Below are positions 1 to 64,000 of a DNA stretch of 64,000 bases, one piece after another. The stretch covers positions 62,001 to 126,000 of the forward strand of contig NZ_JACXJA010000010.1 of NCBI RefSeq assembly GCF_014705615.1. Reading direction: 5' to 3'. This DNA is from Paenibacillus oceani (GTDB taxonomy: Bacteria > Bacillota > Bacilli > Paenibacillales > NBRC-103111). Below the pieces are notes generated by a model, which saw only the letters and a list, made by a program, of their open reading frames with translations, was not told where the DNA came from and searched no databases. The number at the start of each line of letters is the position of its first letter. Position 1 is the first letter of the stretch. The translations under genes were made by a program, and so were the position numbers.

Positions 1-66
1 GCACTGGCGGCTTACCGGCTTGCAATGGACGTGTTTTTGCACGGCGTTGCCAAGCCATCCCGCTAG
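1..66 (+). CDS. 3' end of a gene cut by the window edge (possible TetR-type regulator)
   Basis: Frame 1 is open from the first base to a TAG at 64-66 and gives a 21-residue tail. It sits about 70 bases upstream of the MFS exporter on the same strand. A TetR-family repressor is a common neighbour of such exporters, and the helical tail would fit, but the fragment is too short to assign. That identity is inference only. Confidence 0.4.
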   Translation, partial: ALAAYRLAMDVFLHGVAKPSR

Positions 67-91
67 TCCTTTTTTTCACCATAATCTAGAA

Positions 92-101
92 TGAATATTC
101 A
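92..101. promoter_or_regulatory. Short palindrome upstream of the MFS gene
   Basis: A perfect 10-base palindrome (TGAATATTCA) lies in the AT-rich leader between the upstream partial gene and the exporter start. It could be an operator for a local repressor. Nothing else supports this. Confidence 0.25.
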
Positions 102-137
102 GTATGTTTGCTTTTATATCGTTTGGAGGAATTAAAC

Positions 138-1346
138 ATGTCTTTGCTGTTAAAAAATCGGGGGGCCGTTCTGGTCCTGATGTTGAATTTATTTCTAGTC
201 TTTACGGGGATCGGCCTCGTCATACCGATCCTGCCTATGTTTATGGACGAGCTCGGCATAACCGGGAGCACGGTCGGCTTGCTGGTAGCGGCCTTCTCGC
301 TAACGCAGCTTCTGTTCTCGCCTCAGGCCGGGCGGCTGGCCGATTCGTTCGGCAGAAAACGGATGATCGTCATCGGCATGTTCGTGTTCGCGGTGTCGGA
401 AGGGCTGTTCGGAATCGCAAGCAACCCGGTGCTGCTGTTCGTCTCGCGGATGCTCGGCGGCGTCAGCGCCGCCTTGATTATGCCGGCCGTCATGGCTTAC
501 GCCGCGGACGTCACGACGAAGGAGCAGCGCGCCGCCGGGATGGGCTATATTAACGCGGCGATTACGACAGGTTTCGTTATCGGTCCGGGCATTGGCGGGT
601 ATATCGCCGAATTCGGGATTCGCACCCCCTTTTATACCGCTGCCGTGGCCGGACTGATCGCCGCCGTCATCACGCTGCTTATTTTGCCCGAGTCGCTGCC
701 GGCCAAGGAAGGGGCTGCCGATTCGGCGTCCGCCGCGAAACAACGGAGAAGCCTTCTCTCGCAATTGCTGCACTCCTACCGCGAGCCTTACTTTTTAAGC
801 CTGGTTATCGTCTTTGTCATGTCGTTCGGACTGGCTAACTTCGAGACGGTCTTCGGATTGTTCGTTGACCATAAGTTCGGGTTCGGCCCTAAAGATATCG
901 CCTTTATCATCACGTTCGGCTCCATCGCCGGCGCTGTCGTTCAGGTGACCGCGTTCAGCTGGATTCTGAACCGTTTCGGAGAGAAACGCGTCATTTCGGT
1001 TTGCTTGTTTTTTGCCGGTTTGTTTATTTTGCTCACGCTGTTCGTCCATAAGTTTTGGCTCATTTTCGCCGTTACGTTTATCGTCTTCCTGGCGATCGAC
1101 ATCTTGCGTCCGGCCATCAGCACCCAGATGTCCATGATGGCCAAAGATCAGCAGGGCTACGTGGCCGGTCTCAACTCGGCCTTCACCAGTCTCGGCAATA
1201 TCGCCGGACCGATCGTCGCCGGATTTTTGTTCGATGTGGATATCAACTATCCGTATGCGCTTGCCTGTATGGTTCTGCTGATCTGCTTCGGCATGTCGCT
1301 AAGAGCCGGCAAACGCAAGCTGCAGGACGCCCCTGCGTCTTCGTGA
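138..1346 (+). CDS. MFS multidrug-type exporter (DHA1 family)
   Basis: Predicted 402-residue, 12-helix major facilitator protein that exports drugs or metabolites in exchange for protons. The loop between helices 2 and 3 carries the motif-A pattern GRLADSFGRKR (about residues 65-75). Helix 5 carries the antiporter motif C, GFVIGPGIGG (about 145-154). Length and motifs fit the NorA/Bmr/Tet drug:H+ antiporter group. The start at 138 is chosen over an upstream in-frame start because GGAGGA lies about 8 bases before it. The substrate cannot be read from sequence. It appears monocistronic, with a terminator-like hairpin about 55 bases downstream. Confidence 0.85.
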   Translation: MSLLLKNRGAVLVLMLNLFLVFTGIGLVIPILPMFMDELGITGSTVGLLVAAFSLTQLLFSPQAGRLADSFGRKRMIVIGMFVFAVSEGLFGIASNPVLLFVSRMLGGVSAALIMPAVMAYAADVTTKEQRAAGMGYINAAITTGFVIGPGIGGYIAEFGIRTPFYTAAVAGLIAAVITLLILPESLPAKEGAADSASAAKQRRSLLSQLLHSYREPYFLSLVIVFVMSFGLANFETVFGLFVDHKFGFGPKDIAFIITFGSIAGAVVQVTAFSWILNRFGEKRVISVCLFFAGLFILLTLFVHKFWLIFAVTFIVFLAIDILRPAISTQMSMMAKDQQGYVAGLNSAFTSLGNIAGPIVAGFLFDVDINYPYALACMVLLICFGMSLRAGKRKLQDAPASS

Positions 1347-1400
1347 CGAATGTAACTTGGCGGTACAACGCAAATAAAAGTCCTTGGCATCCTTTATTTC

Positions 1401-1438
1401 CCGCCTTTTCGATAGATCGAAGTGTATAAAGGCGGTTT
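1401..1438 (+). terminator. Hairpin terminator after the MFS gene
   Basis: Arms CCGCCTT and AAGGCGG enclose an inner hairpin (TTCGA-taga-TCGAA) and are followed by TTT. It lies 55 bases beyond the MFS stop. Confidence 0.5.
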
Positions 1439-1646
1439 AGGCCTCTTGTTTTCACCAACTGGAGGCGTCTGCACCCTTTCGGCCGATATTAGAAGCTGCA
1501 AACCGCTCTTATTGTGCCATCCAAGCGGATTTCAGCCAAAATAACGACTTCAAACGACTCTTAACCAAAAAACAACCCATACATACTTCTCTCCGCACAG
1601 GCTCAGCTTATGCGGGAGAAGCATTTTGACTTGGCAAAATGACTAC
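1439..1646. other. Intergenic stretch without a gene
   Basis: No convincing reading frame. It contains a hairpin with arms of about 12 bases around 1588-1621 (CTTCTCtCCGCA paired with TGCGGgAGAAG) of unknown role. The ORF from 1639 is not credible apart from the amidohydrolase remnant described next. Confidence 0.4.
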
Positions 1647-1802
1647 GCTTCCGAGCGGAAATCCGGCGGCACATTCGTTCTCGGCGTCCAGTGGCACCCC
1701 GGCTGCTGCACGATCCGGTGCGGCAATGCGGCGACGGCGGCCGCGGACCGCGTGGTCGAGGCGTTGGTCGGCCTATGCCGAGCCGCCGTATTCACGGTGT
1801 GA
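1647..1802 (+). pseudogene. C-terminal remnant of a class-C26 glutamine-amidotransferase-like hydrolase
   Basis: The plus frame reads YASERKSGGT followed by FVLGVQWHPG, then an Ala-rich helix and a stop at 1800-1802. FVLGVQWHP is identical to the segment just before the C-terminus of the intact C26 hydrolase at 26954-27721, and the following helix is also similar (EALVG against EAFVG). The active-site part and everything upstream is missing, and no start or RBS is present. This is what is left of a paralogue after deletion. The YASERKSGGT segment recurs at about 13355-13384. Confidence 0.6.
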
Positions 1803-1978
1803 ATGCAGCGAGCGATACCGGCGCCCCGTCGATAAGAGGGCTGGTTATCCAGCTCCCTCATCAAACAATAAAAGTGTTTTCCCCGAGCACAGCTCCCTGG
1901 AAGGTTCCCTCTTCTCCAATGTGACGATCGGCTGGTAAACCGAGGCAGCAATCATTGACAGAAGCGTGCAGACACTTT

Positions 1979-2013
1979 AATATATGAATATAAAATAAAT
2001 ATATTCATATATT
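1979..2013. promoter_or_regulatory. Long inverted repeat, likely operator of the TetR-ABC operon
   Basis: Two perfect 14-base arms (AATATATGAATATA and its complement) are separated by 7 bases, ending about 24 bases before the TetR start and immediately before its RBS. This is the position and symmetry expected for autorepression by a TetR homodimer. That the neighbouring protein binds here is inferred. Confidence 0.6.
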
Positions 2014-2036
2014 TTTAAAAGAGGTGTCATCCGCAT

Positions 2037-2654
2037 ATGCGCAAATTCACCGACAAAGAAAAAGAGCTTATCCGCGACAGGTTGGTGGAGAATGGGCGCC
2101 AGCTGTTCTCGGTGCACGGGCTTAAGAAAACGAGCGTCACGGACCTGACCAAATCCGCAGGAATCGCGCAAGGATCGTTTTATATGTTTTTTCCTTCCAA
2201 GGAGGAGCTGTATCTGGAAATTCTCCAGCTGGAGGAGCATGCCATCCGCAGCCGTCTGCTGGATTTGCTTATATCTGCAGAGAAGCTGACCCGGCCGCTG
2301 TTCAAACGGTTTTTACGGGAATCGTTCGCCGTTATGGAGACCCATCCGCTCATCCGCCAGCTTTACGACAACGACAGCATGGAGACGTTGTTCCGCGGAA
2401 TACCCGAGGAGAAGCTGAAGGAGCATTTTGACAGTGACTCCCGTTTTTTCATTCCGATTTTCGAGCTGGCTCAGCAACGCGGGGTCATGATCCAGGCACA
2501 TCCGGAAACGATCGTTAGTCTGCTTCGTTCGCTTGTGCTGCTCGCCCTGCAGAAACGTCATATCGGCGAGGACAAATACGAGGATACGATTGAACTGCTC
2601 ATCCGTCTTGTGGCGGACGGCCTGATTGCCGAAAAGGAGGAAACCGATGATTGA
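2037..2654 (+). CDS. TetR-family repressor of the downstream ABC exporter
   Basis: 205-residue protein with an N-terminal TetR helix-turn-helix (about residues 30-58, TSVTDLTKSAGIAQGSFYMFF) and a helical ligand/dimer domain. GAGGTG precedes the ATG by about 10 bases. The stop overlaps the next gene by 8 bases, so this is the first cistron of a tetR-ABC-permease-permease operon. The large inverted repeat directly upstream is the probable operator, giving a self-regulated, ligand-induced exporter. The inducer is unknown. Confidence 0.85.
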   Translation: MRKFTDKEKELIRDRLVENGRQLFSVHGLKKTSVTDLTKSAGIAQGSFYMFFPSKEELYLEILQLEEHAIRSRLLDLLISAEKLTRPLFKRFLRESFAVMETHPLIRQLYDNDSMETLFRGIPEEKLKEHFDSDSRFFIPIFELAQQRGVMIQAHPETIVSLLRSLVLLALQKRHIGEDKYEDTIELLIRLVADGLIAEKEETDD

Positions 2655-3501
2655 GGTGCAACAGTTGCAGTTTTGGTATCCGGGAGTTAAGGAGCCTGCG
2701 CTTAAAGGGCTCGACTTCTCGATCCGCGAAGGGGAAATTTTCGGATTTCTGGGCCCGTCCGGAGCCGGCAAAAGCACGATCCAAAAAATATTGATCGGCG
2801 TCCTCAAGCCGTATGCAGGAAGCGTTCGCGTCATGGGCAAAGAGCTTAGGGAGGTCCGGAGCGATTATTATGAGAATATCGGCGTCGCCTTCGAGTTCCC
2901 CAACTTTTATGCCCGGTTTACGGCCATCGAGAATCTGAATTTATTCCGCTCGTTATATTCCGGTGAGACGGAAGATCCGAAGAACCTGCTGGCCATGCTC
3001 GGGCTGGAACCGTACGCTCATAGGAAAGTAGCCGATTATTCCAAAGGAATGAAAATGCGGCTGAACATGTGCCGGGCTCTTCTGAATAAACCGGGCCTGC
3101 TGTTTCTGGACGAACCGACATCGGGACTTGACCCGGTGAATGCCAAAAGCTTGAAGGAGCTGATCCTCCGGAAAAAACGCGAAGGCACAACGATTCTTCT
3201 GACCACCCACAACATGAGCGCCGCCGAAGAGCTGTGCGACCGCGTCGCTTTCATCGTAGACGGAGACATCCGTCTGATCGATTCCCCTCGCGAGCTGAAG
3301 GTTCGCCAAGGCCAGAAGGAAGTCCAAATCGAGTACAAGGAAGATTCGTCGCTCAAGCGAGCCTCGTTCGATCTGCGGACGATCGGCAACGATCCCGCGT
3401 TTATCCAGTTGCTCCGCAGCGGAACTATCGAAACGATGCATACCCAGGAAGCTTCCCTGGAAGATATATTTGTGAACATTACGGGGAGGTGTCTGGGATG
3501 A
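2647..3501 (+). CDS. ABC transporter ATP-binding protein
   Basis: 284-residue nucleotide-binding subunit. It has Walker A GPSGAGKS (about 36-43), signature YSKGM (131-135), Walker B LLFLDEPTSG (151-160) and an H-loop TTHNM. The Q-loop region reads AFEFPNFY, so the usual Gln appears replaced by Glu. This is seen in some ABC-2 type ATPases of this group. The start at 2647 follows AAAGGAGG inside the end of tetR, which suggests translational coupling. It pairs with the two membrane proteins that follow to form an ABC-2 type exporter. Confidence 0.85.
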   Translation: MIEVQQLQFWYPGVKEPALKGLDFSIREGEIFGFLGPSGAGKSTIQKILIGVLKPYAGSVRVMGKELREVRSDYYENIGVAFEFPNFYARFTAIENLNLFRSLYSGETEDPKNLLAMLGLEPYAHRKVADYSKGMKMRLNMCRALLNKPGLLFLDEPTSGLDPVNAKSLKELILRKKREGTTILLTTHNMSAAEELCDRVAFIVDGDIRLIDSPRELKVRQGQKEVQIEYKEDSSLKRASFDLRTIGNDPAFIQLLRSGTIETMHTQEASLEDIFVNITGRCLG

Positions 3502-4211
3502 GGTTGGCTGCGGCGTTCCGATACGATGTTCTGCTGCAATTCCGTCACGGCTTTTATTACGCTTATTCCCTCGTCGCTGTGGCCTATATCGTCCTGATGC
3601 AGCTGCTGCCGGACAGCTACCTGGAGAAAACGAACATCCTGCTCACGTTCTCCGACCCTAGCATGCTCGGTTTTTTCTTTATCGGCGGACTCGTCCTGCT
3701 TGAGAAAGGGCAAGGCATCCACGACAGCTTATTTGTGACACCTTATACGCCGGAAGAGTATATTTGGTCCAAAACGCTATCGCTATCGGTGCTGTCTGTT
3801 GCTACCAGTTGGATCATCCACGCCTCTGCCTTCGGCTTCGGCACGAATCCCGTATGGCTGCTAATCGGCGTAGCCATGACCTCGGTGTTTTTTACGTTTA
3901 TCGGTCTCGGGGTTGCGGTGCGGGTGAAGACGTTAAACGGCTTTTTCTTCCTGTCTACCTTTGCGACACTACTGTTCATGCTGCCAGTCCTGGAAACGGC
4001 CGGAATATGGAGCAGCCCGCTGCTTGCGGTATTGCCGACCTACGGATCGCTTCTGCTCATCGGCGCGCCCTTCTCCGCTCCAAGTCCGGCTCAGCTTCTG
4101 TATAGCGCGGTTTTGCTATTGGCTTGGATCGGGCTCGCTTATGGCTGGACCCGGAAGTCTGTTTACCGGTTTCTCGTTTATAAAATCGGGGAAGGAGCCG
4201 AAGGACGATGA
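3498..4211 (+). CDS. ABC-2 type transporter membrane subunit 1
   Basis: 237-residue protein with about six hydrophobic helices. The start at 3498 overlaps the ATPase stop in an ATGA arrangement, so it is translated with it. An in-frame extension upstream overlaps the ATPase gene and is not used. The short loop with charged residues after helix 2 and the overall shape match small fluoroquinolone- or bacitracin-type export permeases. Substrate unknown. Confidence 0.75.
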   Translation: MRLAAAFRYDVLLQFRHGFYYAYSLVAVAYIVLMQLLPDSYLEKTNILLTFSDPSMLGFFFIGGLVLLEKGQGIHDSLFVTPYTPEEYIWSKTLSLSVLSVATSWIIHASAFGFGTNPVWLLIGVAMTSVFFTFIGLGVAVRVKTLNGFFFLSTFATLLFMLPVLETAGIWSSPLLAVLPTYGSLLLIGAPFSAPSPAQLLYSAVLLLAWIGLAYGWTRKSVYRFLVYKIGEGAEGR

Positions 4212-4936
4212 ACCGAACGTTTCATCTGATTCGCGGGGATCTGCGGCAAGTGACCCGGGACCCTATGCTCGCCTTTTATCTGCTCGCGCCGCTGCTTCTA
4301 TTAGTTGTGCTCCGGTTCGGAGTCCCGGCCGGCGCTATGCTTCTGGAGGAACGGACCGGCTTCGACCTGGCCGTCCATTATGATCTGATCCTGAGTATCG
4401 CGCTATTTCTGACACCGCTCATTCTGGGGGTCATGACGGGTTTCCTGATGCTCGACGAGCGGGACGAGAAGCTGATCGACTATTATGCGGTTACGCCTTT
4501 ATCGAAACGAGGATATTTACGGTATCGGCTCTTCCTGCCGGTGCTCCTGTCCGTCGTCTACAGCGTCTTCATACTCACCTGCTCCGGGTTAGTCCCGGTG
4601 CGCCTGTGGAATATGTTGATGATCCTGCCGATGGCGGCGCTCTCCGCACCGGTTATGTCTTTGTTTCTGGGCGCTTATGCATCCAACAAAGTAGAAGGCA
4701 TGGCGTTGTCCAAAGGAGTCGGACTGCTTGTTTTCGGCCCTGTCATCGCTTATTTTATTCCGTTCCCGATCCAGGCACTTGGCGCCGTCTTTCCGGCCTA
4801 CTGGTCGTCCAAAGCCTACTTCACCGGGTCCGCGTCCGATCTGCCCGCTGCACTGCTGCATGCGGCGACGGGCACGCTTTACCACATCCTGTTGTTCCGG
4901 ATGCTGCTCATTCGTTTTATTAGAAAGACGGATTAG
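4208..4936 (+). CDS. ABC-2 type transporter membrane subunit 2
   Basis: 242-residue membrane protein with about six helices, starting 4 bases before the stop of the preceding permease. It is similar in size and layout to subunit 1, so the exporter is probably a heterodimer of the two permeases with two copies of the ATPase. LDERDEKLIDYYAVTPLS after helix 2 is a typical cytoplasmic loop of this permease group. It is the last gene of the operon. Confidence 0.75.
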   Translation: MNRTFHLIRGDLRQVTRDPMLAFYLLAPLLLLVVLRFGVPAGAMLLEERTGFDLAVHYDLILSIALFLTPLILGVMTGFLMLDERDEKLIDYYAVTPLSKRGYLRYRLFLPVLLSVVYSVFILTCSGLVPVRLWNMLMILPMAALSAPVMSLFLGAYASNKVEGMALSKGVGLLVFGPVIAYFIPFPIQALGAVFPAYWSSKAYFTGSASDLPAALLHAATGTLYHILLFRMLLIRFIRKTD

Positions 4937-5001
4937 CGGGAAGCGGCCCGGCGGACAACGTTTTCTGCAAGCTCCTTACACGTCTCCCCGGTTTTACGCA
5001 A

Positions 5002-5031
5002 TCGGCAATTCCGAAAGTCCCCGTTCCGGAG
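5002..5031. repeat. 30-base echo of a TetR gene segment found at 28022-28051
   Basis: This stretch differs at one of 30 positions from 28022-28051, which lies inside the TetR gene at 27951-28565. In the matching minus-strand frame this copy reads PERGLSELPIA then stop, against PDRGLSELPNI in the intact gene. It is probably a leftover of a related gene's 3' region. Confidence 0.5.
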
Positions 5032-5090
5032 ACCGGAAACCAGCTTGCAGACCATCGGATATTCATGACCATTTTCCGCGCAGGCCGGTA

Positions 5091-6167
5091 TCAGTTGCTC
5101 TTTTTAGAGAGGCTCCTTAAATGAAGACGTAACTTCCGTACTATGTAGTTTGCGTCCGGCCCCACCCCTCTCAAAGTAGCTGAAGCAAATGAGCGTTGAC
5201 CTTCCAATCCTACATAATAAAGTCCAGGCACGGAACTGCTTACGCCAGCTACCTGCAAGGGCCTTTCCGCGGAATCAAGCGCCCCTATCCCGCTGAAATA
5301 AGAGAGATCCGGGCGGTACCCGGTGGCATAGATAACGGAGTCTATCGGCTCCTTTGTCCCATCGCTCCAGACCACGCCATCGGCATAAAACGACGTAAAC
5401 ATCGGCCGTTGATCAGGCTTACCTGCTTGTATCCGCTCCCGATAGAACCCCAAATCGATCACATTGCTTGGGCTAGGGGCGCTTTTCCCTAAACGCCAAA
5501 ATGGAAAAGTATCAAAGCCGATTGCTTTTATCCAAACATGCAGATCCAGGCCCAATATCCTTTGCTTCACAAACTGAACCGGCTGTAATACAGCTAGAGA
5601 GGCGTTACTTACTTCTGCCAGTTCTACGCCAATTTGAACGGCGGAATTTCCGCGTCCAACCACCAGCACCCTTTTATTTCTGAAACGATCCGGATTGCGG
5701 TACTCGGAGGAATGCATGATCGCGCCCTTAAACTCGGTTCTTCCCTGAATGACGGGGGTATACGGATTGTGAAAGGAACCCGTTGCGTTAATCATCGTTC
5801 TGGTCTGGTACATGTCCCCGGTCATTGTATGGACTGTGAACACATCACCACTTTTCTCGACGGACACCACACGTTTATTTAATCTAACTGGCAGCTGATA
5901 CTTTTCCCTATAGTCCTGTAAATAACGGATAACTTCCTCTTTCCGGAGATACCGGTCGGGATCCCCCTGAATTTTCATTCCGGGTAAAGAGGAAAAGCGT
6001 GCCGGTGAAAAAAGCTTTAAACTGTCATAATATTGAGGCCACGAACCTGCCGGCTGATCGCTTGCCTCAAGAATCATGAACTTCAGACGGTTCCTGCTCA
6101 AATGAAATCCGGAAGCTAGGCCTGCCTGCCCTCCCCCGATTACGATTGTGTCCCATACCTCAGCCAT
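5091..6167 (-). CDS. Flavin-containing monooxygenase-like oxidoreductase (CzcO/ArsO type)
   Basis: 358-residue FAD/NADPH enzyme. The FAD-binding motif GGGQAG is at about 11-16. The FMO fingerprint FxGxxxHxxxY is complete (FKGAIMHSSEY, 145-155), and the second nucleotide-binding motif GRGNSA is at about 170-175. The start at 6167 has AAAGGG 8 bases upstream, while an upstream GTG/ATG pair lies too close to it. It forms an operon with the MarR gene and lies just beyond the ars genes. Related proteins near ars clusters are called ArsO, but the substrate is not shown here. It could equally be a general N/S-oxygenase. Confidence 0.75.
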   Translation of the reverse strand: MAEVWDTIVIGGGQAGLASGFHLSRNRLKFMILEASDQPAGSWPQYYDSLKLFSPARFSSLPGMKIQGDPDRYLRKEEVIRYLQDYREKYQLPVRLNKRVVSVEKSGDVFTVHTMTGDMYQTRTMINATGSFHNPYTPVIQGRTEFKGAIMHSSEYRNPDRFRNKRVLVVGRGNSAVQIGVELAEVSNASLAVLQPVQFVKQRILGLDLHVWIKAIGFDTFPFWRLGKSAPSPSNVIDLGFYRERIQAGKPDQRPMFTSFYADGVVWSDGTKEPIDSVIYATGYRPDLSYFSGIGALDSAERPLQVAGVSSSVPGLYYVGLEGQRSFASATLRGVGPDANYIVRKLRLHLRSLSKKSN

Positions 6168-6218
6168 TGTCATCACCCTTTAAATTATTTGCATTTTGCA
6201 ACTATATACCAAAAAAGA

Positions 6219-6668
6219 TTACCCCATAGGGGTTGTGCAGCAAAAGCCGGATTTTGCCATCGCCTCATTCAGCAGCTTGATCGAACGAAGTACAGTCTCT
6301 TTTTCAAAATCGTTCATGTGTGAGAAGATCTCGTTTAAATATGCATTCATTTGCTGGTCGATCGTCGTTGCAACGAATTTCCCCCCTACGGTCAAAGAAA
6401 GAATATATACTCTCCGATCATCCGGATCGGGAACCTTTTTCACCAAGTTCATTTTGATTAATGACTGAACTTGACGGCTAAAAGTTGTAATATCGGTACC
6501 TAATGCTTCTGCTACCTGTTGCATGGACGGCTTAAACTGATGATCAATCTCATAGATGATGTGGCTCTGGATCAAGGAAATGTCCAATCCGCCGGCTGTA
6601 CAGCAGTTTTTATTTAGAAAACCAAATCGGCGGGTCATGATTTGAAACAGCTCGCGAATATTTTCCAT
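6219..6668 (-). CDS. MarR-family regulator with two vicinal cysteine pairs
   Basis: 149-residue winged-helix regulator. The recognition region is about residues 45-75 (PSMQQVAEALGTDITTFSRQV) and the wing is PDPDDRRVY (80-88). Cysteine pairs sit at Cys22-Cys23 (NCCTAGGLD) and Cys143-Cys144 (GFCCTT). Paired thiols in a regulator next to arsenic genes suggest direct binding of trivalent arsenicals or a redox switch. This is inference. The start at 6668 follows GGAGGCG. It is upstream of, and co-directional with, the monooxygenase (52-base gap), which it probably controls. Confidence 0.75.
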   Translation of the reverse strand: MENIRELFQIMTRRFGFLNKNCCTAGGLDISLIQSHIIYEIDHQFKPSMQQVAEALGTDITTFSRQVQSLIKMNLVKKVPDPDDRRVYILSLTVGGKFVATTIDQQMNAYLNEIFSHMNDFEKETVLRSIKLLNEAMAKSGFCCTTPMG

Positions 6669-6750
6669 GCTCTTTCGCCTCCTGCAATAGTTATATCGCA
6701 TTTACTTGCAAATTACAACCATTAATTTTTCTATGATTTGGTCTTGTATA

Positions 6751-6784
6751 AAAAGAAAAAACCACTTTCTCAAACAAGTGGTTT
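6751..6784 (-). terminator. Rho-independent terminator of the ars operon
   Basis: On the minus strand a 9-base perfect stem (AAACCACTT / AAGTGGTTT) with a 8-base loop is followed by TTTTCTTTTT. It lies 10 bases after the stop of the phosphatase gene. Confidence 0.8.
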
Positions 6785-6793
6785 CATTCCTGT

Positions 6794-7237
6794 TTATCGG
6801 TTTGGGAACAATCTCAACAGCGATTCTTTCTGTGCCGGTTTCAATTCGATCACGTTTCGTATCTCTTTTGCTTTGGCTTCAGCCTCATCGACCGTTTGGC
6901 ATAACCCTAGACCAAGCAATGTTCCAGCGGCGACAGTACCGGTTCTTCCTTTTCCTCCGCCGCAATGAAAGGCTACTTTTTTATTTTGGCGGTATGCTTC
7001 TGTCACCGCTTGGATAGCTTGTCGAAATGCTTTTTCCTGGGGCTGGCTGGAACGATCCGCTAACGGGATCTGAACCCATTGCACCCGGTCACTCGGATAG
7101 GCGCTTTCAGTCGCTTCGCCTCGGAGATCAACAACAACATCAATGCCTTCGTTTTTTACCATGGATTCCACGTCTGCTGCTCCACCCATAAATATGTGAT
7201 TCGGAATTAGAGCATGGTACGATTTTTCGATAATCAT
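6794..7237 (-). CDS. Dual-specificity/tyrosine phosphatase-like protein of the ars operon
   Basis: 147-residue cysteine-phosphatase fold. The P-loop HCGGGKGRTG (residues 91-100) has catalytic Cys92 and Arg98, and Asp61 in the LADR loop is a candidate general acid. It is the last gene of the ars operon, 3 bases after arsI. Such small phosphatases recur in Bacillus-type ars operons. Their substrate (a phosphoprotein, or possibly arsenate/arsenylated species given the similar P-loop chemistry) is not established, so I name the fold only. Confidence 0.75.
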   Translation of the reverse strand: MIIEKSYHALIPNHIFMGGAADVESMVKNEGIDVVVDLRGEATESAYPSDRVQWVQIPLADRSSQPQEKAFRQAIQAVTEAYRQNKKVAFHCGGGKGRTGTVAAGTLLGLGLCQTVDEAEAKAKEIRNVIELKPAQKESLLRLFPNR

Positions 7238-7240
7238 GGA

Positions 7241-7711
7241 CTATACCCCTTTTTTAAAAGATTCGAACTTCACCTGAACCGGTGCTGATGGCGGAGCACA
7301 GCACAATGACAAGTCCCGGGCTTCTCCCGCCGATTCAAATTCGGAATCCTCTTTTGTGTAGAAAATCTCCCAGGCATTTCCGTCGGGATCGTACACCCAA
7401 ACTTTATCCTGAACCGCATAACAGCAAGTCGTATTCATCTCGTCAATGAGCAGAAGCCCGCTTTGACGCAGCCGTTCCCCCATAGCGAGTACTTCTTCGG
7501 TGTTATTGACTTGGAAACCCAGGTGGTTCAATACACCCTTTTGTTCGAAAGGGCGGACATTTAATGAAAAATGAAGGGCCGGTTCCCCGAGCTCGAATTT
7601 AGCATAGTTATCCTTGATTTTACTTGGCTCTGCTCCAAAAAAAGCCCGATAGAAGTCAAGAGACTTCTTCAGATCGGTACAGTTCAAAGCAACATGCATC
7701 CTTTTGATCAT
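7241..7711 (-). CDS. arsI: ArsI-type C-As lyase (VOC superfamily)
   Basis: 156-residue vicinal-oxygen-chelate dioxygenase that would cleave the carbon-arsenic bond of methyl- or aromatic trivalent arsenicals using Fe(II) and O2. Predicted metal ligands are His6, His63 and Glu115. The substrate-binding vicinal pair Cys96-Cys97 sits in NTTCCYAV, as in characterised ArsI. A further C-terminal Cys pair (LSLCCAPP) is present. Family members are sometimes labelled cadmium-induced CadI. It lies between arsC and the phosphatase gene, with gaps of 9 and 3 bases. Confidence 0.85.
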   Translation of the reverse strand: MIKRMHVALNCTDLKKSLDFYRAFFGAEPSKIKDNYAKFELGEPALHFSLNVRPFEQKGVLNHLGFQVNNTEEVLAMGERLRQSGLLLIDEMNTTCCYAVQDKVWVYDPDGNAWEIFYTKEDSEFESAGEARDLSLCCAPPSAPVQVKFESFKKGV

Positions 7712-7720
7712 AGGAGACGT

Positions 7721-8146
7721 TCACTTCCCTTCTTTTACAAATTGCTTAATCCGGTTTTGAATCGAATCCCGGACAGTCCGGAATTGTTCCATGATTTCAT
7801 CCTCGGTTCCGGTTGCTTTTGCCGGGTCATCAAAACCCCAATGCCACTTAGTTACATTCTTGTTAGCGATCATGGGACAATGCTCGTCGGCATGTCCGCA
7901 CAAGGTAATCACGTAATCGGCGCGATTCAACAGTTCCGGATCGATCACATCGGACGTATTCCGGCTTATATCCACGCCGGCTTCCTTCATCACCTGGACC
8001 GCACGCGGATTTAGGCCATGCGCCTCCAGCCCCGCGCTTTTCACTTCATATTTTTCGCCGCCCAACGCTTTTAAAAATCCATCCGCCATCTGGCTTCTGC
8101 ACGAATTGCCAGTGCATAAAAAATAAACAAGAGGTTTCTTCTCCAT
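7721..8146 (-). CDS. arsC: Arsenate reductase, thioredoxin-coupled
   Basis: 141-residue low-molecular-weight phosphatase-fold arsenate reductase. The P-loop CTGNSCR has the nucleophile Cys11, and the redox cascade cysteines Cys83 and Cys90 lie in [10 protein letters not shown]. This matches the Bacillus/Staphylococcus class, which uses thioredoxin for recycling. It converts As(V) to As(III) for export by ArsB, encoded 32 bases upstream in the same operon. RBS AAAGGAG precedes the start. Confidence 0.92.
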
Positions 8147-8178
8147 CGTACATGTCTCCTTTAAATTTCCGATTTGGG

Positions 8179-9588
8179 TTAGACTTTTTGACTTCCTCTA
8201 TGCTTGCTTCCTAATGCCCACTTCACGGCGATCATGGTAGCCATCGCAACGGCTGCTGTGATAGTCACGATGATCAGCCATGCATTAACGTTCGTGGATT
8301 GAAGCAAGTAAAGCCACGCAAAAAGACCGACGAGAGTAATAAACAAAGTGGGGACGGTTAAAAGAATGCCGATCTTGAAATACATGCCCCAACCGATCTT
8401 CACGTTTTTCGCCGCTAACACATGCAGCCAGAGCAAGGTTGCCAGAGATCCGATCGGGGTAATTTTCGGCCCCAAATCCGAACCGATCACATTGGCATAG
8501 ATTAATGCCTCCCGAATCATCCCTTCGGTATGCGTGCCTTGTATGGCCAATGCGTCGATCATCACGGTCGGCATGTTATTCATAACCGAGGATAAAATCG
8601 CTGCGATAAACCCCATACCTACGGCAGCGGCGAATAGTCCTTTGTCCGCGACTGCTTGAATGACACTGCCTAATGCATCGGTAAGACCGGCATTCCGGAG
8701 CCCATACACGACGACGTACATACCGATGGAGAAGATGACGACAGCCCAAGGAGCCCCCTTGACGAGCGTCCATGTCTGAATGACAGGGCTTCTTCTCGCA
8801 GCCATAAGGAAAGCAATCGCGGCAAGCCCGGCAACGATCGACACGGGAACGGATAAAAATTCACTGCCAAAGTAGGCAGCGAGGAGAGCTGCTAATATTA
8901 CCCAGGATAGCCGGAACAATCTCTTGTCCTTGATCGCTTCTTCCGGCTTTTTTAGCTCGGAGAGATCGTAGCTTTTCGCAATGCTTTTACGAAAATACAA
9001 ATACAGTACCAGGAGGCTGGCCAGGATCGAGAAAAAATTCGGTACGATCATACGGCTCGCATATTCCACAAAACCGATATTGAAGTAATCGGCGGATACG
9101 ATATTCACCAAATTGCTTACGACAAGCGGCAAAGAAGCGGTATCGGCAATGAAGCCGCTTGCTATAATAAACGGAAGAATCATCTTCTCCTCAAATTTAA
9201 GCGCGCGTACCATTGCAAGCACGATCGGTGTTATGATTAAGGCCGCGCCGTCGTTTGCAAACAGAGCTGCGACAGCTGATCCCAGCAACACGATAAAGAC
9301 GAACATGAGCAGTCCGTTACCGCGTGCAAGCCGCGCCATATGCAGCGCTGCCCATTCGAAAAATCCGATCTCATCGAGCACCAGCGAGATTAAAATTATG
9401 GCAACAAACGCCAAAGTGGCGTTCCAAACAATGCCGGTAACGGTACCGACGTCCGCGAAGCTGACTACACCGAAAATTAATGCGAGAATGGCTCCGGCGC
9501 TAGCAGACCAGCCGATATTCAATCCTTTTGGCTGCCAAATCACAAATGTTAAGGTGAGTAAAAAAATAAGAAAAGCGATGTAAACCAT
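8179..9588 (-). CDS. arsB: Arsenite efflux permease ArsB
   Basis: 469-residue integral membrane protein with about 12 helices of the ArsB/NhaD ion-transporter superfamily. It extrudes arsenite or antimonite driven by the membrane potential. Recognisable segments are the [11 protein letters not shown] helix after the first loop, [15 protein letters not shown], and the paired [11 protein letters not shown] near the middle of the second half. Length is standard for the family. It lies 15 bases after arsR. No arsA ATPase gene is present, so it acts as a secondary carrier. Confidence 0.92.
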
Positions 9589-9603
9589 AAAAGCCCTCCT
9601 GAG

Positions 9604-9927
9604 TTAATTGCAGCATTCATTCTCCTCGCAGATCGTCGATTGCATTTTTTCTTTTTGCGAAGGAATCCGGTTCAGAATTTCCGCGATGTAGGGCTTGTCT
9701 TGAATAGTTAAGGAGTAGTATACCCACTGCCCTCTTTTGGTCTCTTTGACGAGGCCGCCGTCTTTTAATTTGCGCATATGCTGGCTAATGTTCGGCTGAC
9801 TCGTTTGTAACAGCTCGACGATCTCGCACACGCATAGTTCCTTCTCATTCAGCAGGCCGACAATCGTAAGCCTGTTCTTATCGCCCAGCAGCTTCAGTAC
9901 ATCGGCCATCTCTTCAATTGAAATCAT
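9604..9927 (-). CDS. arsR: Arsenical-responsive ArsR repressor
   Basis: 107-residue SmtB/ArsR winged-helix repressor. The As(III)-binding ELCVCEI motif (Cys32, Cys34) lies in the helix before the recognition helix (SQPNISQHMRKLKDGGLV), and a Cys-rich tail (CEENECCN) follows. I start it at 9927, where AAAGGAG is 8 bases upstream. The alternative GTG at 9936 overlaps the RBS. It is the first gene of arsR-arsB-arsC-arsI-phosphatase and is expected to repress the operon until arsenite binds. Confidence 0.92.
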   Translation of the reverse strand: MISIEEMADVLKLLGDKNRLTIVGLLNEKELCVCEIVELLQTSQPNISQHMRKLKDGGLVKETKRGQWVYYSLTIQDKPYIAEILNRIPSQKEKMQSTICEENECCN

Positions 9928-10007
9928 GCTTGCCACTCCTTTCTAGACGACAGGGATATTCACTCGAGCCGCTTTGCTGTTCATTTTCTCACACCCCTAA
10001 ATATTTG

Positions 10008-10034
10008 TAAATGATTATATAATTAAATGATTAT
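10008..10034 (-). promoter_or_regulatory. arsR promoter region with direct repeat
   Basis: The 11-mer TAAATGATTAT occurs twice (10008-10018 and 10024-10034), 16 bases apart. A minus-strand TATAAT (10019-10014) lies between them. This is the likely -10 region and ArsR binding region. The -35 is weak. Confidence 0.5.
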
Positions 10035-10186
10035 TTACGAAAGTTAAGAAATTGTAATTCCCATTCGATATAAAGCTTGCTAAAAAAACGGCAAATACAA
10101 AGCATTCGAAAGAAATCGACTGCAGTACCTGTGCGGCCTACTGAAGACAACGGCGTCGGGTTGATCCGATCATGTAAATTGGAGGC

Positions 10187-10218
10187 AAAAAAAAGCAGAG
10201 AGCATGCTATCTCTCTGC
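10187..10218 (-). terminator. Terminator downstream of the cupin gene
   Basis: The minus strand has an 8-base perfect stem (GCAGAGAG / CTCTCTGC) followed by a run of eight T. It lies about 78 bases past the cupin stop. Confidence 0.75.
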
Positions 10219-10295
10219 CGTGCATCTTCTCTTCATGTGCCGCTTACCCAACTCTATACCTATTTCCGTTTCAAACTGGGAATGCCTTGCTCTAA

Positions 10296-10835
10296 CTATC
10301 CTTCAGCAGACATCGCCATTGCTTTGGTTTCATGAACGGTGCCAAACGGATGCTCCGGCGGCGCGTAGATCACGTAAACTTTAAGGGGGGTGTTGCCTGT
10401 ATTGGTTACATTGTGCCATTTCCCAGCAGGTATCATTATGGCGTAGCCGTCATAGGCCATTTCTTGAAAATCTAATTTGTCTTTCCGATCCCCCATTTGA
10501 ACAAGCCCCTGACCTTCTTCAATCCGTATGAATTGGTCAGTCGTCGGATGGACCTCCAGTCCGATATCATCACCGACATGAATACTCATCAGAGTCACTT
10601 GAAGATGCTTCCCTGTCCATAAAGCGGTACGGTAAGTATGATTTTGCTTTGTTGCCTGGTCTATATTCACTACAAAAGGCTTCGGACCGTAATCTCTTAG
10701 TATTATATTTCCAGTATGATTACTGTCGTTCCTGTACCCATTGTAATAATAAGGATTATAACCCCAATAGTGGTTGCTCCAGCTGCTATGCACAGGATTA
10801 TGCCCTTGATAACGACGGCAAGAATTATAGTACAT
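10296..10835 (-). CDS. Cupin-domain protein with Tyr/Asn/His-rich N-terminus
   Basis: 179 residues. The first about 45 residues are rich in Tyr, Asn, His and Trp, like spore-coat proteins. The rest is a single cupin barrel, with motif 1 around GLEVHPTTDQFIRIEEGQG and motif 2 around PAGKWHNVTNTGNTP, and it keeps metal-binding His and Glu candidates. Cupins with this core (KPFVVNI to PPEHPFGTVH) are common in Firmicutes without a proven reaction. The start at 10835 is preceded by AGAGGAG. The coat-like head suggests, but does not prove, a spore-surface location. Confidence 0.7.
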   Translation of the reverse strand: MYYNSCRRYQGHNPVHSSWSNHYWGYNPYYYNGYRNDSNHTGNIILRDYGPKPFVVNIDQATKQNHTYRTALWTGKHLQVTLMSIHVGDDIGLEVHPTTDQFIRIEEGQGLVQMGDRKDKLDFQEMAYDGYAIMIPAGKWHNVTNTGNTPLKVYVIYAPPEHPFGTVHETKAMAMSAEG

Positions 10836-11170
10836 GCTTATTCATTCTCCTCTTATGATTTCATTGTTTACTTTTTATCCTATGCGTTTACCTATTTATT
10901 GGACTGCAAAATTTACAATAACAGGCTATAGCCTAATAAATGATGACAGAACAAATACAAAAAATTTACTATTCATGCAGCCGAGTCGGCTTTGGTTGAA
11001 GAACCAAAATAACGGAACGCCTACCCGCTCATATTATGGATAAGTCCACCACATAGGACTAAATGGATAGAAAAAACTTCCGATAATATAACTACAGACC
11101 TATACAAACTATCTATACTTATTGATATATTTTTCCTTGTAAAGATTTGTTGAATAAAATAGAACATTGG
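10836..11170. other. Intergenic region upstream of the c-di-GMP riboswitch
   Basis: No gene seen. It contains two adjacent hairpins at about 10980-11007 (GCCGA-gt-CGGC-like, and TTTGGTT-gaag-AACCAAA). Next to them is the 20-base sequence at 11009-11028 that recurs at 16631-16650. Confidence 0.4.
11009..11028. repeat. 20-base sequence repeated at 16631-16650
   Basis: ATAACGGAACGCCTACCCGC occurs here and in front of the oligoendopeptidase gene. At the second site it forms the left arm of a strong hairpin. Here the pairing arm is absent. Confidence 0.5.
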
Positions 11171-11262
11171 AATAAAGGCAAACCCGCTGAAAAGCGGAGA
11201 CGCAAAGCTACAGGGGCTAAAACGGACTTGCACGTCCGCGATGCCAGCCAGCTGCCCGAAAC
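11171..11262 (+). ncRNA. Cyclic di-GMP-I (GEMM) riboswitch
   Basis: The aptamer has the conserved GEMM-I elements in order: GGCAAACC, the P2 hairpin CCGCT-gaaa-AGCGG, GACGCAAAGC, GGGGCUAA, the P3 hairpin CGGAC-uugcac-GUCCG, and the closing GCCAGCCAGCUGCC. An intrinsic terminator follows within 15 bases, so c-di-GMP would switch transcription of the gene at 11548. Such riboswitches often control adhesins and other surface proteins, which fits the secreted product downstream. Confidence 0.85.
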
Positions 11263-11274
11263 GAAGGACTGACC

Positions 11275-11314
11275 TCCGTCTGTTTGCTTTGTGCTGACCA
11301 GACGGGGTTTTTTT
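11275..11314 (+). terminator. Intrinsic terminator of the c-di-GMP riboswitch expression platform
   Basis: Stem CCGTCTG / CAGACGG plus GG and seven T directly follows the aptamer. It is the likely regulated terminator. Confidence 0.75.
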
Positions 11315-11547
11315 GTATTTGTTAACGGGGATAACCGTCGGATGCTGGAAGGAGGTGAAATTAACGTTGGAGTTATATCTTAAAAGGATCGCCTTCTCCG
11401 GGGCTTAAGGATCAGCTACAAACTCGAAGAGACTGGAGTTGGAAAAGAGGTTTCGAAACAGTCGGGGAAGACTTCAGATCGTGCAGATACGACTCTTTCC
11501 TTTCTCAATCTCCATCCGCATCTTATTCACAACAGGAGGTATGTAAA
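11315..11547 (+). other. Leader between riboswitch and surface-protein gene
   Basis: This 233-base leader contains a good RBS (GGAGGTG at about 11352) followed by a TTG-initiated 13-codon frame (MELYLKRIAFSGA, stop). It could be a leader peptide, or the broken start of another gene. The opening resembles those of arylamine N-acetyltransferases, but this is weak. Nothing else is recognisable before the RBS of the 11548 gene. Confidence 0.3.
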
Positions 11548-12105
11548 ATGTGGACTCGTCCTCGACTACGGTCCTTGCGGCCATTTGTTTCGGTTGCGCT
11601 TAGTGCAGCTTTGATTCTTTCTACTTTGATGGGATTGTTGCTTTTTCCGGCTCCGGCTTTGGCAGCTTCGGAAACAATAGCGTTTCAGGAGGGTCTTGAT
11701 GGGTATGCGGGCAATCAGAGTGCTCGTGTCCATTCTGCTTTCCCTGATAATCTTAGCGGTACAGAAAATGCAATTGCCCTCACCAAAAACGTTTCGGCCT
11801 CTCAGGCTTCTTTTGTTCAATTCAATCTTTCATCCATACCGCAACATGCAACGATTGACAGCGCGACGCTGGAATTGACCACTATTAACGGAATTTCAAA
11901 TACGGGCGCAAAAGTGGCAGTCCATAGAGTCACAGCTCCTTGGGATGAAGCAACGATTACATGGAATAACTCGGTCGGCGCCGCGGTTTATGACCCGACT
12001 CCAGTCCATTTTTACCTGTCGATGCTTGAATTTTATTGTGGGAATCCCACCCTGGTGCCGATGTTTCACCCACGAATACAGCTCCATTCGGACCTTGGTT
12101 GTTGA
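11548..12105 (+). pseudogene. Truncated secreted DNRLRE-domain surface protein
   Basis: Starts after ACAGGAGG. A signal peptide (positively charged start, hydrophobic core about 12-35, cleavage near ALA-AS at 40) is followed by the beginning of a DNRLRE-type beta domain: SASQASFVQFNLSSIP, ATIDSATLELTT, then VHRVTAPWDEATITWNN. That domain normally runs about 160 residues and is followed by more modules. Here homology stops near residue 152 (about base 12003), and the frame then reads through the antisense of another gene fragment to a stop at 12105. It is controlled by the c-di-GMP riboswitch but is probably non-functional. Confidence 0.6.
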
Positions 12106-12139
12106 CATAAATACCGTTGAAAACAATTGAAGTAGGCAT
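11995..12139 (-). pseudogene. 5' fragment of a small spore-type protein gene, inverted against the surface-protein gene
   Basis: The minus frame starts at an ATG (12139) with GGAGGAG 6 bases upstream and reads MPTSIVFNGIYVNNQGPNG and onward for about 45 plausible residues. It then runs into the antisense of the DNRLRE gene at about 12003. The MPxxI...VNNxGxNGxVxVG pattern recalls GerPF-like and related small Firmicute spore proteins. This resemblance is from memory. Two gene 5' parts are joined tail to tail, which marks a deletion or inversion junction. Confidence 0.4.
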
Positions 12140-13039
12140 ATTACTCCTCCAGTCAGATGTAATAAGCCATTTATATGCCGTATATTCAATGTCCTATTCA
12201 TATATCAGTTACAAATATTCAGGCAACAGTTCATTTTTGATGGGGAACTTTCCTCGAAATTGAGATGATAAGCTGTTAATGTCTTAGGATCGAAGATACC
12301 CTCTAACTAACAAGCATAGCAAAACTACGAACTGCGTGATTGTATGTATAACTGTTTTCCATCTAACAGTTGCAGGGTAACAATCATTATGAGTCGATAA
12401 TATTTCAATTTTAGACAATCTAGTAAAGGGGTTATTGCGGCCTACGAGTTCAGCGCAGTTTGCTTCGCGAATGCCGGGCATGTATCGACCTGGATATCCC
12501 GTTGGCTGCATCCATGCATTTTGGACTCTTCCTCGTTCACAACCACCTCCGAACGCAATGGAAGCTTTTAATGGACTCATAAGTGAAACTCGCCTTCTTG
12601 CGCAAACGTATTTGCGGATAATATCCGCCACCAATTCTAATGTCGATTTCTTCCGGTCCTTCGACGCTGATCGGTAGACCGGACATGCGAGTGCAGGAAC
12701 GAGGGGATTTCTGGTCCCCCAACAGTCGATCGGTTCGTTTTCTAGGACCGATCGGACTACAGTGCAACAATTTTGCAAGTAGTGTTTGAAAGAAGTGTTG
12801 AGTCATCAACACAATCGCATCATTCGATCCACGCACAGACCCTCAACTGTTCTCGACGCGCTACCTAAGACGAATTCTTCGTGGCAAAAGACGTGGACTG
12901 CGTCTAAAATGTTTTAGATGTACAAGCTCCGCAATCGCCGTTTTCGCAGCCGGGTTTGGAGCCGGTCAGACCGAGTTTCTCGTGTGGATCACAGTCGAAT
13001 TCGCGAGCTACTCGGCGTACCGGAGTGGGCTTGCTTCGT
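12140..13039. other. Gene-poor stretch
   Basis: No frame with a credible start, RBS and domain was found. Short frames on both strands (around 12284-12836) are not recognised. Base composition is more AT-rich at 12140-12420, then mixed. It probably consists of decayed mobile or accessory DNA. Confidence 0.4.
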
Positions 13040-13242
13040 CATGGCCAATTCAAGGTGAGGCGTATGGGAAATGTCTCGAGACACAAACAATGCCCTTCCA
13101 ACTTCCTATTGGGAAGCGAAAAGGCTAAAAAGTCTGCTTTCACGTTATCTGGAGCTCCGTTAACCTTTTGGAACCACCGTATGCGGACCCGCATGTAAGG
13201 TGGTGTGAGAAGACGGGGGTTAGTTGCCCTCTCTTACTCGAT
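13040..13242 (+). mobile_element. Probable 3' remnant of a bacterial group II intron
   Basis: The stretch CTGGAGCTCCGTTAACCTTT is followed by a domain-V-like hairpin at 13170-13204 (CACC-GT-ATGCG-gacc-CGCAT-GTAA-GGTG). A domain-VI-like segment with GACGGGGG..TTAGTTG..CCCTC comes next, ending CTTACTCGAT. This order and spacing resembles the 3' end of class-B introns of Bacillaceae. The domain-V loop and lower stem deviate, and no reverse transcriptase frame is present, so it would be a degenerate remnant. The 5' limit is arbitrary. Confidence 0.4.
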
Positions 13243-13352
13243 TCCTATTGAACCCTCTTCCTTCGGACCATACAGAATGGATGCCGAAGCCAAGAAAATT
13301 CGTATCAGCTGTATCCTGATTTTACAATCCCATGGAGTAAGATATTTCCCGC

Positions 13353-14768
13353 TTACGCCTCCGAACGGAAGTCCGGCGGCACGCGTCTCGCTTCTCCCGA
13401 AGCAATCGCCGCTTCGATCACCCCGCGCCGCACTTTCGCTACGACGTCTTCATTAAAGATGCTCGGAATAATGTACTGGGCGTGCAGCTCACTCTCCGTG
13501 ACGACCGAGGCGATCGCCTGCGCCGCCGCCAGCTTCATCGGCTCGTTGATCCGTCTGGCCCGGCAATCGAGCGCCCCCCGGAACAAGCCCGGAAATACGA
13601 GCACGTTATTGATCTGGTTCGGGTAATCGCTTCGTCCCGTAGCATAAACGGCCGCGTGTGGCAGCGCCTGCTCCGGCGCGATCTCCGGCACCGGGTTGGC
13701 CATCGCGAAGACGATCGGATCGCCTGCCATCCGCTGCACATCCTCGCCGCTCAGCACACCGCCCCGCGATACGCCGATGAACACGTCGGCGCCGCCGATC
13801 AGATCGCGCAGCGAGCCGCCGGTATCCCCGACTTGCGGTTGCTCCGCGAGCCATTGCCACATCGGGTGATCGTAACTTCCCCCGCGGACGATCGCGCCCT
13901 CCTTGTCAACCGGGACAAGCCGTCTTACGCCCGCTTCCAGCAGCATCTTGCAGATGGACACTCCGGCCGCACCGATGCCGTTGACGACGACGCGGACGTC
14001 CCCGATCCGCTTGCCGGTCACCTTCAGCGCATTCAGGATGGCCGCGGTGACGACGACCGCAGTGCCGTGCTGGTCGTCGTGAAACACCGGGATGTCCAGC
14101 TCCTCGACAAGCCTTCTCTCGATCTCGAAGCAGCGCGGGGAGCTGATGTCCTCCAGATTGATGCCGCCGAATATCGGACTTACCGCTTTGATCGTCCGGA
14201 TGATTTCCTCCGTATCGGTCGTGTCCAGGCAGATCGGGAACGCGTCCACTCCGGCAAACTGCTTGAACAGCATCGCCTTGCCTTCCATAACGGGAGCGGC
14301 GGCGTACGGGCCGATGTCGCCGAGACCGAGCACAGCGGTACCGTCGGTAATGACTGCGACCGTATTGCGCTTGATCGTCAGAGAGAACGCCTTGCCCGGA
14401 CTCTCGTGGATGGCCGAGCACACTCTCGCGACGCCGGGCGTATAAACCCGGGACAAATCGTCCCGGTTTTTGATCGGCACGGTCGGCTGCGTCGTAATTT
14501 TGCCGCCCAGATGCATCAGAAACGTCCGGTCGGAGACGTTGATCAGCTTGACCCCTTCCAGCTCCTTCAGTGAATCGGCCAGCTGCTTGACTGACTGCTC
14601 CGCCATATCGACCGTCAAGTCCCGGATCGATACGTCCTTGCCGGAGCGGATGACGTCGATAAACGTAACGTCTCCTCCGGCGTTGCCGATCGTCGAGGCG
14701 ACCTGGCCGAAATTGGCGACGCGGTGATCCAGCTCGATTCTGAAAATAATGCTCGTTGACGTTTTCAC
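13353..14768 (-). CDS. NAD(P)-dependent malic enzyme with N-terminal ACT domain
   Basis: 471 residues. An N-terminal ACT-like regulatory domain (about 5-75, SIIFRIELDHRVANFGQVAS) precedes the malic enzyme core with YTPGVA, KRNTVAVITDGTAVLGLGDIG, the metal/substrate site FHDDQHGTAVV, the nucleotide site VVNGIGAAG, and AMANPVPEI. It decarboxylates malate to pyruvate, forming NAD(P)H, and resembles Bacillus YtsJ-type enzymes. The gene lies 36 bases after the oligoendopeptidase gene. The last about 9 residues (RVPPDFRSEA) are read from the antisense of a C26 hydrolase fragment, so the natural C-terminus may have been replaced. Confidence 0.85.
   Translation of the reverse strand: MKTSTSIIFRIELDHRVANFGQVASTIGNAGGDVTFIDVIRSGKDVSIRDLTVDMAEQSVKQLADSLKELEGVKLINVSDRTFLMHLGGKITTQPTVPIKNRDDLSRVYTPGVARVCSAIHESPGKAFSLTIKRNTVAVITDGTAVLGLGDIGPYAAAPVMEGKAMLFKQFAGVDAFPICLDTTDTEEIIRTIKAVSPIFGGINLEDISSPRCFEIERRLVEELDIPVFHDDQHGTAVVVTAAILNALKVTGKRIGDVRVVVNGIGAAGVSICKMLLEAGVRRLVPVDKEGAIVRGGSYDHPMWQWLAEQPQVGDTGGSLRDLIGGADVFIGVSRGGVLSGEDVQRMAGDPIVFAMANPVPEIAPEQALPHAAVYATGRSDYPNQINNVLVFPGLFRGALDCRARRINEPMKLAAAQAIASVVTESELHAQYIIPSIFNEDVVAKVRRGVIEAAIASGEARRVPPDFRSEA
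13355..13384 (+). repeat. C26-hydrolase-like segment shared with 1645-1674
   Basis: The plus strand reads YASERKSGGT, the same peptide as the remnant at 1647. The two copies differ at three positions, all transitions at third codon positions of this frame. The minus-strand malic enzyme gene ends inside it. Confidence 0.5.
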
Positions 14769-14804
14769 GATGCCACTCTCCCTCTTGCTCCTGATCGAAT
14801 CCGA

Positions 14805-16613
14805 CTAGTTAACTTCGATACTTCTTGACTGGACCTCCGCTTCGGTAAGCTCCAGAAACAGACGAATATCCCGCACGGACAGCCCTGCCGCTTCCCGCCA
14901 AAACTCAGGCTGGGTCAGATCGGCTCCGAGATGCTTTTCCGCCAAGTTCTCCACCGTCATCCTGCCCGTATCCCGCAGCAGCGCCGCGTACCGCTCCTCG
15001 AACGATTCCTTGTCTCGCTGCGCCTCCGCATACAGACCGGAAGCGAAAAGATACCCGAACGTATATGGGAAGTTATAAAACGGCACAGCCGTATTGTAAA
15101 AATGTCCCTTCGACGCCCAGAACCGGGGATGATAGTCCCCCAAAGCGCCGCAAAACGCCTCCTCCTGAGCCGCAATCATCAGCTCGTTTAGGCGGTCGGC
15201 CGTCAACAGCCCCGACTTTCGTTCCTCATAAAACCGCGTTTCGAACAAAAACCGCGCATGGATATCCATAAAAAACGTAACCGCCCGTCCCGCCTTCTCC
15301 TGCAGCAGCGCCAGCTTACGCTCCGGCGTGTCGGCCTCGGCCAGCGCCGAGTCGCCGACGATTAGCTCGGCCAGCGTAGAAGCGGTCTCCGCTACATTCA
15401 TCGCATACTTGCGGGAAACGGGCGGCAGCTCCATCATCGCCTGCTGGTGGTAGGCATGGCCAAGCTCGTGAGCAAGCGTCGACAGACTGCCACCGCCGGA
15501 ATACGTCAGAAACACCCGGCTCTGCCGGCTAAGCGGGAACGACGTGCAAAATCCGCCCGGACGCTTGCCCAGCCGATTATCCGCTTCGACCCAGCCGTCC
15601 GCGAAGGCGCGAGCGGCAAACCCGCCCAGCTTCGGCGAAAACCTCCCGAACATCGCCACGATTTTCCCGGCCGCTTCATCGTAGCCGACCGATTCGCCGC
15701 CTCCCGCCAGCGGAGCGTGCAAATCGTGCCAGGCCAGCTTCCGCACGCCGTTCAGCCGGGCAAGCCGTTCCAGATAAGCGACGAGCGTACCTTTGCATTC
15801 CAAGACGGCATCCCACATCGCCTTAAGCGTCGCTTCGCTCATCCGGTTTTGCTCCAGCGGCTCGCGCAGCGGATGGTCCCACCCCCGATGCTTGTACATC
15901 TGCCAGCGGAAGCCGGCAATCCGGTTCAAAGCGTCGGCGCAATACTGCTCCCGCTCCTCCCAGGCGCGCTCCCAACGGCGGAACAGCTCGGTCCGCTTCG
16001 CACGGTCCGGCTCCCGCAGCTTGCCCGCATACTGGCCGACCGACAGCAGCTCTTCCCGATCGCCGGACGGGTACGGAATCCGCATCTGCCTGACCGTTGT
16101 GTTGTACAGCGCTCGCCATCCGTGATAACCGTCGACCGCGAGATCGATCATCAGCGCCTCCAGCGCGGACGCCGGCTTGTCCTTTGCCTGCTTCCGGCGC
16201 TCCTGCAGATTAAAGGACGCGCCGCTCCACGGCTCGCGCGACAGCATGTCCTGGAACTTAGCTTCCGGCAGCCCTTCCAACTTGGCGTCGAACCGGTTCA
16301 TAACGGTTTTATAGGCAGCCTGGATGCCGTCCATCCGGCTGCCGAGCCGAATAGCCCCGCGATCGGCCAGATTTTGGGCCGACAGGCAACTGACGAACGC
16401 CCCCGCCTGCCTGACCCGCTCCTGAAGCAGCTGCAGTTGCCCCCACCAAAACGCCAGCCTCCGCTCCTCTGGTGTATCCGGGCAGTCCAGCTCGCCCGCG
16501 AGCCCGGCCATATCCGACTCAAGCTGCCCGAGGAACGAAGCAAATTCCGGCGAATCGCTTCCTCCCGGGAAAAATACGTCCAAATCCCAAGTTTGGCGCT
16601 GCGGCTTATTCAT
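14805..16613 (-). CDS. pepF: M3-family oligoendopeptidase (PepF-like)
   Basis: 602-residue cytoplasmic zinc peptidase that trims short peptides. The zinc motif HELGH is near residues 382-386 (LAHELGHAYHQ), with the third ligand Glu expected in the helix AETASTLAELIVG downstream. Length and the C-terminal YNFPYTFGYLFASGLYA segment fit the PepF group. GAAGGGA lies 7 bases before the ATG. It precedes the malic enzyme gene in the same direction. Its upstream gap contains a strong hairpin, so transcription from the sugar-importer operon may stop before it. Confidence 0.85.
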   Translation of the reverse strand: MNKPQRQTWDLDVFFPGGSDSPEFASFLGQLESDMAGLAGELDCPDTPEERRLAFWWGQLQLLQERVRQAGAFVSCLSAQNLADRGAIRLGSRMDGIQAAYKTVMNRFDAKLEGLPEAKFQDMLSREPWSGASFNLQERRKQAKDKPASALEALMIDLAVDGYHGWRALYNTTVRQMRIPYPSGDREELLSVGQYAGKLREPDRAKRTELFRRWERAWEEREQYCADALNRIAGFRWQMYKHRGWDHPLREPLEQNRMSEATLKAMWDAVLECKGTLVAYLERLARLNGVRKLAWHDLHAPLAGGGESVGYDEAAGKIVAMFGRFSPKLGGFAARAFADGWVEADNRLGKRPGGFCTSFPLSRQSRVFLTYSGGGSLSTLAHELGHAYHQQAMMELPPVSRKYAMNVAETASTLAELIVGDSALAEADTPERKLALLQEKAGRAVTFFMDIHARFLFETRFYEERKSGLLTADRLNELMIAAQEEAFCGALGDYHPRFWASKGHFYNTAVPFYNFPYTFGYLFASGLYAEAQRDKESFEERYAALLRDTGRMTVENLAEKHLGADLTQPEFWREAAGLSVRDIRLFLELTEAEVQSRSIEVN

Positions 16614-16630
16614 CGTTCTTCCCTTCTTTC

Positions 16631-16672
16631 ATAACGGAACGCCTACCCGCCGGCCGGGGCCGGAAGATAGGC
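16631..16672 (-). terminator. Strong hairpin between solute-binding gene and pepF
   Basis: Arms CGCCTA / TAGGCG enclose GC-rich CCGGC / GCCGG pairs (16641-16672). A clear T-run is missing. The left part is the 20-base sequence shared with 11009-11028. It probably attenuates or ends the importer transcript. Confidence 0.5.
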
Positions 16673-16737
16673 GATCGAATCGGAGCTGCCTTTCCAGCGC
16701 AGCCTCCTAGTATCAGTAATCAGAATGGTCTGCCGGC

Positions 16738-18375
16738 TTACTTGATGTCGTAAGCGTCGATTTTCGCCATGTACACCTTATCTTTGTTCTCAGCGTAATA
16801 CTTCGTATAAAATTCGTCTACCTTCGGGCCGCCCGCTTTCTCCCACATGTCTTTCGCTTCCTTGACCGCCTGCTCTACCGTGTAGCTCGGACCGCTGACG
16901 ATCGCCTTCTGGAACAGATCGTCGTACTTGAAGCCGTTCGTGCTGATCAGTTGCAGATCCTTCGGAAGCGCCGGCATAAAGCCTACGTCCTTAAAGACCG
17001 GCCTGCTTTTCGACAGCCACACCTCTTTGCCTTTGGCATACAAATCGGCGAGCTCCTTCTGAACCGGATCGCTCAAATCGTAACTGCTGGACGGATCTCC
17101 GCATTTGCCGAGCAGCACCGTGTTGCCGAACAGCGTGTAATATTCGTAGTTCCAATCCAGCTCTTTTTTGTTTTTCTCCAGATCGATCGGCTCCGGGCAT
17201 CCGTTCTTGCCCATCTTCCAATGCTCGCCCTCGAAGCCGTACTTCAGCGTCCGCAGCGTGCTCTCGGAGATCAGCCAGTCGATGTATTTCATAACCGCCA
17301 CCGGATCTTTTGCGTTCGCGTTGACGACGCCCACCGAGCCGGCCGGCGTATCGACCTGCGGGCTGAACTGGCCGAACGGTCCCTTCGGCAGCTCCAGTAC
17401 GGCTACCTCGGAGGTCGGATTGTTTTTCTTAAACGTTTGATGCAGCGCCAGATTCGACGTGATTTTGACCGAGGCGTATATGCCGAGCTTGCCGTTCACC
17501 CAGTCCTGCTGCGCCTTCGTGCCGCCTTTGTCCGTCAAATAGTCCTTGTCGGCGATGCCGGCGTCATAAATTTGCTTTTTGAACGCAAGAGCCGCCTCCG
17601 CCCTCTCGTAATCGTGGTACAGCTTGCCGTTTGCGTCAAAATGCCACGTATCGCTGCCGAAAATCGCATTGATCACTTCGTTACCGTTACCGCTCAGGTT
17701 ATAGCCGAACGTATCCTTCTTACCGTTGCCGTCCGGGTCCATCTCGGCGAACGCCTTCATCACCTTGAACAGCTCGTCGGTCGTTTTCGGCATGTCCAAG
17801 TTTAGCTTTTTCAGCCAGTCCTGACGGATGACGACCGTTACGTTTTGCTGCAGGCCGGTTACGCGGCCCAGCTCGTAGATTTTGCCGTCGCTTTTGTAGC
17901 CCAGCTTTTTGAGCAGCGGGTACTGCTTCATCAGCGCCTTGTAATTCGTGCTGTGCTTCTCGATCAGATCGTCCAGCGGAATAATCTGCTTGGACGTGTA
18001 CAGATCGTTGCGGTATGACGGCAAATAAGTCTGGATCAGATCGGGAGCCGTATTCGACGCAAACAGCGTATTCAGCTTCGCGGCTTCCCCGGTACGCGGC
18101 ACAGGAACGAATTCGACCTCGACCGGCGCGTTTTCGTTGATCCACCGCGTCCAGCGGTTATTGACATAATCGCCTTCCCCTTGCGGCACTTGTCCCCGGT
18201 CGTATATCGTGACCGTAATTTTCGGCTTTTTCTCAGGCGCCTTCTCGCCCTCCTTGCCGGCAGCGGCTTCCTTGTCTCCCGAGCCGCCGCTCGAGCAGGC
18301 GGCCAGCAACGAGCCGGCGGCCAACGCAACGGCCAATGTAGTGACGCTTGCCTTTTTCCACGACTTCCTCTTCAT
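16738..18375 (-). CDS. Extracellular solute-binding lipoprotein of a sugar ABC importer (LplA-like)
   Basis: 545-residue lipoprotein. The signal peptide ends in the lipobox LAAC (Cys27), followed by a Ser/Gly/Lys/Glu linker and then an extended type-1 solute-binding domain of the large Paenibacillus LplA class. The MDPDGNGKKDT segment, an EF-hand-like DPDGN repeat, is typical of this class. It is the last gene of the regulator-LplB-YtcP-lipoprotein set and would deliver an oligosaccharide or glycoside to the two permeases. The ligand is not evident, and the ATPase is expected elsewhere (shared MsmX type). Confidence 0.88.
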   Translation of the reverse strand: MKRKSWKKASVTTLAVALAAGSLLAACSSGGSGDKEAAAGKEGEKAPEKKPKITVTIYDRGQVPQGEGDYVNNRWTRWINENAPVEVEFVPVPRTGEAAKLNTLFASNTAPDLIQTYLPSYRNDLYTSKQIIPLDDLIEKHSTNYKALMKQYPLLKKLGYKSDGKIYELGRVTGLQQNVTVVIRQDWLKKLNLDMPKTTDELFKVMKAFAEMDPDGNGKKDTFGYNLSGNGNEVINAIFGSDTWHFDANGKLYHDYERAEAALAFKKQIYDAGIADKDYLTDKGGTKAQQDWVNGKLGIYASVKITSNLALHQTFKKNNPTSEVAVLELPKGPFGQFSPQVDTPAGSVGVVNANAKDPVAVMKYIDWLISESTLRTLKYGFEGEHWKMGKNGCPEPIDLEKNKKELDWNYEYYTLFGNTVLLGKCGDPSSSYDLSDPVQKELADLYAKGKEVWLSKSRPVFKDVGFMPALPKDLQLISTNGFKYDDLFQKAIVSGPSYTVEQAVKEAKDMWEKAGGPKVDEFYTKYYAENKDKVYMAKIDAYDIK

Positions 18376-18446
18376 TCGAATCTCTCCCCCGTCGTTATCA
18401 TTCGCTTCTATTGCGATCGCTTGCCGGATTAAGGCAAACGTTGAAG

Positions 18447-19337
18447 CTACCCTTTGATCGAGCCGATCAGCATACCCTTGACGAAAAACTTCTGCAGAAA
18501 CGGATAAACGATTACCATCGGAATGACCATTGTCATAATGCCCGCCGCGCGAATCGACTGGGGCGTTATTTTGTTGATCGAATCGTCTGCGGTGCCCATG
18601 TTCATCTGATGATTGATTTCATTCAACAGTTGCTGGCTCTGAATCATGTTCTGCACCAAAACCGACAAATTATGCTTGGCCGAATCGTTGATGTACATCA
18701 GCACGCTGAAAAACGAGTTCCAGTGTCCCACTCCGTAAAAAAGCGACAGGGCGGCCAGAACCGGCAGCGACAAGGGAAGAAAAATACGTCCCAGCAACCC
18801 CCATTCCGAGCATCCGTCGATCCGTGCGGCTTCGACCAGTTCCTCCGGAATATTCTCGAAAAACGACCGGAGAACGAGCAGATTCCACGCGCTGACGATA
18901 CCCGGCAGCCAAAGCGACCAATACGAGTCGAGCAGGCCCAGCGATTTCACGAGCAGGAAGTTCGGAATTAATCCGGCGCTGAACAGCATCGTAAATACAA
19001 TCGCCATACTGAAAAAGCGGCGTCCGTAAAAATATTTCCGGGACAGCGGATATCCGGCCATAACCGTAAAGATCATGTTCAGAATTGTCCCGATCACCGT
19101 AATGATGACGCTGTTGTTAAACGACCGCACGATCGGCGTTCCTTCGACCAGCAGCTTATACGACTCCAGCGTGAACTGGACCGGCCAGAACGACACCTTG
19201 CCGGACATCACCGCATCGTTATCGCTAAGCGAAACCGCAAAAATATGGACGAGCGGCAGCAGACACGACAGCGCTAGGACAGACAGGATCGTATAGGTAA
19301 TGGCGTAAAACAGATGTTCCCCTCTGGTGGCTCTCAC
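18447..19337 (-). CDS. Sugar ABC importer permease (YtcP/MalG type)
   Basis: 296-residue, six-helix permease. The EAA loop EELVEAARIDGCSEWGLLGRIFLP (split around the conserved Gly) contacts the ATPase. The C-terminus YPFLQKFFVKGMLIGSIKG is characteristic of the YtcP group. I start it at the GTG at 19337, behind AGGAGGA. The in-frame upstream extension overlaps the preceding permease gene and has no membrane-protein character. It works with the LplB-type permease ending 12 bases upstream. Confidence 0.85.
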   Translation of the reverse strand: MRATRGEHLFYAITYTILSVLALSCLLPLVHIFAVSLSDNDAVMSGKVSFWPVQFTLESYKLLVEGTPIVRSFNNSVIITVIGTILNMIFTVMAGYPLSRKYFYGRRFFSMAIVFTMLFSAGLIPNFLLVKSLGLLDSYWSLWLPGIVSAWNLLVLRSFFENIPEELVEAARIDGCSEWGLLGRIFLPLSLPVLAALSLFYGVGHWNSFFSVLMYINDSAKHNLSVLVQNMIQSQQLLNEINHQMNMGTADDSINKITPQSIRAAGIMTMVIPMVIVYPFLQKFFVKGMLIGSIKG

Positions 19338-19348
19338 TTGTGTTCCTC

Positions 19349-20317
19349 CTACCAAATGCTCTCTCCGTACCGGCGCGCGATCCGGTTGGCGGTGATGACG
19401 AATATAAGGCCGATCAGCGATTCGAACAAGCCGAGCGCCGCGCCTACGCTGAACTGATTGCCGCGCAAGCCCATCTTGTAGTTCCACGTGCTGATGACCT
19501 CGGATATGCTGGATACCGCCGAATTTTGCAGCACATATACGTGGTCGAAGCCGACCTCCATCAGATTGCCCATGCTCAAAATAAACACGAGCACGATCGT
19601 GGAGCGGATGCCCGGGAGCGTAATATGCCACATCTGCCGCCACTTCGAGGCGCCGTCGATGCTGGCCGCTTCGTACAAATCGGGACTGATCGCAGACAGC
19701 GCCGCCAAATAAATGATCGCCCCCCAGCCCATCGACTTCCAGATGCCGGACCCTACGTAAATCGTAATCCAGCTCAGCTCGTTATAAAGGAACGGATAAA
19801 TCGAACCGGTAAGCTTCTCCAGCAGCAGGTTGATTGTCCCAGCCTGCTGGGCGAACAGCGTAACGATAATTCCGCCGATGATCACCCAGTTCAGGAAGTG
19901 CGGCAAATAAACAAGCGTCTGCACCGTCTTTTTGAACCACGCCTTGCGCACCTCGTTAATCAGGATCGCCAGCATGATTGGAAACGGAAATCCGACGATA
20001 ATATTCAGCAGGCTGAGAATCAGCGTGTTGCGGATAATCTCCAGCATCATCGGGTTGTCGAACAGCAGCTTGAAGTTATCGATGCCGATCCACGGACTGC
20101 CGAGAATGCCGTCCCGGAAGCTGTAATCCTTGAAAGCAATTACAAGTCCCAGCATGGGAGCGTACTTGAATATGGCGAAGTATAAAATGATCGGCACGAA
20201 CAAAATAAGCAGCGGGATATTTTGCCGAAATCTTTTCTTTCTCTGCGACTTCAATCTCGCGCTCGCTGTCTGTTCCATTAGCCGGCCGCCCGTATGACCA
20301 GCCATTTGTTGACTCAT
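19349..20317 (-). CDS. Sugar ABC importer permease (LplB type)
   Basis: 322-residue, six-helix permease with the signature opening FAIFKYAPMLGLVIAFKDY and the EAA loop LYEAASIDGASKWRQMWHITLPG. The start at 20317 (MSQQM) is placed about 9 bases after AGAGGGG. It forms a heterodimer with the YtcP-like permease encoded next. No ATPase gene is present in the cluster. Confidence 0.87.
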   Translation of the reverse strand: MSQQMAGHTGGRLMEQTASARLKSQRKKRFRQNIPLLILFVPIILYFAIFKYAPMLGLVIAFKDYSFRDGILGSPWIGIDNFKLLFDNPMMLEIIRNTLILSLLNIIVGFPFPIMLAILINEVRKAWFKKTVQTLVYLPHFLNWVIIGGIIVTLFAQQAGTINLLLEKLTGSIYPFLYNELSWITIYVGSGIWKSMGWGAIIYLAALSAISPDLYEAASIDGASKWRQMWHITLPGIRSTIVLVFILSMGNLMEVGFDHVYVLQNSAVSSISEVISTWNYKMGLRGNQFSVGAALGLFESLIGLIFVITANRIARRYGESIW

Positions 20318-20580
20318 GCAGTTCATCACCCCTCTTTCGGATCGTCGTTACGAGAACAATCCCTAATCTACCTCCTCCCCGGGCTGCGTATCAATATACA
20401 CGTTTCTTCCCCATATACTTAATTCTCATCGCAGTGAAACGCCTTGGCCGGACAGCCTTTCCGCCTCTTGGCGCCGCCCCCCCGGCAACAGAAAAAAGCC
20501 GCAAAAGGCGTATCCGCTACTGCAGATACCGCACGATTCACGACTGTCATTCACAGGTATATACAACTTTCGCAGTGTAT

Positions 20581-22857
20581 TCATTTTTCGCTTTTGCCCG
20601 GATTTTGGTGCTCGCTGCGGAATAATCCCGGCGTCATGGACGTAATTTTCTTGAACATGCGGATAAACGATAACGCATGCAAATAGCCGACCTTGACCGA
20701 GATCGTCTGAACCGGCTCGTCCGTCTCGACGAGCAGCCGCTTCGCCTCCTGCACGCGAAGCTTGACTAGAAATTCGGTGAACTTCTCGCCGAATTCCTCC
20801 TTGAAGAGACGGCTGAAATATTTCGGGCTTAGCTCGAAATGCTCGCTGATATGATCGAGCGAAAGATCCGGGTTCGCATAATTTTGCTCCAGATACAATT
20901 TGATTTCCTGAATGAGCTTATGGTTGTGCCGTTGCTGCCGCATCGCAAGGAATCGCCCGGCGGCATCCGACAATACGCCGTACAGTTCACGCTCGACGTC
21001 TTCCAGCAGCTCGAAGCGGGCGCTCCCCGCCAGCAGCTGCGGCTGGGCCGTCTCCCTCCAGACGAGCTGCACGTCCACGGGCAAATCCATCATTTCTTTC
21101 TCCAGGCAAAAATTCATGTAGTTCAGCACATGTACGATATCGTCCCGTGAGAAGCTGCCTTCGCGCAGGATGTCGAAAATCCGGCTGTACATCTCCTTCC
21201 AGGACTCCTCGTTTAACCGGAACGACTGGGCGAGCGCCCGCGCCGTCTGAAGGATCAGGTCCATTCCGTTATGCTGGGCCGGCATGCAGTCCGCCGCCGA
21301 GATGACCTTGTCGCTGCCGAGCACCGGCTTGAACTTAAGCGCCTGCATCGCTTCCTCGTAGGACAGGGACACATCCCCGATCTCCTCGACCCGGTCGCCG
21401 ATGCCGAACGTAACGGTCATGCGCAGGTTCGCCTTGACCCATTCCCGTGCGCGCTCGCACAGCTCCGGCACCCGCGCCGCCTGCTCAGAAGGACCGCCCG
21501 GAAGCAGGAAAATAACGGCCAGATGGCGGTTCGACATCCACTCCGACGCGACTGCGGCCGATTCGCTCTCGGCAACCTCCTTGATGGCTGCGGACAGGCC
21601 GTACTTCAGCAGCAACTGGTCTTTGTGCGAATACATATCCGAAAACGTGGAATACCGGTCGATTTCCGCAACCGCCGTCATCAGGCTGCCGAAACCCGAG
21701 CGTAGACCGAACCGCGCCATCTCCTTGTTCCATTCGTCCAGACTGACCGGACGTTCGCCGGACAGCAGCTCTTCGAAAAAAATCTGTTTCCGGTACGCAA
21801 GATCCTCGTATTGCCTCTGCTTGAAATGGTCGGACTGCTCGATCAGATCGTCAAGGGCCGTGGAGATCCGCTTGAACTCGTCAAACCTGCCATCGCCGGG
21901 ACGGGCGTCCGAAGCAAGCGCGGGAGAGGCGCTGATCCGCTCGAGGATAAGCTCGATCGGCTTGTAGTTGCGCCTGGATACGTAGAAGATCGCCGCCGCT
22001 CCGAAGAGGATGGAGCCGAAAGCGAGCCACGCCCAAACGTTGGAGACGAGCGAAGCGAAGCTGAAAAACGGGATGCTTTTATAGCCGCTGCGCAGCTCCC
22101 ATCCGGTCAAATCCGATACCGCTGTGGACAGTACCGGATCGCCTTTCCCTTTCCCTTCTGCTTCCGCGTTGCCGGCAAACTGCAGCCGCTTGTCGAAAAA
22201 CCGGGTCCCCTCCCGGTCGTACAGCTCCATGAAGCTTTTCCGGCCGCCTGTCATCTCATCGACTCTTTTCTGAAGGAGGGAGGCGTTGACATTAATAACG
22301 ATGACGCCGGAATCGCCGCTTAATATCGGGTACCGCCGCACCAGCGATACGACCTTGACCGGTTCGGTCACGGCCGGTTCGGATAACACTTCCCGGATAT
22401 TCGTCCAATTCGCCGCCGTTTTGTCGGCAAACGCTTCTTGAACGAACTCCTTTTCCGCAAATTCGTCTGCGTCGACCATCATCTTGTTCGTCAAGACGCG
22501 GCGGTCGTAGTCTCTGTACAGATATATATTGTGAATCAAATCGTTGGACAGTGTCATACCGCTGAGCAGCGAAGAAACTTTGGCGTGAACGATCGGCGAA
22601 GGGGCGGCGGTCTCGATAAAAAACTGCTGCAGATCTTCGTTGATCCGAAACTCCTTCATCACCATCTCGTGAACGGAGCGCAGCGAATAGTCGACGGATT
22701 GCAGCGCTTGCTCCGCCGCAGCCTGATTCGCTTTTACCGCCTGGCTTCTTACCTGGTCGCTGAGTACGAGAAAAAAAATAAACACCAGGACGGAGTTGAT
22801 AAAAATAAAGATCGGCAAATAGGAAACGAGGAAACGATTAAACCAATGTTTCTTCAT
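20581..22857 (-). CDS. YesS-type membrane-bound AraC-family regulator
   Basis: 758 residues. Helix 1 (about 8-32) is followed by an extracellular Cache-like sensor (about 35-275), helix 2 (about 280-303), a linker, and a C-terminal AraC double helix-turn-helix (about 655-750, NPDLSLDHISEHFELSPKYFSRLFKEEFG to SVKVGYLHALSFIRMFKKITSMTPG). It is a one-component sensor-regulator that probably detects sugar or the loaded binding protein outside the cell and activates the importer genes encoded downstream. GGAGG lies 6 bases before the ATG. About 250 bases separate it from the permease, enough for its own target promoter. Confidence 0.85.
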   Translation of the reverse strand: MKKHWFNRFLVSYLPIFIFINSVLVFIFFLVLSDQVRSQAVKANQAAAEQALQSVDYSLRSVHEMVMKEFRINEDLQQFFIETAAPSPIVHAKVSSLLSGMTLSNDLIHNIYLYRDYDRRVLTNKMMVDADEFAEKEFVQEAFADKTAANWTNIREVLSEPAVTEPVKVVSLVRRYPILSGDSGVIVINVNASLLQKRVDEMTGGRKSFMELYDREGTRFFDKRLQFAGNAEAEGKGKGDPVLSTAVSDLTGWELRSGYKSIPFFSFASLVSNVWAWLAFGSILFGAAAIFYVSRRNYKPIELILERISASPALASDARPGDGRFDEFKRISTALDDLIEQSDHFKQRQYEDLAYRKQIFFEELLSGERPVSLDEWNKEMARFGLRSGFGSLMTAVAEIDRYSTFSDMYSHKDQLLLKYGLSAAIKEVAESESAAVASEWMSNRHLAVIFLLPGGPSEQAARVPELCERAREWVKANLRMTVTFGIGDRVEEIGDVSLSYEEAMQALKFKPVLGSDKVISAADCMPAQHNGMDLILQTARALAQSFRLNEESWKEMYSRIFDILREGSFSRDDIVHVLNYMNFCLEKEMMDLPVDVQLVWRETAQPQLLAGSARFELLEDVERELYGVLSDAAGRFLAMRQQRHNHKLIQEIKLYLEQNYANPDLSLDHISEHFELSPKYFSRLFKEEFGEKFTEFLVKLRVQEAKRLLVETDEPVQTISVKVGYLHALSFIRMFKKITSMTPGLFRSEHQNPGKSEK

Positions 22858-23057
22858 GGAGCCTCCGAGAACGTGTTATGAAAATCGGCAAGAAATCGTC
22901 CGTACACCATTATACTGCATCCCGGAGGAATCGGGCGAGCTTTATCGAAACTGCGAAGCTACGGCTCCCCCTCCTTCCCATAACGGGCGCTTCCTGCTAT
23001 GATGGGAACGGCCGGAGGTTTGCACCGAGGCTTCCAGATTACGATAAAAGAGTGAGA

Positions 23058-25151
23058 ATGATGAAAGAAACGAAGTCCATTCTGATCATCGCCCATCATC
23101 GGGCCGTACTCGTCAAGCTGGCCGAGCAGCTGCTCGAGATCGGCTTTGACGAGCTGTTTCATATCGAGACGCGCACGATCGACGAGATCGATCATGCCTG
23201 CATCAGCAGGTTTGCTCTTGTGCTTTTGACGAGCCAAACGACGTATATGAAGGTGAGGCCGTTTTTCTCGGCCAACACTTCCTACCTGATCGCGAGAAGG
23301 GTGATCAACTTCTCGAATATTCGCGAAGTGCTGAGCATACCGCCGCAGACGAGCGTATACCTCGTCAATAATACGAGAGACGCCGCCGAGGATACGATCC
23401 GCAATCTGCTCGAGATGGGCGTCTCGCTCCGGTTTATTCCGTATTATCCCGGACAAGCCGCCAGGCCGGACATCACCGTCGCAGTAACGCCAGGGGAGAC
23501 CGACTACGTCCCGGATCACGTCGAGACGGTGATCGACATCGGCGACCGGCTGATCGAGCTGTCGACACTGTTCGAAATTTTTCATTTTTTCCGCATATCG
23601 CCACAATTCAAAAACGATCTTCTGTCGATGAGGTACATGCAGTCGCTCTTCCGCATGGTTCGCGAGCTAAGCGAGGAGATGATGCATTCGGAGCGGTTGC
23701 AGCGCAAGCTGGAATGGGTCGTGAACAGCATCGACGATGCGGTTGTGATCTACTCGCAGAACGAGAAGGTTCAAACGGCGAACGAGAAGGCTCGGCAGTT
23801 GCTTCACGCTCCGCTTCTCCAAACCTCTGGCGCTCCGCTCCGGGAATGGGCCGGACCCGCTTTTTACGACGCCGTCCGGCTGCTCGATTCCGGTCGCGAC
23901 TTGTTCCGCGACGTCGACGGAACCGCCTATTACATTCGCAAAACATGCATGAACGTCGATGCCGATACCGCCGTCTGGCTGCTCGTATTCCGCAAGGTCG
24001 AGGACATTCGCCATATCGAGCATGAATATCGTTCGAACCTGAAGAAAAGCAGTTTTACTGCCAAATATCAGTTCGACGACATCCTGACGGAGAGCCCGTC
24101 GCTTCTCCATACGGTCCGGATCGCCCGCAAGCTGGCGTTAAGCCATTCCACCGTGCTGCTTCTGGGTGAAACCGGGACCGGCAAGGAAGTGTTCGCCCAG
24201 GCGCTGCACAACGCTTCGCCCCGCAAGCATCAGCCGTTCGTCGGAATCAACTTTGCGGCATTATCCGAAAGTCTTCTGGAGAGCGAATTGTTCGGTTACG
24301 AAAGCGGAGCATTCACGGGTGCGAAAAAAAGCGGGCATATCGGGGTATTCGAGCAGGCCCATCTGGGTACGCTGTTTCTGGACGAGATCGGCGACGCTTC
24401 ACCCTCTATTCAAAACCGTCTGCTTCGCGCCCTGCAGGAACGACAGATTATGAAGGTAGGAGGAGAGCGTCTGCTGACGATCGATACGCGGGTGATTGCG
24501 GCGACGAACCAGGTGCTGGAGCAATTGATGGAGGAAGGGAAATTCCGCCGCGACCTGTACCACCGATTAAACGTGCTGCCGATCCGCCTGCCGCCGCTGC
24601 GCGAGAGGCGCGAGGACATCGTGCCTCTCGCGCAGCGATTTCTCCGTGAGTTTCAGCTCCGGCTGAACGCGCCTCCGCTGCACGTCTCCACAGCCGTCAG
24701 GCAGGCGCTGATCGACTACGACTGGCCCGGCAATATCCGCGAGCTTCGCAATGTGATCGAATATGCGGTTCATGTATGCGAAGGAACGATATATTTGGAC
24801 GAGCTGCCCTTCTATTCTACCGTACATGCGGCAGCGGCCGATGACGCGGCGCTGGAGGCGGAACGCCCTGAAAGCTTGGCCCGTGATTGGGCGAGCAAAG
24901 GTTTTCTGGACGAGATGCTGCTTATCCTGGAGAGCCTCGCCGCAAGTCCGAATGGCACCGCGGGACGACCATCCCTGCTGGCTCGTCTGAGCGGACGGTT
25001 GTCGCTATCCGACCCTCAGCTCCGGTACCGGCTTAAGTTGCTGGCCGGCAGCGAGCTAATAACAAGCGGACGCGGACGCAGCGGTGCGAGGATTACGACC
25101 AAGGGTGAGCGGTTCCTCGGCTACTGCCTCTCTTCCGGACCGTCAGCGTAA
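23058..25151 (+). CDS. Sigma-54-dependent enhancer-binding activator
   Basis: 697 residues. An N-terminal receiver- or PrpR-like alpha/beta region (about 1-190) is followed by a PAS-like segment (about 210-315). The AAA+ domain has Walker A GETGTGKE (370-377), an intact sigma-54 contact loop GAFTGA (417-422), Walker B LFLDEIGD and the arginine-finger region FRRDLYHRLNVLPIRLPPLRER. The C-terminus lacks a Fis-type helix-turn-helix and instead ends in a winged-helix-like segment (LSDPQLRYRLKLLAGSELITSGRGRS). Start behind GAGTGAG. It should drive the two sigma-54-type promoters at 26.6-26.9 kb. Its 3' end overlaps pepV by 31 bases tail to tail. Confidence 0.85.
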   Translation: MMKETKSILIIAHHRAVLVKLAEQLLEIGFDELFHIETRTIDEIDHACISRFALVLLTSQTTYMKVRPFFSANTSYLIARRVINFSNIREVLSIPPQTSVYLVNNTRDAAEDTIRNLLEMGVSLRFIPYYPGQAARPDITVAVTPGETDYVPDHVETVIDIGDRLIELSTLFEIFHFFRISPQFKNDLLSMRYMQSLFRMVRELSEEMMHSERLQRKLEWVVNSIDDAVVIYSQNEKVQTANEKARQLLHAPLLQTSGAPLREWAGPAFYDAVRLLDSGRDLFRDVDGTAYYIRKTCMNVDADTAVWLLVFRKVEDIRHIEHEYRSNLKKSSFTAKYQFDDILTESPSLLHTVRIARKLALSHSTVLLLGETGTGKEVFAQALHNASPRKHQPFVGINFAALSESLLESELFGYESGAFTGAKKSGHIGVFEQAHLGTLFLDEIGDASPSIQNRLLRALQERQIMKVGGERLLTIDTRVIAATNQVLEQLMEEGKFRRDLYHRLNVLPIRLPPLRERREDIVPLAQRFLREFQLRLNAPPLHVSTAVRQALIDYDWPGNIRELRNVIEYAVHVCEGTIYLDELPFYSTVHAAAADDAALEAERPESLARDWASKGFLDEMLLILESLAASPNGTAGRPSLLARLSGRLSLSDPQLRYRLKLLAGSELITSGRGRSGARITTKGERFLGYCLSSGPSA

Positions 25152-26581
25152 TCGGCGTTCGCCAGCTCATAGATCGCCCGCGCGTAGATGGCGGTCGCCT
25201 TGAACAGATCGTCCAGCTCGATATACTCATCCTTCTGGTGCGCCGTTCCTTCCTTCCCCGGAAACATCGCCCCGAACGCGACGCAGCTGCCCATCAGGCC
25301 GGCGTATGTCGCTCCTCCGATCGAGAGCAGCGTCGGCTCCTGCCCCGTCTCGCCTTCATATACCCGCTGGAGCGTCCGGATCAGCGGGTGGCTCGCCTCG
25401 ATGTAATGCGGCTTCTTGCTGCCGATGCTCGTTATGCTCATGCCGGATACGGCTGCCGCCGCTTCAAGCCCTGCGATTGCTGCCGGGAAGTCGGTCGTTA
25501 CCGGACAGCGGATATTGAGCGAGACGGAGCCGCCTTTGCCGTGTTCGTATCGGAGGATGCCCGCATTTACGGTAAGCGGACCGGAGATGTCGTCCTTATA
25601 GGCAATGCCCAGCTTCTCGCCGTAGCAGTCGCCGGCCAGCTTGCCGTCCAGAAACGCGATATACGCAGCCCCTGCCGCATCCAGCTCATATCCGCGCAGA
25701 AACTGCGCCATGGCGAGAGCCGCGTTAAGCCCTTTCATCGGATAAGCGCCGTGCGCCGATTTTCCGTACAGCATCAGCTCCGCGCTGCCGGAGGACTCCT
25801 CCAACATCCATTCGCATGGAAGCCCGAGAGACTCGCCGTATCGTTGAAATTCCGCGGCCAGCCGCTCCAGCAGCGGGCGGGGAGCCTTCATCCGGACAAC
25901 CGCTTTGTCCGGCACCATATTCGTTCGCTCCCCCGCTTCGAACGAAGCGAGGATGCAGGTCGGAGTGGACTTCTCCTTATTCGCCGCAGTCAAGTCGAGA
26001 GTGAAGACGGGATTCAGCTGCCCCTTCTCCGCATGAATGATCGGAAATCCGGCATCGGGCGAAAACGCGGCGACCGGCATTCTCTCCTCCTCCACATATT
26101 TACGCACACATGCCATCCCGCTTTCCTCGTCCGTTCCGAAGATAAGCCGCACATTATGTTTTAGGGGCAAGCCCGATTCCTGTACGATCTTCAGCGCGTA
26201 ATAAGCGGCCATCGACGGCCCTTTGTCATCGATCGCTCCCCGTGCATACAGCTTGCCGTCCACGATCGCCGGCTCGAACGGAGGATGAGTCCACTCGCCG
26301 GTGGCCGGAACGACGTCCAGATGGCACAACACCCCGATATAGTCTTCACCGCGGCTGTCCCCATACTCCGCATATCCCGCATAACCTTCCAGATTGCGCG
26401 TCCGGAAGCCGGAGCCGCCCGCTTGCTCCAGCATCCAGTCGAGAGCTTGGGCGATTCCCGCCCCCATCGGCCGGCCCGGCCCTTGAGTCGCGGGATCTTT
26501 CACGCTTGGTATGCAAAGCAGCGAACGCAAATCTGCCAACAAAGCTTCCTTTCTCTTCAACACTTCCCCGTACCAATCCAT
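25121..26581 (-). CDS. pepV: M20-family dipeptidase (PepV/Sapep-like)
   Basis: 486-residue di-zinc peptidase. Candidate ligands are His87 (CHLDVVP), Asp118/119 (GAIDDKGP), Glu152/153 (GTDEESG), Asp176 (SPDAGFP) and a C-terminal His (GTAHQKDEYIE). These match the PepV/carnosinase-like branch, which cleaves dipeptides including beta-alanyl or D-containing ones. I start it at 26581, after GGGGG and a 6-base spacer. A longer frame starts upstream inside the promoter. A sigma-54-type promoter lies 48-65 bases upstream, so expression should depend on the adjacent activator. Confidence 0.87.
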   Translation of the reverse strand: MDWYGEVLKRKEALLADLRSLLCIPSVKDPATQGPGRPMGAGIAQALDWMLEQAGGSGFRTRNLEGYAGYAEYGDSRGEDYIGVLCHLDVVPATGEWTHPPFEPAIVDGKLYARGAIDDKGPSMAAYYALKIVQESGLPLKHNVRLIFGTDEESGMACVRKYVEEERMPVAAFSPDAGFPIIHAEKGQLNPVFTLDLTAANKEKSTPTCILASFEAGERTNMVPDKAVVRMKAPRPLLERLAAEFQRYGESLGLPCEWMLEESSGSAELMLYGKSAHGAYPMKGLNAALAMAQFLRGYELDAAGAAYIAFLDGKLAGDCYGEKLGIAYKDDISGPLTVNAGILRYEHGKGGSVSLNIRCPVTTDFPAAIAGLEAAAAVSGMSITSIGSKKPHYIEASHPLIRTLQRVYEGETGQEPTLLSIGGATYAGLMGSCVAFGAMFPGKEGTAHQKDEYIELDDLFKATAIYARAIYELANADYADGPEERQ

Positions 26582-26626
26582 TTGTATCCCCCTGTTACTT
26601 CGGATGAATTCCGCTCCATATAAAGT

Positions 26627-26646
26627 ATGCAATAATCATGCCAATC
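26627..26646 (-). promoter_or_regulatory. Sigma-54-type promoter of pepV
   Basis: The minus strand reads TTGGCATG-ATTA-TTGCAT. It has the -24 GG (26642-26641) and -12 GC (26630-26629) 12 bases apart as required, and differs from the consensus TGGCACG-N4-TTGCW at one position. The start of transcription would be near 26617, 36 bases before the ATG. Confidence 0.75.
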
Positions 26647-26769
26647 AAAAAATATGGACAGACGACCGGCATTACCGTTAATTGGTTATCTTTAATCATA
26701 ATTTCGTATACTTCACGCCGTTATTGGACTGGCCAATTATTCGCAGATCACGTCGGGCACAGGTGCGGT

Positions 26770-26797
26770 ATCCGGAAATAATGCTTTGCTTCCGAAT
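26770..26797. promoter_or_regulatory. Candidate upstream activating site for the sigma-54 activator
   Basis: An imperfect inverted repeat (ATCCGGAA, 12 bases, TTCCGAAT) lies between the two divergent sigma-54 promoters. A second one (ATTGG-actgg-CCAAT) is at about 26723-26737. Binding is inferred from position only. Confidence 0.35.
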
Positions 26798-26842
26798 CGA
26801 AACCGGCCGTTGTCTCTATCGGCTCGTTGAACTTTCCCTCTA

Positions 26843-26860
26843 TTGGCACGGTTATTGCAT
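26843..26860 (+). promoter_or_regulatory. Sigma-54 promoter of the C26 hydrolase gene
   Basis: TTGGCACG-GTTA-TTGCAT matches the sigma-54 consensus at every conserved position, with GG at 26845-26846 and GC at 26857-26858. The start of transcription would be near 26870, about 84 bases before the ATG at 26954. Confidence 0.85.
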
Positions 26861-26953
26861 TCTCATAGTTAAGGCAGCACAACATTGCCAGACGGTCCGG
26901 TCTGCGAACCTCATCCCTGCCGGAGCAATTATACCTAGAAGGAGTCAAAACCG

Positions 26954-27721
26954 ATGAAACCGCTAATAGGCATTACATCCAACCGCACAACAGATCCAAG
27001 CCGCCAAGCGAGTCAAGGACTCGCCCTCTCCGATCAAACGATCCAGCACGTAGCGGACGACTACGTAAAAGCGATCGAGCGTGCAGGCGGCATTCCGGTT
27101 ATTATCCCCGTATACGAACAGTCCGGCAACTACGCCAAACTGCTTCAATCGCTCGACGGTCTTCTGTTTACCGGAGGCTCGGATATCGATCCAAGCTATT
27201 ACAATGCAAAGCGCAGCGACAAAATCGGCGCGACCGATCCCGGGCGCGACCGGCATGAGCTCGCCTTGATCGGCGAAGCGCTGCGATCGACGACGATCCC
27301 GGTTCTCGCCATATGCCGCGGCTGCCAGCTCCTGAACGTAGCCGGAGGCGGTACGCTGTATCAGGACCTTCCCTCCGAGCGGGAAGGCAGCGCGAACCAC
27401 AGCTATGCCGGGTTATCCCCGAAGCATGAAGCCGTGCAGCAGGTGACGATCGAAAAGGAAACGAAGCTGTGCGCTATCGTCGGAACGGAGCGGCTGGCCG
27501 TCAACAGCTTCCATCATCAGGCGGCGAAGACGGTTGGTCCGCAGTTTTCCGTCACGGCGACCGCCGACGACGGAACGATCGAGGGAATCGAGATGAAGGG
27601 GGACCGCTTCGTCCTTGGCGTCCAGTGGCACCCCGAGCTGATGCACGATACCGATGCGGCGGCGGCCGCGCTGTTCGAGGCGTTCGTTGGCCGATCCGCC
27701 GCTTCCGTTCGAGCCGTGTGA
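26954..27721 (+). CDS. Class-C26 glutamine amidotransferase-like hydrolase (gamma-glutamyl-GABA hydrolase type)
   Basis: 255 residues with the PuuD-like fold. It has oxyanion segment TGGSDIDP (73-80), nucleophile Cys121 in AICRGCQLLNV, and the catalytic His-x-Glu in GVQWHPE near the C-terminus. Family members hydrolyse gamma-glutamyl amide bonds, for example gamma-glutamyl-GABA in polyamine breakdown. No other polyamine genes are nearby, so the substrate stays open. AGAAGGAG precedes the start. A perfect sigma-54 promoter lies upstream, opposite that of pepV. A broken paralogue tail sits at 1647-1802. Confidence 0.87.
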   Translation: MKPLIGITSNRTTDPSRQASQGLALSDQTIQHVADDYVKAIERAGGIPVIIPVYEQSGNYAKLLQSLDGLLFTGGSDIDPSYYNAKRSDKIGATDPGRDRHELALIGEALRSTTIPVLAICRGCQLLNVAGGGTLYQDLPSEREGSANHSYAGLSPKHEAVQQVTIEKETKLCAIVGTERLAVNSFHHQAAKTVGPQFSVTATADDGTIEGIEMKGDRFVLGVQWHPELMHDTDAAAAALFEAFVGRSAASVRAV

Positions 27722-27950
27722 GGGGCGGCGCCGCGCCGTTTTTGAGTTCCAGCCATCAAAACGCACGTCAAGCGGGGGAGATTTCCTCTCCCCCGCTTGC
27801 GGCACACATGGAACGTGTTTTTCGGACTGCGGCTCTTCCTAAAACTCCCTACATGATGCAACGAAATACCGCCATTTTGAAATGACGGCTTTTCGCAATG
27901 TTGAAAGGAAGGCGATACCGACTATATTCAGATGTCCTTGCTAATAGGTC
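27722..27950. other. Terminator region between C26 hydrolase and TetR genes
   Basis: It contains three hairpins. GC-rich GGCGGCGCCGCGCC with GTTTTT lies right after the stop. A 12-base perfect stem AAGCGGGGGAGA / TCTCCCCCGCTT lies at about 27768-27796. CCGCCATTT-tg-AAATGACGG with CTTTT lies near 27868-27892. These end the two convergent transcripts. Confidence 0.6.
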
Positions 27951-28565
27951 TTACCGGGAATCGTTCTTGTAAATCCCTTTTTTCAGCATGTCCGTATGTT
28001 CCTCGAACTCTCGGATTATGTTCGGCAATTCCGAAAGTCCCCGATCCGGAGCATGTTTGAATTGTTCCATGAATCGGTGCGTAAGCTGGTCTAGTACGGA
28101 ATGTATCAGTTGAACCACCTTCTCCCGCTCAAATTCGGGCGAGAATGCGGAATAATCGGCATCCTCCAAGAAAGTAGCGGCGTATCGTTCCTGCATGCGC
28201 CGTTGCCGTATAACGATCTCCTCACCTAGCTCTTCCGGCACTTCCCGGAACACATCGGAAACCAGCTTGTAGATCATCGGAAATTCCATGAACATTTTCA
28301 CTTTCGCCTTGCTAAGGGCTAAGTAACGGGCCAATAGTTCCGGCGGCAGCTCCTTCATTTCGTTTTCCAAGTACTGGTCGAATACATCCAGAGACTGGTC
28401 CAGCACGGTGAGCATCAGTTGCTTTTTGCTTCCGAAATAATGAAAAAGGATACCTTTGGACGTATCGGCCGCTTTTACAATTCGATTGGTAGATGCATTT
28501 CGATAGCCGTGTTCGCTGAATTCAGCAAGCGCGCACTTGAGTACCAGCTGTTCTTTAGCTTCGAT
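27951..28565 (-). CDS. TetR-family repressor, apparently starting at ATC
   Basis: The coding frame gives about 204 residues, with an intact TetR helix-turn-helix (EHGYRNASTNRIVKAADTSKGILFHYFGSKKQL, about 18-50) and a C-terminal ligand domain. No ATG, GTG or TTG exists upstream of residue 51, where an internal ATG lies after the DNA-binding domain. An AGGAGGG stands 7 bases before an ATC codon (28565-28563), exactly where a start should be. It therefore either uses a very rare start, lost its ATG by one base change, or carries a sequencing error. Its 5' end overlaps the SDR stop. Two palindromic operators precede the SDR gene. Confidence 0.65.
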   Translation of the reverse strand: MEAKEQLVLKCALAEFSEHGYRNASTNRIVKAADTSKGILFHYFGSKKQLMLTVLDQSLDVFDQYLENEMKELPPELLARYLALSKAKVKMFMEFPMIYKLVSDVFREVPEELGEEIVIRQRRMQERYAATFLEDADYSAFSPEFEREKVVQLIHSVLDQLTHRFMEQFKHAPDRGLSELPNIIREFEEHTDMLKKGIYKNDSR

Positions 28566-29469
28566 GATCGATCCCTCCTATATGGAGTCCGGTCATCCGT
28601 GTGCTGGCCTCCCATAATTTTCTCCAAACGGTTTCATCATAGGATTTTTTGGAGGAAGAAACAATCTTGTTTTTCTCGGTATAATAGTTGCCGGTTACTC
28701 CGACTAAAGCCGGTTCGGCGGCAAGGTAAGCATACGTTTCCGCCATCGTATCGGGCTCAATCGAAAAGCTGCGTTTCAGCCGGTAAACAGCTTGTAGCCA
28801 CCCGGCCACATTCTCGGCGTGTCTTCCCTCATCAATCTTGACACTAGGCACGCGTATGCAGTTTACGGTAACGCCGGACTCCGTAAGCTTCCGGGCCAGA
28901 TCGTAGGTAAACATAAGCTGCGCCAGCTTGGAATGATAGTAAGCATGAGTTGGAGAAAACTTCTTCTCTCCGTTCAGATTATCAAATTCGATTGTAAGTC
29001 CAGGGAACGTCAAAAGCCCTTTGGAAGCAATCGTAATAATCCGGCTAGGGGCGGTTCGCTCGAGCATATCGAGCAGTAAATGTGTTAGCAGAAATGGCCC
29101 CAGGTGATTGGTTGCAAAAATTGTTTCCACTCCGTCGTCCGTAATCAGGGGTTTCTTTAAGATCATATCGAAGTTGGCGGCGTTATGGATAAGAACGTCA
29201 AGTCTTCGATAATGGGTCCGGACCTCATCCGCAAGAAACCGCACGCTTCTCTGCGACGACATATCGGCTTGCAGCAGTTCTACCTTGACGTTGCCCGTGT
29301 CGCGTCTAATTTCTTCGACTGCCGCCGCTCCGCTTACGGCATTCCGGCACACGACGATGACTTCTGATCCGAGCGCAGCCAGCCGTTTGGCCGCCCGTTT
29401 CCCGATCCCCGCGTTGGCCCCGGTAATAAGCGACACTTTCCCCGTCATATCCCAGCCCGCTTTATTCAT
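28555..29469 (-). CDS. Short-chain dehydrogenase/reductase
   Basis: 304-residue Rossmann enzyme of the retinol-dehydrogenase-like SDR group. It has cofactor motif TGANAGIG, structural motif NAA (HNAANF), a catalytic Ser in IITIAS, and YxxxK as YYHSK. The basic residue in VCRN after strand 2 suggests NADP(H). I start it at 29469 (MNKAGW). It is first in a two-gene operon with the TetR repressor (11-base overlap), behind a promoter covered by two operators, so it is the likely regulated function. Substrate unknown. Confidence 0.8.
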   Translation of the reverse strand: MNKAGWDMTGKVSLITGANAGIGKRAAKRLAALGSEVIVVCRNAVSGAAAVEEIRRDTGNVKVELLQADMSSQRSVRFLADEVRTHYRRLDVLIHNAANFDMILKKPLITDDGVETIFATNHLGPFLLTHLLLDMLERTAPSRIITIASKGLLTFPGLTIEFDNLNGEKKFSPTHAYYHSKLAQLMFTYDLARKLTESGVTVNCIRVPSVKIDEGRHAENVAGWLQAVYRLKRSFSIEPDTMAETYAYLAAEPALVGVTGNYYTEKNKIVSSSKKSYDETVWRKLWEASTRMTGLHIGGIDHRS

Positions 29470-29491
29470 AACTTCACTCTTTCTTTGCATT

Positions 29492-29551
29492 TTGACCAGC
29501 TGGTCAATGTTGTTTTATTCTTATTATATCGCCATTTGACCAGGTGGTCAA
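29492..29551 (-). promoter_or_regulatory. SDR-tetR promoter with two palindromic operators
   Basis: Minus-strand -35 TTGACC (29551-29546), 17-base spacer, -10 TATAAT (29528-29523). One palindrome, TTGACCAGGTGGTCAA (29536-29551), covers the -35. A second, perfect one, TTGACCAGCTGGTCAA (29492-29507), lies downstream of the -10. Centres are 44 bases apart, about four helical turns. They are the probable sites of the TetR protein encoded in the same operon. Confidence 0.75.
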
Positions 29552-29630
29552 TAATGGGTTGCTCGGCGTGTGATTGACAGGAATATGCTTATCGGAATAT
29601 CGATTTGAAGAAAAATAGAGTAAATGAGTT

Positions 29631-31961
29631 TTATTTGTCCAGCGGTTTGGCATGAGGAGCATAATCCGCAACAATCAGAACATCCATATGCCGTGCATGA
29701 CGGAGCACCGTTTTGACGACTGAGCCATGGCGCACAAGTTTCCAAACTTTCCTTGCAGATTGCCCCAAAACCATCTGTGTTGCCATTTTCTCGTCCGATT
29801 TGCCGATCAGAACGGAAGCCACATCTCGTTCCCTATCAATAAACTGCACTTCGAATATACCTCCCAATCGCATGGACAGTTCTTTTATGCGTTCGATTCG
29901 TTTGTTCACTTCATCCGGAATTACACTTCCTCTGTGAACATAAATCACATACCACTCGGCCTTCAAACGATAGGCGATACGAAATCCCCTTCGAATCAAA
30001 CGCTCCGCGTTAAGACTTGCCGTCACGCCAACACAAATCGTTTCTTTTTTTCGCCATGGACCACGAAGCGAGGCTTTGCGCTCCCAGGACTCCAATCGCT
30101 CATCTACATCATCCGCAATCTCCCGCAGTGCAAGCTCACGCAGCGCAATCAGGTTTCCTGTCTTGAAAAAAGAATTCAATGCCTGTTCTATTTTATTGGC
30201 TGCATAGATCCGTCCCTCTCTCATGCGCTGCTGCAAGGATGAAGGCGATACATCAATGAGCTGGACTTCGTCCGCCAAATGCAGGATATGGTCCGGAACG
30301 GTTTCGTGCACCCGAATACCTGTAATTTGTTCAACTGCATCATTCAAGCTTTCGAGGTGTTGCACATTCATCGTGGAAATGACGGAAATCCCGGCATCCA
30401 AAATGCTCAGCACATCTTCATAACGTTTGCGATTCTTGCTGCCGGGTACATTGGTATGGGCTAGCTCGTCAATTAATACGAGCTCCGGATTCCGCTTCAG
30501 AATCGCTTCCACGTCCATTTCCTCGAGTTCCACCCCCCGGTAGTGAGTGTTGCTTCTGGGTATCATCGGCAACGCGCCTACCTGTTCCCATGTTTCGGTG
30601 CGGCCATGTGTCTCCAGCAGGCCGATTATGACATCGATCTGTTTTTTTAACAGATCGTTCCCCTCCCGCAGCATCGTATACGTTTTCCCTACGCCGGGCG
30701 CAGAGCCGATATAGACTTTAAATTTGCCGCGTCTTATTTTTTGTATTCTTTCTTTCATCTCCTGATCCGTCAGCCGATGATAGGAGCTCGGCTCCCGCTT
30801 TTGCTGCGTTCCGGCCGGCAAGATCCGCCTGCCTTCCTGTTCCGAGCGGTCTGCAATAAACAAGAGGTCGACATTTTTAATTAGGTTCAACAGCCGGTTT
30901 GCGATCGATCCCCTCCAAAACTCTTGCCATGGACTCATCTTGGAATGCCCCATGACGATACGGGTGACATTATGACTGGCCGCAAAGTGAACCAATTTCC
31001 GAGGCAGAGCGCGCCGGGAAGCCAGCGGGATTTCTTCGAATGTCCCCTCTACTTTTTTGATCATTTGAAGAAGCGAACGTTTAAAGGTCGAAGCCTCCTT
31101 AGACAACGTTTTTTTAGGATTGATAAAGGTCACGACCAGAAGATCGCCACCAAGCCGTTTGGCAACCTGCTGACCTCTGCGAACATAGATCGAACCGTTC
31201 CAATGGTATTGCGCAGATACAAGAATACGTTCCGTTGCACCGGATGGACCAAATAACCCTGCCTCCTCCCGATGCTTTTCCAGCGATTCATTGACCCCTT
31301 CGGCTACAAGCCGCAAGGCAAGCTCTCGAAGCTTCGCCAAATTTCCCCGTTTGAACAGGGCAGGATCCGGATGCTGGAAACGGCCATCCGATAATCGCTC
31401 CAGTATCGCCTCCGGCGTTACATCAATTAGGCGTACCTCGTCCGCCCAATCCAGGGTATCGGAAGGAATGGTATGTTCTGCAGCAATGCCTGTTAACTTA
31501 TAAGCGAGCTCGGTTACGCCTTCCAGTTCATAGACATTAACCGTAGCGATTACGCTGATTCCTTTATCAAGAAGGCAACGAATGTCTTCCAGTCTTGTCG
31601 GATGGAGCGCCCCTTTCCGGTTACGATGAGCCAGTCCGTCTACGAGGACAACTTCCGGATTGCGTTCATACAACCGCTCCAGATTTAAATCTTTGTGCTC
31701 GACACCATCCTTCACCCAATGGATGCTCGGAATCCGCTCCAAGTCACCGATCTGCTCCAAAGTGCCGGGACGTTGTCTGGTTGAAACGGCACAAATAACC
31801 ACATCAATCCCTTGCCGCTTTAACATTTGTCCTTCCTGAAGCATGTGATACGTTTTACCTGAACCGCTGACCGCACCAATGTAAATTTTTAATCGGCCTC
31901 GGTGAAGCCTGGAAATGGAATATAAAATTTCTTCTGGCGTTTTTCGTTTGAATGGCTCCAT
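29631..31961 (-). CDS. kdpD: Tandem-duplicated KdpD sensor protein without histidine-kinase domain
   Basis: 776 residues built from two copies of the KdpD N-terminal module (KdpD P-loop domain plus universal-stress-type domain). Copy 1 (about 1-385) is degenerate, with P-loop GAVSGSGKT and VLVDGLAHRNRKG. Copy 2 (about 400-776) is canonical, with GSAPGVGKT and VLIDELAHTNVPGS. There are no membrane helices, GAF, HisKA or HATPase domains. These parts are encoded separately at 37147-38679. Start behind AAGGAG. It is the last gene of the kdp operon, about 80 bases after kdpC. It presumably works in trans with the separate kinase in potassium or c-di-AMP sensing. Confidence 0.85.
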   Translation of the reverse strand: MEPFKRKTPEEILYSISRLHRGRLKIYIGAVSGSGKTYHMLQEGQMLKRQGIDVVICAVSTRQRPGTLEQIGDLERIPSIHWVKDGVEHKDLNLERLYERNPEVVLVDGLAHRNRKGALHPTRLEDIRCLLDKGISVIATVNVYELEGVTELAYKLTGIAAEHTIPSDTLDWADEVRLIDVTPEAILERLSDGRFQHPDPALFKRGNLAKLRELALRLVAEGVNESLEKHREEAGLFGPSGATERILVSAQYHWNGSIYVRRGQQVAKRLGGDLLVVTFINPKKTLSKEASTFKRSLLQMIKKVEGTFEEIPLASRRALPRKLVHFAASHNVTRIVMGHSKMSPWQEFWRGSIANRLLNLIKNVDLLFIADRSEQEGRRILPAGTQQKREPSSYHRLTDQEMKERIQKIRRGKFKVYIGSAPGVGKTYTMLREGNDLLKKQIDVIIGLLETHGRTETWEQVGALPMIPRSNTHYRGVELEEMDVEAILKRNPELVLIDELAHTNVPGSKNRKRYEDVLSILDAGISVISTMNVQHLESLNDAVEQITGIRVHETVPDHILHLADEVQLIDVSPSSLQQRMREGRIYAANKIEQALNSFFKTGNLIALRELALREIADDVDERLESWERKASLRGPWRKKETICVGVTASLNAERLIRRGFRIAYRLKAEWYVIYVHRGSVIPDEVNKRIERIKELSMRLGGIFEVQFIDRERDVASVLIGKSDEKMATQMVLGQSARKVWKLVRHGSVVKTVLRHARHMDVLIVADYAPHAKPLDK

Positions 31962-32043
31962 GTTTGTCTCCTTTTTCCCTGAAGCAGCTTGCAAACGGAA
32001 ATTCCCTGCCCGATAAAAGCAGGCAGGGAGATGCCTATTTCGT

Positions 32044-32616
32044 TTACCTTGTAAGCAAACGCTGCAGTTCGATATTGAGCTGCAATACATTTACCGCAGG
32101 TTCGCCTAAGAAACCAAACGTCCGATGGCTCGTTTGTTCTTGCACAAGTCTTTCCAAATGTTGCTGTTCAATACCGGTCAAGTGACAGATCCTTGGAATT
32201 TGTGCACGTGCCGCCTCCGGGCTGATATCGGGGTCCAAGCCGGAGGCGGAGTTGGTAATCAGATCAATCGGAAGGCCGCTGACAGGAACTTCGGGATTAT
32301 TGATCTTCCATTCTTCTAAGGATTTCGTTATTCTCTCCAACAATGCAGGATGTGACGGCGCATAGTTCGGCGATCCCGATCCGTCCGCCTGATAATCGAT
32401 GCTGGAGATACGGCTATGGAAAAACTCAGGTTCGGAAAACAACTGTCCAATCAGCCTCGAGCCAATAACATTTCCTTTTTCGTCTTGAATCAAGCTCCCC
32501 TCAGCTTGTTCGGGGAACACGATCTGTGCGATTCCGGTAACTGCAAGGTTATAGCCGAGTCCGCATAATAACATGAATAGCAAGCTGGTTCGTAGACTGG
32601 ATGTCAATAATTTCAT
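32044..32616 (-). CDS. kdpC: Potassium-transporting ATPase subunit KdpC
   Basis: 190 residues with one N-terminal membrane helix (about 8-30) and a periplasm-type soluble domain. It carries the family signatures GSxLIGQ (GSRLIGQLF), the ASGLDPDISPEAARAQ block and the C-terminal LGEPAVNVLQLN. It stabilises the KdpFABC complex. It follows kdpB with an 18-base gap. Confidence 0.93.
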   Translation of the reverse strand: MKLLTSSLRTSLLFMLLCGLGYNLAVTGIAQIVFPEQAEGSLIQDEKGNVIGSRLIGQLFSEPEFFHSRISSIDYQADGSGSPNYAPSHPALLERITKSLEEWKINNPEVPVSGLPIDLITNSASGLDPDISPEAARAQIPRICHLTGIEQQHLERLVQEQTSHRTFGFLGEPAVNVLQLNIELQRLLTR

Positions 32617-32634
32617 CTTAGGTCATTCCTTTCT

Positions 32635-34662
32635 TCATACCCACATATGGATAACAAGATCGATGAGTTTGATTCCAGCGAAGGGAACAAGAACACCGCC
32701 TAAGCCATAAATCAACAAATTGCGTTTTAGCAGTTGTGCCGAACTGACTGCTTTATACGCCACTCCCTTCATCGCAAGCGGAATTAATAGCGGGATAATA
32801 ATCGCATTAAAGACAAGCGCAGATAAAATAGCCGACATCGGCGATCCCAACTGCATGACATTCAGAGCATTCATCTCCGGAATGGCGAGCACAAACATGG
32901 CAGGCAGGATGGCAAAGTATTTGGCAATATCATTGGCGATGCTGAACGTCGTCAGTGCGCCGCGGGTCATCAGAAGCTGCTTTCCTATCGCTACAACTTC
33001 AATAATTTTGGACGGGTCGGAGTCTAGATCCACCATATTCGCCGCTTCCTTGGCCGCTACCGTACCGCTATTCATCGCAATTCCCACATCCGCCTGCGCC
33101 AATGCAGGCGCATCGTTTGTGCCGTCACCCGTCATAGCCACCAGTTTACCTTCTGCCTGCTCTCGCCGAATCACAGCAATTTTATCTTCCGGCTTGCTCT
33201 CTGCGATAAAGTCATCAACGCCCGCCTCCCTCGCGATGGTAGCGGCAGTAAGCGGGTTATCGCCTGTACACATCACCGTTTTAATGCCCATTTGGCGCAT
33301 TTGGTCAAAACGTTCACGCATCCCGGGCTTGACCGTATCTTTTAAATAGATGACGCCGTAAATGCGGTTATCGACAGCGACGGCCAGCGGCGTGCCCCCG
33401 GCAGAAGCTACTTTATCAGCTGCCACATCCAAATCGGTCGGTATGATCCCGTTCTGGGCAGCTACCCATTTTTTAATCGCGTCGACGGCCCCTTTGCGCA
33501 CTTTTCGGCCATCCGACAAATCGATCCCACTCATTCGTGTTTCCGCTTTGAATTCGATGAACTCTCCACCGGCAGCTACTGATCCGTTATACCCGAGTTC
33601 CAGCTTTTTCATCAAGTCCAGCACGGAACGCCCTTCCGGCGTCTCATCCTTCATTGAACCAATCGCCGCCCACTCGCCTAGTTCAATCGGTTTGGCGCCG
33701 CCAACCGGGATAAATTCACTCGCCATCCGGTTGCCATATGTGATCGTACCCGTTTTGTCCAGAATGATTGTATTAATATCCCCCGCAGCTTCCACAGCTT
33801 TCCCCGACATGGCAATTACGTTATACCGGGTCACCCGATCCATTCCCGCTATTCCGATCGCAGACAATAACCCTCCGATTGTGGTTGGGATCAGGCAAAC
33901 AAGCAGGGCAATCAGGACGGGAACATCAATTTCAATGTTGAGGTAGTCCCCGAAAAACGGCAGTGTCACCACGACAATCAGGAAAATCAGGGTCAAACTG
34001 ATCAGAACCGTATTCAGGGCAATTTCATTCGGCGTTTTTTGCCGTTTAGCCCCTTCGACAAGTGAAATCATCCGATCCAGAAACGATTCTCCCGGATCGC
34101 TGGTGATCCTTACTTTGATCTGGTCGCTGATGACGTGCGTTCCGCCTGTGACAGAACTGAAATCGCCGCCAGCTTCCTTAATGACGGGCGCGGATTCTCC
34201 CGTAATCGCTGATTCGTCGACCGACGCGAGCCCTTCGACAACCTCGCCGTCCCCCGGAATCATTTCTCCTTGTGTTATGACGACAATATCTCCTTTACGA
34301 AGATCGGTTGAAGCCACCTGCTTGATCTCTCCGCCGACCAATTTGTTTGCAACAATGTCTTTTTTTGTCCGCTTTAACGAATCCGCTTGCGCCTTACCTC
34401 TTCCTTCAGCCAACGCCTCCGCAAAGTTCGCGAACAACAACGTCACCAGCAAAATGGCGGCAACCACTATATTGAACCAACCCGGTGTCGAGCCTTGGAA
34501 CGCTCCGGGAAAAAAGCATAGAAATAATGTGATGCCAAATCCTATCTCCACTACAAACAGGATCGGATTACGGAACATGACTCTAGGGTCCAGCTTCATG
34601 AACGCTTCCTTGACAGCATTCCGGATAATCGACCCGCTAAGTCCGGATGTTTTAGTTTGCAT
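32635..34662 (-). CDS. kdpB: Potassium-transporting ATPase ATP-binding subunit KdpB
   Basis: 675-residue P-type ATPase. It has actuator motif TGES, phosphorylation motif [21 protein letters not shown] in the nucleotide domain, [12 protein letters not shown], and the Kdp-type transmembrane helices. It uses ATP to drive K+ uptake through KdpA. I start it at 34662 (MQTKTS) behind GGAGG. Two in-frame upstream starts lack a spaced RBS. Confidence 0.94.
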
Positions 34663-34688
34663 CGTGAGAACCTCCATTACAATCAAAC

Positions 34689-36359
34689 TTATGGTTTCAA
34701 TGTCAACTGTTCTGCAATTGGGCCGAGTACGAGACTTGGGAAAAACGTCAACGCTCCAACGATCAGCACAGCAGCCAAAAATACAATCGCGAACAATCCC
34801 GTGTCCGTCCTAAAGGTGCCTGTCGTTTCCGGCACCGTCTTCTTGGCAGCAAGCGACCCGGCTACAGCAAGCAAAGCGACTATGGAGAAATATCTGCCTA
34901 AAAACATAACGACTCCGGTTGTCGTGTTCCAGAACAATGTATTGTCACCTAGCCCTTCGAATCCGGAACCGTTGTTCGCAGCAGACGAGGTATACTCGTA
35001 CATCGCTTGCGTCAGGCCGTGAAAGCCCGGATTGGACAGCGTATCGGGATAGCTGAACAGCGCAATTGCCGTTGGAACCAGAATGAGAACAGGCGAAACC
35101 AGCATCGTGACGGCAATCAGCTTCATTTCCTTGCCTTCGATTTTTTTGCCCAAAAATTCCGGTGTACGCCCAACCATCAGACCGGAGAGAAAGACGCCGA
35201 TCATCGCATACATCAGTACGTTCATAAAGCCGGCTCCTACGCCGCCAAAAGTCGTATTCAACATCATGTTGGCGATGGTGATCAACCCGGCGATTGGCGT
35301 CAGCGTATCATGCATCGCATTGACCGCCCCCGTCTCGGATGCCGTTGTTACGACTGAATACAAGGAAGATAGTGCAACTCCGAAGCGAACCTCCTTGCCC
35401 TCCATACTGCCTTGTTCATGCTGAATGCCGATTGCATTCAGAGCCGGATTGCCAGCATGTTCAGCCGTCAGCGAAACGCCCAGCAAAACGATAAAGAGCA
35501 TTGCCATAGAAACAAACAGTACCCGTCCCTGCTTGGCATTCCCGACCATCTTACCGTATGCAAAAGGTAGGGATGTCGTAAGTAACATCATTAGCAGAAT
35601 CTGAATCAAATTACTAATTGCATTAGGGTTTTCAAACGGGTGAGCCGAGTTGACGCCCATAAATCCCCCGCCGTTATTCCCGAGCTCCTTAATGGACACG
35701 AACGAACCCATCGGGCCTCTGGCAATGGTTTGTTCACCGCCTTGAATCGTTTGAGCGACCGCCGCCGGTTCAAGCGTTTGTGGAACGCCTAGCGCAACAA
35801 AAATAAGGGCCGTAACAAAAGCAACCGGCAACAATACCCGTGTAATAGCACGAGTCATATCGACGAAAAAATTGCCTAACGGTTTTCTTGCCAGCCCGCG
35901 CATAAAAGCGAACACCGCTGCAAGCGCGGTAGCCGGAGCCGTAAACATCATAAAGACGATCGCAATCATTTGCGACAAGTACGATAATCCGCTCTCCCCG
36001 CTGTAGTGCTGCAAATTGGTATTTGTCATAAAGCTGATTGCCGTATTAAAGGCTAGGCTCGGGTCCATATTGGCAATACCGGCCGGATTCAACGGCAAAT
36101 ACGCCTGTGTTCGAAACACGAGATATACGAGCAGGATCATCATGGTATTACTAACGACTAAGGTCACAGTGTATCTCTTCCACGTTTGATTTTCTTGGCG
36201 AATGCCTCCGATGGCAAAGATCATTCTCTCTAATGGACGATAGTATCGATCAAGTCCTGACGGGTTGTAATCAAATGCCTTGGCCATATATAGTCCAGTA
36301 GGCCGAGCCAACAGCAGGACCAGCAACAATGTAACGACAATGGCAATCATAACGGCCAT
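34689..36359 (-). CDS. kdpA: Potassium-transporting ATPase channel subunit KdpA
   Basis: 556-residue membrane subunit related to Trk/Ktr channels, with four pore repeats. Filter-loop segments include [41 protein letters not shown] and [13 protein letters not shown]. It selects and conducts K+ in the KdpFABC pump. GGAAGGAG lies before the ATG. kdpF ends 34 bases upstream. Confidence 0.94.
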
Positions 36360-36392
36360 ATAACGATGCTCCTTCCTGAAAACAAGCGGATT

Positions 36393-36473
36393 TTAGAATT
36401 TCTCCGGCTTTACCAAAGCATATACCAGATAGACAAACAACAGGACGATGACGCCCCCCAATGCCCAGGTCAT
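36393..36473 (-). CDS. kdpF: KdpF, small membrane subunit of the Kdp pump
   Basis: 26 residues, MTWALGGVIVLLFVYLVYALV then KPEKF. It is a single membrane helix with a basic tail, the standard KdpF pattern and length. Its ATG overlaps the stop of the upstream 35-residue gene (ATGA), so it is probably translationally coupled. It stabilises KdpA/KdpB. Confidence 0.85.
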   Translation of the reverse strand: MTWALGGVIVLLFVYLVYALVKPEKF

Positions 36474-36577
36474 GCTTCTTCCCGCCCTTCCTCCACCACT
36501 TTACCCGACCAAGCGGCAAAGCCAATCATGGCTGCAGCCAGTACAGCCACCAAAGCTATCATTCCAATATCCAGCAT
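36470..36577 (-). CDS. 35-residue single-helix membrane peptide at the head of the kdp operon
   Basis: The frame starts at an ATG with AGGAG 8 bases upstream and reads MLDIGMIALVAVLAAAMIGF, then AAWSGKVVEEGREEA. This is one hydrophobic helix followed by a charged tail. It is the first cistron after the c-di-AMP riboswitch and overlaps kdpF by 4 bases. It is not KdpF itself. It resembles KdpF in size and could be a second small Kdp subunit or a translation-coupling leader. I do not recognise a named family. Confidence 0.65.
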   Translation of the reverse strand: MLDIGMIALVAVLAAAMIGFAAWSGKVVEEGREEA

Positions 36578-36721
36578 CTTTGCATCTCCTTTTAGGGCTT
36601 TCCTAGTTCATACTTAACAGAAAGGACAGGTCATTTGAGCCTGCGGTTATATCCCTGTGTAAGGACATAAATCGGTTCTCCCGTCCATGAGCGGCTTATA
36701 AACCGTGTCTAGTTTTGATAA

Positions 36722-36899
36722 ATGCTGCCTCTCTTCTGTCGCTTGCGAGGTTAGCTGTCGGATTCGGACGGTGAGAGTCGCCCTACCTGCCAACGAGTCG
36801 ATCCCGGTGGCAGGATTCACCCCGCACAGAAGCTTGCTCTCACACAAACCCCCGCAAATGGTTCCCCCGTTTGCCTGCAAGGCAATTCAGCGAATAAAA
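36722..36899 (-). ncRNA. c-di-AMP (ydaO/yuaA) riboswitch of the kdp operon
   Basis: The minus strand carries the ydaO landmarks in order: CGCUGAAU at the 5' end, CGGGGGAACCA, GGGGUGAAUCC, ACCGGGAU, and CCGAAUCCGACAGCUAACCUCG, AAGCG at the 3' end. High c-di-AMP would turn off the operon, matching the role of this messenger in limiting K+ uptake. The expression platform between 36600 and 36720 is not obvious. Possible hairpins there lack a clear T-run. Confidence 0.9.
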
Positions 36900-37146
36900 G
36901 GGTGAACATTGAATTCGAATCGTATGTTACGCCGTATGCAAATAATTGTAAAGCAATGCACGGCGGGTATAGGTTTAAATTGTATTGCCTAGTCGCAACT
37001 GGATCTCGCATCGCTCAGGATCTTTAATTTCCTCCTTTTTACTCTTTTTTTCTATTGTTTTCGTGATTTTTACGGAACTTTTACCCCCGGAAACCGTTTC
37101 TTTTACGCTTTATTTACAGTACAGTTAGGGTAAACGTGAGTCATGA
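36900..37146. promoter_or_regulatory. Divergent kdp operon / kdpDE control region
   Basis: A minus-strand promoter candidate for the riboswitch transcript is TTTACA, 17 bases, TAACAT, around 36926-36957. At 37068-37117 the plus strand has an array of TTTTAC direct repeats in 11-base phase, described as a finding, which is a likely response-regulator binding array. No gene. Confidence 0.5.
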
Positions 37147-38679
37147 TTGGGATTGGAGGCAACGACCATAACAACTTCCCGTTCAACATTCCTTTGGCAC
37201 CCTTATGCCATCACCGCACTGCTCATTGTTGGGATGACGATCCTATTAAAACCGTTTGGGTTAGCGTTTGAAACAGCCAATATTGCGTTGATCTTCCTAC
37301 TCCCCGTCCTATTAAATGCCGCAGTTTGGGGACTGCGACCGGCATTTTTTGCTGCCTTTCTTGGTGTACTGTCCTTTGACTTCTTTTTTATTCCGCCGGT
37401 ACTCAGTTTCACGGTCGCGGATTTAAGGTATCTGATATCCTTCGTCGTTTATTTGGTGGTCGCGATTTTAACAGCCAGCTTGGCCGCGCGACTCAAACAA
37501 CAAGTGCTTTATTCCAAGCAAAAAGAGAAGCAAACCGCCACGCTTTATGCGCTCAGTAAACAGATTAGCTCTGCCGTCGATATGCCGTCATTGCTGGACC
37601 GTTTTTCCCGACAGCTATCTGAAATCCTGAAAATGGACGTCACGATCTATCTGGCTGAAAACAACAATGAGCTTACGCTCGCCCGTCGTTCCAGCCCATT
37701 TCCCCATCATGTACAGGAACAAGCCGAGCTTGCGCTTGCTAAACGAATCTACAAAGAAGGTAAGTCATTGGAAAAAAGAATTTCACATACCGGAGGACTC
37801 ATCGGGCATTTTATCCCGCTTCAGATTGAGGAACACAGGTTCGGAGTTATGGTTCTTATTTCCAGGCACGAGCGAAGCGAAACCTTACCGGAACAAGCCT
37901 TGCTATTTGAAGCGGTTGGCGGATTGGCGGCCAGTGCAGTCGCACGTGTCAAGTTCGAGGAAGAGGCAAAGCTGGCCCATCTGACCGCCGAATCCGAGCG
38001 GCTTCGCATCGCCATATTGAACTCCGTCTCGCACGAGCTTCGTACACCGCTCGCAGCCATTATCGGTTCGGCAACCGGGCTGATCGATGGCGAGAAACTG
38101 TTTACCGCCGAGGAACGAATGGAACTTCTTGTGACCATTCGCGATGGCGCGCTTCGTATGAATCGGTTGGTTTTGAATTTGCTGGGTATGGCCCGGCTCG
38201 AAGGCGGCATGCTTACCTTACGGAAAGATGAGTGCGAATTGGAGGAAATCATCGGCTCTACCTTCATGCAGTTGAAGGGCTACCAGGAGCATCGCACGAT
38301 CCGCCTTGACCTGCCCGATGAAATCCCCATCTTTCTTGGCGATGAAGCTCTGCTTGAGCAAATGCTGATCAATGTGATCAGCAATGCGATCAAATATAGC
38401 CCTGATTACAGCGAGATCATCCTGTCTGTCAAAGCAGGCAGTGAATTCATCGAACTGACTGTTGCCGATGAAGGTGTCGGGCTGAAGGAAGACGAGTTGG
38501 AGCGCATTTTTGAAAAATTTTATCGTTCCGAACAAACCGGGCACCTCACGGGAACGGGCTTGGGGCTGGCCATCAGCAAAGGGATCGCCGAACTTCATGG
38601 AGCAACCCTCTCCGCCCGGCCTAACGCGCCAAAAGGAGCCATCATCACAATATCGCTTCCGCTTGTCCAAGATAACTAA
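37147..38679 (+). CDS. kdpD: KdpD-like histidine kinase lacking the N-terminal KdpD/USP domains
   Basis: 510 residues. Four membrane helices of the DUF4118 type (about 18-110, with FDFFFIPP) are followed by a GAF-like domain (about 140-270), HisKA (NSVSHELRTPLAAI) and HATPase (NAIKYSP, DEGVGL, GTGLGLAI). It is the kinase half of KdpD and pairs with kdpE 31 bases downstream. The sensor half is encoded in the kdp operon. The start is uncertain. TTG at 37147 has no RBS, whereas GGAGG (37154-37158) is correctly spaced before an ATA codon at about 37167 (giving x-TTSRST). Confidence 0.85.
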   Translation: MGLEATTITTSRSTFLWHPYAITALLIVGMTILLKPFGLAFETANIALIFLLPVLLNAAVWGLRPAFFAAFLGVLSFDFFFIPPVLSFTVADLRYLISFVVYLVVAILTASLAARLKQQVLYSKQKEKQTATLYALSKQISSAVDMPSLLDRFSRQLSEILKMDVTIYLAENNNELTLARRSSPFPHHVQEQAELALAKRIYKEGKSLEKRISHTGGLIGHFIPLQIEEHRFGVMVLISRHERSETLPEQALLFEAVGGLAASAVARVKFEEEAKLAHLTAESERLRIAILNSVSHELRTPLAAIIGSATGLIDGEKLFTAEERMELLVTIRDGALRMNRLVLNLLGMARLEGGMLTLRKDECELEEIIGSTFMQLKGYQEHRTIRLDLPDEIPIFLGDEALLEQMLINVISNAIKYSPDYSEIILSVKAGSEFIELTVADEGVGLKEDELERIFEKFYRSEQTGHLTGTGLGLAISKGIAELHGATLSARPNAPKGAIITISLPLVQDN

Positions 38680-38710
38680 TAGGCTAGCGAGCACTAGGAG
38701 GACGAGACGT

Positions 38711-39409
38711 ATGTCAAATCATGAACATCATGTTCGAGTACTTGTTGTGGAAGACGACACTCAAATACGGAAGTTGCTCAAGGTGACGCTGCAAGCCCAT
38801 AAATACAACGTATACGAAGCGTCAACCGGAGAAGAGGGACTGGAGCAAGTTTCTCTCGCCGCTCCGGATCTCGTGATACTCGACTTGGGATTGCCGGATC
38901 TATCCGGCATGGATGTACTGAGGGGTATTCGGGAACGGTCCGATTTGCCAGTAATCGTCCTGACTGCCATTGACCGGGAAGCGGATAAAATCTTTGCGCT
39001 GGATAATGGGGCCGACGATTATGTGACCAAACCTTTCGGAATGGGAGAGCTAGTGGCGCGGATTCGCGTAGCGCTGCGACACTCAGCCAGGGCTCAAGAA
39101 GAGCCGGTTCTGCACCATGGGGAACTAACGATCAATATTGCGCAAAGAAGTGTGGAATTGAAGGGAGAACCGGTCAAGCTATCTCCGACGGAATTTGATT
39201 TATTGAAAATTCTGGCTATCCATGCAGGGAGAGTCATTACAAAAAGCCAATTGCTGAAGCAAGTCTGGAACGAGCACGATGATTCCAATCGGCATTATTT
39301 ACGCATATACATCGGGCACTTGAGGAAGAAGCTTGAAGACAATCCCGCAGATCCCAAGTACATTGTAACAGAATCCGGCGTTGGATATCGCTTTCTCGCT
39401 GCTGAATGA
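38711..39409 (+). CDS. kdpE: KdpE response regulator (OmpR/PhoB family)
   Basis: 232 residues. The receiver domain has acidic pocket VVEDD, phosphoacceptor Asp in VILDLGLPDLSG (about 56), LTA and the K of YVTKPF. The winged-helix output domain (about 130-230) includes LSPTEFDLLKILAIHAGRVITKSQLLKQVW. AGGAGG precedes the ATG by 9 bases. It is expected to activate kdp transcription. The phased TTTTAC repeats upstream of its own operon suggest autoregulation as well. Confidence 0.92.
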   Translation: MSNHEHHVRVLVVEDDTQIRKLLKVTLQAHKYNVYEASTGEEGLEQVSLAAPDLVILDLGLPDLSGMDVLRGIRERSDLPVIVLTAIDREADKIFALDNGADDYVTKPFGMGELVARIRVALRHSARAQEEPVLHHGELTINIAQRSVELKGEPVKLSPTEFDLLKILAIHAGRVITKSQLLKQVWNEHDDSNRHYLRIYIGHLRKKLEDNPADPKYIVTESGVGYRFLAAE

Positions 39410-39722
39410 CCGCTCACATTCACGGATGTGAAGAAAACCGCAAGTACAATATCAAAAATGAACGTCACCGCATCAAACTAGGACCCGGATCAAAATTTCT
39501 GGGCAAAAACGGATTTCAATCCAGTCTGTTTTGGCGGTTTACTTTGCAATAGAAATAACGTAATATGTCCATCAACAACTAAATCATGTATTTCATTCGC
39601 GGAAAGTTCCCTCTTCCTTCTGGCCTTTTTTGTTTTCATTCTGGTTTTCATCATCCATTTTAAGCAACCTGAAGCGGGCTTCTGCTCGTTATTGCGAATA
39701 TTTATTGACAGGGGAAACGTAA
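39410..39722. other. Intergenic region after kdpE
   Basis: It has a small hairpin TCACAT-tcacgg-ATGTGA at 39413-39430 without a T-run. On the minus strand, 39490-39654 holds an open frame of 54 codons (starting MMKTRMKTKKARRKRELSA). It has no good RBS and no recognisable family, so I do not call it a gene. The RBS of the next gene (AGGGGA) ends the region. Confidence 0.35.
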
Positions 39723-40388
39723 ATGATCACAACATCTAACTCCAAGATAACCGAAACTGAAGAAAAAATACTCGTATGTCTGTATTACGGACCAAGCTCA
39801 GAGTTATTAATTCGCCGCGGCTGGAAGCTGGCTACCGCTTTACAAGCACCGCTTACCTTGCTTACGGTAGATCCGATTCATGATAACCGGTATAGTGAGG
39901 CGCGGGAGAAAAACATGGCTTTTTGGAGCTCCATGGCCGAAACATTACAAGCAGAACTGATTGTGGAAAAAAGTGATTCCCGAAATGTCGCAGAAGTTAT
40001 TGCAGACATTGCAAACGAAAAGCGTATCACACAAATTATTATCGGGCAGTCGGCTCAAACCAAATGGGAAGAGATTACGAAAGGTTCCATTATTAATCAG
40101 CTTCTCCATTTGATCGAAGGTGTAGATATTCATATCGTATCTGTACGGCGCGAGAGGCAAAAACAAGACGAAGACTATGAAGCAGGGGTTAAAGCCTATC
40201 TTGTAAGAGACGGGAACCGCTTATTACTGCGATTGAATTCCCTTGCTCCTGACAAGATCGAAGGCGTCTTTTACCGAAGCGTTCATACAGACTTCAACAC
40301 TGGCGTTTTTAAGGCAGATGATGGCGGAATGAAATATCTTATATGTGATGGTATCGCATCTACTATCGATACAAAGCCCTCACCTTAA
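39723..40388 (+). CDS. Stand-alone KdpD-type universal-stress-domain protein
   Basis: 221 residues. Residues about 12-140 match the universal-stress-type domain of KdpD (KILVCLYYGPSSELLIRRG, then IIIGQSAQTKWEEITKGSIINQLL and VDIHIVSV). About 80 residues of unrecognised sequence with a small beta-rich segment follow. It is the third copy of this domain in the potassium island, and other KdpD USP domains bind c-di-AMP. Whether this one does is unknown. AGGGG lies 9 bases before the ATG. A terminator overlaps its stop codon. Confidence 0.7.
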   Translation: MITTSNSKITETEEKILVCLYYGPSSELLIRRGWKLATALQAPLTLLTVDPIHDNRYSEAREKNMAFWSSMAETLQAELIVEKSDSRNVAEVIADIANEKRITQIIIGQSAQTKWEEITKGSIINQLLHLIEGVDIHIVSVRRERQKQDEDYEAGVKAYLVRDGNRLLLRLNSLAPDKIEGVFYRSVHTDFNTGVFKADDGGMKYLICDGIASTIDTKPSP

Positions 40389-40411
40389 CAAGGTGAGAGC
40401 TTTTTGACCTT
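40376..40411 (+). terminator. Terminator overlapping the USP gene stop
   Basis: Stem CTCACCTT-aac-AAGGTGAG followed by AGCTTTTT. The TAA stop of the gene lies in the loop. Confidence 0.75.
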
Positions 40412-40492
40412 ACCATTACGGGTTAACCTGCCTGAACGATTTATCATTCTCGCGGACTTCCGGGCCCGTTGACCCGGAGCTCCATGCTTTGG

Positions 40493-40523
40493 AGAGAGGC
40501 TCCCCGGATAAGGGGACCTCTCT
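40493..40523 (-). terminator. Hairpin at the 3' end of the KtrB gene
   Basis: AGAGAGG-TCCCC-TTAT-CCGGGGAG-CCTCTCT forms a long stem reaching the stop codon. No T-run follows, so it may be a stability element rather than a strong terminator. Confidence 0.5.
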
Positions 40524-41877
40524 AGCCAATAAGCACCTTCTCCTCAAGATAACGGAATTTCTCCCGACTTTGCTTTTGCGACAAAGCAAATGCCAGCGTC
40601 AATGGCCCGAGCCTGCCGATAAACATGGTCAGGATGATGATCAGCTTGCCGAGCGTGGAAAGCTCCGGTGTCAATCCCATGGATAAGCCCACTGTGCCGA
40701 AGGCCGATGTGACTTCAAACAGAACTTCCATAAAATCCTTCTGCAGACTATGTTCGGTTAACGTAAGCAGGAAGGTGGCCGCGATGACTACGCCAACTGA
40801 TATCACCATGACAGCTAAGGCACGCATAATAATCGATTGCGGAATTCTTCGATGCATGATTTGAACATCCCGCTTCCCTGTCACAATGCTGATTAACGTG
40901 AGCAGCAGAACGACAAAGGTAGTTGTCTTGATCCCTCCCCCGGTTGATCCGGAGGAAGCCCCAATGAACATCAGAAAAATCATAAAAAATTGAGAAGCCG
41001 TCATCATCGATGCGATATCGATGGTGTTAAATCCTGCCGTTCTCGTCACTACTCCCTGAAAAAATCCTGCCCACATTTTTTCTGATCCTGTCAATGCACC
41101 GAACGTGTCAGGATTAAAGGATTCAATGGTTGTGATTACAAGAAAGCCTCCCGCACATAAAATTGCAGAAGTGGATAACACGATTTTGGAGTGAAGAGAC
41201 AGTTTGCGCCAGCTCCTATTTTTCCAAAGATCAAGAATGACGGTAAACCCCAGGCCGCCCATGATGAATAGACACGGAATTACGATATTAATCAGCGGGT
41301 CTCCTACATATCGGCTCAAACTATCTGACCACAAACCAAATCCCGCATTATTGAAAGATGAAACGGAGTGAAAGATACCGTAATAAAGCGCGGTTATAAA
41401 GTCCATGTCGCCCATCCAGCGAATCGTTAAAATAATGGCACCGAACGCTTCAATAACAACAGCTGCCGCAAAAATACCAAGCGACAGCTTCACGACTCCC
41501 TGCGTAGACAGCGCATTTGTCGATTGCTGAATAAGCAGTCGGTCCTTCAAACCTATTTTTTTGCCCAAGACGACCGCTACCAGGACGCTATAAGTCATAA
41601 ATCCGAGTCCGCCGATCTGAATCAGGCACATTATAACAATTTGTCCAAACAAAGAGTAGGCTGTCCCTGTATCTACTACAACTAATCCTGTAACGCATAC
41701 AGCTGACGTCGAAGTAAAAAGCGCGTCCAACCAACCGATATTGCTGCCGGATGCAGAAGAGACGGGCAAAGCTAGCAAAATCGCCCCCAACAAGATCGGA
41801 ATGGCAAAACTTAAGAGAATGACTCGTGATGAAGTGAAATGAATAAGTGGAGTCGATCTGAATGGATGTACAGCCAT
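40522..41877 (-). CDS. ktrB: KtrB-type potassium channel subunit (copy 1)
   Basis: 451 residues with four M1-P-M2 repeats. The filter loops are canonical: TSAVCVTGLVVVD, SSFNNAGFGLW, TRTAGFNTID, SAFGTVGLSMG. The gate region GASSGSTGGGIKTTT lies after repeat 3. I start it at 41877 (MAVHPF), 9 bases after AAAGGGG. The longer frame has no RBS. No KtrA gene is adjacent on this strand, so it probably shares the RCK subunit encoded from 42410. Its upstream region shows no c-di-AMP riboswitch of its own. Confidence 0.9.
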   Translation of the reverse strand: MAVHPFRSTPLIHFTSSRVILLSFAIPILLGAILLALPVSSASGSNIGWLDALFTSTSAVCVTGLVVVDTGTAYSLFGQIVIMCLIQIGGLGFMTYSVLVAVVLGKKIGLKDRLLIQQSTNALSTQGVVKLSLGIFAAAVVIEAFGAIILTIRWMGDMDFITALYYGIFHSVSSFNNAGFGLWSDSLSRYVGDPLINIVIPCLFIMGGLGFTVILDLWKNRSWRKLSLHSKIVLSTSAILCAGGFLVITTIESFNPDTFGALTGSEKMWAGFFQGVVTRTAGFNTIDIASMMTASQFFMIFLMFIGASSGSTGGGIKTTTFVVLLLTLISIVTGKRDVQIMHRRIPQSIIMRALAVMVISVGVVIAATFLLTLTEHSLQKDFMEVLFEVTSAFGTVGLSMGLTPELSTLGKLIIILTMFIGRLGPLTLAFALSQKQSREKFRYLEEKVLIG

Positions 41878-42130
41878 AACCATCATCCCCTTTCCCAAGC
41901 TCTGCTCAAATAATTGAAACCAGTTAAGCTTTATCTTCGTATTATTACCTGAAAGTACCTTTGCATTCAACCCTAAAGCCGCCTCGCATCCGAAGCACTT
42001 TCATCTCCCTAGCTGAAACAAGGTGAGGCGACGCGGAATTATAACTATGCGGGCAATCGATAATGGATAATCCGGGTCATCTGTTTACTTTCGAAATGAA
42101 CTGCTTTATGATAGGGTACAACAACTTCAT
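41878..42130. other. Intergenic region between divergent ktr genes
   Basis: No gene. It contains an imperfect repeat (CGCCTCGCATCC and GAGGCGACGCGG) near 41977-42037. Promoters of both ktr transcripts must lie here, but no clear -10/-35 pair could be fixed. Confidence 0.35.
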
Positions 42131-42283
42131 ATTCATCGCTTAATCCTTAATGAAGGAGCGGGGGAACCAACGAAGCGTTTTTCGCTTCAGGGGTAAATTC
42201 TTTCTTTTGCAGAGAGAACGGGAACTCTCAGACCCGAATCCGACAGCTAACCTCGTAGGCGTCATGAGAGAGAACATGAATGC
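42131..42283 (+). ncRNA. c-di-AMP (ydaO/yuaA) riboswitch of the ktrAB operon
   Basis: Landmarks in order: P1 arm ATTCAT, CGCUUAAUC, GAGCGGGGGAACCAA, a variable hairpin, GGGUAAAUUC, GACCCGAAUCCGACAGCUAACCUCGU, GGCG, and the closing arm ATGAAT. It closely resembles the Bacillus ydaO element. A strong terminator follows, giving an OFF switch of potassium channel expression at high c-di-AMP. Confidence 0.92.
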
Positions 42284-42313
42284 GTCTTTGGTTTGTCCAG
42301 CCCTCACATTCCG

Positions 42314-42351
42314 AAGCTTGGCAGCAGAATTTCTCTGCTCCAAGCTTTTTT
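42314..42351 (+). terminator. Regulated terminator after the c-di-AMP aptamer
   Basis: Stem AAGCTTGG-CAGCAGA / TCTCTGCT-CCAAGCTT followed by TTTT and T-rich sequence, 60 bases before the ktrA start. This is a typical riboswitch expression platform. Confidence 0.85.
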
Positions 42352-42409
42352 GTTCTTTTCCCAGAAAAACCGTCATACGGATCAATTTCTTTAGAAGGAT
42401 GTGCAGGAC

Positions 42410-43072
42410 ATGAAAAAACAGTTTATTGTGATTGGCTTGGGCCGATTTGGGTCGAGCCTGGTGCGTACTTTGGTTCAAAATGGTCACGAAGTGCTCGCCG
42501 TTGATAAAGATGAGCAACTTGTTCAGGACATATCGGGCATAGCAACCCATGCCGTTCAAGCCGATTGTACAGATGAAGGGGTGCTGAAAGAGCTTGGAGC
42601 GCGAAACTTTACTCATGCCATCGTGGCTATTGGCGATGATTTGCAAGCGAGCATTTTAACAACCTTATTGCTTAAAGAATTGAATATACCCAAAATAACA
42701 ACCAAAGCCAAAAATGAAATGCATGGCCAGGTCCTATTTAAAATAGGCGCAGATCATATTGTGTATCCGGAACGAGACATGGCTGCTCGTCTTGGAAAGC
42801 AGTTAAGCTCTGATAATCTGATTGACTACATCGAGTTGTCTCCCGACCACAATTTGGTTGAACTGAAGGCCCCACCTGCGATGAACGGCAAATCTCTACA
42901 ACAATTAAATATTCGGGCCAAGTACGGGTGTACGATTATGGCGATCAAGAAGGGGGTTCATATCAATATTTCTCCGAAGGCGGAAGATGAAGTGAATACA
43001 GGGGATATTCTGGTAATAATCGGAAGCAATTCAGATATTCGAGACCTGGAAGACGACTATGAACAGAAATGA
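42410..43072 (+). CDS. ktrA: KtrA/KtrC-type RCK regulatory subunit
   Basis: 220 residues. An N-terminal Rossmann RCK domain (VIGLGRFGSS, DKDEQLVQDI, about 1-135) is followed by an RCK_C domain (about 140-220, YIELSPDHNLVELKAPP). RCK_C domains of KtrA/KtrC proteins bind c-di-AMP, so transcription and activity may both be controlled by it. The start at 42410 is preferred over GTG 42401. It overlaps the KtrB gene that follows by 14 bases. Confidence 0.92.
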   Translation: MKKQFIVIGLGRFGSSLVRTLVQNGHEVLAVDKDEQLVQDISGIATHAVQADCTDEGVLKELGARNFTHAIVAIGDDLQASILTTLLLKELNIPKITTKAKNEMHGQVLFKIGADHIVYPERDMAARLGKQLSSDNLIDYIELSPDHNLVELKAPPAMNGKSLQQLNIRAKYGCTIMAIKKGVHINISPKAEDEVNTGDILVIIGSNSDIRDLEDDYEQK

Positions 43073-44456
43073 ACAACGTATTCATAGCCGTTCCCTATTC
43101 GCTATCCTTGTCTCTATTGTCAACCGGCTGAAGACGCGAACGAGCCCTCCCCAACTCATATTAATCGTCTTTTTTGGCTTGATCTGGTTCGGTGCTTTGC
43201 TTTTGACGCTCCCCTATTCATCCTCGTCGGGTCAATCGATCGGGCTGTTGAATGCTCTCTTTACGGCAACCTCCGCCATTTGTGTGAATGGCTTGGTTGT
43301 GGTGGATACAGGAAGTGTGTTCTCTACCTTCGGACAAGTCGTCATTATGATACTGATTCAGGTCGGCGGCCTTGGCTTTATGACCGTCGGTGTAATGGTG
43401 GCTATCATGATCGGCAAAAGAATCGGGCTTCGCCAAAGGCTGATTATTCAGCAGGCGACGCATTCGACATCCGCGCAAGGCCTGGTCAAATTGTCGATCT
43501 ATATGGTGCTTATCGCATTTGCATTCGAGGCGTTGGCTACATTGGTGCTCACCTTGCGCTGGCAAGCCGATATGGGATGGGGCCAAGCTGCTTATTATGC
43601 GGTCTTTCATTCTATTTCGGCGTTTAACAATGCAGGCTTTTCTTTATGGTCCGACAGTTTATCGCCTTTTGTGGGCGACCCTGTCGTCAACATCACTGTC
43701 ATCCTGCTGTTTATGATCGGGGGGCTTGGCTATATTGTCATTGTGGATGTTTTCCGCAAACGTTCATGGCGCAAGTTATCGCTGCATGCCAAAGTTGTCT
43801 TGCTCGGTTCCGGCATTTTGTTTGCCGCGGGCTTCTGCTTGATTTATTTGCTGGAAAGCTGGAACCCCGCAACCTTCGGTTCCTTGTCTGCCGGGGAGCG
43901 GATATGGGCCTCCTTGTTCCAAGGGGCTACGCCCAGAAGCTCCGGTTTTAATACCATTGACATCGGAAGCATGTTGGCCTCGTCACAATTCCTGATCATC
44001 ATATTAATGTTCATTGGAGCCGCTTCAGGCGGAACCGGCGGTGGCATTAAAATCAATACGGTGTTTGTTCTTGTACTGGCAACCATTAATACGTTCCGCG
44101 GCGGCGGGCAAATTCACGCCTTCGAGCGCAAAATCGCAGGCGAGACGGTCATGCGCGCACTGGCTGTTGTTGTCAGTTCCCTTGCCGTTGTGCTTTTGGT
44201 CTCCCTACTGCTGACGATTTCGGAAGGCATGCTGGAGGACCACTTTCTGGAGGTACTCTTCGAGGCCACTTCGGCCTTTAGTACAACCGGATTATCCATG
44301 GGCCTGACAAGCGATTTGTCTCCGCTTGGTAAAATCATCGTGACCATTACCATGTATGCCGGACGACTTGGTCCCCTCACACTGGCCTTTGCCCTGGCTC
44401 AAAAAAAGCGTTCATCCAAAATTGGCTACCCCGAGGATCATATTCTGATTGGCTAA
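43059..44456 (+). CDS. ktrB: KtrB-type potassium channel subunit (copy 2)
   Basis: 465 residues with four pore repeats and a charged N-terminus. Loops are TSAICVNGLVVVD, SAFNNAGFSLW, TPRSSGFNTID and SAFSTTGLSMG. The first filter reads CVNGL where copy 1 and most relatives have CVTGL, and the third reads SSGFN instead of TAGFN. The gate loop GAASGGTGGGIKINT is conserved. It is cotranscribed with ktrA under the riboswitch. The two KtrB copies are about as different as separate paralogues, so selectivity or affinity may differ. Confidence 0.9.
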   Translation: MNRNEQRIHSRSLFAILVSIVNRLKTRTSPPQLILIVFFGLIWFGALLLTLPYSSSSGQSIGLLNALFTATSAICVNGLVVVDTGSVFSTFGQVVIMILIQVGGLGFMTVGVMVAIMIGKRIGLRQRLIIQQATHSTSAQGLVKLSIYMVLIAFAFEALATLVLTLRWQADMGWGQAAYYAVFHSISAFNNAGFSLWSDSLSPFVGDPVVNITVILLFMIGGLGYIVIVDVFRKRSWRKLSLHAKVVLLGSGILFAAGFCLIYLLESWNPATFGSLSAGERIWASLFQGATPRSSGFNTIDIGSMLASSQFLIIILMFIGAASGGTGGGIKINTVFVLVLATINTFRGGGQIHAFERKIAGETVMRALAVVVSSLAVVLLVSLLLTISEGMLEDHFLEVLFEATSAFSTTGLSMGLTSDLSPLGKIIVTITMYAGRLGPLTLAFALAQKKRSSKIGYPEDHILIG

Positions 44457-44462
44457 ACCATA

Positions 44463-44490
44463 ACGGGGGCGGGTTTCCGCTCCTTTTTAA
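44463..44490 (+). terminator. Terminator of the ktrAB operon
   Basis: Stem GGGGCGG-gttt-CCGCTCC (one G-U pair) followed by TTTTT, seven bases after the ktrB stop. Confidence 0.75.
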
Positions 44491-44617
44491 ATCCGCTCCT
44501 ACAAGCAGTAGTCCCAGCGTTGCTGCCACCAGCCGCCAATGAATCATTAGGATAAATAAATCTAGGCAAAAGTACTTACCCTATTTCTGGATATAACCAG
44601 GGAGGCAGGGATGTTAT

Positions 44618-44794
44618 TTGGAGACAGTAAAAGAACTTCTGCTTGTTACAGAACGAATCGCCACGATATTCCCTCTCTTGTTACTAATAGCCTTGTATAT
44701 GGGGAAACGTTCCATTGGAGTGGACTTGTATCCTCATTTGCCTTGGTTTGCCCGATACAAGCAGAAGGCGCAGCTTGTTACAAGCTGCGCCTAG
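44618..44794 (+). pseudogene. N-terminal fragment of a DUF421 (YetF-like) membrane protein
   Basis: From a TTG at 44618 the frame reads METVKELLLVTERIATIFPL and onward to LYMGKRSIG. This is one helix plus the GKRxIG motif that begins DUF421 proteins. The expected continuation (a FDFLV-type stretch) is absent. After about residue 35 the sequence is unrelated, and the frame ends in a hairpin at 44766-44792. It is probably a decayed gene start. The family assignment rests on one motif. Confidence 0.35.
44766..44792 (-). terminator. Perfect hairpin downstream of the isomerase-like gene
   Basis: AGGCGCAGCTTG-tta-CAAGCTGCGCCT, a 12-base perfect stem, lies 38 bases past the minus-strand stop at 44830. 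The T-run is weak. Confidence 0.55.
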
Positions 44795-44829
44795 ATTCGT
44801 TAAATTGCAAAACACCTCAGATCGGCCGA

Positions 44830-45705
44830 TCATCCGGGCGCTCGCTCGGACACGCTCTCTTTCTGGTAATCCGCCAGCAGCTCCTGCCAACAGGCCGCCA
44901 GCTCTGTCGGGACCGGCTGGCGAACCTCGAATAGAAACGGGCCGGGGTAACCGTGCTTCGCCAAAGAGCGGAGCACTTCGTTCCAACGAATGACCCCGCG
45001 GCCCGGCATCCAGTGACGCTCGTCCACACCATCGTAATCCGACATGTGCACGGCGCCGATTCGAACGCCCAGCTTTCCGATAAACATCTCCTGAGACTCG
45101 AGCAGCATATGGTTTACATCGCAGCAGACAAGCAGCCGCGGATCGGCCGCCGCCAGCTCGCTCATCTCGCTGCTGTCGCGGCCGAGGCACGTGCGCGGCA
45201 AGTTTTCGACGGCGATCCGCACACCGAGCCGGTCCGCCTCGGCGGCAAGCGACGCCAGCGCAGCCTTGCATGCGGCCATCCGGGCCGGGCGTTCCTCATC
45301 CCGGATAGGCTCGTAGCTGGGATGCAGGATCACGATGCCGATCGCCCATTGCCGGGCGAGCCGCATGAGCCGTACATGACGCAACACGGCTGCCTCACTC
45401 TCGCCGTCTCCCGTCGCGGACACATCGAACAGCGGGCCGTAGGGCAGATGGAGCGATCTTATGGCGATGCCGTGCTCTATCGCCTGCCCGATCCAGCGGG
45501 TACATTTTGCTTCCTGCACCGGATCGAACATATCGAACGTATCGTTTCGCCATGCAAGCTCGATGCAGCGGATTCCTGCTTGCACTATTTCAGCCACATC
45601 GACGCGGCCCATATCCCAGTCGTTCAATGATAGGGACGCCCCAATCAGCCAGTCCGCCGGATGAACCACCGCTTCTCCGGACCTTCGCTCCTCCATCGTC
45701 CCCAT
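44830..45705 (-). CDS. Sugar phosphate isomerase/epimerase-like TIM barrel protein
   Basis: About 291 residues of the xylose isomerase-like (AP endonuclease family 2) fold. Candidate metal ligands are the Glu in RIAVENLPR, Asp/His in VCCDVNHML, His in AVHMSDYDG and Glu near the end (FLFEVRQP). Family members isomerise or epimerise sugars, inositols or hydroxypyruvate. The start is uncertain between 45717 and 45705. It is the last gene of the second sugar-importer cluster, so it may act on the imported sugar. Confidence 0.75.
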   Translation of the reverse strand: MGTMEERRSGEAVVHPADWLIGASLSLNDWDMGRVDVAEIVQAGIRCIELAWRNDTFDMFDPVQEAKCTRWIGQAIEHGIAIRSLHLPYGPLFDVSATGDGESEAAVLRHVRLMRLARQWAIGIVILHPSYEPIRDEERPARMAACKAALASLAAEADRLGVRIAVENLPRTCLGRDSSEMSELAAADPRLLVCCDVNHMLLESQEMFIGKLGVRIGAVHMSDYDGVDERHWMPGRGVIRWNEVLRSLAKHGYPGPFLFEVRQPVPTELAACWQELLADYQKESVSERAPG

Positions 45706-45746
45706 AACCACTCTCATCCTTCCCCGGCACGGTTTACTTGCTGCTC

Positions 45747-46631
45747 TTACTCGTATTCCGAATTCAGTACGCGCATCTTATAGAAGCCGGCTCCGCTGCG
45801 GATTTTCACCCGGTCGGGACAATGAAATTGCGCCGTGTCCGTCGTCCATTCGTACGTCCCTCCCGGCTTCGGCACGGTCGAGACCGTCTGGCCTGAAGCC
45901 AGGTTGCCAACGCTTTTGACGTCCTCCCGGCTGATCCGCTCCCTGCCCGGGTAATCGGAATCGAAACGGTCGGCGGACTTTACGTATTGGTAGACCTGCT
46001 TCCCCGTACTGACCCACAGCCGGTCGCGGTCACCGTACATCGGCTGAAGATCGTGTCCGAAGCGGGTCGGCAGCAAGGTCCGGCGCACCGGCCGAACCGC
46101 CGGCTCGGCATCGGTCCCTTCGACCCGGAGGCCGACGAGCTCGTCGTCTCCGAGCGCCCAAAGCAGTTGAAAACCAGGGTCCCAATGAACGCCGTGTGCG
46201 CCTGCAAACGCATACTCCGCATAGTCGGCGCAGGACGGGCCTTGCGACGACGCATAGATCCGGACCCAGCCGCCGGTGCTGGCCGCCACCGCCACATTGC
46301 CGTTCGGCAGCAGCTCGGCCGAATGCGGATTGCCTCCGACATGGCAGCCCCACAGCTTGCGGTCCCCTGCGGGAAAGGGGAGCATCGCAGCCAGCCCGAG
46401 CGAGTCGGTAACGATCATGACCTGCTCCCCCAGCCTGGGGTTATTACGCACTTTGACATCCGTCGGGACTCCCCAGTAAGCTTCGAGGCCGTCGAAGCCG
46501 TTTGCCGCACACGCCGCCCAGCTCCAGCGCACCGCCTCATCCGAGCTCCAGTCGTCCGCCTCCGGATCAAGCAGCAGGATTCGGCGGGACGCTTGATCCG
46601 TCCCCGCCACTAGATTCCCAAGGTTGTCCAT
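45747..46631 (-). CDS. DUF6528-like beta-propeller protein
   Basis: 294 residues without signal peptide or membrane helix. It is rich in Trp and Gly, with repeated blade-like segments (RILLLDPEADDW, LPNGNVAVAASTGGWVRIYA, RDRLWVSTGKQVYQYV). Related proteins in Paenibacillus sit with sugar ABC genes and have no known activity. It begins directly after the solute-binding gene (its ATG abuts that gene's stop). A role in sensing or processing the imported compound is a guess. Confidence 0.65.
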   Translation of the reverse strand: MDNLGNLVAGTDQASRRILLLDPEADDWSSDEAVRWSWAACAANGFDGLEAYWGVPTDVKVRNNPRLGEQVMIVTDSLGLAAMLPFPAGDRKLWGCHVGGNPHSAELLPNGNVAVAASTGGWVRIYASSQGPSCADYAEYAFAGAHGVHWDPGFQLLWALGDDELVGLRVEGTDAEPAVRPVRRTLLPTRFGHDLQPMYGDRDRLWVSTGKQVYQYVKSADRFDSDYPGRERISREDVKSVGNLASGQTVSTVPKPGGTYEWTTDTAQFHCPDRVKIRSGAGFYKMRVLNSEYE

Positions 46632-48281
46632 TTATTGATCCAGCCCCTGTTTTCGAACTTCTTCATTTACTTCTTTGATCGCCTGTGATAATCCTTTATT
46701 TTCGTAACCTTTTACGATCGCTTCCCACATCGCGAGAGGATCTTCCTTACCAAGCATAACACGGGTCAAATCTTCCGAAGGATTAATGGCGCTCAGCTTC
46801 GACTTCGCCGGCGTATACAACTGCTCGACAGCAAAGTTGGTCGGAACCGGCTTAAACGTCTTGATCCGGTGCTTGAGCATATCCCTCGACAGCTTGGACA
46901 GCTTCACGCCATATTGAATGTTGTTCACCTCGTTCTCGACGTATTCCAGCTCCTGGCCCCATGCCGCCAGACCGCCGAACAAGTTGAACGACGGGTACAA
47001 GGCGCCGATCGATTTGTACTGCCCCTTCTCGTCCTTCTCGCGGGTAATGACGAACTTGTCGCCTTCTTTTTTGTAATCTTTCCCTTCGATTCCGTACTGC
47101 TTATCGATCCGGAACGGGTCTGACAGCAAATAATCGTATATTTGCAAGATCCGGTCCATCTTCTCGTCGTCGACCTTGGAGCTGAAGTAGCTTTCCGACC
47201 AGAACGTGACGGCCGTATACCGGTATTGGTTGCCATCTGCAGCCGCCCAAGTAACGGGTATGACTTTGACGATGTCCTCGAAGGCCACATCCTTATTATA
47301 TTTTTTCCATGCGGCATCCAGCTTGCCGAGCCCGTTCGGTGTCGCCTGCATGGAAATCGCGCCTACTTTGCCCTGGCCGAATTTCTCGATGCCGTCGTTC
47401 GTTTTCATAATCGCGAAGTCCGGATCGATCGCTCCTTCCTCAAACATTTGTCGCAGCTGCTTCACCGGCTCCTTCATTTTGTCGGAAGCGTAATACGGGA
47501 TATATTGACCGTTCTCTTTCACCCAGGAGCCGTTCAGGATGTTCGGGAATGAACCTGCTGCAAGCGCCGACATCATAGACGACGAGCGGAACGTAACGCC
47601 AACCGTATCGTTTTTACTGTTGCCGTCCGGATCGTTTTTGGCGAACGCCTTCAGCATGCTCAAATATTCCTCGTAGGTAGCCGGGTCCTTGATTTTGAGC
47701 TTGTCCATCCAGTCTTTGCGGACGATCAGGGATTTCTCCATCGCCCAGGAATCGCTGTCGCGATACGTTTGGCGCGGGATCATATACGTTTTGCCGTCTA
47801 CTTTGAGCGACTTCGTATCCGGGAGGCTCAACACTTTTTGCACGTTCGGATATTTGCTCAGGTTGTCGGGAAGTGGACGGATAATGCCTTGTTTGATCCA
47901 GGAGAAATACGTTTCCGAATTAATAATATCGTGGCTGAATACGTCCGGCAGCTCGCTTGAGGCGCTCCACAGCTGGTATTTTTCCTTGTAGTCGGAATAG
48001 CTGATCACTTTGTCGACGAAGCGGACGTTGAACTTGTCTTCCATGAACTTCAAGTATGAGTCCGCTTCACGGTTCGTAAAGGCTTGACCGATATTGAAGT
48101 ACGATACAGATATGTCCAGCTTTTTACTGTTGCTCCCGGCAGCTCCGGCTTGTCCGGTTTGACCGGCCTGCGCGGATGGTTCCGGCTTTACTTCCTGCTG
48201 AGCGGTTCCGCAGCCTGCGACAACAGCGAGAGCTGCGACGGCGGCTACGGTTGCCGTGCCGATACGTTTGAATTTCATCAT
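46632..48281 (-). CDS. Extracellular solute-binding lipoprotein of the second sugar ABC importer
   Basis: 549 residues. The signal peptide ends in VVAGC (Cys24), then comes a Gly/Gln/Ala-rich linker and the large LplA-type binding domain with the DPDGNSKNDT element. AGGGAGG lies 8 bases before the ATG. It shares layout, but only moderate sequence similarity, with the lipoprotein at 16738-18375. It is third in the permease-permease-lipoprotein-propeller-isomerase run. Ligand unknown. Confidence 0.88.
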   Translation of the reverse strand: MMKFKRIGTATVAAVAALAVVAGCGTAQQEVKPEPSAQAGQTGQAGAAGSNSKKLDISVSYFNIGQAFTNREADSYLKFMEDKFNVRFVDKVISYSDYKEKYQLWSASSELPDVFSHDIINSETYFSWIKQGIIRPLPDNLSKYPNVQKVLSLPDTKSLKVDGKTYMIPRQTYRDSDSWAMEKSLIVRKDWMDKLKIKDPATYEEYLSMLKAFAKNDPDGNSKNDTVGVTFRSSSMMSALAAGSFPNILNGSWVKENGQYIPYYASDKMKEPVKQLRQMFEEGAIDPDFAIMKTNDGIEKFGQGKVGAISMQATPNGLGKLDAAWKKYNKDVAFEDIVKVIPVTWAAADGNQYRYTAVTFWSESYFSSKVDDEKMDRILQIYDYLLSDPFRIDKQYGIEGKDYKKEGDKFVITREKDEKGQYKSIGALYPSFNLFGGLAAWGQELEYVENEVNNIQYGVKLSKLSRDMLKHRIKTFKPVPTNFAVEQLYTPAKSKLSAINPSEDLTRVMLGKEDPLAMWEAIVKGYENKGLSQAIKEVNEEVRKQGLDQ

Positions 48282-48360
48282 GGATGGTTCCTCCCTTTAT
48301 GATCAGCTATATATATGTTCAAAACCGCAGAACGTATCCGCTGGTTTTAAAACCGGCCGG

Positions 48361-49239
48361 TTACTCCTTCACGGCGCCCAATGTAACGCCTGCCGAAAAG
48401 TACTTTTGCAAAAATGGATAGACAAGCATGATCGGTACCATCGTAACGATGACGCTGGCCATCTTCAGTCCATCCGGATACGTCTGCGTCATCTGCGACA
48501 TCATCGTCGCCCCCATGTCGTCCCGGGCCATTCTCGTTACATCCGCAAGCATATTGCGCAGAAACAGCTGCATCGGATGTTTTTTCGTATCCGTCATGAA
48601 CAGCATGGCGTTGTACCATTCGTTCCAGCGCGCAACCGCATAAAACAACGTGATGGCGGCCATCGTCGGCTTGGTGATCGGAATGACGATGCGAAACAGG
48701 ATGTAGATGTCGTTGGCGCCGTCCATTTTGGCCGATTCTTCGAGGCTCGGCGGTATGGAGCGGAACTGGTTGATCATCACGATCAGGAAAAAGGTGCTCG
48801 CGGCGACGGGAAAAATCATCGCGCCGTAGCTGTTGATCAAATGCAAATTTTTAATCGTCAAGTAGTAAGGGATCAGCCCGCCGCTGAACAACATCGTGAA
48901 CACAATACCCGCCATCATAACGGTACGGCCCGGCATACCTTTCTTCGAGAGCGCATAAGCGCCGCAAGTCGTAACCAGCATATTGACGAAAGTCCCCGCC
49001 AAAGTGACAATCAGCGAATTGGCTAACGCCCTCCCGACATAACTTCCGTCCAGCAGCGTCTTGTAAGAATCCAGCGTGAAGCTGGTCGGGATCAGGTAAA
49101 ACTGCTGCTTGGCAACCTCGGCCGGATCGGCGAACGAGGTGATGAATACGTTGTAAAACGGCAGCACCGTCAAAAGAGCGAGCATCATAAGCAGGCTGTT
49201 GACGGCATAATCGGCCCAGCTGCGCCGGTGTTGTCGCAT
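48361..49239 (-). CDS. Sugar ABC importer permease (YtcP/MalG type), second system
   Basis: 292-residue, six-helix permease. The EAA loop is PPSLEESAKMDGANDIYILFRIVIPI and the end YPFLQKYFSAGVTLGAVKE is typical of the group. The start at 49239 (MRQHRR) lies 5 bases after AGGGGAGGGGG. It works with the LplB-like permease encoded 40 bases upstream. Confidence 0.87.
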   Translation of the reverse strand: MRQHRRSWADYAVNSLLMMLALLTVLPFYNVFITSFADPAEVAKQQFYLIPTSFTLDSYKTLLDGSYVGRALANSLIVTLAGTFVNMLVTTCGAYALSKKGMPGRTVMMAGIVFTMLFSGGLIPYYLTIKNLHLINSYGAMIFPVAASTFFLIVMINQFRSIPPSLEESAKMDGANDIYILFRIVIPITKPTMAAITLFYAVARWNEWYNAMLFMTDTKKHPMQLFLRNMLADVTRMARDDMGATMMSQMTQTYPDGLKMASVIVTMVPIMLVYPFLQKYFSAGVTLGAVKE

Positions 49240-49278
49240 GCGATCCCCCTCCCCTGTACCTAGAATTGGCATTTCGTC

Positions 49279-50202
49279 TTAGTATAATCCTTCTTGTCCC
49301 ATTCTCTTGGCCAACCGGTTCGCTGAGATCAGCAGGGTGAAATTAATGACCGACTTGAACAGTCCGACCGCGGTGGACGTGCCATAGCTCTCGCCGATGG
49401 AGAATGTCCGCCTGTATACGTAAGTGTCCAAAATGTCCGCCTTCTCGTAGACGGCCGGATTGTACAAGTTGAAGATTTGATCGAATCCGCCGCCGCCCGA
49501 GCTCATCGTATTGCCGATCTGCAGAATGAACAGGATCACGACCGTACTGCGCAGCGAAGGCCACGTAATGTGCAGCATCTGCTGCCACCGCCCGGCTCCG
49601 TCGATGCTTGCCGCTTCATATAAGGTCGGATTGATGCCGGCGATTGCCGCCAAGTAAATAATCGTTCCCCAGCCCATATCTTTCCATAAACTGCTTCCGT
49701 ACAATAAGCCCCGGAACGTATCCGGCTGGACGAGCAAATTCGTCTTCTCCAGCCCGATCAGTTCCAGCAGCTGATTCAACACGCCGAACGATCCGAGAAA
49801 ATTGACGAGAATGCCGCTGACAATAACCCAGGACAAAAAATGCGGGAACGTATATACGACCTGATAAAATTTTTTAAGCCCCGCCCTGCGCACCTCATTC
49901 AGCAGCAGCGCAACGACGATCGGCACGGGAAACTCGATCAGCAGCCTGCCCACGGCGATGATGATCGTATTGCGGAAGGCGGTCCAGAAATCATCCAGTC
50001 GGAATATTTCCCGGAAGTTGGCCAGACCGACCCATTCGCTTCCCCAGATACCCTTGGCAAAGTTAAACTCCTTAAATGCAAGCATCAGACCATAAAGCGG
50101 CATGTATTCGAAAAGCACATAAAACACAAGCAGCGGGCTGACCAGTACATATAAATATTTGTGTTCCACTACCCGTTTCCATACGCCATTATGCCTGCTC
50201 AA
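49279..50202 (-). CDS. Sugar ABC importer permease (LplB type), second system
   Basis: 307-residue permease with the LplB opening YVLFEYMPLYGLMLAFKEFNF and EAA loop LYEAASIDGAGRWQQMLHITWPS. It begins with a TTG at 50202 behind GGGGAGAG. It is first in the import operon, 240 bases downstream of the YesN-type regulator and separated from it by a terminator, so the importer has its own promoter. Confidence 0.87.
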   Translation of the reverse strand: MSRHNGVWKRVVEHKYLYVLVSPLLVFYVLFEYMPLYGLMLAFKEFNFAKGIWGSEWVGLANFREIFRLDDFWTAFRNTIIIAVGRLLIEFPVPIVVALLLNEVRRAGLKKFYQVVYTFPHFLSWVIVSGILVNFLGSFGVLNQLLELIGLEKTNLLVQPDTFRGLLYGSSLWKDMGWGTIIYLAAIAGINPTLYEAASIDGAGRWQQMLHITWPSLRSTVVILFILQIGNTMSSGGGGFDQIFNLYNPAVYEKADILDTYVYRRTFSIGESYGTSTAVGLFKSVINFTLLISANRLAKRMGQEGLY

Positions 50203-50350
50203 CCGAACTCTCCCCCCATAGCACAGTGCTTGATTCCTCTACCAATCCAGTATAAGCGCCGTACATCTTGAGCCGTATGAACGATTATTAGATGCTCTAT
50301 GGACATTTCGAAGATATTGAAGATATTGCAGCCGATCGTTTGACACAAAT

Positions 50351-50390
50351 GAAAAAGCCGCCGAAACCCTGCGATCAGGTTCCGGCGGAA
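50351..50390 (-). terminator. Terminator of the YesM-YesN operon
   Basis: The minus strand has a GC-rich hairpin with CCGCCG and CGGCGG arms followed by CTTTTTC. It lies about 55 bases past the response-regulator stop. Confidence 0.75.
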
Positions 50391-50445
50391 CAGACGTGGG
50401 CCGCAGCCGGCAGTCCGGACATACGGCATACGGCGAGCATGCCCC

Positions 50446-51219
50446 TTAGAACCGGTTCCGGTATTCGGTGGGCGTTACTCCCGTATATTTTTTGAAGAAA
50501 CGGGCGAAATAAAAATAGTCGTTGTAGCCGGACAGCTCGGCAATATCCCCGACGGATAGCGAGGTAGTCCGGAGCAGTTCACCGGCATATTCCATCCGGA
50601 TATCGGCAAGGAATTTGGTGAACGACATGTTCATCTCCTTCTTGAACAGCTGGCTTACGTAGTTCGGGTGCATATAAAACCGGCCGGCTATATCCGGAAG
50701 CGAGATCGGCTCGCGAAAATGCTCCTTCACATATTGGACGATTCTGGTGAAGGTTTCCTCCCCGCGCACTTTCGCCAGATCCAAGTCCAGTGCGGCTTCC
50801 TCCGGCCGCTCCTGCTCCTGAAGATGGCTCCGGAGCTGTTTCCCCTTCTCGATGCGCACCTTCACTTCACTCAATATTCCGGCGATCTCCTCCGCTTGAA
50901 ACGGCTTCAGGCAATATCCCGCAGCGCCGTACCGCAGTGCCTGCTGGGCGTATTCGAACTCCGCATAGCCGCTCGCCATGACGCATTCGACCTCGGACCC
51001 AGTATCACGCAGCATCTGGACGACTTCCAGACCGGTCATGCCGGGCATTCGAATGTCGAGAAAAGCGACGTCCGGCTTCATCTCTCCGATCAGGCGCATC
51101 GCCTCCGCGCCGTTCGAAGCAATGGCGACTATCTCAAACCCTTGCTCCTTCCAGTCGACGGATCCAATCAAGCTTTCCGCAATCCACTTCTCGTCATCAG
51201 CCAGTATGACCCGATACAT
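50446..51219 (-). CDS. YesN-type response regulator with AraC output domain
   Basis: 257 residues. The receiver domain has DDE at 8-10, phosphoacceptor Asp in AFLDIRMPGMTG (about 55) and Lys in CLKPF. The AraC-type double helix-turn-helix (about 155-255) has PISLPDIAGRFYMHPNYVSQLFKKE and SVGDIAELSGYNDYFYFARFFKK. It is encoded directly after and overlapping (23 bases) the YesM-type kinase, and probably activates the importer operon downstream. Confidence 0.9.
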   Translation of the reverse strand: MYRVILADDEKWIAESLIGSVDWKEQGFEIVAIASNGAEAMRLIGEMKPDVAFLDIRMPGMTGLEVVQMLRDTGSEVECVMASGYAEFEYAQQALRYGAAGYCLKPFQAEEIAGILSEVKVRIEKGKQLRSHLQEQERPEEAALDLDLAKVRGEETFTRIVQYVKEHFREPISLPDIAGRFYMHPNYVSQLFKKEMNMSFTKFLADIRMEYAGELLRTTSLSVGDIAELSGYNDYFYFARFFKKYTGVTPTEYRNRF

Positions 51220-53014
51220 GTGACAAACCTCCTCCCGGAAGCGTTAGAAACACCCGCGTACCGCTATTCGGGGCGCTCTCGATAGTGGTTATGCCATATT
51301 CGCCTCCGCAGGCGAATTTGATCCGGTTATTCACGTTCATGAGACCAATATGCCTGGAACCGGGATGTTCGGTATCGTGCAAAGGCGGCTTCCCGGCCAA
51401 GCTGCCGCGGATCCGCTCCAGCGTTTCCCCATTCATCCCCACGCCGTCATCCTCAATCCATAGCCGCATGACATTATCGGCACCGATCATGCAGCCGACT
51501 GTTAATTTGCATCGGTGCAGGGAAGGTTCGATTCCGTGAAACACTGCATTTTCGACGAGCGGCTGCAGCATCATTTTCATTACTTTGCGGCTCAGGCATT
51601 CTTCACCGATTTCAAACCGGACGTCAAACCGGTCCGAGAATCGGATTTGTTGAATGCGGATGTACGCCTCAACGATCTCCAGCTCCTCTTTTAGCATCAC
51701 GGTCTCTTCCCCCTTAATGCTGTAACGGAACATGCAGGCGAGCGAATTGGTCATCTCGCGAATTTCAGGAACGCCCTTCACATAAGCAATGCCTTTGATC
51801 GTTTCCAGCGTGTTATACAAAAAGTGAGGGTTGATCTGGCTCTTCAGAAACTGCAGCTCGGCTTGCTTTCGCAGCAACTGAAGCTCAAAAATATGCGTCT
51901 TCGAAGCAATAAGCCTTCCTGACAAATCGTCGATTTCATCGAGCAGCGAATTAAATTGTTTGGCCATGACACTAATCTCCGCATACCCTTTCAACGCGAC
52001 TCTCCGGTTCGGATTATCCAGCCCTTTGGCGCGCAAACCGTAGATAAAAGTCATGAAGGAGCGGAGCGGAAGTAAAATATTGCGGCTGATGGCGCTATAA
52101 AACAAATACATGATTACGCTTAGCACGCCAAATATGCCGATCAGCAGCAGTTGCACCTCCTCCAGCCCGCGAAACAGCTCCTTCACCGGAATTACGCTAA
52201 CGGCCATTCCGCCGATATCGCCGATATATTCCGTATGCACGACATATTTGTCTCCGTTATGCCGGTATTCAACGGGATCCGCCTGGGCCGGGGAGATTCG
52301 CAAAGCGAGGGGCGCATTCACCTGCGCGATCGGCAACCCGATATGTGCAGCGTCGGCGGCACCCATCACGACGTTATGACGATCCAGTACGTAGAAGCTT
52401 CCCGCGATCCGATCCGACATCGTGCCCATCTGCGGAGCGATGGCCCCCGCATCCAGCACGATGACCGCATATCCGATCCGGGTGCCTGCCGGTACGAGAT
52501 TTCTCTTATCGTAGACGGGAGCTCCGATGTAGACGACGCTTCTCATCGGATTGGTGAACGGATATCGGTATACGCCTGTAAAGTGAGACCCTGCGCGCTC
52601 CGGAATATCGCCAAAAGGGATATAGTTTTCACAATTGACACAGTTATAAAAGCCCCCGCCTGCCGTCGACAGCAGTACGATCCCGACGATCCCTTGCTTC
52701 ATCGCCTGCAGATTGACGAGAAGCGGCTCGATTTGGCCATGAAGCTCGAACTGCTTCAGCCGGTTATCTGCCATCAAATATTGCTGAATCGTCTCATTGT
52801 ACGTAATGTTGGGCATGATCCGATTGACCGAGTCGACTGTCTGGGCAATATTTTGCTTAATCGTCGATATAAGCTCGGATGTATATTCGCTGTTGCGTTC
52901 GTACGTGATATCCAATATCCGGTAATAGCTCCACAGAACTGTTCCTATCAGCAGCAGCAGGATGATGATCCCGATGAACAGCAGCTGCAGCCGGATCGAA
53001 TAGTTGCGCAGCAT
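51197..53014 (-). CDS. YesM-type sensor histidine kinase
   Basis: 605 residues. Helix 1 (about 7-30), an extracellular Cache-like sensor (about 35-280) and helix 2 (about 285-310) are followed by HAMP, His_kinase (FLKSQINPHFLYNTLETIKG) and a short HATPase domain (PLVENAVFHGIEP, IEDDGVGM). The cognate regulator is the overlapping YesN-type gene. Together they would sense an extracellular sugar and induce the neighbouring importer. The start at 53014 lies 10 bases after AGAGGAG. GTG 53023 is too close to it. Confidence 0.9.
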   Translation of the reverse strand: MLRNYSIRLQLLFIGIIILLLLIGTVLWSYYRILDITYERNSEYTSELISTIKQNIAQTVDSVNRIMPNITYNETIQQYLMADNRLKQFELHGQIEPLLVNLQAMKQGIVGIVLLSTAGGGFYNCVNCENYIPFGDIPERAGSHFTGVYRYPFTNPMRSVVYIGAPVYDKRNLVPAGTRIGYAVIVLDAGAIAPQMGTMSDRIAGSFYVLDRHNVVMGAADAAHIGLPIAQVNAPLALRISPAQADPVEYRHNGDKYVVHTEYIGDIGGMAVSVIPVKELFRGLEEVQLLLIGIFGVLSVIMYLFYSAISRNILLPLRSFMTFIYGLRAKGLDNPNRRVALKGYAEISVMAKQFNSLLDEIDDLSGRLIASKTHIFELQLLRKQAELQFLKSQINPHFLYNTLETIKGIAYVKGVPEIREMTNSLACMFRYSIKGEETVMLKEELEIVEAYIRIQQIRFSDRFDVRFEIGEECLSRKVMKMMLQPLVENAVFHGIEPSLHRCKLTVGCMIGADNVMRLWIEDDGVGMNGETLERIRGSLAGKPPLHDTEHPGSRHIGLMNVNNRIKFACGGEYGITTIESAPNSGTRVFLTLPGGGLSHVSGHTG

Positions 53015-53328
53015 AGCCGGCACGCTCCTCTCTTATGGGTAAGTCATTCTCGCTGATCGGACCGGAAGCGTCAGTCGTTAAAACGTCGGTTTGTAGTTAT
53101 TGTAAAAGGCGAAGTGTTATTTGACCAATTAATATTATGTAAAGAGGTTGTTCAACATTTCCTAGATTCATCCAATCTTCTCGGTGCTGAAAACCGGACT
53201 TTTTGAACTCGCACTTAAAGGGGGGTGTTGCAACTGGCAGCGAAATTGTTGCAATCGGTTGGGAAATGGCAGGAATGGTCATCCTCTATAGAGAAAGCTA
53301 TGGAGGCGTCCAAAATAAGGAGGAAGCT
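53015..53328. other. Intergenic region between the kinase gene and the VOC gene
   Basis: A plus-strand frame from about 53233 (TTG after GGGGGGTG) reads MQLAAKLLQSVGKWQEWSSS and runs into the VOC gene out of frame. It is not convincing as a gene. Nothing else was seen. Confidence 0.3.
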
Positions 53329-53724
53329 ATGGGAAGAGTTGTTCACTTTGAAATCCACGTCGACGACATGGAACGCGGTAAGACGTTTTACGGAGAAGTG
53401 TTTGGCTGGACATTCGAGGATTGGAGCGAATTTGCGGGCATGCCTTATTTTGGAGCAGTAACGGGCGACTCTGAGGAGATGGGGATCAACGGAGCCCTGG
53501 TGCAGCGGAAAGGAGCCTCCCCGAAGCAGGGCCAGGCGGTTAACGGCTATGCATGTACAATCAGTGTTGCCAATTACGATGCCGCGGAAGAAAAAATTAT
53601 TGCTCTCGGCGGCACTGTGGCGTTGCCTAAGTATGCACTTCCCGGCATGGCCTGGCAAGGCTACTACCACGATACGGAGGGAAATCTTTTCGGGATCCAC
53701 CAGCCGGATAAAAATGCCGGTTAA
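53329..53724 (+). CDS. VOC-family (glyoxalase/bleomycin-resistance-like) protein
   Basis: 131 residues, with two beta-alpha-beta-beta-beta modules: VHFEIHVDDMERGKTFYGEVFGW at the start and YACTISVANYDAAEEKIIALGG to GNLFGIHQPD at the end. Members bind a metal and act on small molecules, or sequester drugs. Reaction unknown. AGGAGG lies 6 bases before the ATG. Longer in-frame extensions upstream lack an RBS. Monocistronic. Confidence 0.8.
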   Translation: MGRVVHFEIHVDDMERGKTFYGEVFGWTFEDWSEFAGMPYFGAVTGDSEEMGINGALVQRKGASPKQGQAVNGYACTISVANYDAAEEKIIALGGTVALPKYALPGMAWQGYYHDTEGNLFGIHQPDKNAG

Positions 53725-53770
53725 TCTAACCGTATGCGGAAAAGCCACCGTCACTCATCAAATGAGAAGA

Positions 53771-53815
53771 AGATCGCAATCACCTGCCCGAGAGGACAGG
53801 AGGATTGCGATCTTC
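53771..53815. terminator. Bidirectional hairpin between VOC and glycerophosphodiesterase genes
   Basis: Arms GATCGCAATC / GATTGCGATC with an inner CCTG/CAGG pairing lie between two convergent genes. Confidence 0.7.
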
Positions 53816-53852
53816 CAGTATGAAAGCCGGATTTGGAGGCTATTGCTTTTTC

Positions 53853-54698
53853 TTATGTCAGCGTTTTGATATAGCGCATGAGCTCGGAGGAATAATCCGT
53901 CTGGATGATGTTGACGTTCTGCTTTAGCAGCCAGCCCCAGCCCTGATCCGGGTTTATTAAGGACAAGCTGTCATTGTGCCCGCCGTTCTTAGATCCGTCC
54001 AAGGCGTTCACCCAGATATTCATGGTGACCCCCGGCCGTTTGCGAAATACTTCCTGTAAAACCGGGCTGTTGTCACTTGTAAAGCCGATTTCGATCGCTA
54101 CCGGGTTAATCACCTCCAAAATGAAATCAAGTTCTTGATAGTTGCTCTCGTTTATTTTATGCATATAGTTCAAATTGCTGGGGGCGGTACTCAGGAAGTG
54201 GTTGACCTCCTCCACATTGGCTCTGCTTTTTAACAAGGCGTGCTCCATACAATCGGTCTGCTCCAGCAGCCGGACAACCTGTTCGCGGAGATGCCAGCAT
54301 TTATCGAGATTGGCCAGCGCTTTTCCCTTGATCAAGCTCAACGCCTGTTCCAGCGTCGGGATCCTTTCCTCGGTCAGAACTGCCTCGCCTCGTCCGTTCC
54401 TGCTCTTCAGATTCAATCGCTGAATGTCCTCGAGCTTCAGTTCGGACACTTTCCCTGTTCCGTTCGTCATCCTGTCAACCGTACTGTCATGCATCAGGAT
54501 GAGATAGCCGTCCTTCGTTTGCTGAACGTCGATTTCAATAATATAGATCCCGTTATTCATACTGTCTTGAATTGCGGCTAACGAATTTTCAGGCGCTTCG
54601 TTCCAGCAGCCCCGATGGTCGGCCAAAAACAAGGCGCTGCCTTTATTCATAAAGCTTCCAAAAAAGTCAACATAGCTTGCAAAACTTAAGTTCTTCAT
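53853..54698 (-). CDS. Glycerophosphodiester phosphodiesterase-like protein
   Basis: About 281 residues of the GDPD TIM barrel. It has catalytic HRG with Glu/Asp (ADHRGCWNEAPENSLAA), metal-binding EIDVQQTKDGYLILMHDSTVDRMT, and late WVNALD. No signal peptide, so it is probably cytoplasmic. It would release glycerol phosphate or a related alcohol phosphate. The start is uncertain between 54716 (GTG) and 54698 (ATG). It is the last gene of the LacI-led group. Confidence 0.8.
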   Translation of the reverse strand: MKNLSFASYVDFFGSFMNKGSALFLADHRGCWNEAPENSLAAIQDSMNNGIYIIEIDVQQTKDGYLILMHDSTVDRMTNGTGKVSELKLEDIQRLNLKSRNGRGEAVLTEERIPTLEQALSLIKGKALANLDKCWHLREQVVRLLEQTDCMEHALLKSRANVEEVNHFLSTAPSNLNYMHKINESNYQELDFILEVINPVAIEIGFTSDNSPVLQEVFRKRPGVTMNIWVNALDGSKNGGHNDSLSLINPDQGWGWLLKQNVNIIQTDYSSELMRYIKTLT

Positions 54699-54727
54699 TA
54701 AGCAATACCGCTCCACTGTGTCGTTAT

Positions 54728-55549
54728 TTAGATGAGAAGCTTTAGGTAAGACCTGTCGTCAAAGGACGCGTTTCCTTTGGTCAAGCCTTTGGTCGAACGG
54801 TAACTTCGATAACATAAAGGATCCTCTGCAAGCAATTCGTGCAGCAGCCTCTCGGACTCCTGCCGGTCTTCCTGTAAAACGGGGTATCCGTCGCTCGCCA
54901 TTACGATTACTTTTGCGTCCGAAACGGCTATGACTCTAATATCGGATTCACGGACCGGAAATCCGTCCAATACCGCATAAGATAACAGAGAGTCATACCT
55001 GTTGTTCTGAAACTCGTACTGAGTGACCAAAAAGCGGGACAAATCTTCTCTGCTCCGGTCATTGGCGAGAAGCTCATCCACGGAATACTTGAGCAAATAC
55101 TGCTCGACAAGCTTGCTCCTCCAATCCGAGAGCAGGTGGTCAACCAGCTTCTCGTTTGTCACGTGAACACCGTCAATCAAGCATTGGCAATCGCCAACGA
55201 GCCAAAGCTCTTTCCGGCAGGAGCTGTACAGGATGAGGCTCGCAGCCATTCTATTCGCCGGATGAAGCGACACTTCCTCAAGGATCCCGCGCTGCTTATA
55301 ATACCTGTACAAGCAGCGGGTCAGCTTGCTTACCGCATCCGGGTATGGAATGTCGGCGCTGAAGCTATTGATTTCCCGGGCCAGCAAGTCAACAGCAATC
55401 CGGGCCGACGATTGACCGTCGTAAAGCGCCTTTTCCTTCGGCGTCATCCCGTCGATGATTGCCGCAAAATGATCTGTGACAACGATGGCATCTTCGTTGT
55501 CACAAGGCTGCCCTGTTTTGGACATGGAGAACTGCTCGACAATTTTCAC
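54728..55549 (-). CDS. PP2C-like protein phosphatase domain protein
   Basis: 273 residues beginning at a GTG that overlaps the sulfatase stop. The opening NEDAIVVTDHFAAIIDG, the VMASDGYP segment and the C-terminal FDDRSYLKLL resemble the metal-binding motifs I, VIII and XI of PPM/PP2C phosphatases. A long in-frame extension over the sulfatase gene is an artefact. A phosphatase in a catabolic cluster is odd. It might act on a sugar- or kinase-linked phosphate, or on a regulatory protein. Confidence 0.6.
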   Translation of the reverse strand: MKIVEQFSMSKTGQPCDNEDAIVVTDHFAAIIDGMTPKEKALYDGQSSARIAVDLLAREINSFSADIPYPDAVSKLTRCLYRYYKQRGILEEVSLHPANRMAASLILYSSCRKELWLVGDCQCLIDGVHVTNEKLVDHLLSDWRSKLVEQYLLKYSVDELLANDRSREDLSRFLVTQYEFQNNRYDSLLSYAVLDGFPVRESDIRVIAVSDAKVIVMASDGYPVLQEDRQESERLLHELLAEDPLCYRSYRSTKGLTKGNASFDDRSYLKLLI

Positions 55550-57018
55550 AACATCGCTCCCGAACGCCGGGTTCTCTCGGCATAATGCGGCGACACGATC
55601 GGCGGCTTGCCTGCTTGGCAAACGAGCCGATTGCCATCGGTCAAACCGGCGCTGCGGGGAGCCAGCACGCCGATCAAGCGTTCCCGCCACATCAGCAGTT
55701 CGGACGCGTGCGCCTCGCTGCCCGCCAGATCGTTCAACTCTGCCGGGTCGCGGCGCAAATCGAACAATTGCTCCGAACCGATCCGCGGAAACCATATGTA
55801 CTTCCATTTGCCGTCGGTCAAATATTGCATCTCCTGCTCTTCGGAGTAACAGGTGGAATGCTCCCCGTGCACATACGGCCTCCAGTCCGGACATTCGCCT
55901 TGCATAAGCGGCAGCAAGCTTCTGCCGTCCACCGTCTGCGGGATAGGGGTACCGGCCGCTTCCAGAATGGTCGGCATAATGTCCTGCAAGCATACGGGAT
56001 TCTCCACCCGCTGTGTTGCGGGCGTTCCCATGCCGGCCGGCAGCTTGACGATCAGGGGGATGTGGGCCGATCCTTCGTATGCATACGTTTTTCTCCACAA
56101 GTTGTGATCCCCCTGCATATCCCCGTGATCAGAGGTGAAAATGACAATGGTATCGCGCAGCAGCTTATGCTTTGTCATGAATTGCAGCAAACGCCCGATT
56201 TGGTGATCAATAAAGTGAATCGATCCGTAATACCCGGCACGAGCGCGCCGGGTTTCTTCCGCACTGCGCCCCCCTCTCCACGCATCCGGGCTGGCGGCGT
56301 CCTGGGGTACATCGTGCATAGACGCCCACTCCCCTACATGCGGCTCCGGCATTTTCTTGTTCGCGTACAAATCGAAATAAAACGCCGGGGGATCGTAGGG
56401 GGAATGCGGCCTTGAGAACGACACTTTCAGGAAGAAAGGCTTGGTCGGATCGCGCCGGTTCAGAAATTCGATCGATTCCTTGATCGTCCAAAACGTGGGG
56501 TGCAAAAACTCTGGCGCATGCGTCGGCCGGGCCATCCATGAATTCGGACCGATGCCATGATCGAATATTTCGTAATCCCCCGTCTTGTTCCGATCGAACC
56601 AGGAACGGAAATCGGATCCGATTCCTTGCTCATCCACTTTGTTGAACTCGTCCAATACCGTATGATGAAAACCGTTCAAAGCACGCATCGGATGGAAACT
56701 CATCTTTCCGATCCCTCGCGTGTGGTAACCGGACTTCGCCAGTTCTCCGGGCAGCGTATGTTCGAACCCGACTCCCATCGGCCCCTGGCCCTTGCCTGTG
56801 CCCAATATTCCCGTATTCCACGGATTCATCCCCGTAATCAGGCTGGCGCGTGCAGGGACGCAGGAAGGGGTAGAGCTGTAGGCGCTGGTGAACACCGTGC
56901 CCTGTGACGCCAGCCAATCCAGATTAGGCGTTTCGATGACCCGATTGCCGTAACAGCCCAGCGTATCCCAGCGCTGCTGATCGGTCATAAGCAGCAGCAC
57001 ATTCGGTTTATTGGCCAT
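55546..57018 (-). CDS. Sulfatase (formylglycine-dependent arylsulfatase family)
   Basis: 490 residues. The maturation motif is SCVPARASLITG, with the Cys to be converted to formylglycine. Metal ligands are in LLMTDQQRWD near the start and SDHGDMQGDHNLW. There is no signal peptide, so a cytoplasmic enzyme acting on an imported sulfated sugar or phosphonate/phosphate ester is likely. No sulfatase-maturating enzyme is encoded nearby. I start it at 57018 (MANKPN). Confidence 0.85.
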   Translation of the reverse strand: MANKPNVLLLMTDQQRWDTLGCYGNRVIETPNLDWLASQGTVFTSAYSSTPSCVPARASLITGMNPWNTGILGTGKGQGPMGVGFEHTLPGELAKSGYHTRGIGKMSFHPMRALNGFHHTVLDEFNKVDEQGIGSDFRSWFDRNKTGDYEIFDHGIGPNSWMARPTHAPEFLHPTFWTIKESIEFLNRRDPTKPFFLKVSFSRPHSPYDPPAFYFDLYANKKMPEPHVGEWASMHDVPQDAASPDAWRGGRSAEETRRARAGYYGSIHFIDHQIGRLLQFMTKHKLLRDTIVIFTSDHGDMQGDHNLWRKTYAYEGSAHIPLIVKLPAGMGTPATQRVENPVCLQDIMPTILEAAGTPIPQTVDGRSLLPLMQGECPDWRPYVHGEHSTCYSEEQEMQYLTDGKWKYIWFPRIGSEQLFDLRRDPAELNDLAGSEAHASELLMWRERLIGVLAPRSAGLTDGNRLVCQAGKPPIVSPHYAERTRRSGAML

Positions 57019-57123
57019 CCCTATCTTCACTCCCACATCACGTATCCTGAACCTCTTATCATTCGTTGAAGCTAAGCTGCGCTGCGTCCAAAAATGTCAT
57101 AATCATTCCATTCGGCCAATGCG

Positions 57124-58029
57124 TTATAATCGCTGCCGCACAAACTCGATGATTGACTCGCGCATCTCTTCCGTCTCTGCGTGTCCCGCATCGTATCTGA
57201 GCAGCGACCATGCCCCGGGCTCGCCGTACCCCGCATACACCCGCTTCATCTCGGCATCGATTTTGTCCAATCCGGCAGCCGGTGTCAATGGATCGTGGAT
57301 GCCAGCCGTACAAAGATGCGGCCGGGGGGCAATCAAGGCGTTAATTTGGGATGTAGTAAAATGATGGAGCAAATCGGGTACATAATAATACAGTCCGTGC
57401 TTACGAACGTTCTGCTCCTTTAGCAGCTCCTGAAAATCGGTCATGCAGCACATATCGACAACAAGCCGTATGCGCGTATCGAGGGCTGCAAGCCACCACG
57501 CCATCGTGCTTCCCATCGAAATCCCCATCGTCCCGATTCGAGCCGGATCTACATCCGCTCTGCTTGTTACATAATCGACGGCGCGCAAGCTGTCGTACAC
57601 CATCATCCCCCACATGACCTGGCCATTCCAAAGCATTTCTTTGAAAATATCCGATTCGCTCCGGCCATTGCGCTCCCCGAAAGCCCAGCTGTCGAAGCAG
57701 AGCACCGAAATGCCGAGAGCGGTCAATACTTCCCCGTAAGGCGGGGACTGCAACGCACCGCGTCCGTGCAGGATTTCCTCCTTGCCGATCTCGTACTTTC
57801 CGCCGTGGGCATGATTGTACAGCATGACCGGCGCCTTGTCCGAAGCCTGCTTTGCCCGCAAATAATAGGCAGGCACTGGCTCGATTCCATTCAGATCCAG
57901 AACGAGCTTCTCCAGTACGAACGAATCGTATTCCTGCTCCTCCAGCAATTGAGCCGAAATCGGCCTTGATCGTGAAGGTAGTCTGCCGAGAAGTCCGTAC
58001 AACCGTTCCCTTTCCGCAACTTGACTCAT
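57124..58029 (-). CDS. Alpha/beta hydrolase (dienelactone hydrolase/acyl-peptidase-like)
   Basis: 301 residues with the alpha/beta-hydrolase fold. It has nucleophile Ser in MGISMGSTMAWW, catalytic Asp in GIHDPLTP and His in DAGHAETEE. The N-terminal about 60 residues form a small cap. It fits the prolyl-oligopeptidase/acetyl-xylan-esterase-like group that removes esters from glycans. It is encoded with the sulfatase in the same direction, which suggests sequential deacylation and desulfation, an inference only. Confidence 0.75.
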   Translation of the reverse strand: MSQVAERERLYGLLGRLPSRSRPISAQLLEEQEYDSFVLEKLVLDLNGIEPVPAYYLRAKQASDKAPVMLYNHAHGGKYEIGKEEILHGRGALQSPPYGEVLTALGISVLCFDSWAFGERNGRSESDIFKEMLWNGQVMWGMMVYDSLRAVDYVTSRADVDPARIGTMGISMGSTMAWWLAALDTRIRLVVDMCCMTDFQELLKEQNVRKHGLYYYVPDLLHHFTTSQINALIAPRPHLCTAGIHDPLTPAAGLDKIDAEMKRVYAGYGEPGAWSLLRYDAGHAETEEMRESIIEFVRQRL

Positions 58030-58221
58030 AATACCCCTCCCATGATCCCTATAGTAACATTTATTTCCTCCCTGCGGGTGTGAGAAAAAACAAGCGGTTA
58101 TAATGAAGCTTCTGCACGTTTAAAGCTGCAGGACCATACTGGATGAATGGCGGATACCGGCATGCGCCATATCCGCCATGTAAAGTTCGTTTATGAAACC
58201 GCGAATTCAGTCGAGCGGGGT

Positions 58222-59541
58222 TTATTTGATTCCCTTCATTGCCCGTTCTTCCTCGATTTTACGGTTCGCTTTCTCTTCTGCTTCCCTCAGCGCCGTATTG
58301 ATATCGCTTTTGTTATAGGCAATATCTTTGAGGGCGCTATCTATAAACGGCTTGACTGCCGGTGTCCAGGTGGAGTAATCCGGAAGTGGGGAAGGGGGAA
58401 CCGAAAGCACCGCTTTTAAGTTTTTTCCTTCAAATACTTTGGAGTCGGAAGCATACGTTAATTTCACATTCGGATCATTCAGGATCGAGAGGCGGCCCGA
58501 TTTGCTTAGAGCAAGCTGCATTTCTTCGGACATCATCGTAAGCAGAACCCGGTATGCCGCCTCTTTATGTTTACTTGTCTTCGATACGGTCATCATATGA
58601 AAGTCGACAGGATTACCGGTTTGTTTGTCCTTGAACACCGGATAAGCCGTCAGGTCCCAATCGTATTCCGGCGGGTTCTTGGTAAAAAAAGCAGCGAAAG
58701 AGGCAATCCAGTTCGATTTCATGGCGATTGTGTTGCTGTTGACATTCGTCGGCAAGTGCACCTTATCGTTTACGAGTCCCGGTATTTCAAACAATTCCTT
58801 CATGTAGGAAAATACATACTGGTGTTTTTCCGTGGTCAGTATCGCCTTTTCATCCTTGGCATCCATATTCGATATGCCGTTTTGCTTTAATAAATTCATG
58901 ATTCGATCGGGCGTGCCTCCGATATATTGGACCTCGCCGTCCATGCGGGTCAGCCGTTTCGATAAATCGAGAAATTGTTCCCATGTAATCGAATCTGTCG
59001 GATATGGGACGCCGAACTTATCAAAAATATCTTTGTTGTAAACCATCGCGCCATAATTCATGCCAAAAGGGATGCCGTAAATGCCCCCGTCCTTGCCATA
59101 TTGTTTCAATGTCTCCAAAACAGTCGGGTCGATTCGATTCAAATCAACTTTGAAACGTTTGATCATCGGATTTAAATCTTCGGGGTAGTCGATATCCAGA
59201 TACGTGCCCAAGGAAGGATTGCTCACCGTCACCAGATCCGGAACCGTGCCGGCAGCGAGCAGCGTATCGATGGGGTCTTTTGTCATTTTGAGCGATATAT
59301 CCGGATATTTCACTTTCACCTGACGCGCGATTTTCTCAAATTCACTTTCCGTTAAAGCCGCATTCTGATCTTTAACAAGCAGTTCTACGGGACCTCCGCT
59401 ATATTCGTCACTTGCCTGCGGCAAATCCGCGTTGTTCCCAACTGTATTGCTAGCCTCTTCGCCGCCTGCGCATCCGGCGATTAGAACGATTGATCCTGCC
59501 AAGAACAAACCGCCTAAGTAATTTTTGCGTTTTGTGACCAC
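58222..59541 (-). CDS. Orphan extracellular solute-binding lipoprotein
   Basis: 439 residues. The signal peptide ends in LIAGC (Cys24). The type-1 sugar-binding domain is of normal length, unlike the two larger LplA-type proteins in this window. No permease genes are adjacent, so it must use membrane partners encoded elsewhere or outside the known set. A palindrome of the LacI type lies about 140 bases upstream of its start, and the LacI gene is immediately upstream. Confidence 0.85.
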   Translation of the reverse strand: MVTKRKNYLGGLFLAGSIVLIAGCAGGEEASNTVGNNADLPQASDEYSGGPVELLVKDQNAALTESEFEKIARQVKVKYPDISLKMTKDPIDTLLAAGTVPDLVTVSNPSLGTYLDIDYPEDLNPMIKRFKVDLNRIDPTVLETLKQYGKDGGIYGIPFGMNYGAMVYNKDIFDKFGVPYPTDSITWEQFLDLSKRLTRMDGEVQYIGGTPDRIMNLLKQNGISNMDAKDEKAILTTEKHQYVFSYMKELFEIPGLVNDKVHLPTNVNSNTIAMKSNWIASFAAFFTKNPPEYDWDLTAYPVFKDKQTGNPVDFHMMTVSKTSKHKEAAYRVLLTMMSEEMQLALSKSGRLSILNDPNVKLTYASDSKVFEGKNLKAVLSVPPSPLPDYSTWTPAVKPFIDSALKDIAYNKSDINTALREAEEKANRKIEEERAMKGIK

Positions 59542-59679
59542 AAAAAACCCTCCGATTCGTCAATTTAATAAGTCCTGCTGAACCATCCGACTGAACGACC
59601 CGACCGATACCTCATTGACGTGGAACCCCTATTCGATCACCCCTTTCAAGCTGCTTACGGTTCGATTTCAATTCAAAAA

Positions 59680-59691
59680 GTAATCGATTAC
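59680..59691. promoter_or_regulatory. LacI-type operator upstream of the lipoprotein gene
   Basis: GTAATCGATTAC, a perfect 12-base palindrome with the central CG typical of LacI/GalR operators. Its core recurs at 60736-60745 upstream of the regulator gene. Confidence 0.65.
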
Positions 59692-59731
59692 AAAATAGAC
59701 ACAAAAAAAAGAAGACGGATGGATGCTGGAT

Positions 59732-60712
59732 TTATGTCTCCCTGATCACAAGCTGGTGGTTTAAAATGACCTGTTTGCTTTTATGGATCTCTTTATTTTT
59801 AATTTTCCTCAAAAGCAATTGGACGGAGGTGAAACCCAGCTCATAAGCGGGTTGAACAATGGACGATATTCGGGGAGATGTAATCTGGGTAACGAAGGTT
59901 CCCGCGAAGCTGATCAACCCGGTTTTCCGATCAAGATGTATCGTCCGATCTTCCATTCCCTTTAAAATATGAGCGGCATATAAATCCGAATGGGTTAGCA
60001 GGCCGTCGATTGGTATACCTCGATCGACCATATCGTTTAGCAAGGTCCCGATTTCCTCGCGCCCCTTTTTTGGCTGTACAAAAAAATGAGGCTGAAACGT
60101 CACCCCTGCATCCGCCAAAGCCTGCTTGAACCCTCCCAAACGGTCCTTGACCGAGCTGGAATCCTTGGCGCCGGCCACATAAACGATATGTTTGCAGCCT
60201 CTTTGCAGAAGCTCGCATGCGGCGTCATAGCTTGCTTTCCGGTTGTCGATCGCTACGTACGAGAGATTCATATTTTCATAATATTCATTGCACATGACAA
60301 CCGGATAGTGTGCGTTCAAGTCTTGAATGGTCTGTTCATTGGCCCAGGAAGAAATAACCAAAATTCCATCCACCTGATTCGTCCTCAGCATGTTCCTGTA
60401 AGTGTCCGCCTGCCACTCTGTCGTGCCGATGATCATGTTGTAGCCGTTGCTATCTCGGATGGCTTCCTGCGCCCCCTTCACAATATCCGCGAAAAAAGGG
60501 TTCGAGATCGAAGACATGACGATCACAATTGTGGAGCTGGATTTTTTTCTTAAGTTTTTGGCCAAAATATTCGGCGAAAAATGCAATTCATCAATTGCTT
60601 TCAGCACTTTGAGCCGATTTTTCGTTTTCACGGTGGGATCCTGGTTCAACACTCTAGAAACGGTTGCCACCGAAACCTCTGCCAGCTTGGCGACATCTTT
60701 GACGGAACTCAT
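59732..60712 (-). CDS. LacI/GalR-family transcriptional repressor
   Basis: 326 residues. The N-terminal LacI helix-turn-helix is VKDVAKLAEVSVATVSRVLNQ (about 4-24), with the hinge helix ILAKNLRKK. The periplasmic-binding-protein-like ligand domain follows. It probably represses itself and the minus-strand catabolic genes downstream through the GTAATCGATTAC sites and responds to a sugar derived from the substrate. It is first in the group. Confidence 0.9.
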   Translation of the reverse strand: MSSVKDVAKLAEVSVATVSRVLNQDPTVKTKNRLKVLKAIDELHFSPNILAKNLRKKSSSTIVIVMSSISNPFFADIVKGAQEAIRDSNGYNMIIGTTEWQADTYRNMLRTNQVDGILVISSWANEQTIQDLNAHYPVVMCNEYYENMNLSYVAIDNRKASYDAACELLQRGCKHIVYVAGAKDSSSVKDRLGGFKQALADAGVTFQPHFFVQPKKGREEIGTLLNDMVDRGIPIDGLLTHSDLYAAHILKGMEDRTIHLDRKTGLISFAGTFVTQITSPRISSIVQPAYELGFTSVQLLLRKIKNKEIHKSKQVILNHQLVIRET

Positions 60713-60735
60713 CTTTTTTTATCCTTTTCAAGAAA

Positions 60736-60745
60736 TAATCGATTA
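60736..60745. promoter_or_regulatory. LacI-type operator upstream of its own gene
   Basis: TAATCGATTA lies within ATAATCGATTAC, 24 bases before the LacI start. It shares the core of the 59680 site and suggests autoregulation. Confidence 0.6.
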
Positions 60746-60911
60746 CAAAATGATGCAAAGCAATCTTCTATCAGAATAAAAGCCGATTGTTATCGGGATG
60801 TTATACCGGTGTAAAGAATATATAAATTCGGTTGCTGTGATCCTACTCAATTATTGTAGACTGCAACCAATGTCATGAACGCGAAGTTCTCTGGTCTTCC
60901 GAAATGAATTA

Positions 60912-60950
60912 GAAAACGGAGTCCCCGCAAACCCACGTGGCTCCGTTTTC
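60912..60950 (-). terminator. Terminator of the ABC exporter operon
   Basis: A 10-base stem GAAAACGGAG / CTCCGTTTTC, with T-rich flanks on both strands, lies 37 bases past the permease stop at 60987. Confidence 0.8.
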
Positions 60951-60986
60951 GTTATTACCAAATGTACTAAAGAGCTCCTTGTCCAG

Positions 60987-62591
60987 CTACAACGTCTCCA
61001 TATCCCGCCTTCTGAACCCGACAAAGCCAGCCGTAATCAGCACGATCGCGATAACGCCAAGCACAAACAACGGCAGGAACGTCACATCTTCAACAGGTGC
61101 GCGCGGCACATAGCCATAGGGCGTTACCTGCTTCATCCAGTCCGGCAGTTGAAGCAATCCTCCCATGAATAAGACAACAAACGAATAGATCAGGTATAAC
61201 CAGTTCACAGTGGTCATCTTCGGGAAACAACCTGTGAATAAAACCGAGATGCCGATCATAACAAGGATGGCCGGATAATACACTGCCGCCGCTCCGTAGA
61301 TCGTGCCGAAGTTCAAACCGTTCTCCATCGAAGCGTTACCGGCAGACCATAGGCCAAGTACGGCAAGCAAAACCATTACGAACCCGATGACAATCGCAGC
61401 AAGCAAGTAACTTCCCAGCAAACTGTCACGAGAGACCGCCCTGCCCAGCAGCGGGTCGATGAGGCCCTTCTTTTCTTCGCCTCGAAGCCTGTTTACAACT
61501 AAAATCGGTGGAATCGTTGCTGCAAGCGTCATGACTGTCATGAGGAGCGCAATGAATTGTTCGGTTATCGTTAAACCTTCAGCCTCGCCCAGCATTTTAC
61601 CCGCCATTTCGTTGTTTCCGAGAAACCCTTCAAGATCGCCGAGAATCGAACCATACGATGCGCCGAGTACATACATCCCGATCGCCCATGCGAACAACCC
61701 GGTGCGCTGAAGCCGAAAGACGAGTGCGATCGGGCTCTGCAGAAAGCGGGAGGCGCGCGATCTGCCCGGTCTCGACGGTATAAAGCCTCTGTCCAGGTCC
61801 CGGATTGCATGCAGCCCGTTTGCAACGATAAAAAGAAGCAGAGCAAACGCCGTCATCAAGGCCACAACTCCCCAATTGTTGACCGAATATACGCCTGCCT
61901 TCGTCACCCATCCGAGCGGAGACAGCCAGGACAGCGTCTCATTGCCGACGTCGCCGGCCGCACGGACCAAGTAAGAAATCAAAAGCACCGCAATGGAATA
62001 ACCGATCGTGCCGCGGGAATTGTCCGAAAGCTGGGCAAACAGAGCTGCCACTCCCGCGAATACTAGGCCGGTTGCCCCAAGGATCACCCCATACAAAAGC
62101 GATCCTTCCAAATCCATACTTTCCACCCCAAGCATAGTCAGACCGATCCCCGTAACTGCCGCAAGCAGCGCAAATATTCCAACCTGTACTACTAACGTTG
62201 CGTTCAGCCAGGAAAGGCGGCCAACCGGGAGCGAGCGGACCAGTTCCATACGTCCCTCTTCCTCATCGCCCCTCGTATGACGCGCCACGAGCAGAATAGC
62301 CATAAGACCGACAACAAGAGCCGTCAAAAGCAGCATCTGGTGTGCGGTCATAGCCCCAATCGTATAGTTGTCCAGCTCCCCCGGCCCGAGCATCGCCGTC
62401 ATGGCAGGGTTGGCCATCGACCCGGCCATGACATCTCTTTCCTGCTGGGAACCGTATATCTCGGACAATGCGGGCGGCACTATCAAGGTGAAAAAGGCAA
62501 TGCCCAGCATCCATAGTGGAACGCGCATTCGATCGAGCCTCACGATAAAACCGATCAATCGGCCCATTCCGGCCAATAACGGATAACTCAT
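60987..62591 (-). CDS. ABC exporter permease (two fused ABC-2 halves)
   Basis: 534 residues with about 12 membrane helices in two similar halves, the layout of TnrB3-like polyketide-antibiotic exporters. It overlaps the ATPase gene by 4 bases and forms the membrane part of a two-gene exporter. Substrate unknown. Antibiotic efflux is the usual annotation of the family. Confidence 0.85.
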   Translation of the reverse strand: MSYPLLAGMGRLIGFIVRLDRMRVPLWMLGIAFFTLIVPPALSEIYGSQQERDVMAGSMANPAMTAMLGPGELDNYTIGAMTAHQMLLLTALVVGLMAILLVARHTRGDEEEGRMELVRSLPVGRLSWLNATLVVQVGIFALLAAVTGIGLTMLGVESMDLEGSLLYGVILGATGLVFAGVAALFAQLSDNSRGTIGYSIAVLLISYLVRAAGDVGNETLSWLSPLGWVTKAGVYSVNNWGVVALMTAFALLLFIVANGLHAIRDLDRGFIPSRPGRSRASRFLQSPIALVFRLQRTGLFAWAIGMYVLGASYGSILGDLEGFLGNNEMAGKMLGEAEGLTITEQFIALLMTVMTLAATIPPILVVNRLRGEEKKGLIDPLLGRAVSRDSLLGSYLLAAIVIGFVMVLLAVLGLWSAGNASMENGLNFGTIYGAAAVYYPAILVMIGISVLFTGCFPKMTTVNWLYLIYSFVVLFMGGLLQLPDWMKQVTPYGYVPRAPVEDVTFLPLFVLGVIAIVLITAGFVGFRRRDMETL

Positions 62592-63487
62592 GAGCGATAG
62601 CCTCCTCCGGTTGCTTCATAGTGGCGAATGAAAATGTCCTCGAGCGTAGGCGGCGAACATTCCAGCTTCACAATGCCGAACTGGCTTAGATGCCGAATAA
62701 CGTGATCCATCTCTTCTGTATCTATTTGGAAGGACAAAGCGGCGCCATTCGCTTCCAACTCGTAAATACCGTTCAGCCGATCGATCGAGGGAACCGCTTG
62801 TTTCGTTTCCACCTTAACGTGTGTGCGGGTCAGGTGACGCATTTCCTGCAAGGTGCCGCTCTCAATGATCTTCCCCTGTCGAATAATTCCAACCTTGTCG
62901 CATAGACGTTCCACTTCGGACAAAATGTGGCTGGACAGCAGAACGCTCTTCCCATGCTTCTTCACTTCCATTACGCAATCCTGAAAGACATTTTCCATCA
63001 AAGGGTCCAGCCCGGAGGTTGGTTCGTCTAAAATATACAAATCCGAGTCGGAGGAAAATGCCGCGATCAAAGCTACTTTTTGCCTGTTTCCTTTGGAATA
63101 GGTCCTGCATTTCTTCGTCGGGTCCAGATCGAATTTCTGAATGAGCTCTTCCCGCTTGCTACTGCTGCATCCTCCTCGCAATTTGATGAACAAATCAATC
63201 ACTTCGCCGCCAGTCAAATTGGGCCACAGATTCACGTCGCCAGGTACGTAGGCGAGACGCTTGTGGATCTCGACCGCATCATGCCATGCATCCTTCCCAA
63301 ACAATCGGGCCTCGCCAGAGGTAGCTCGCAATACGCCGAGCAGTACACGAATGGTCGTCGATTTACCCGCGCCGTTCGGGCCAATGAATCCGAATATTTC
63401 TCCGCTGTTTACTTCCAGATTCACTCCGTCCAGCGCCGTAAATGCGCCGAATTTCTTGGACAAGTTCCTAACTCGCAACAAAGACAT
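62588..63487 (-). CDS. ABC exporter ATP-binding protein
   Basis: 299 residues. It has Walker A GPNGAGKS (36-43), signature YSKGNRQKVALI, Walker B LYILDEPTSGLDP, H-loop SSHIL, and a C-terminal extension of about 90 residues as in DrrA-like ATPases. It is divergent from the TetR gene at 63635, which probably regulates it. Confidence 0.88.
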   Translation of the reverse strand: MSLLRVRNLSKKFGAFTALDGVNLEVNSGEIFGFIGPNGAGKSTTIRVLLGVLRATSGEARLFGKDAWHDAVEIHKRLAYVPGDVNLWPNLTGGEVIDLFIKLRGGCSSSKREELIQKFDLDPTKKCRTYSKGNRQKVALIAAFSSDSDLYILDEPTSGLDPLMENVFQDCVMEVKKHGKSVLLSSHILSEVERLCDKVGIIRQGKIIESGTLQEMRHLTRTHVKVETKQAVPSIDRLNGIYELEANGAALSFQIDTEEMDHVIRHLSQFGIVKLECSPPTLEDIFIRHYEATGGGYRS

Positions 63488-63535
63488 GACCGTGTCCTCC
63501 CATTAATGTTTTGAAATATTTTTATTCATATCTTT

Positions 63536-63548
63536 CATATTATATGAT
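63536..63548. promoter_or_regulatory. Palindrome between divergent exporter and TetR genes
   Basis: TCATAT-T-ATATGA, a 13-base palindrome in the 147-base divergent intergenic region, is a candidate TetR operator. Confidence 0.4.
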
Positions 63549-63634
63549 AATACATTCGCTTTCAATCTCTTTTGAACTCTGTTCATTGTTTTATTTCATA
63601 ACTTAAGATAAACTTGTTGCTGAGGTGAATGGAA

Positions 63635-64000
63635 ATGGACGGATACCAGAGACGCAGAGAGCAGAAAAAAAAGGACATCTTGCGGACAGCCGTCGACCTG
63701 TTTTTGACTTACGGCATTCAGAAAGTGTCCATCGCGGAAATTGCCAGCCAGGCCAACGTATCGCAAGTAACGATTTATAACTATTTCGGCAGCAAACATA
63801 ATCTTGTCGAGGAAATGCTCGTTTATTATCTCGATCAGTTATGGTCGGAATATGAAAAGATGCTGTCCAGTGACTTGCCTTTTATCGAAAAAATTAAAAA
63901 CATGATGTTTACCAAGATCGATTCGGCAAATCAAGTGCACCCCGACGCCTTTACCCATTTCATGAAAAAGTACGCCGCCGGCGTCCCTTATCTGGAAAAG
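63635..64000 (+). CDS. TetR-family regulator, cut by the window edge
   Basis: 122 codons are open to the last base. The N-terminal helix-turn-helix is clear (IQKVSIAEIASQANVSQVTIYNYF, about 29-52), followed by the start of the ligand domain. GAGGTGA precedes the ATG by 7 bases. It is divergent from the ABC exporter genes and is the likely repressor of them. The C-terminus lies outside the window. Confidence 0.8.
   Translation, partial: MDGYQRRREQKKKDILRTAVDLFLTYGIQKVSIAEIASQANVSQVTIYNYFGSKHNLVEEMLVYYLDQLWSEYEKMLSSDLPFIEKIKNMMFTKIDSANQVHPDAFTHFMKKYAAGVPYLEK

Follow-up and report, generated by a model that had tools for sequence, protein, structure and literature searches.

A predicted double KdpE operator between the divergent kdpFABC and kdpDE operons of Paenibacillus oceani

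The stretch of Paenibacillus oceani DNA analysed here, referred to as the window, is 64 kb long and belongs to a genome of 8.05 Mb in 94 contigs. It contains a kdp locus in which the kinase part of KdpD and the N-terminal parts of this protein are encoded apart, on either side of kdpFABC. The genes and features of the locus are the following:

29631-32090, minus strand: KdpD-like non-kinase sensor, with two stretches matching KdpD (PF02702), plus Usp
32044-32616, minus strand: kdpC (PRK00315), downstream of kdpB
32635-34686, minus strand: kdpB (NCBIfam TIGR01497), downstream of kdpA
34689-36359, minus strand: kdpA (NCBIfam TIGR00680)
36724-36902, minus strand: c-di-AMP riboswitch (RF00379) in the kdpFABC leader, 88.8 bits with a covariance model for a cut-off of 38
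36924-36952, minus strand: kdpF promoter TTTACA-17-TAACAT, sigma-A-type by consensus, which precedes the riboswitch leader
36953-37068, no strand: spacer from the kdpF -35 to box 1, 116 bp (116-119 bp in 20 loci), much less conserved in sequence
37069-37085, plus strand: predicted KdpE box 1, half-sites TTTACG (37069-37074) and TTTACC (37080-37085) in 11-bp phase
37102-37118, plus strand: predicted KdpE box 2, half-sites TTTACG (37102-37107) and TTTACA (37113-37118), 33 bp from box 1
37120-37125, plus strand: candidate kdpDE -10, TACAGT, a TANNNT conserved directly after the last half-site
37147-38679, plus strand: kdpD kinase part (DUF4118-GAF-HisKA-HATPase)
38714-39409, plus strand: kdpE, response regulator

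The true start of the kdpD kinase is uncertain and is perhaps at 37168, where the window has ATA and its relatives have, after GGAGG, either ATG (P. algorifonticola and Paenibacillus sp. MSJ-34) or TTG (Cohnella phaseoli). A separate short protein (39723-40385) resembles the end of the KdpD-like non-kinase sensor family. Elsewhere in the window, a second c-di-AMP riboswitch (42127-42277) lies before a TrkA-like gene and a TrkH-type potassium transporter, and a c-di-GMP-I riboswitch is located at 11167-11259. The window KdpA shares 73-82% identity with that of four genomes of the family that belong to other genera, and 55-57% with that of four genomes of the same genus. In addition, P. algorifonticola and Cohnella phaseoli have KdpD kinases that are 95% identical to that of the window (L010-L013, L220 and L228 were compared for the locus), which together with the KdpA identities suggests that the kdp locus was likely acquired by horizontal transfer.

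Between the two operons, and in the same orientation as kdpD, TTTTAC starts at positions 37068, 37079 and 37101 and ATTTAC at 37112, while the slot at 37090 reads GAAACC. An earlier reading of the sequence only had pointed out these positions and their 11-bp phasing, and both are confirmed by the letters. Four copies of TTTAC in 11-bp phase were obtained in 0/5000 dinucleotide shuffles of each of the two regions considered (36903-37146 and 37003-37131), and a looser test, which accepted every 5-mer composed of three or more different letters at phases of 8-14, likewise gave 0/5000. Over the 64-kb window, TTTTAC-N5-TTTTAC with up to one mismatch has two matches, both in the array (mean of 0.22 in 100 shuffles, one of which reached two). 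It is extremely unlikely that the phasing arose by chance in an AT-rich promoter (a UP element or bent DNA). The region is T-rich and single pairs do arise by chance, but the shuffles never reproduced the array, the half-sites of both boxes are conserved in an alignment of 17 kdpDE-type loci, and the array tracks KdpE among genomes, as described below.

The array is made of two pairs, TTTACG-N5-TTTACC and TTTACG-N5-TTTACA, which are 33 bp apart in the window. The sequence-only reading had seen in 37090 one empty slot of a continuous array. GAAACC does occupy this position, but among 20 loci the pairs lie 32 bp apart in 7 and 33 bp apart in 13, which indicates that the slot is the spacer between two sites; the idea of five slots with one lost repeat was dropped for this reason. 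As a genome-wide motif, the single pair TTTAC-N6-TTTAC was rejected as unspecific (21 matches versus 17 for the reversed control). The double array, for its part, has one match in its own genome and its reversed control has none. With a sequence-only model of the array, the window copy is retrieved from this genome at E 9.5e-12, and no second match was obtained there below E 0.2, the next one being at E 0.2.

The distribution of the array was then compared with that of KdpE. KdpA was found in 85 of 104 genomes of the family, and upstream DNA was taken for 84 of them (G108 was left out), in stretches of ~3.2 kb for most genomes, 1.1-2.4 kb for three and 5-7 kb for three. A KdpE orthologue was called when the best match had at least 61% identity, the other kdpA-bearing genomes having at most 49%, and the array was called when a double array with no more than one mismatch over four TTTAY half-sites was present upstream of kdpA. 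The phased repeats proved to be conserved in the related genomes that have KdpE: the array lies upstream of kdpA in 36/36 KdpE-positive genomes and in 0/48 KdpE-negative genomes (Fisher p 1.4e-24, an overstated and only indicative value, since the genomes are not phylogenetically independent), with 25 of the 36 positives in one genus. It is exact in 35 of these positives and has one mismatch in G100. Genera g1, g7, g21 and g22 hold both KdpE states, and the array agrees with KdpE in each of them.

The nearest negatives are G008, whose KdpE-like protein is 49% identical, and the second kdpA copy of G032; both have arrays with two mismatches and were counted as negative. G060 and G109, which are partial or of low completeness, are also among the negatives of this count, and G086, which has a KdpE remnant with a stop and no kdpA match, was left out. 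In the whole family, the exact array pattern was matched 57 times over the 104 genomes, and its reversed control twice; two family matches located in KdpE-less genomes (G018 and G083) are unlike the others and were treated as chance. At the level of the order, 112/392 genomes have array matches and 13/392 have matches to the reversed control; some of the array matches are plain tandem repeats of 11 bp, which do not represent operators and were set aside. When 36900-37400 was searched by DNA similarity against 59 genomes, three matches were obtained besides that in its own genome, all to the kdpD-side part of this segment.

The array can also be compared with a known KdpE site. In Escherichia coli, this site has been experimentally defined as TTTATA-N5-TTTACA, and R193, R200 and T215 are the DNA-contact residues of the regulator (PMC3264566). 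Both boxes of the window consist of two T-rich 6-bp half-sites of this TTTATA/TTTACA type, with TT first and a gap of 5 bp, and the array is situated at kdp promoters (assigned by consensus only): it precedes kdpDE and lies 145 bp away from the kdpF -10. The window KdpE aligns with E. coli KdpE (4kny_A) over nearly its whole length. When the residue numbers are mapped onto this alignment, a step made in the present analysis, the recognition helix HYLRIYIGHLRKKLE and a T of the wing align with R193, R200 and T215, with R, R and T conserved. The match of the half-sites, the distribution of the array and the conservation of the contact residues support the earlier proposal, and we infer that the array is very probably bound by the adjacent response regulator KdpE, of which it is the predicted operator.

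Boxes bound by PhoP and WalR in Bacillus are likewise phased T-rich repeats, and a PhoP-like box had been put forward as the other candidate. However, the KdpE-lacking genomes have no array at kdp, even though many of these 48 genomes have OmpR-type regulators that are 38-49% identical to KdpE, and the half-sites match the KdpE site. Judged from these kdp loci, a PhoP-like or WalR-like box for another regulator of the OmpR family is thus very unlikely.

The array precedes the KdpD kinase in kdpDE-type loci, which include the window, and kdpFA in kdpA-type loci, usually with a small ORF first in genus g21. Many kdpA-type loci have a TATTA-like candidate -10 located 8-9 bp after the last half-site. 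Beyond the family, 20 further array loci were picked by eye from the order-wide matches: 13 before a KdpD-type kinase, 6 before kdpFA and 1 (L189) beside kdpFABC without a kinase. The 13 kinases comprise 10 of the split type (L191 with a longer N-terminus), 2 full-length KdpD (L198 and L202) and 1 other (L199). KdpE is present in all of 19 named loci from Paenibacillus and Cohnella. Eight of these have kdpA divergent to the kinase, and in all 8 the array is at the kinase; the remaining 11 have a KdpD N-terminal part directly upstream of the kinase and no array within the stretch examined, outside of which their kdpF promoter, if present, would lie. Extra arrays were also observed in genus g21, before CorA-like transporters (L204 and L206) and before small proteins with a YYLG..P..LNP...YEWFGV-like start (L205, L207-L210, L212 and L213); the only one of these proteins that was scanned, in L205, had no Pfam match.

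On the kdpD side, TACAGT is the best -10 by conservation: in 17 loci, the A and the last T of the motif are invariant and the first T is found in at least 90%. It is a candidate and is not firmly fixed. The array locus of P. pinisoli has no TANNNT after the last half-site, and other candidates are situated ~5-7 bp further on, where close relatives have TATAGT- or TATGGT-like sequences. With this candidate -10, which abuts the last half-site, box 2 is placed between -35 and -10, an unusual position for an activator. KdpE would probably autoregulate kdpDE from the array; the position of box 2 is compatible with either activation or repression, and we lean toward activation because the candidate promoter has a poor -35 (TTTCTT).

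On the kdpF side, the start of the array is separated from the -10 of the promoter (TTTACA-17/18-TANNNT) by 145-148 bp in 20 of the 22 array loci that share the window layout. In the two exceptions, G163:C7 and G254, kdpF is not adjacent and no kdpF promoter was found at that distance, as would be expected if these loci lack kdpF. The median pairwise identity of the spacer is ~45%. Eighteen loci allowed the array-promoter distance to be compared with the leader between the -10 and the riboswitch, and the SD is 0.98 bp for the former and 77.5 bp (range 21-253) for the latter; when three near copies of the window locus are removed, these values are 0.80 and 80. The length of the spacer is thus held while its sequence drifts, which speaks for a joint function of the array and the kdpF promoter. 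In genome G163, the two operons are separated: contig C12 carries kdpFABC with its promoter and an array at 148 bp, with no kdpDE beside it, and on contig C7, kdpDE has an array of its own and an unrelated gene as neighbour. In G254, kdpDE keeps its array and no kdpA match was found. These two genomes indicate that each operon can keep the array without the other.

Within the spacer, positions 37020-37045 and their equivalents form a partly conserved T/C-rich stretch in which CTC recurs at intervals of ~10 bp; several relatives read ATCTTC..TTTTCCTC..AATACTC there. The length of the spacer may therefore be fixed by a factor other than KdpE. One could accordingly suppose that the array controls kdpDE only, that another element or protein sets the spacer length, and that kdpFABC depends on a KdpE-independent promoter and on the riboswitch. 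The array does point towards kdpD, in G254 it is retained before kdpDE, and the kdpF promoter type (TTTACA-17-TAAGAT) also occurs in some KdpE-less relatives, so that it does not obviously need KdpE. Nevertheless, this arrangement appears rather unlikely in view of the constant distance in 20/22 loci and of the array retained at kdpF in G163; moreover, as the array model gave no other match below E 0.2 in the window's own genome, KdpE has no other strong predicted target there.

A model in which KdpE acts in both directions can be described as follows. Under potassium limitation, phosphorylated KdpE would most likely bind as two head-to-tail dimers spaced by about three helical turns, each of them occupying one pair of TTTAC half-sites in 11-bp phase. 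From this position, it would autoregulate kdpDE and act on the divergent kdpFABC promoter at a fixed distance of ~146 bp (14 helical turns), and the c-di-AMP riboswitch of the kdpFABC transcript would add a second level of gating. An action of KdpE on kdpF as well is moderately favoured by the conserved geometry. The chances are about even that the array provides a shared two-way control, in which the autoregulation of kdpDE is combined with a reversed, length-locked (14 turns) control of the riboswitch-gated kdpFABC. As a whole, the explanation that combines a double KdpE operator, kdpDE autoregulation with an action on kdpFABC, and riboswitch gating is held with good confidence.

The presence of the riboswitch beside KdpDE deserves attention. 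According to the accessible text of a 2019 study, c-di-AMP riboswitches were absent from all genomes with an effective KdpDE, and mutual exclusion of the two was suggested for kdp (PMC6488665). Here, 17 loci with the riboswitch, the kinase and KdpE were found (the window, G089, G034, G013, G004, G110, G001, G327, G362, G371, G376, G297, G270, P. algorifonticola, Paenibacillus sp. MSJ-34, Cohnella phaseoli and P. pinisoli). The split between the kinase and the N-terminal parts of KdpD may be the reason why such systems were not counted as effective. These 17 loci bear directly on how cells combine two potassium signals and, if the proposed mechanism is true, a single locus would integrate c-di-AMP with the two-component signalling of potassium, against the suggestion of mutual exclusion.

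By 2017, only four species had a KdpE site identified at kdpFABC (PMC5401905, in its available part), and neither a double KdpE site nor a KdpE operator of Paenibacillus is described in any title or abstract opening listed by the searches of open-access papers. The array offers a precise operator model for bacteria of the Paenibacillus and Cohnella type, including natural cases of separated operons, and its length-locked spacer makes it possible to test whether a response regulator acts across 14 helical turns.

The predicted operator shares with the kdpFABC site of E. coli (PMC3264566) its 6-bp T-rich half-sites, its 5-bp spacer and the contact residues of the regulator. By contrast, the window locus has two complete sites, 33 bp apart, that lie beside kdpDE and in the orientation opposite to kdpF. 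The DNA upstream of kdpF in E. coli K-12 (L215) reads ATTTTTATACTTTTTTTACACC, and the second position, 32 bp downstream of the known pair, holds only TTTGCG-N5-TTTGCA. The latter resembles a degenerate second pair with unchanged spacing, although chance is possible for one sequence; the accessible portion of PMC3264566 makes no mention of it. In Staphylococcus aureus, KdpE has been reported at its own kdpDE promoter (Xue et al., 2011, cited in PMC5401905), a position like that predicted for KdpE at the window locus, whereas in Mycobacterium smegmatis binding of KdpE to the kdpDE promoter was not observed, according to the available part of the same source (PMC5401905). Finally, the kdpFABC operon of Bacillus thuringiensis likewise has a c-di-AMP riboswitch in its leader, but strain BMB171 is reported to be without kdpE (PMC6488665, in its accessible text), whereas the window locus has both the riboswitch and KdpDE.
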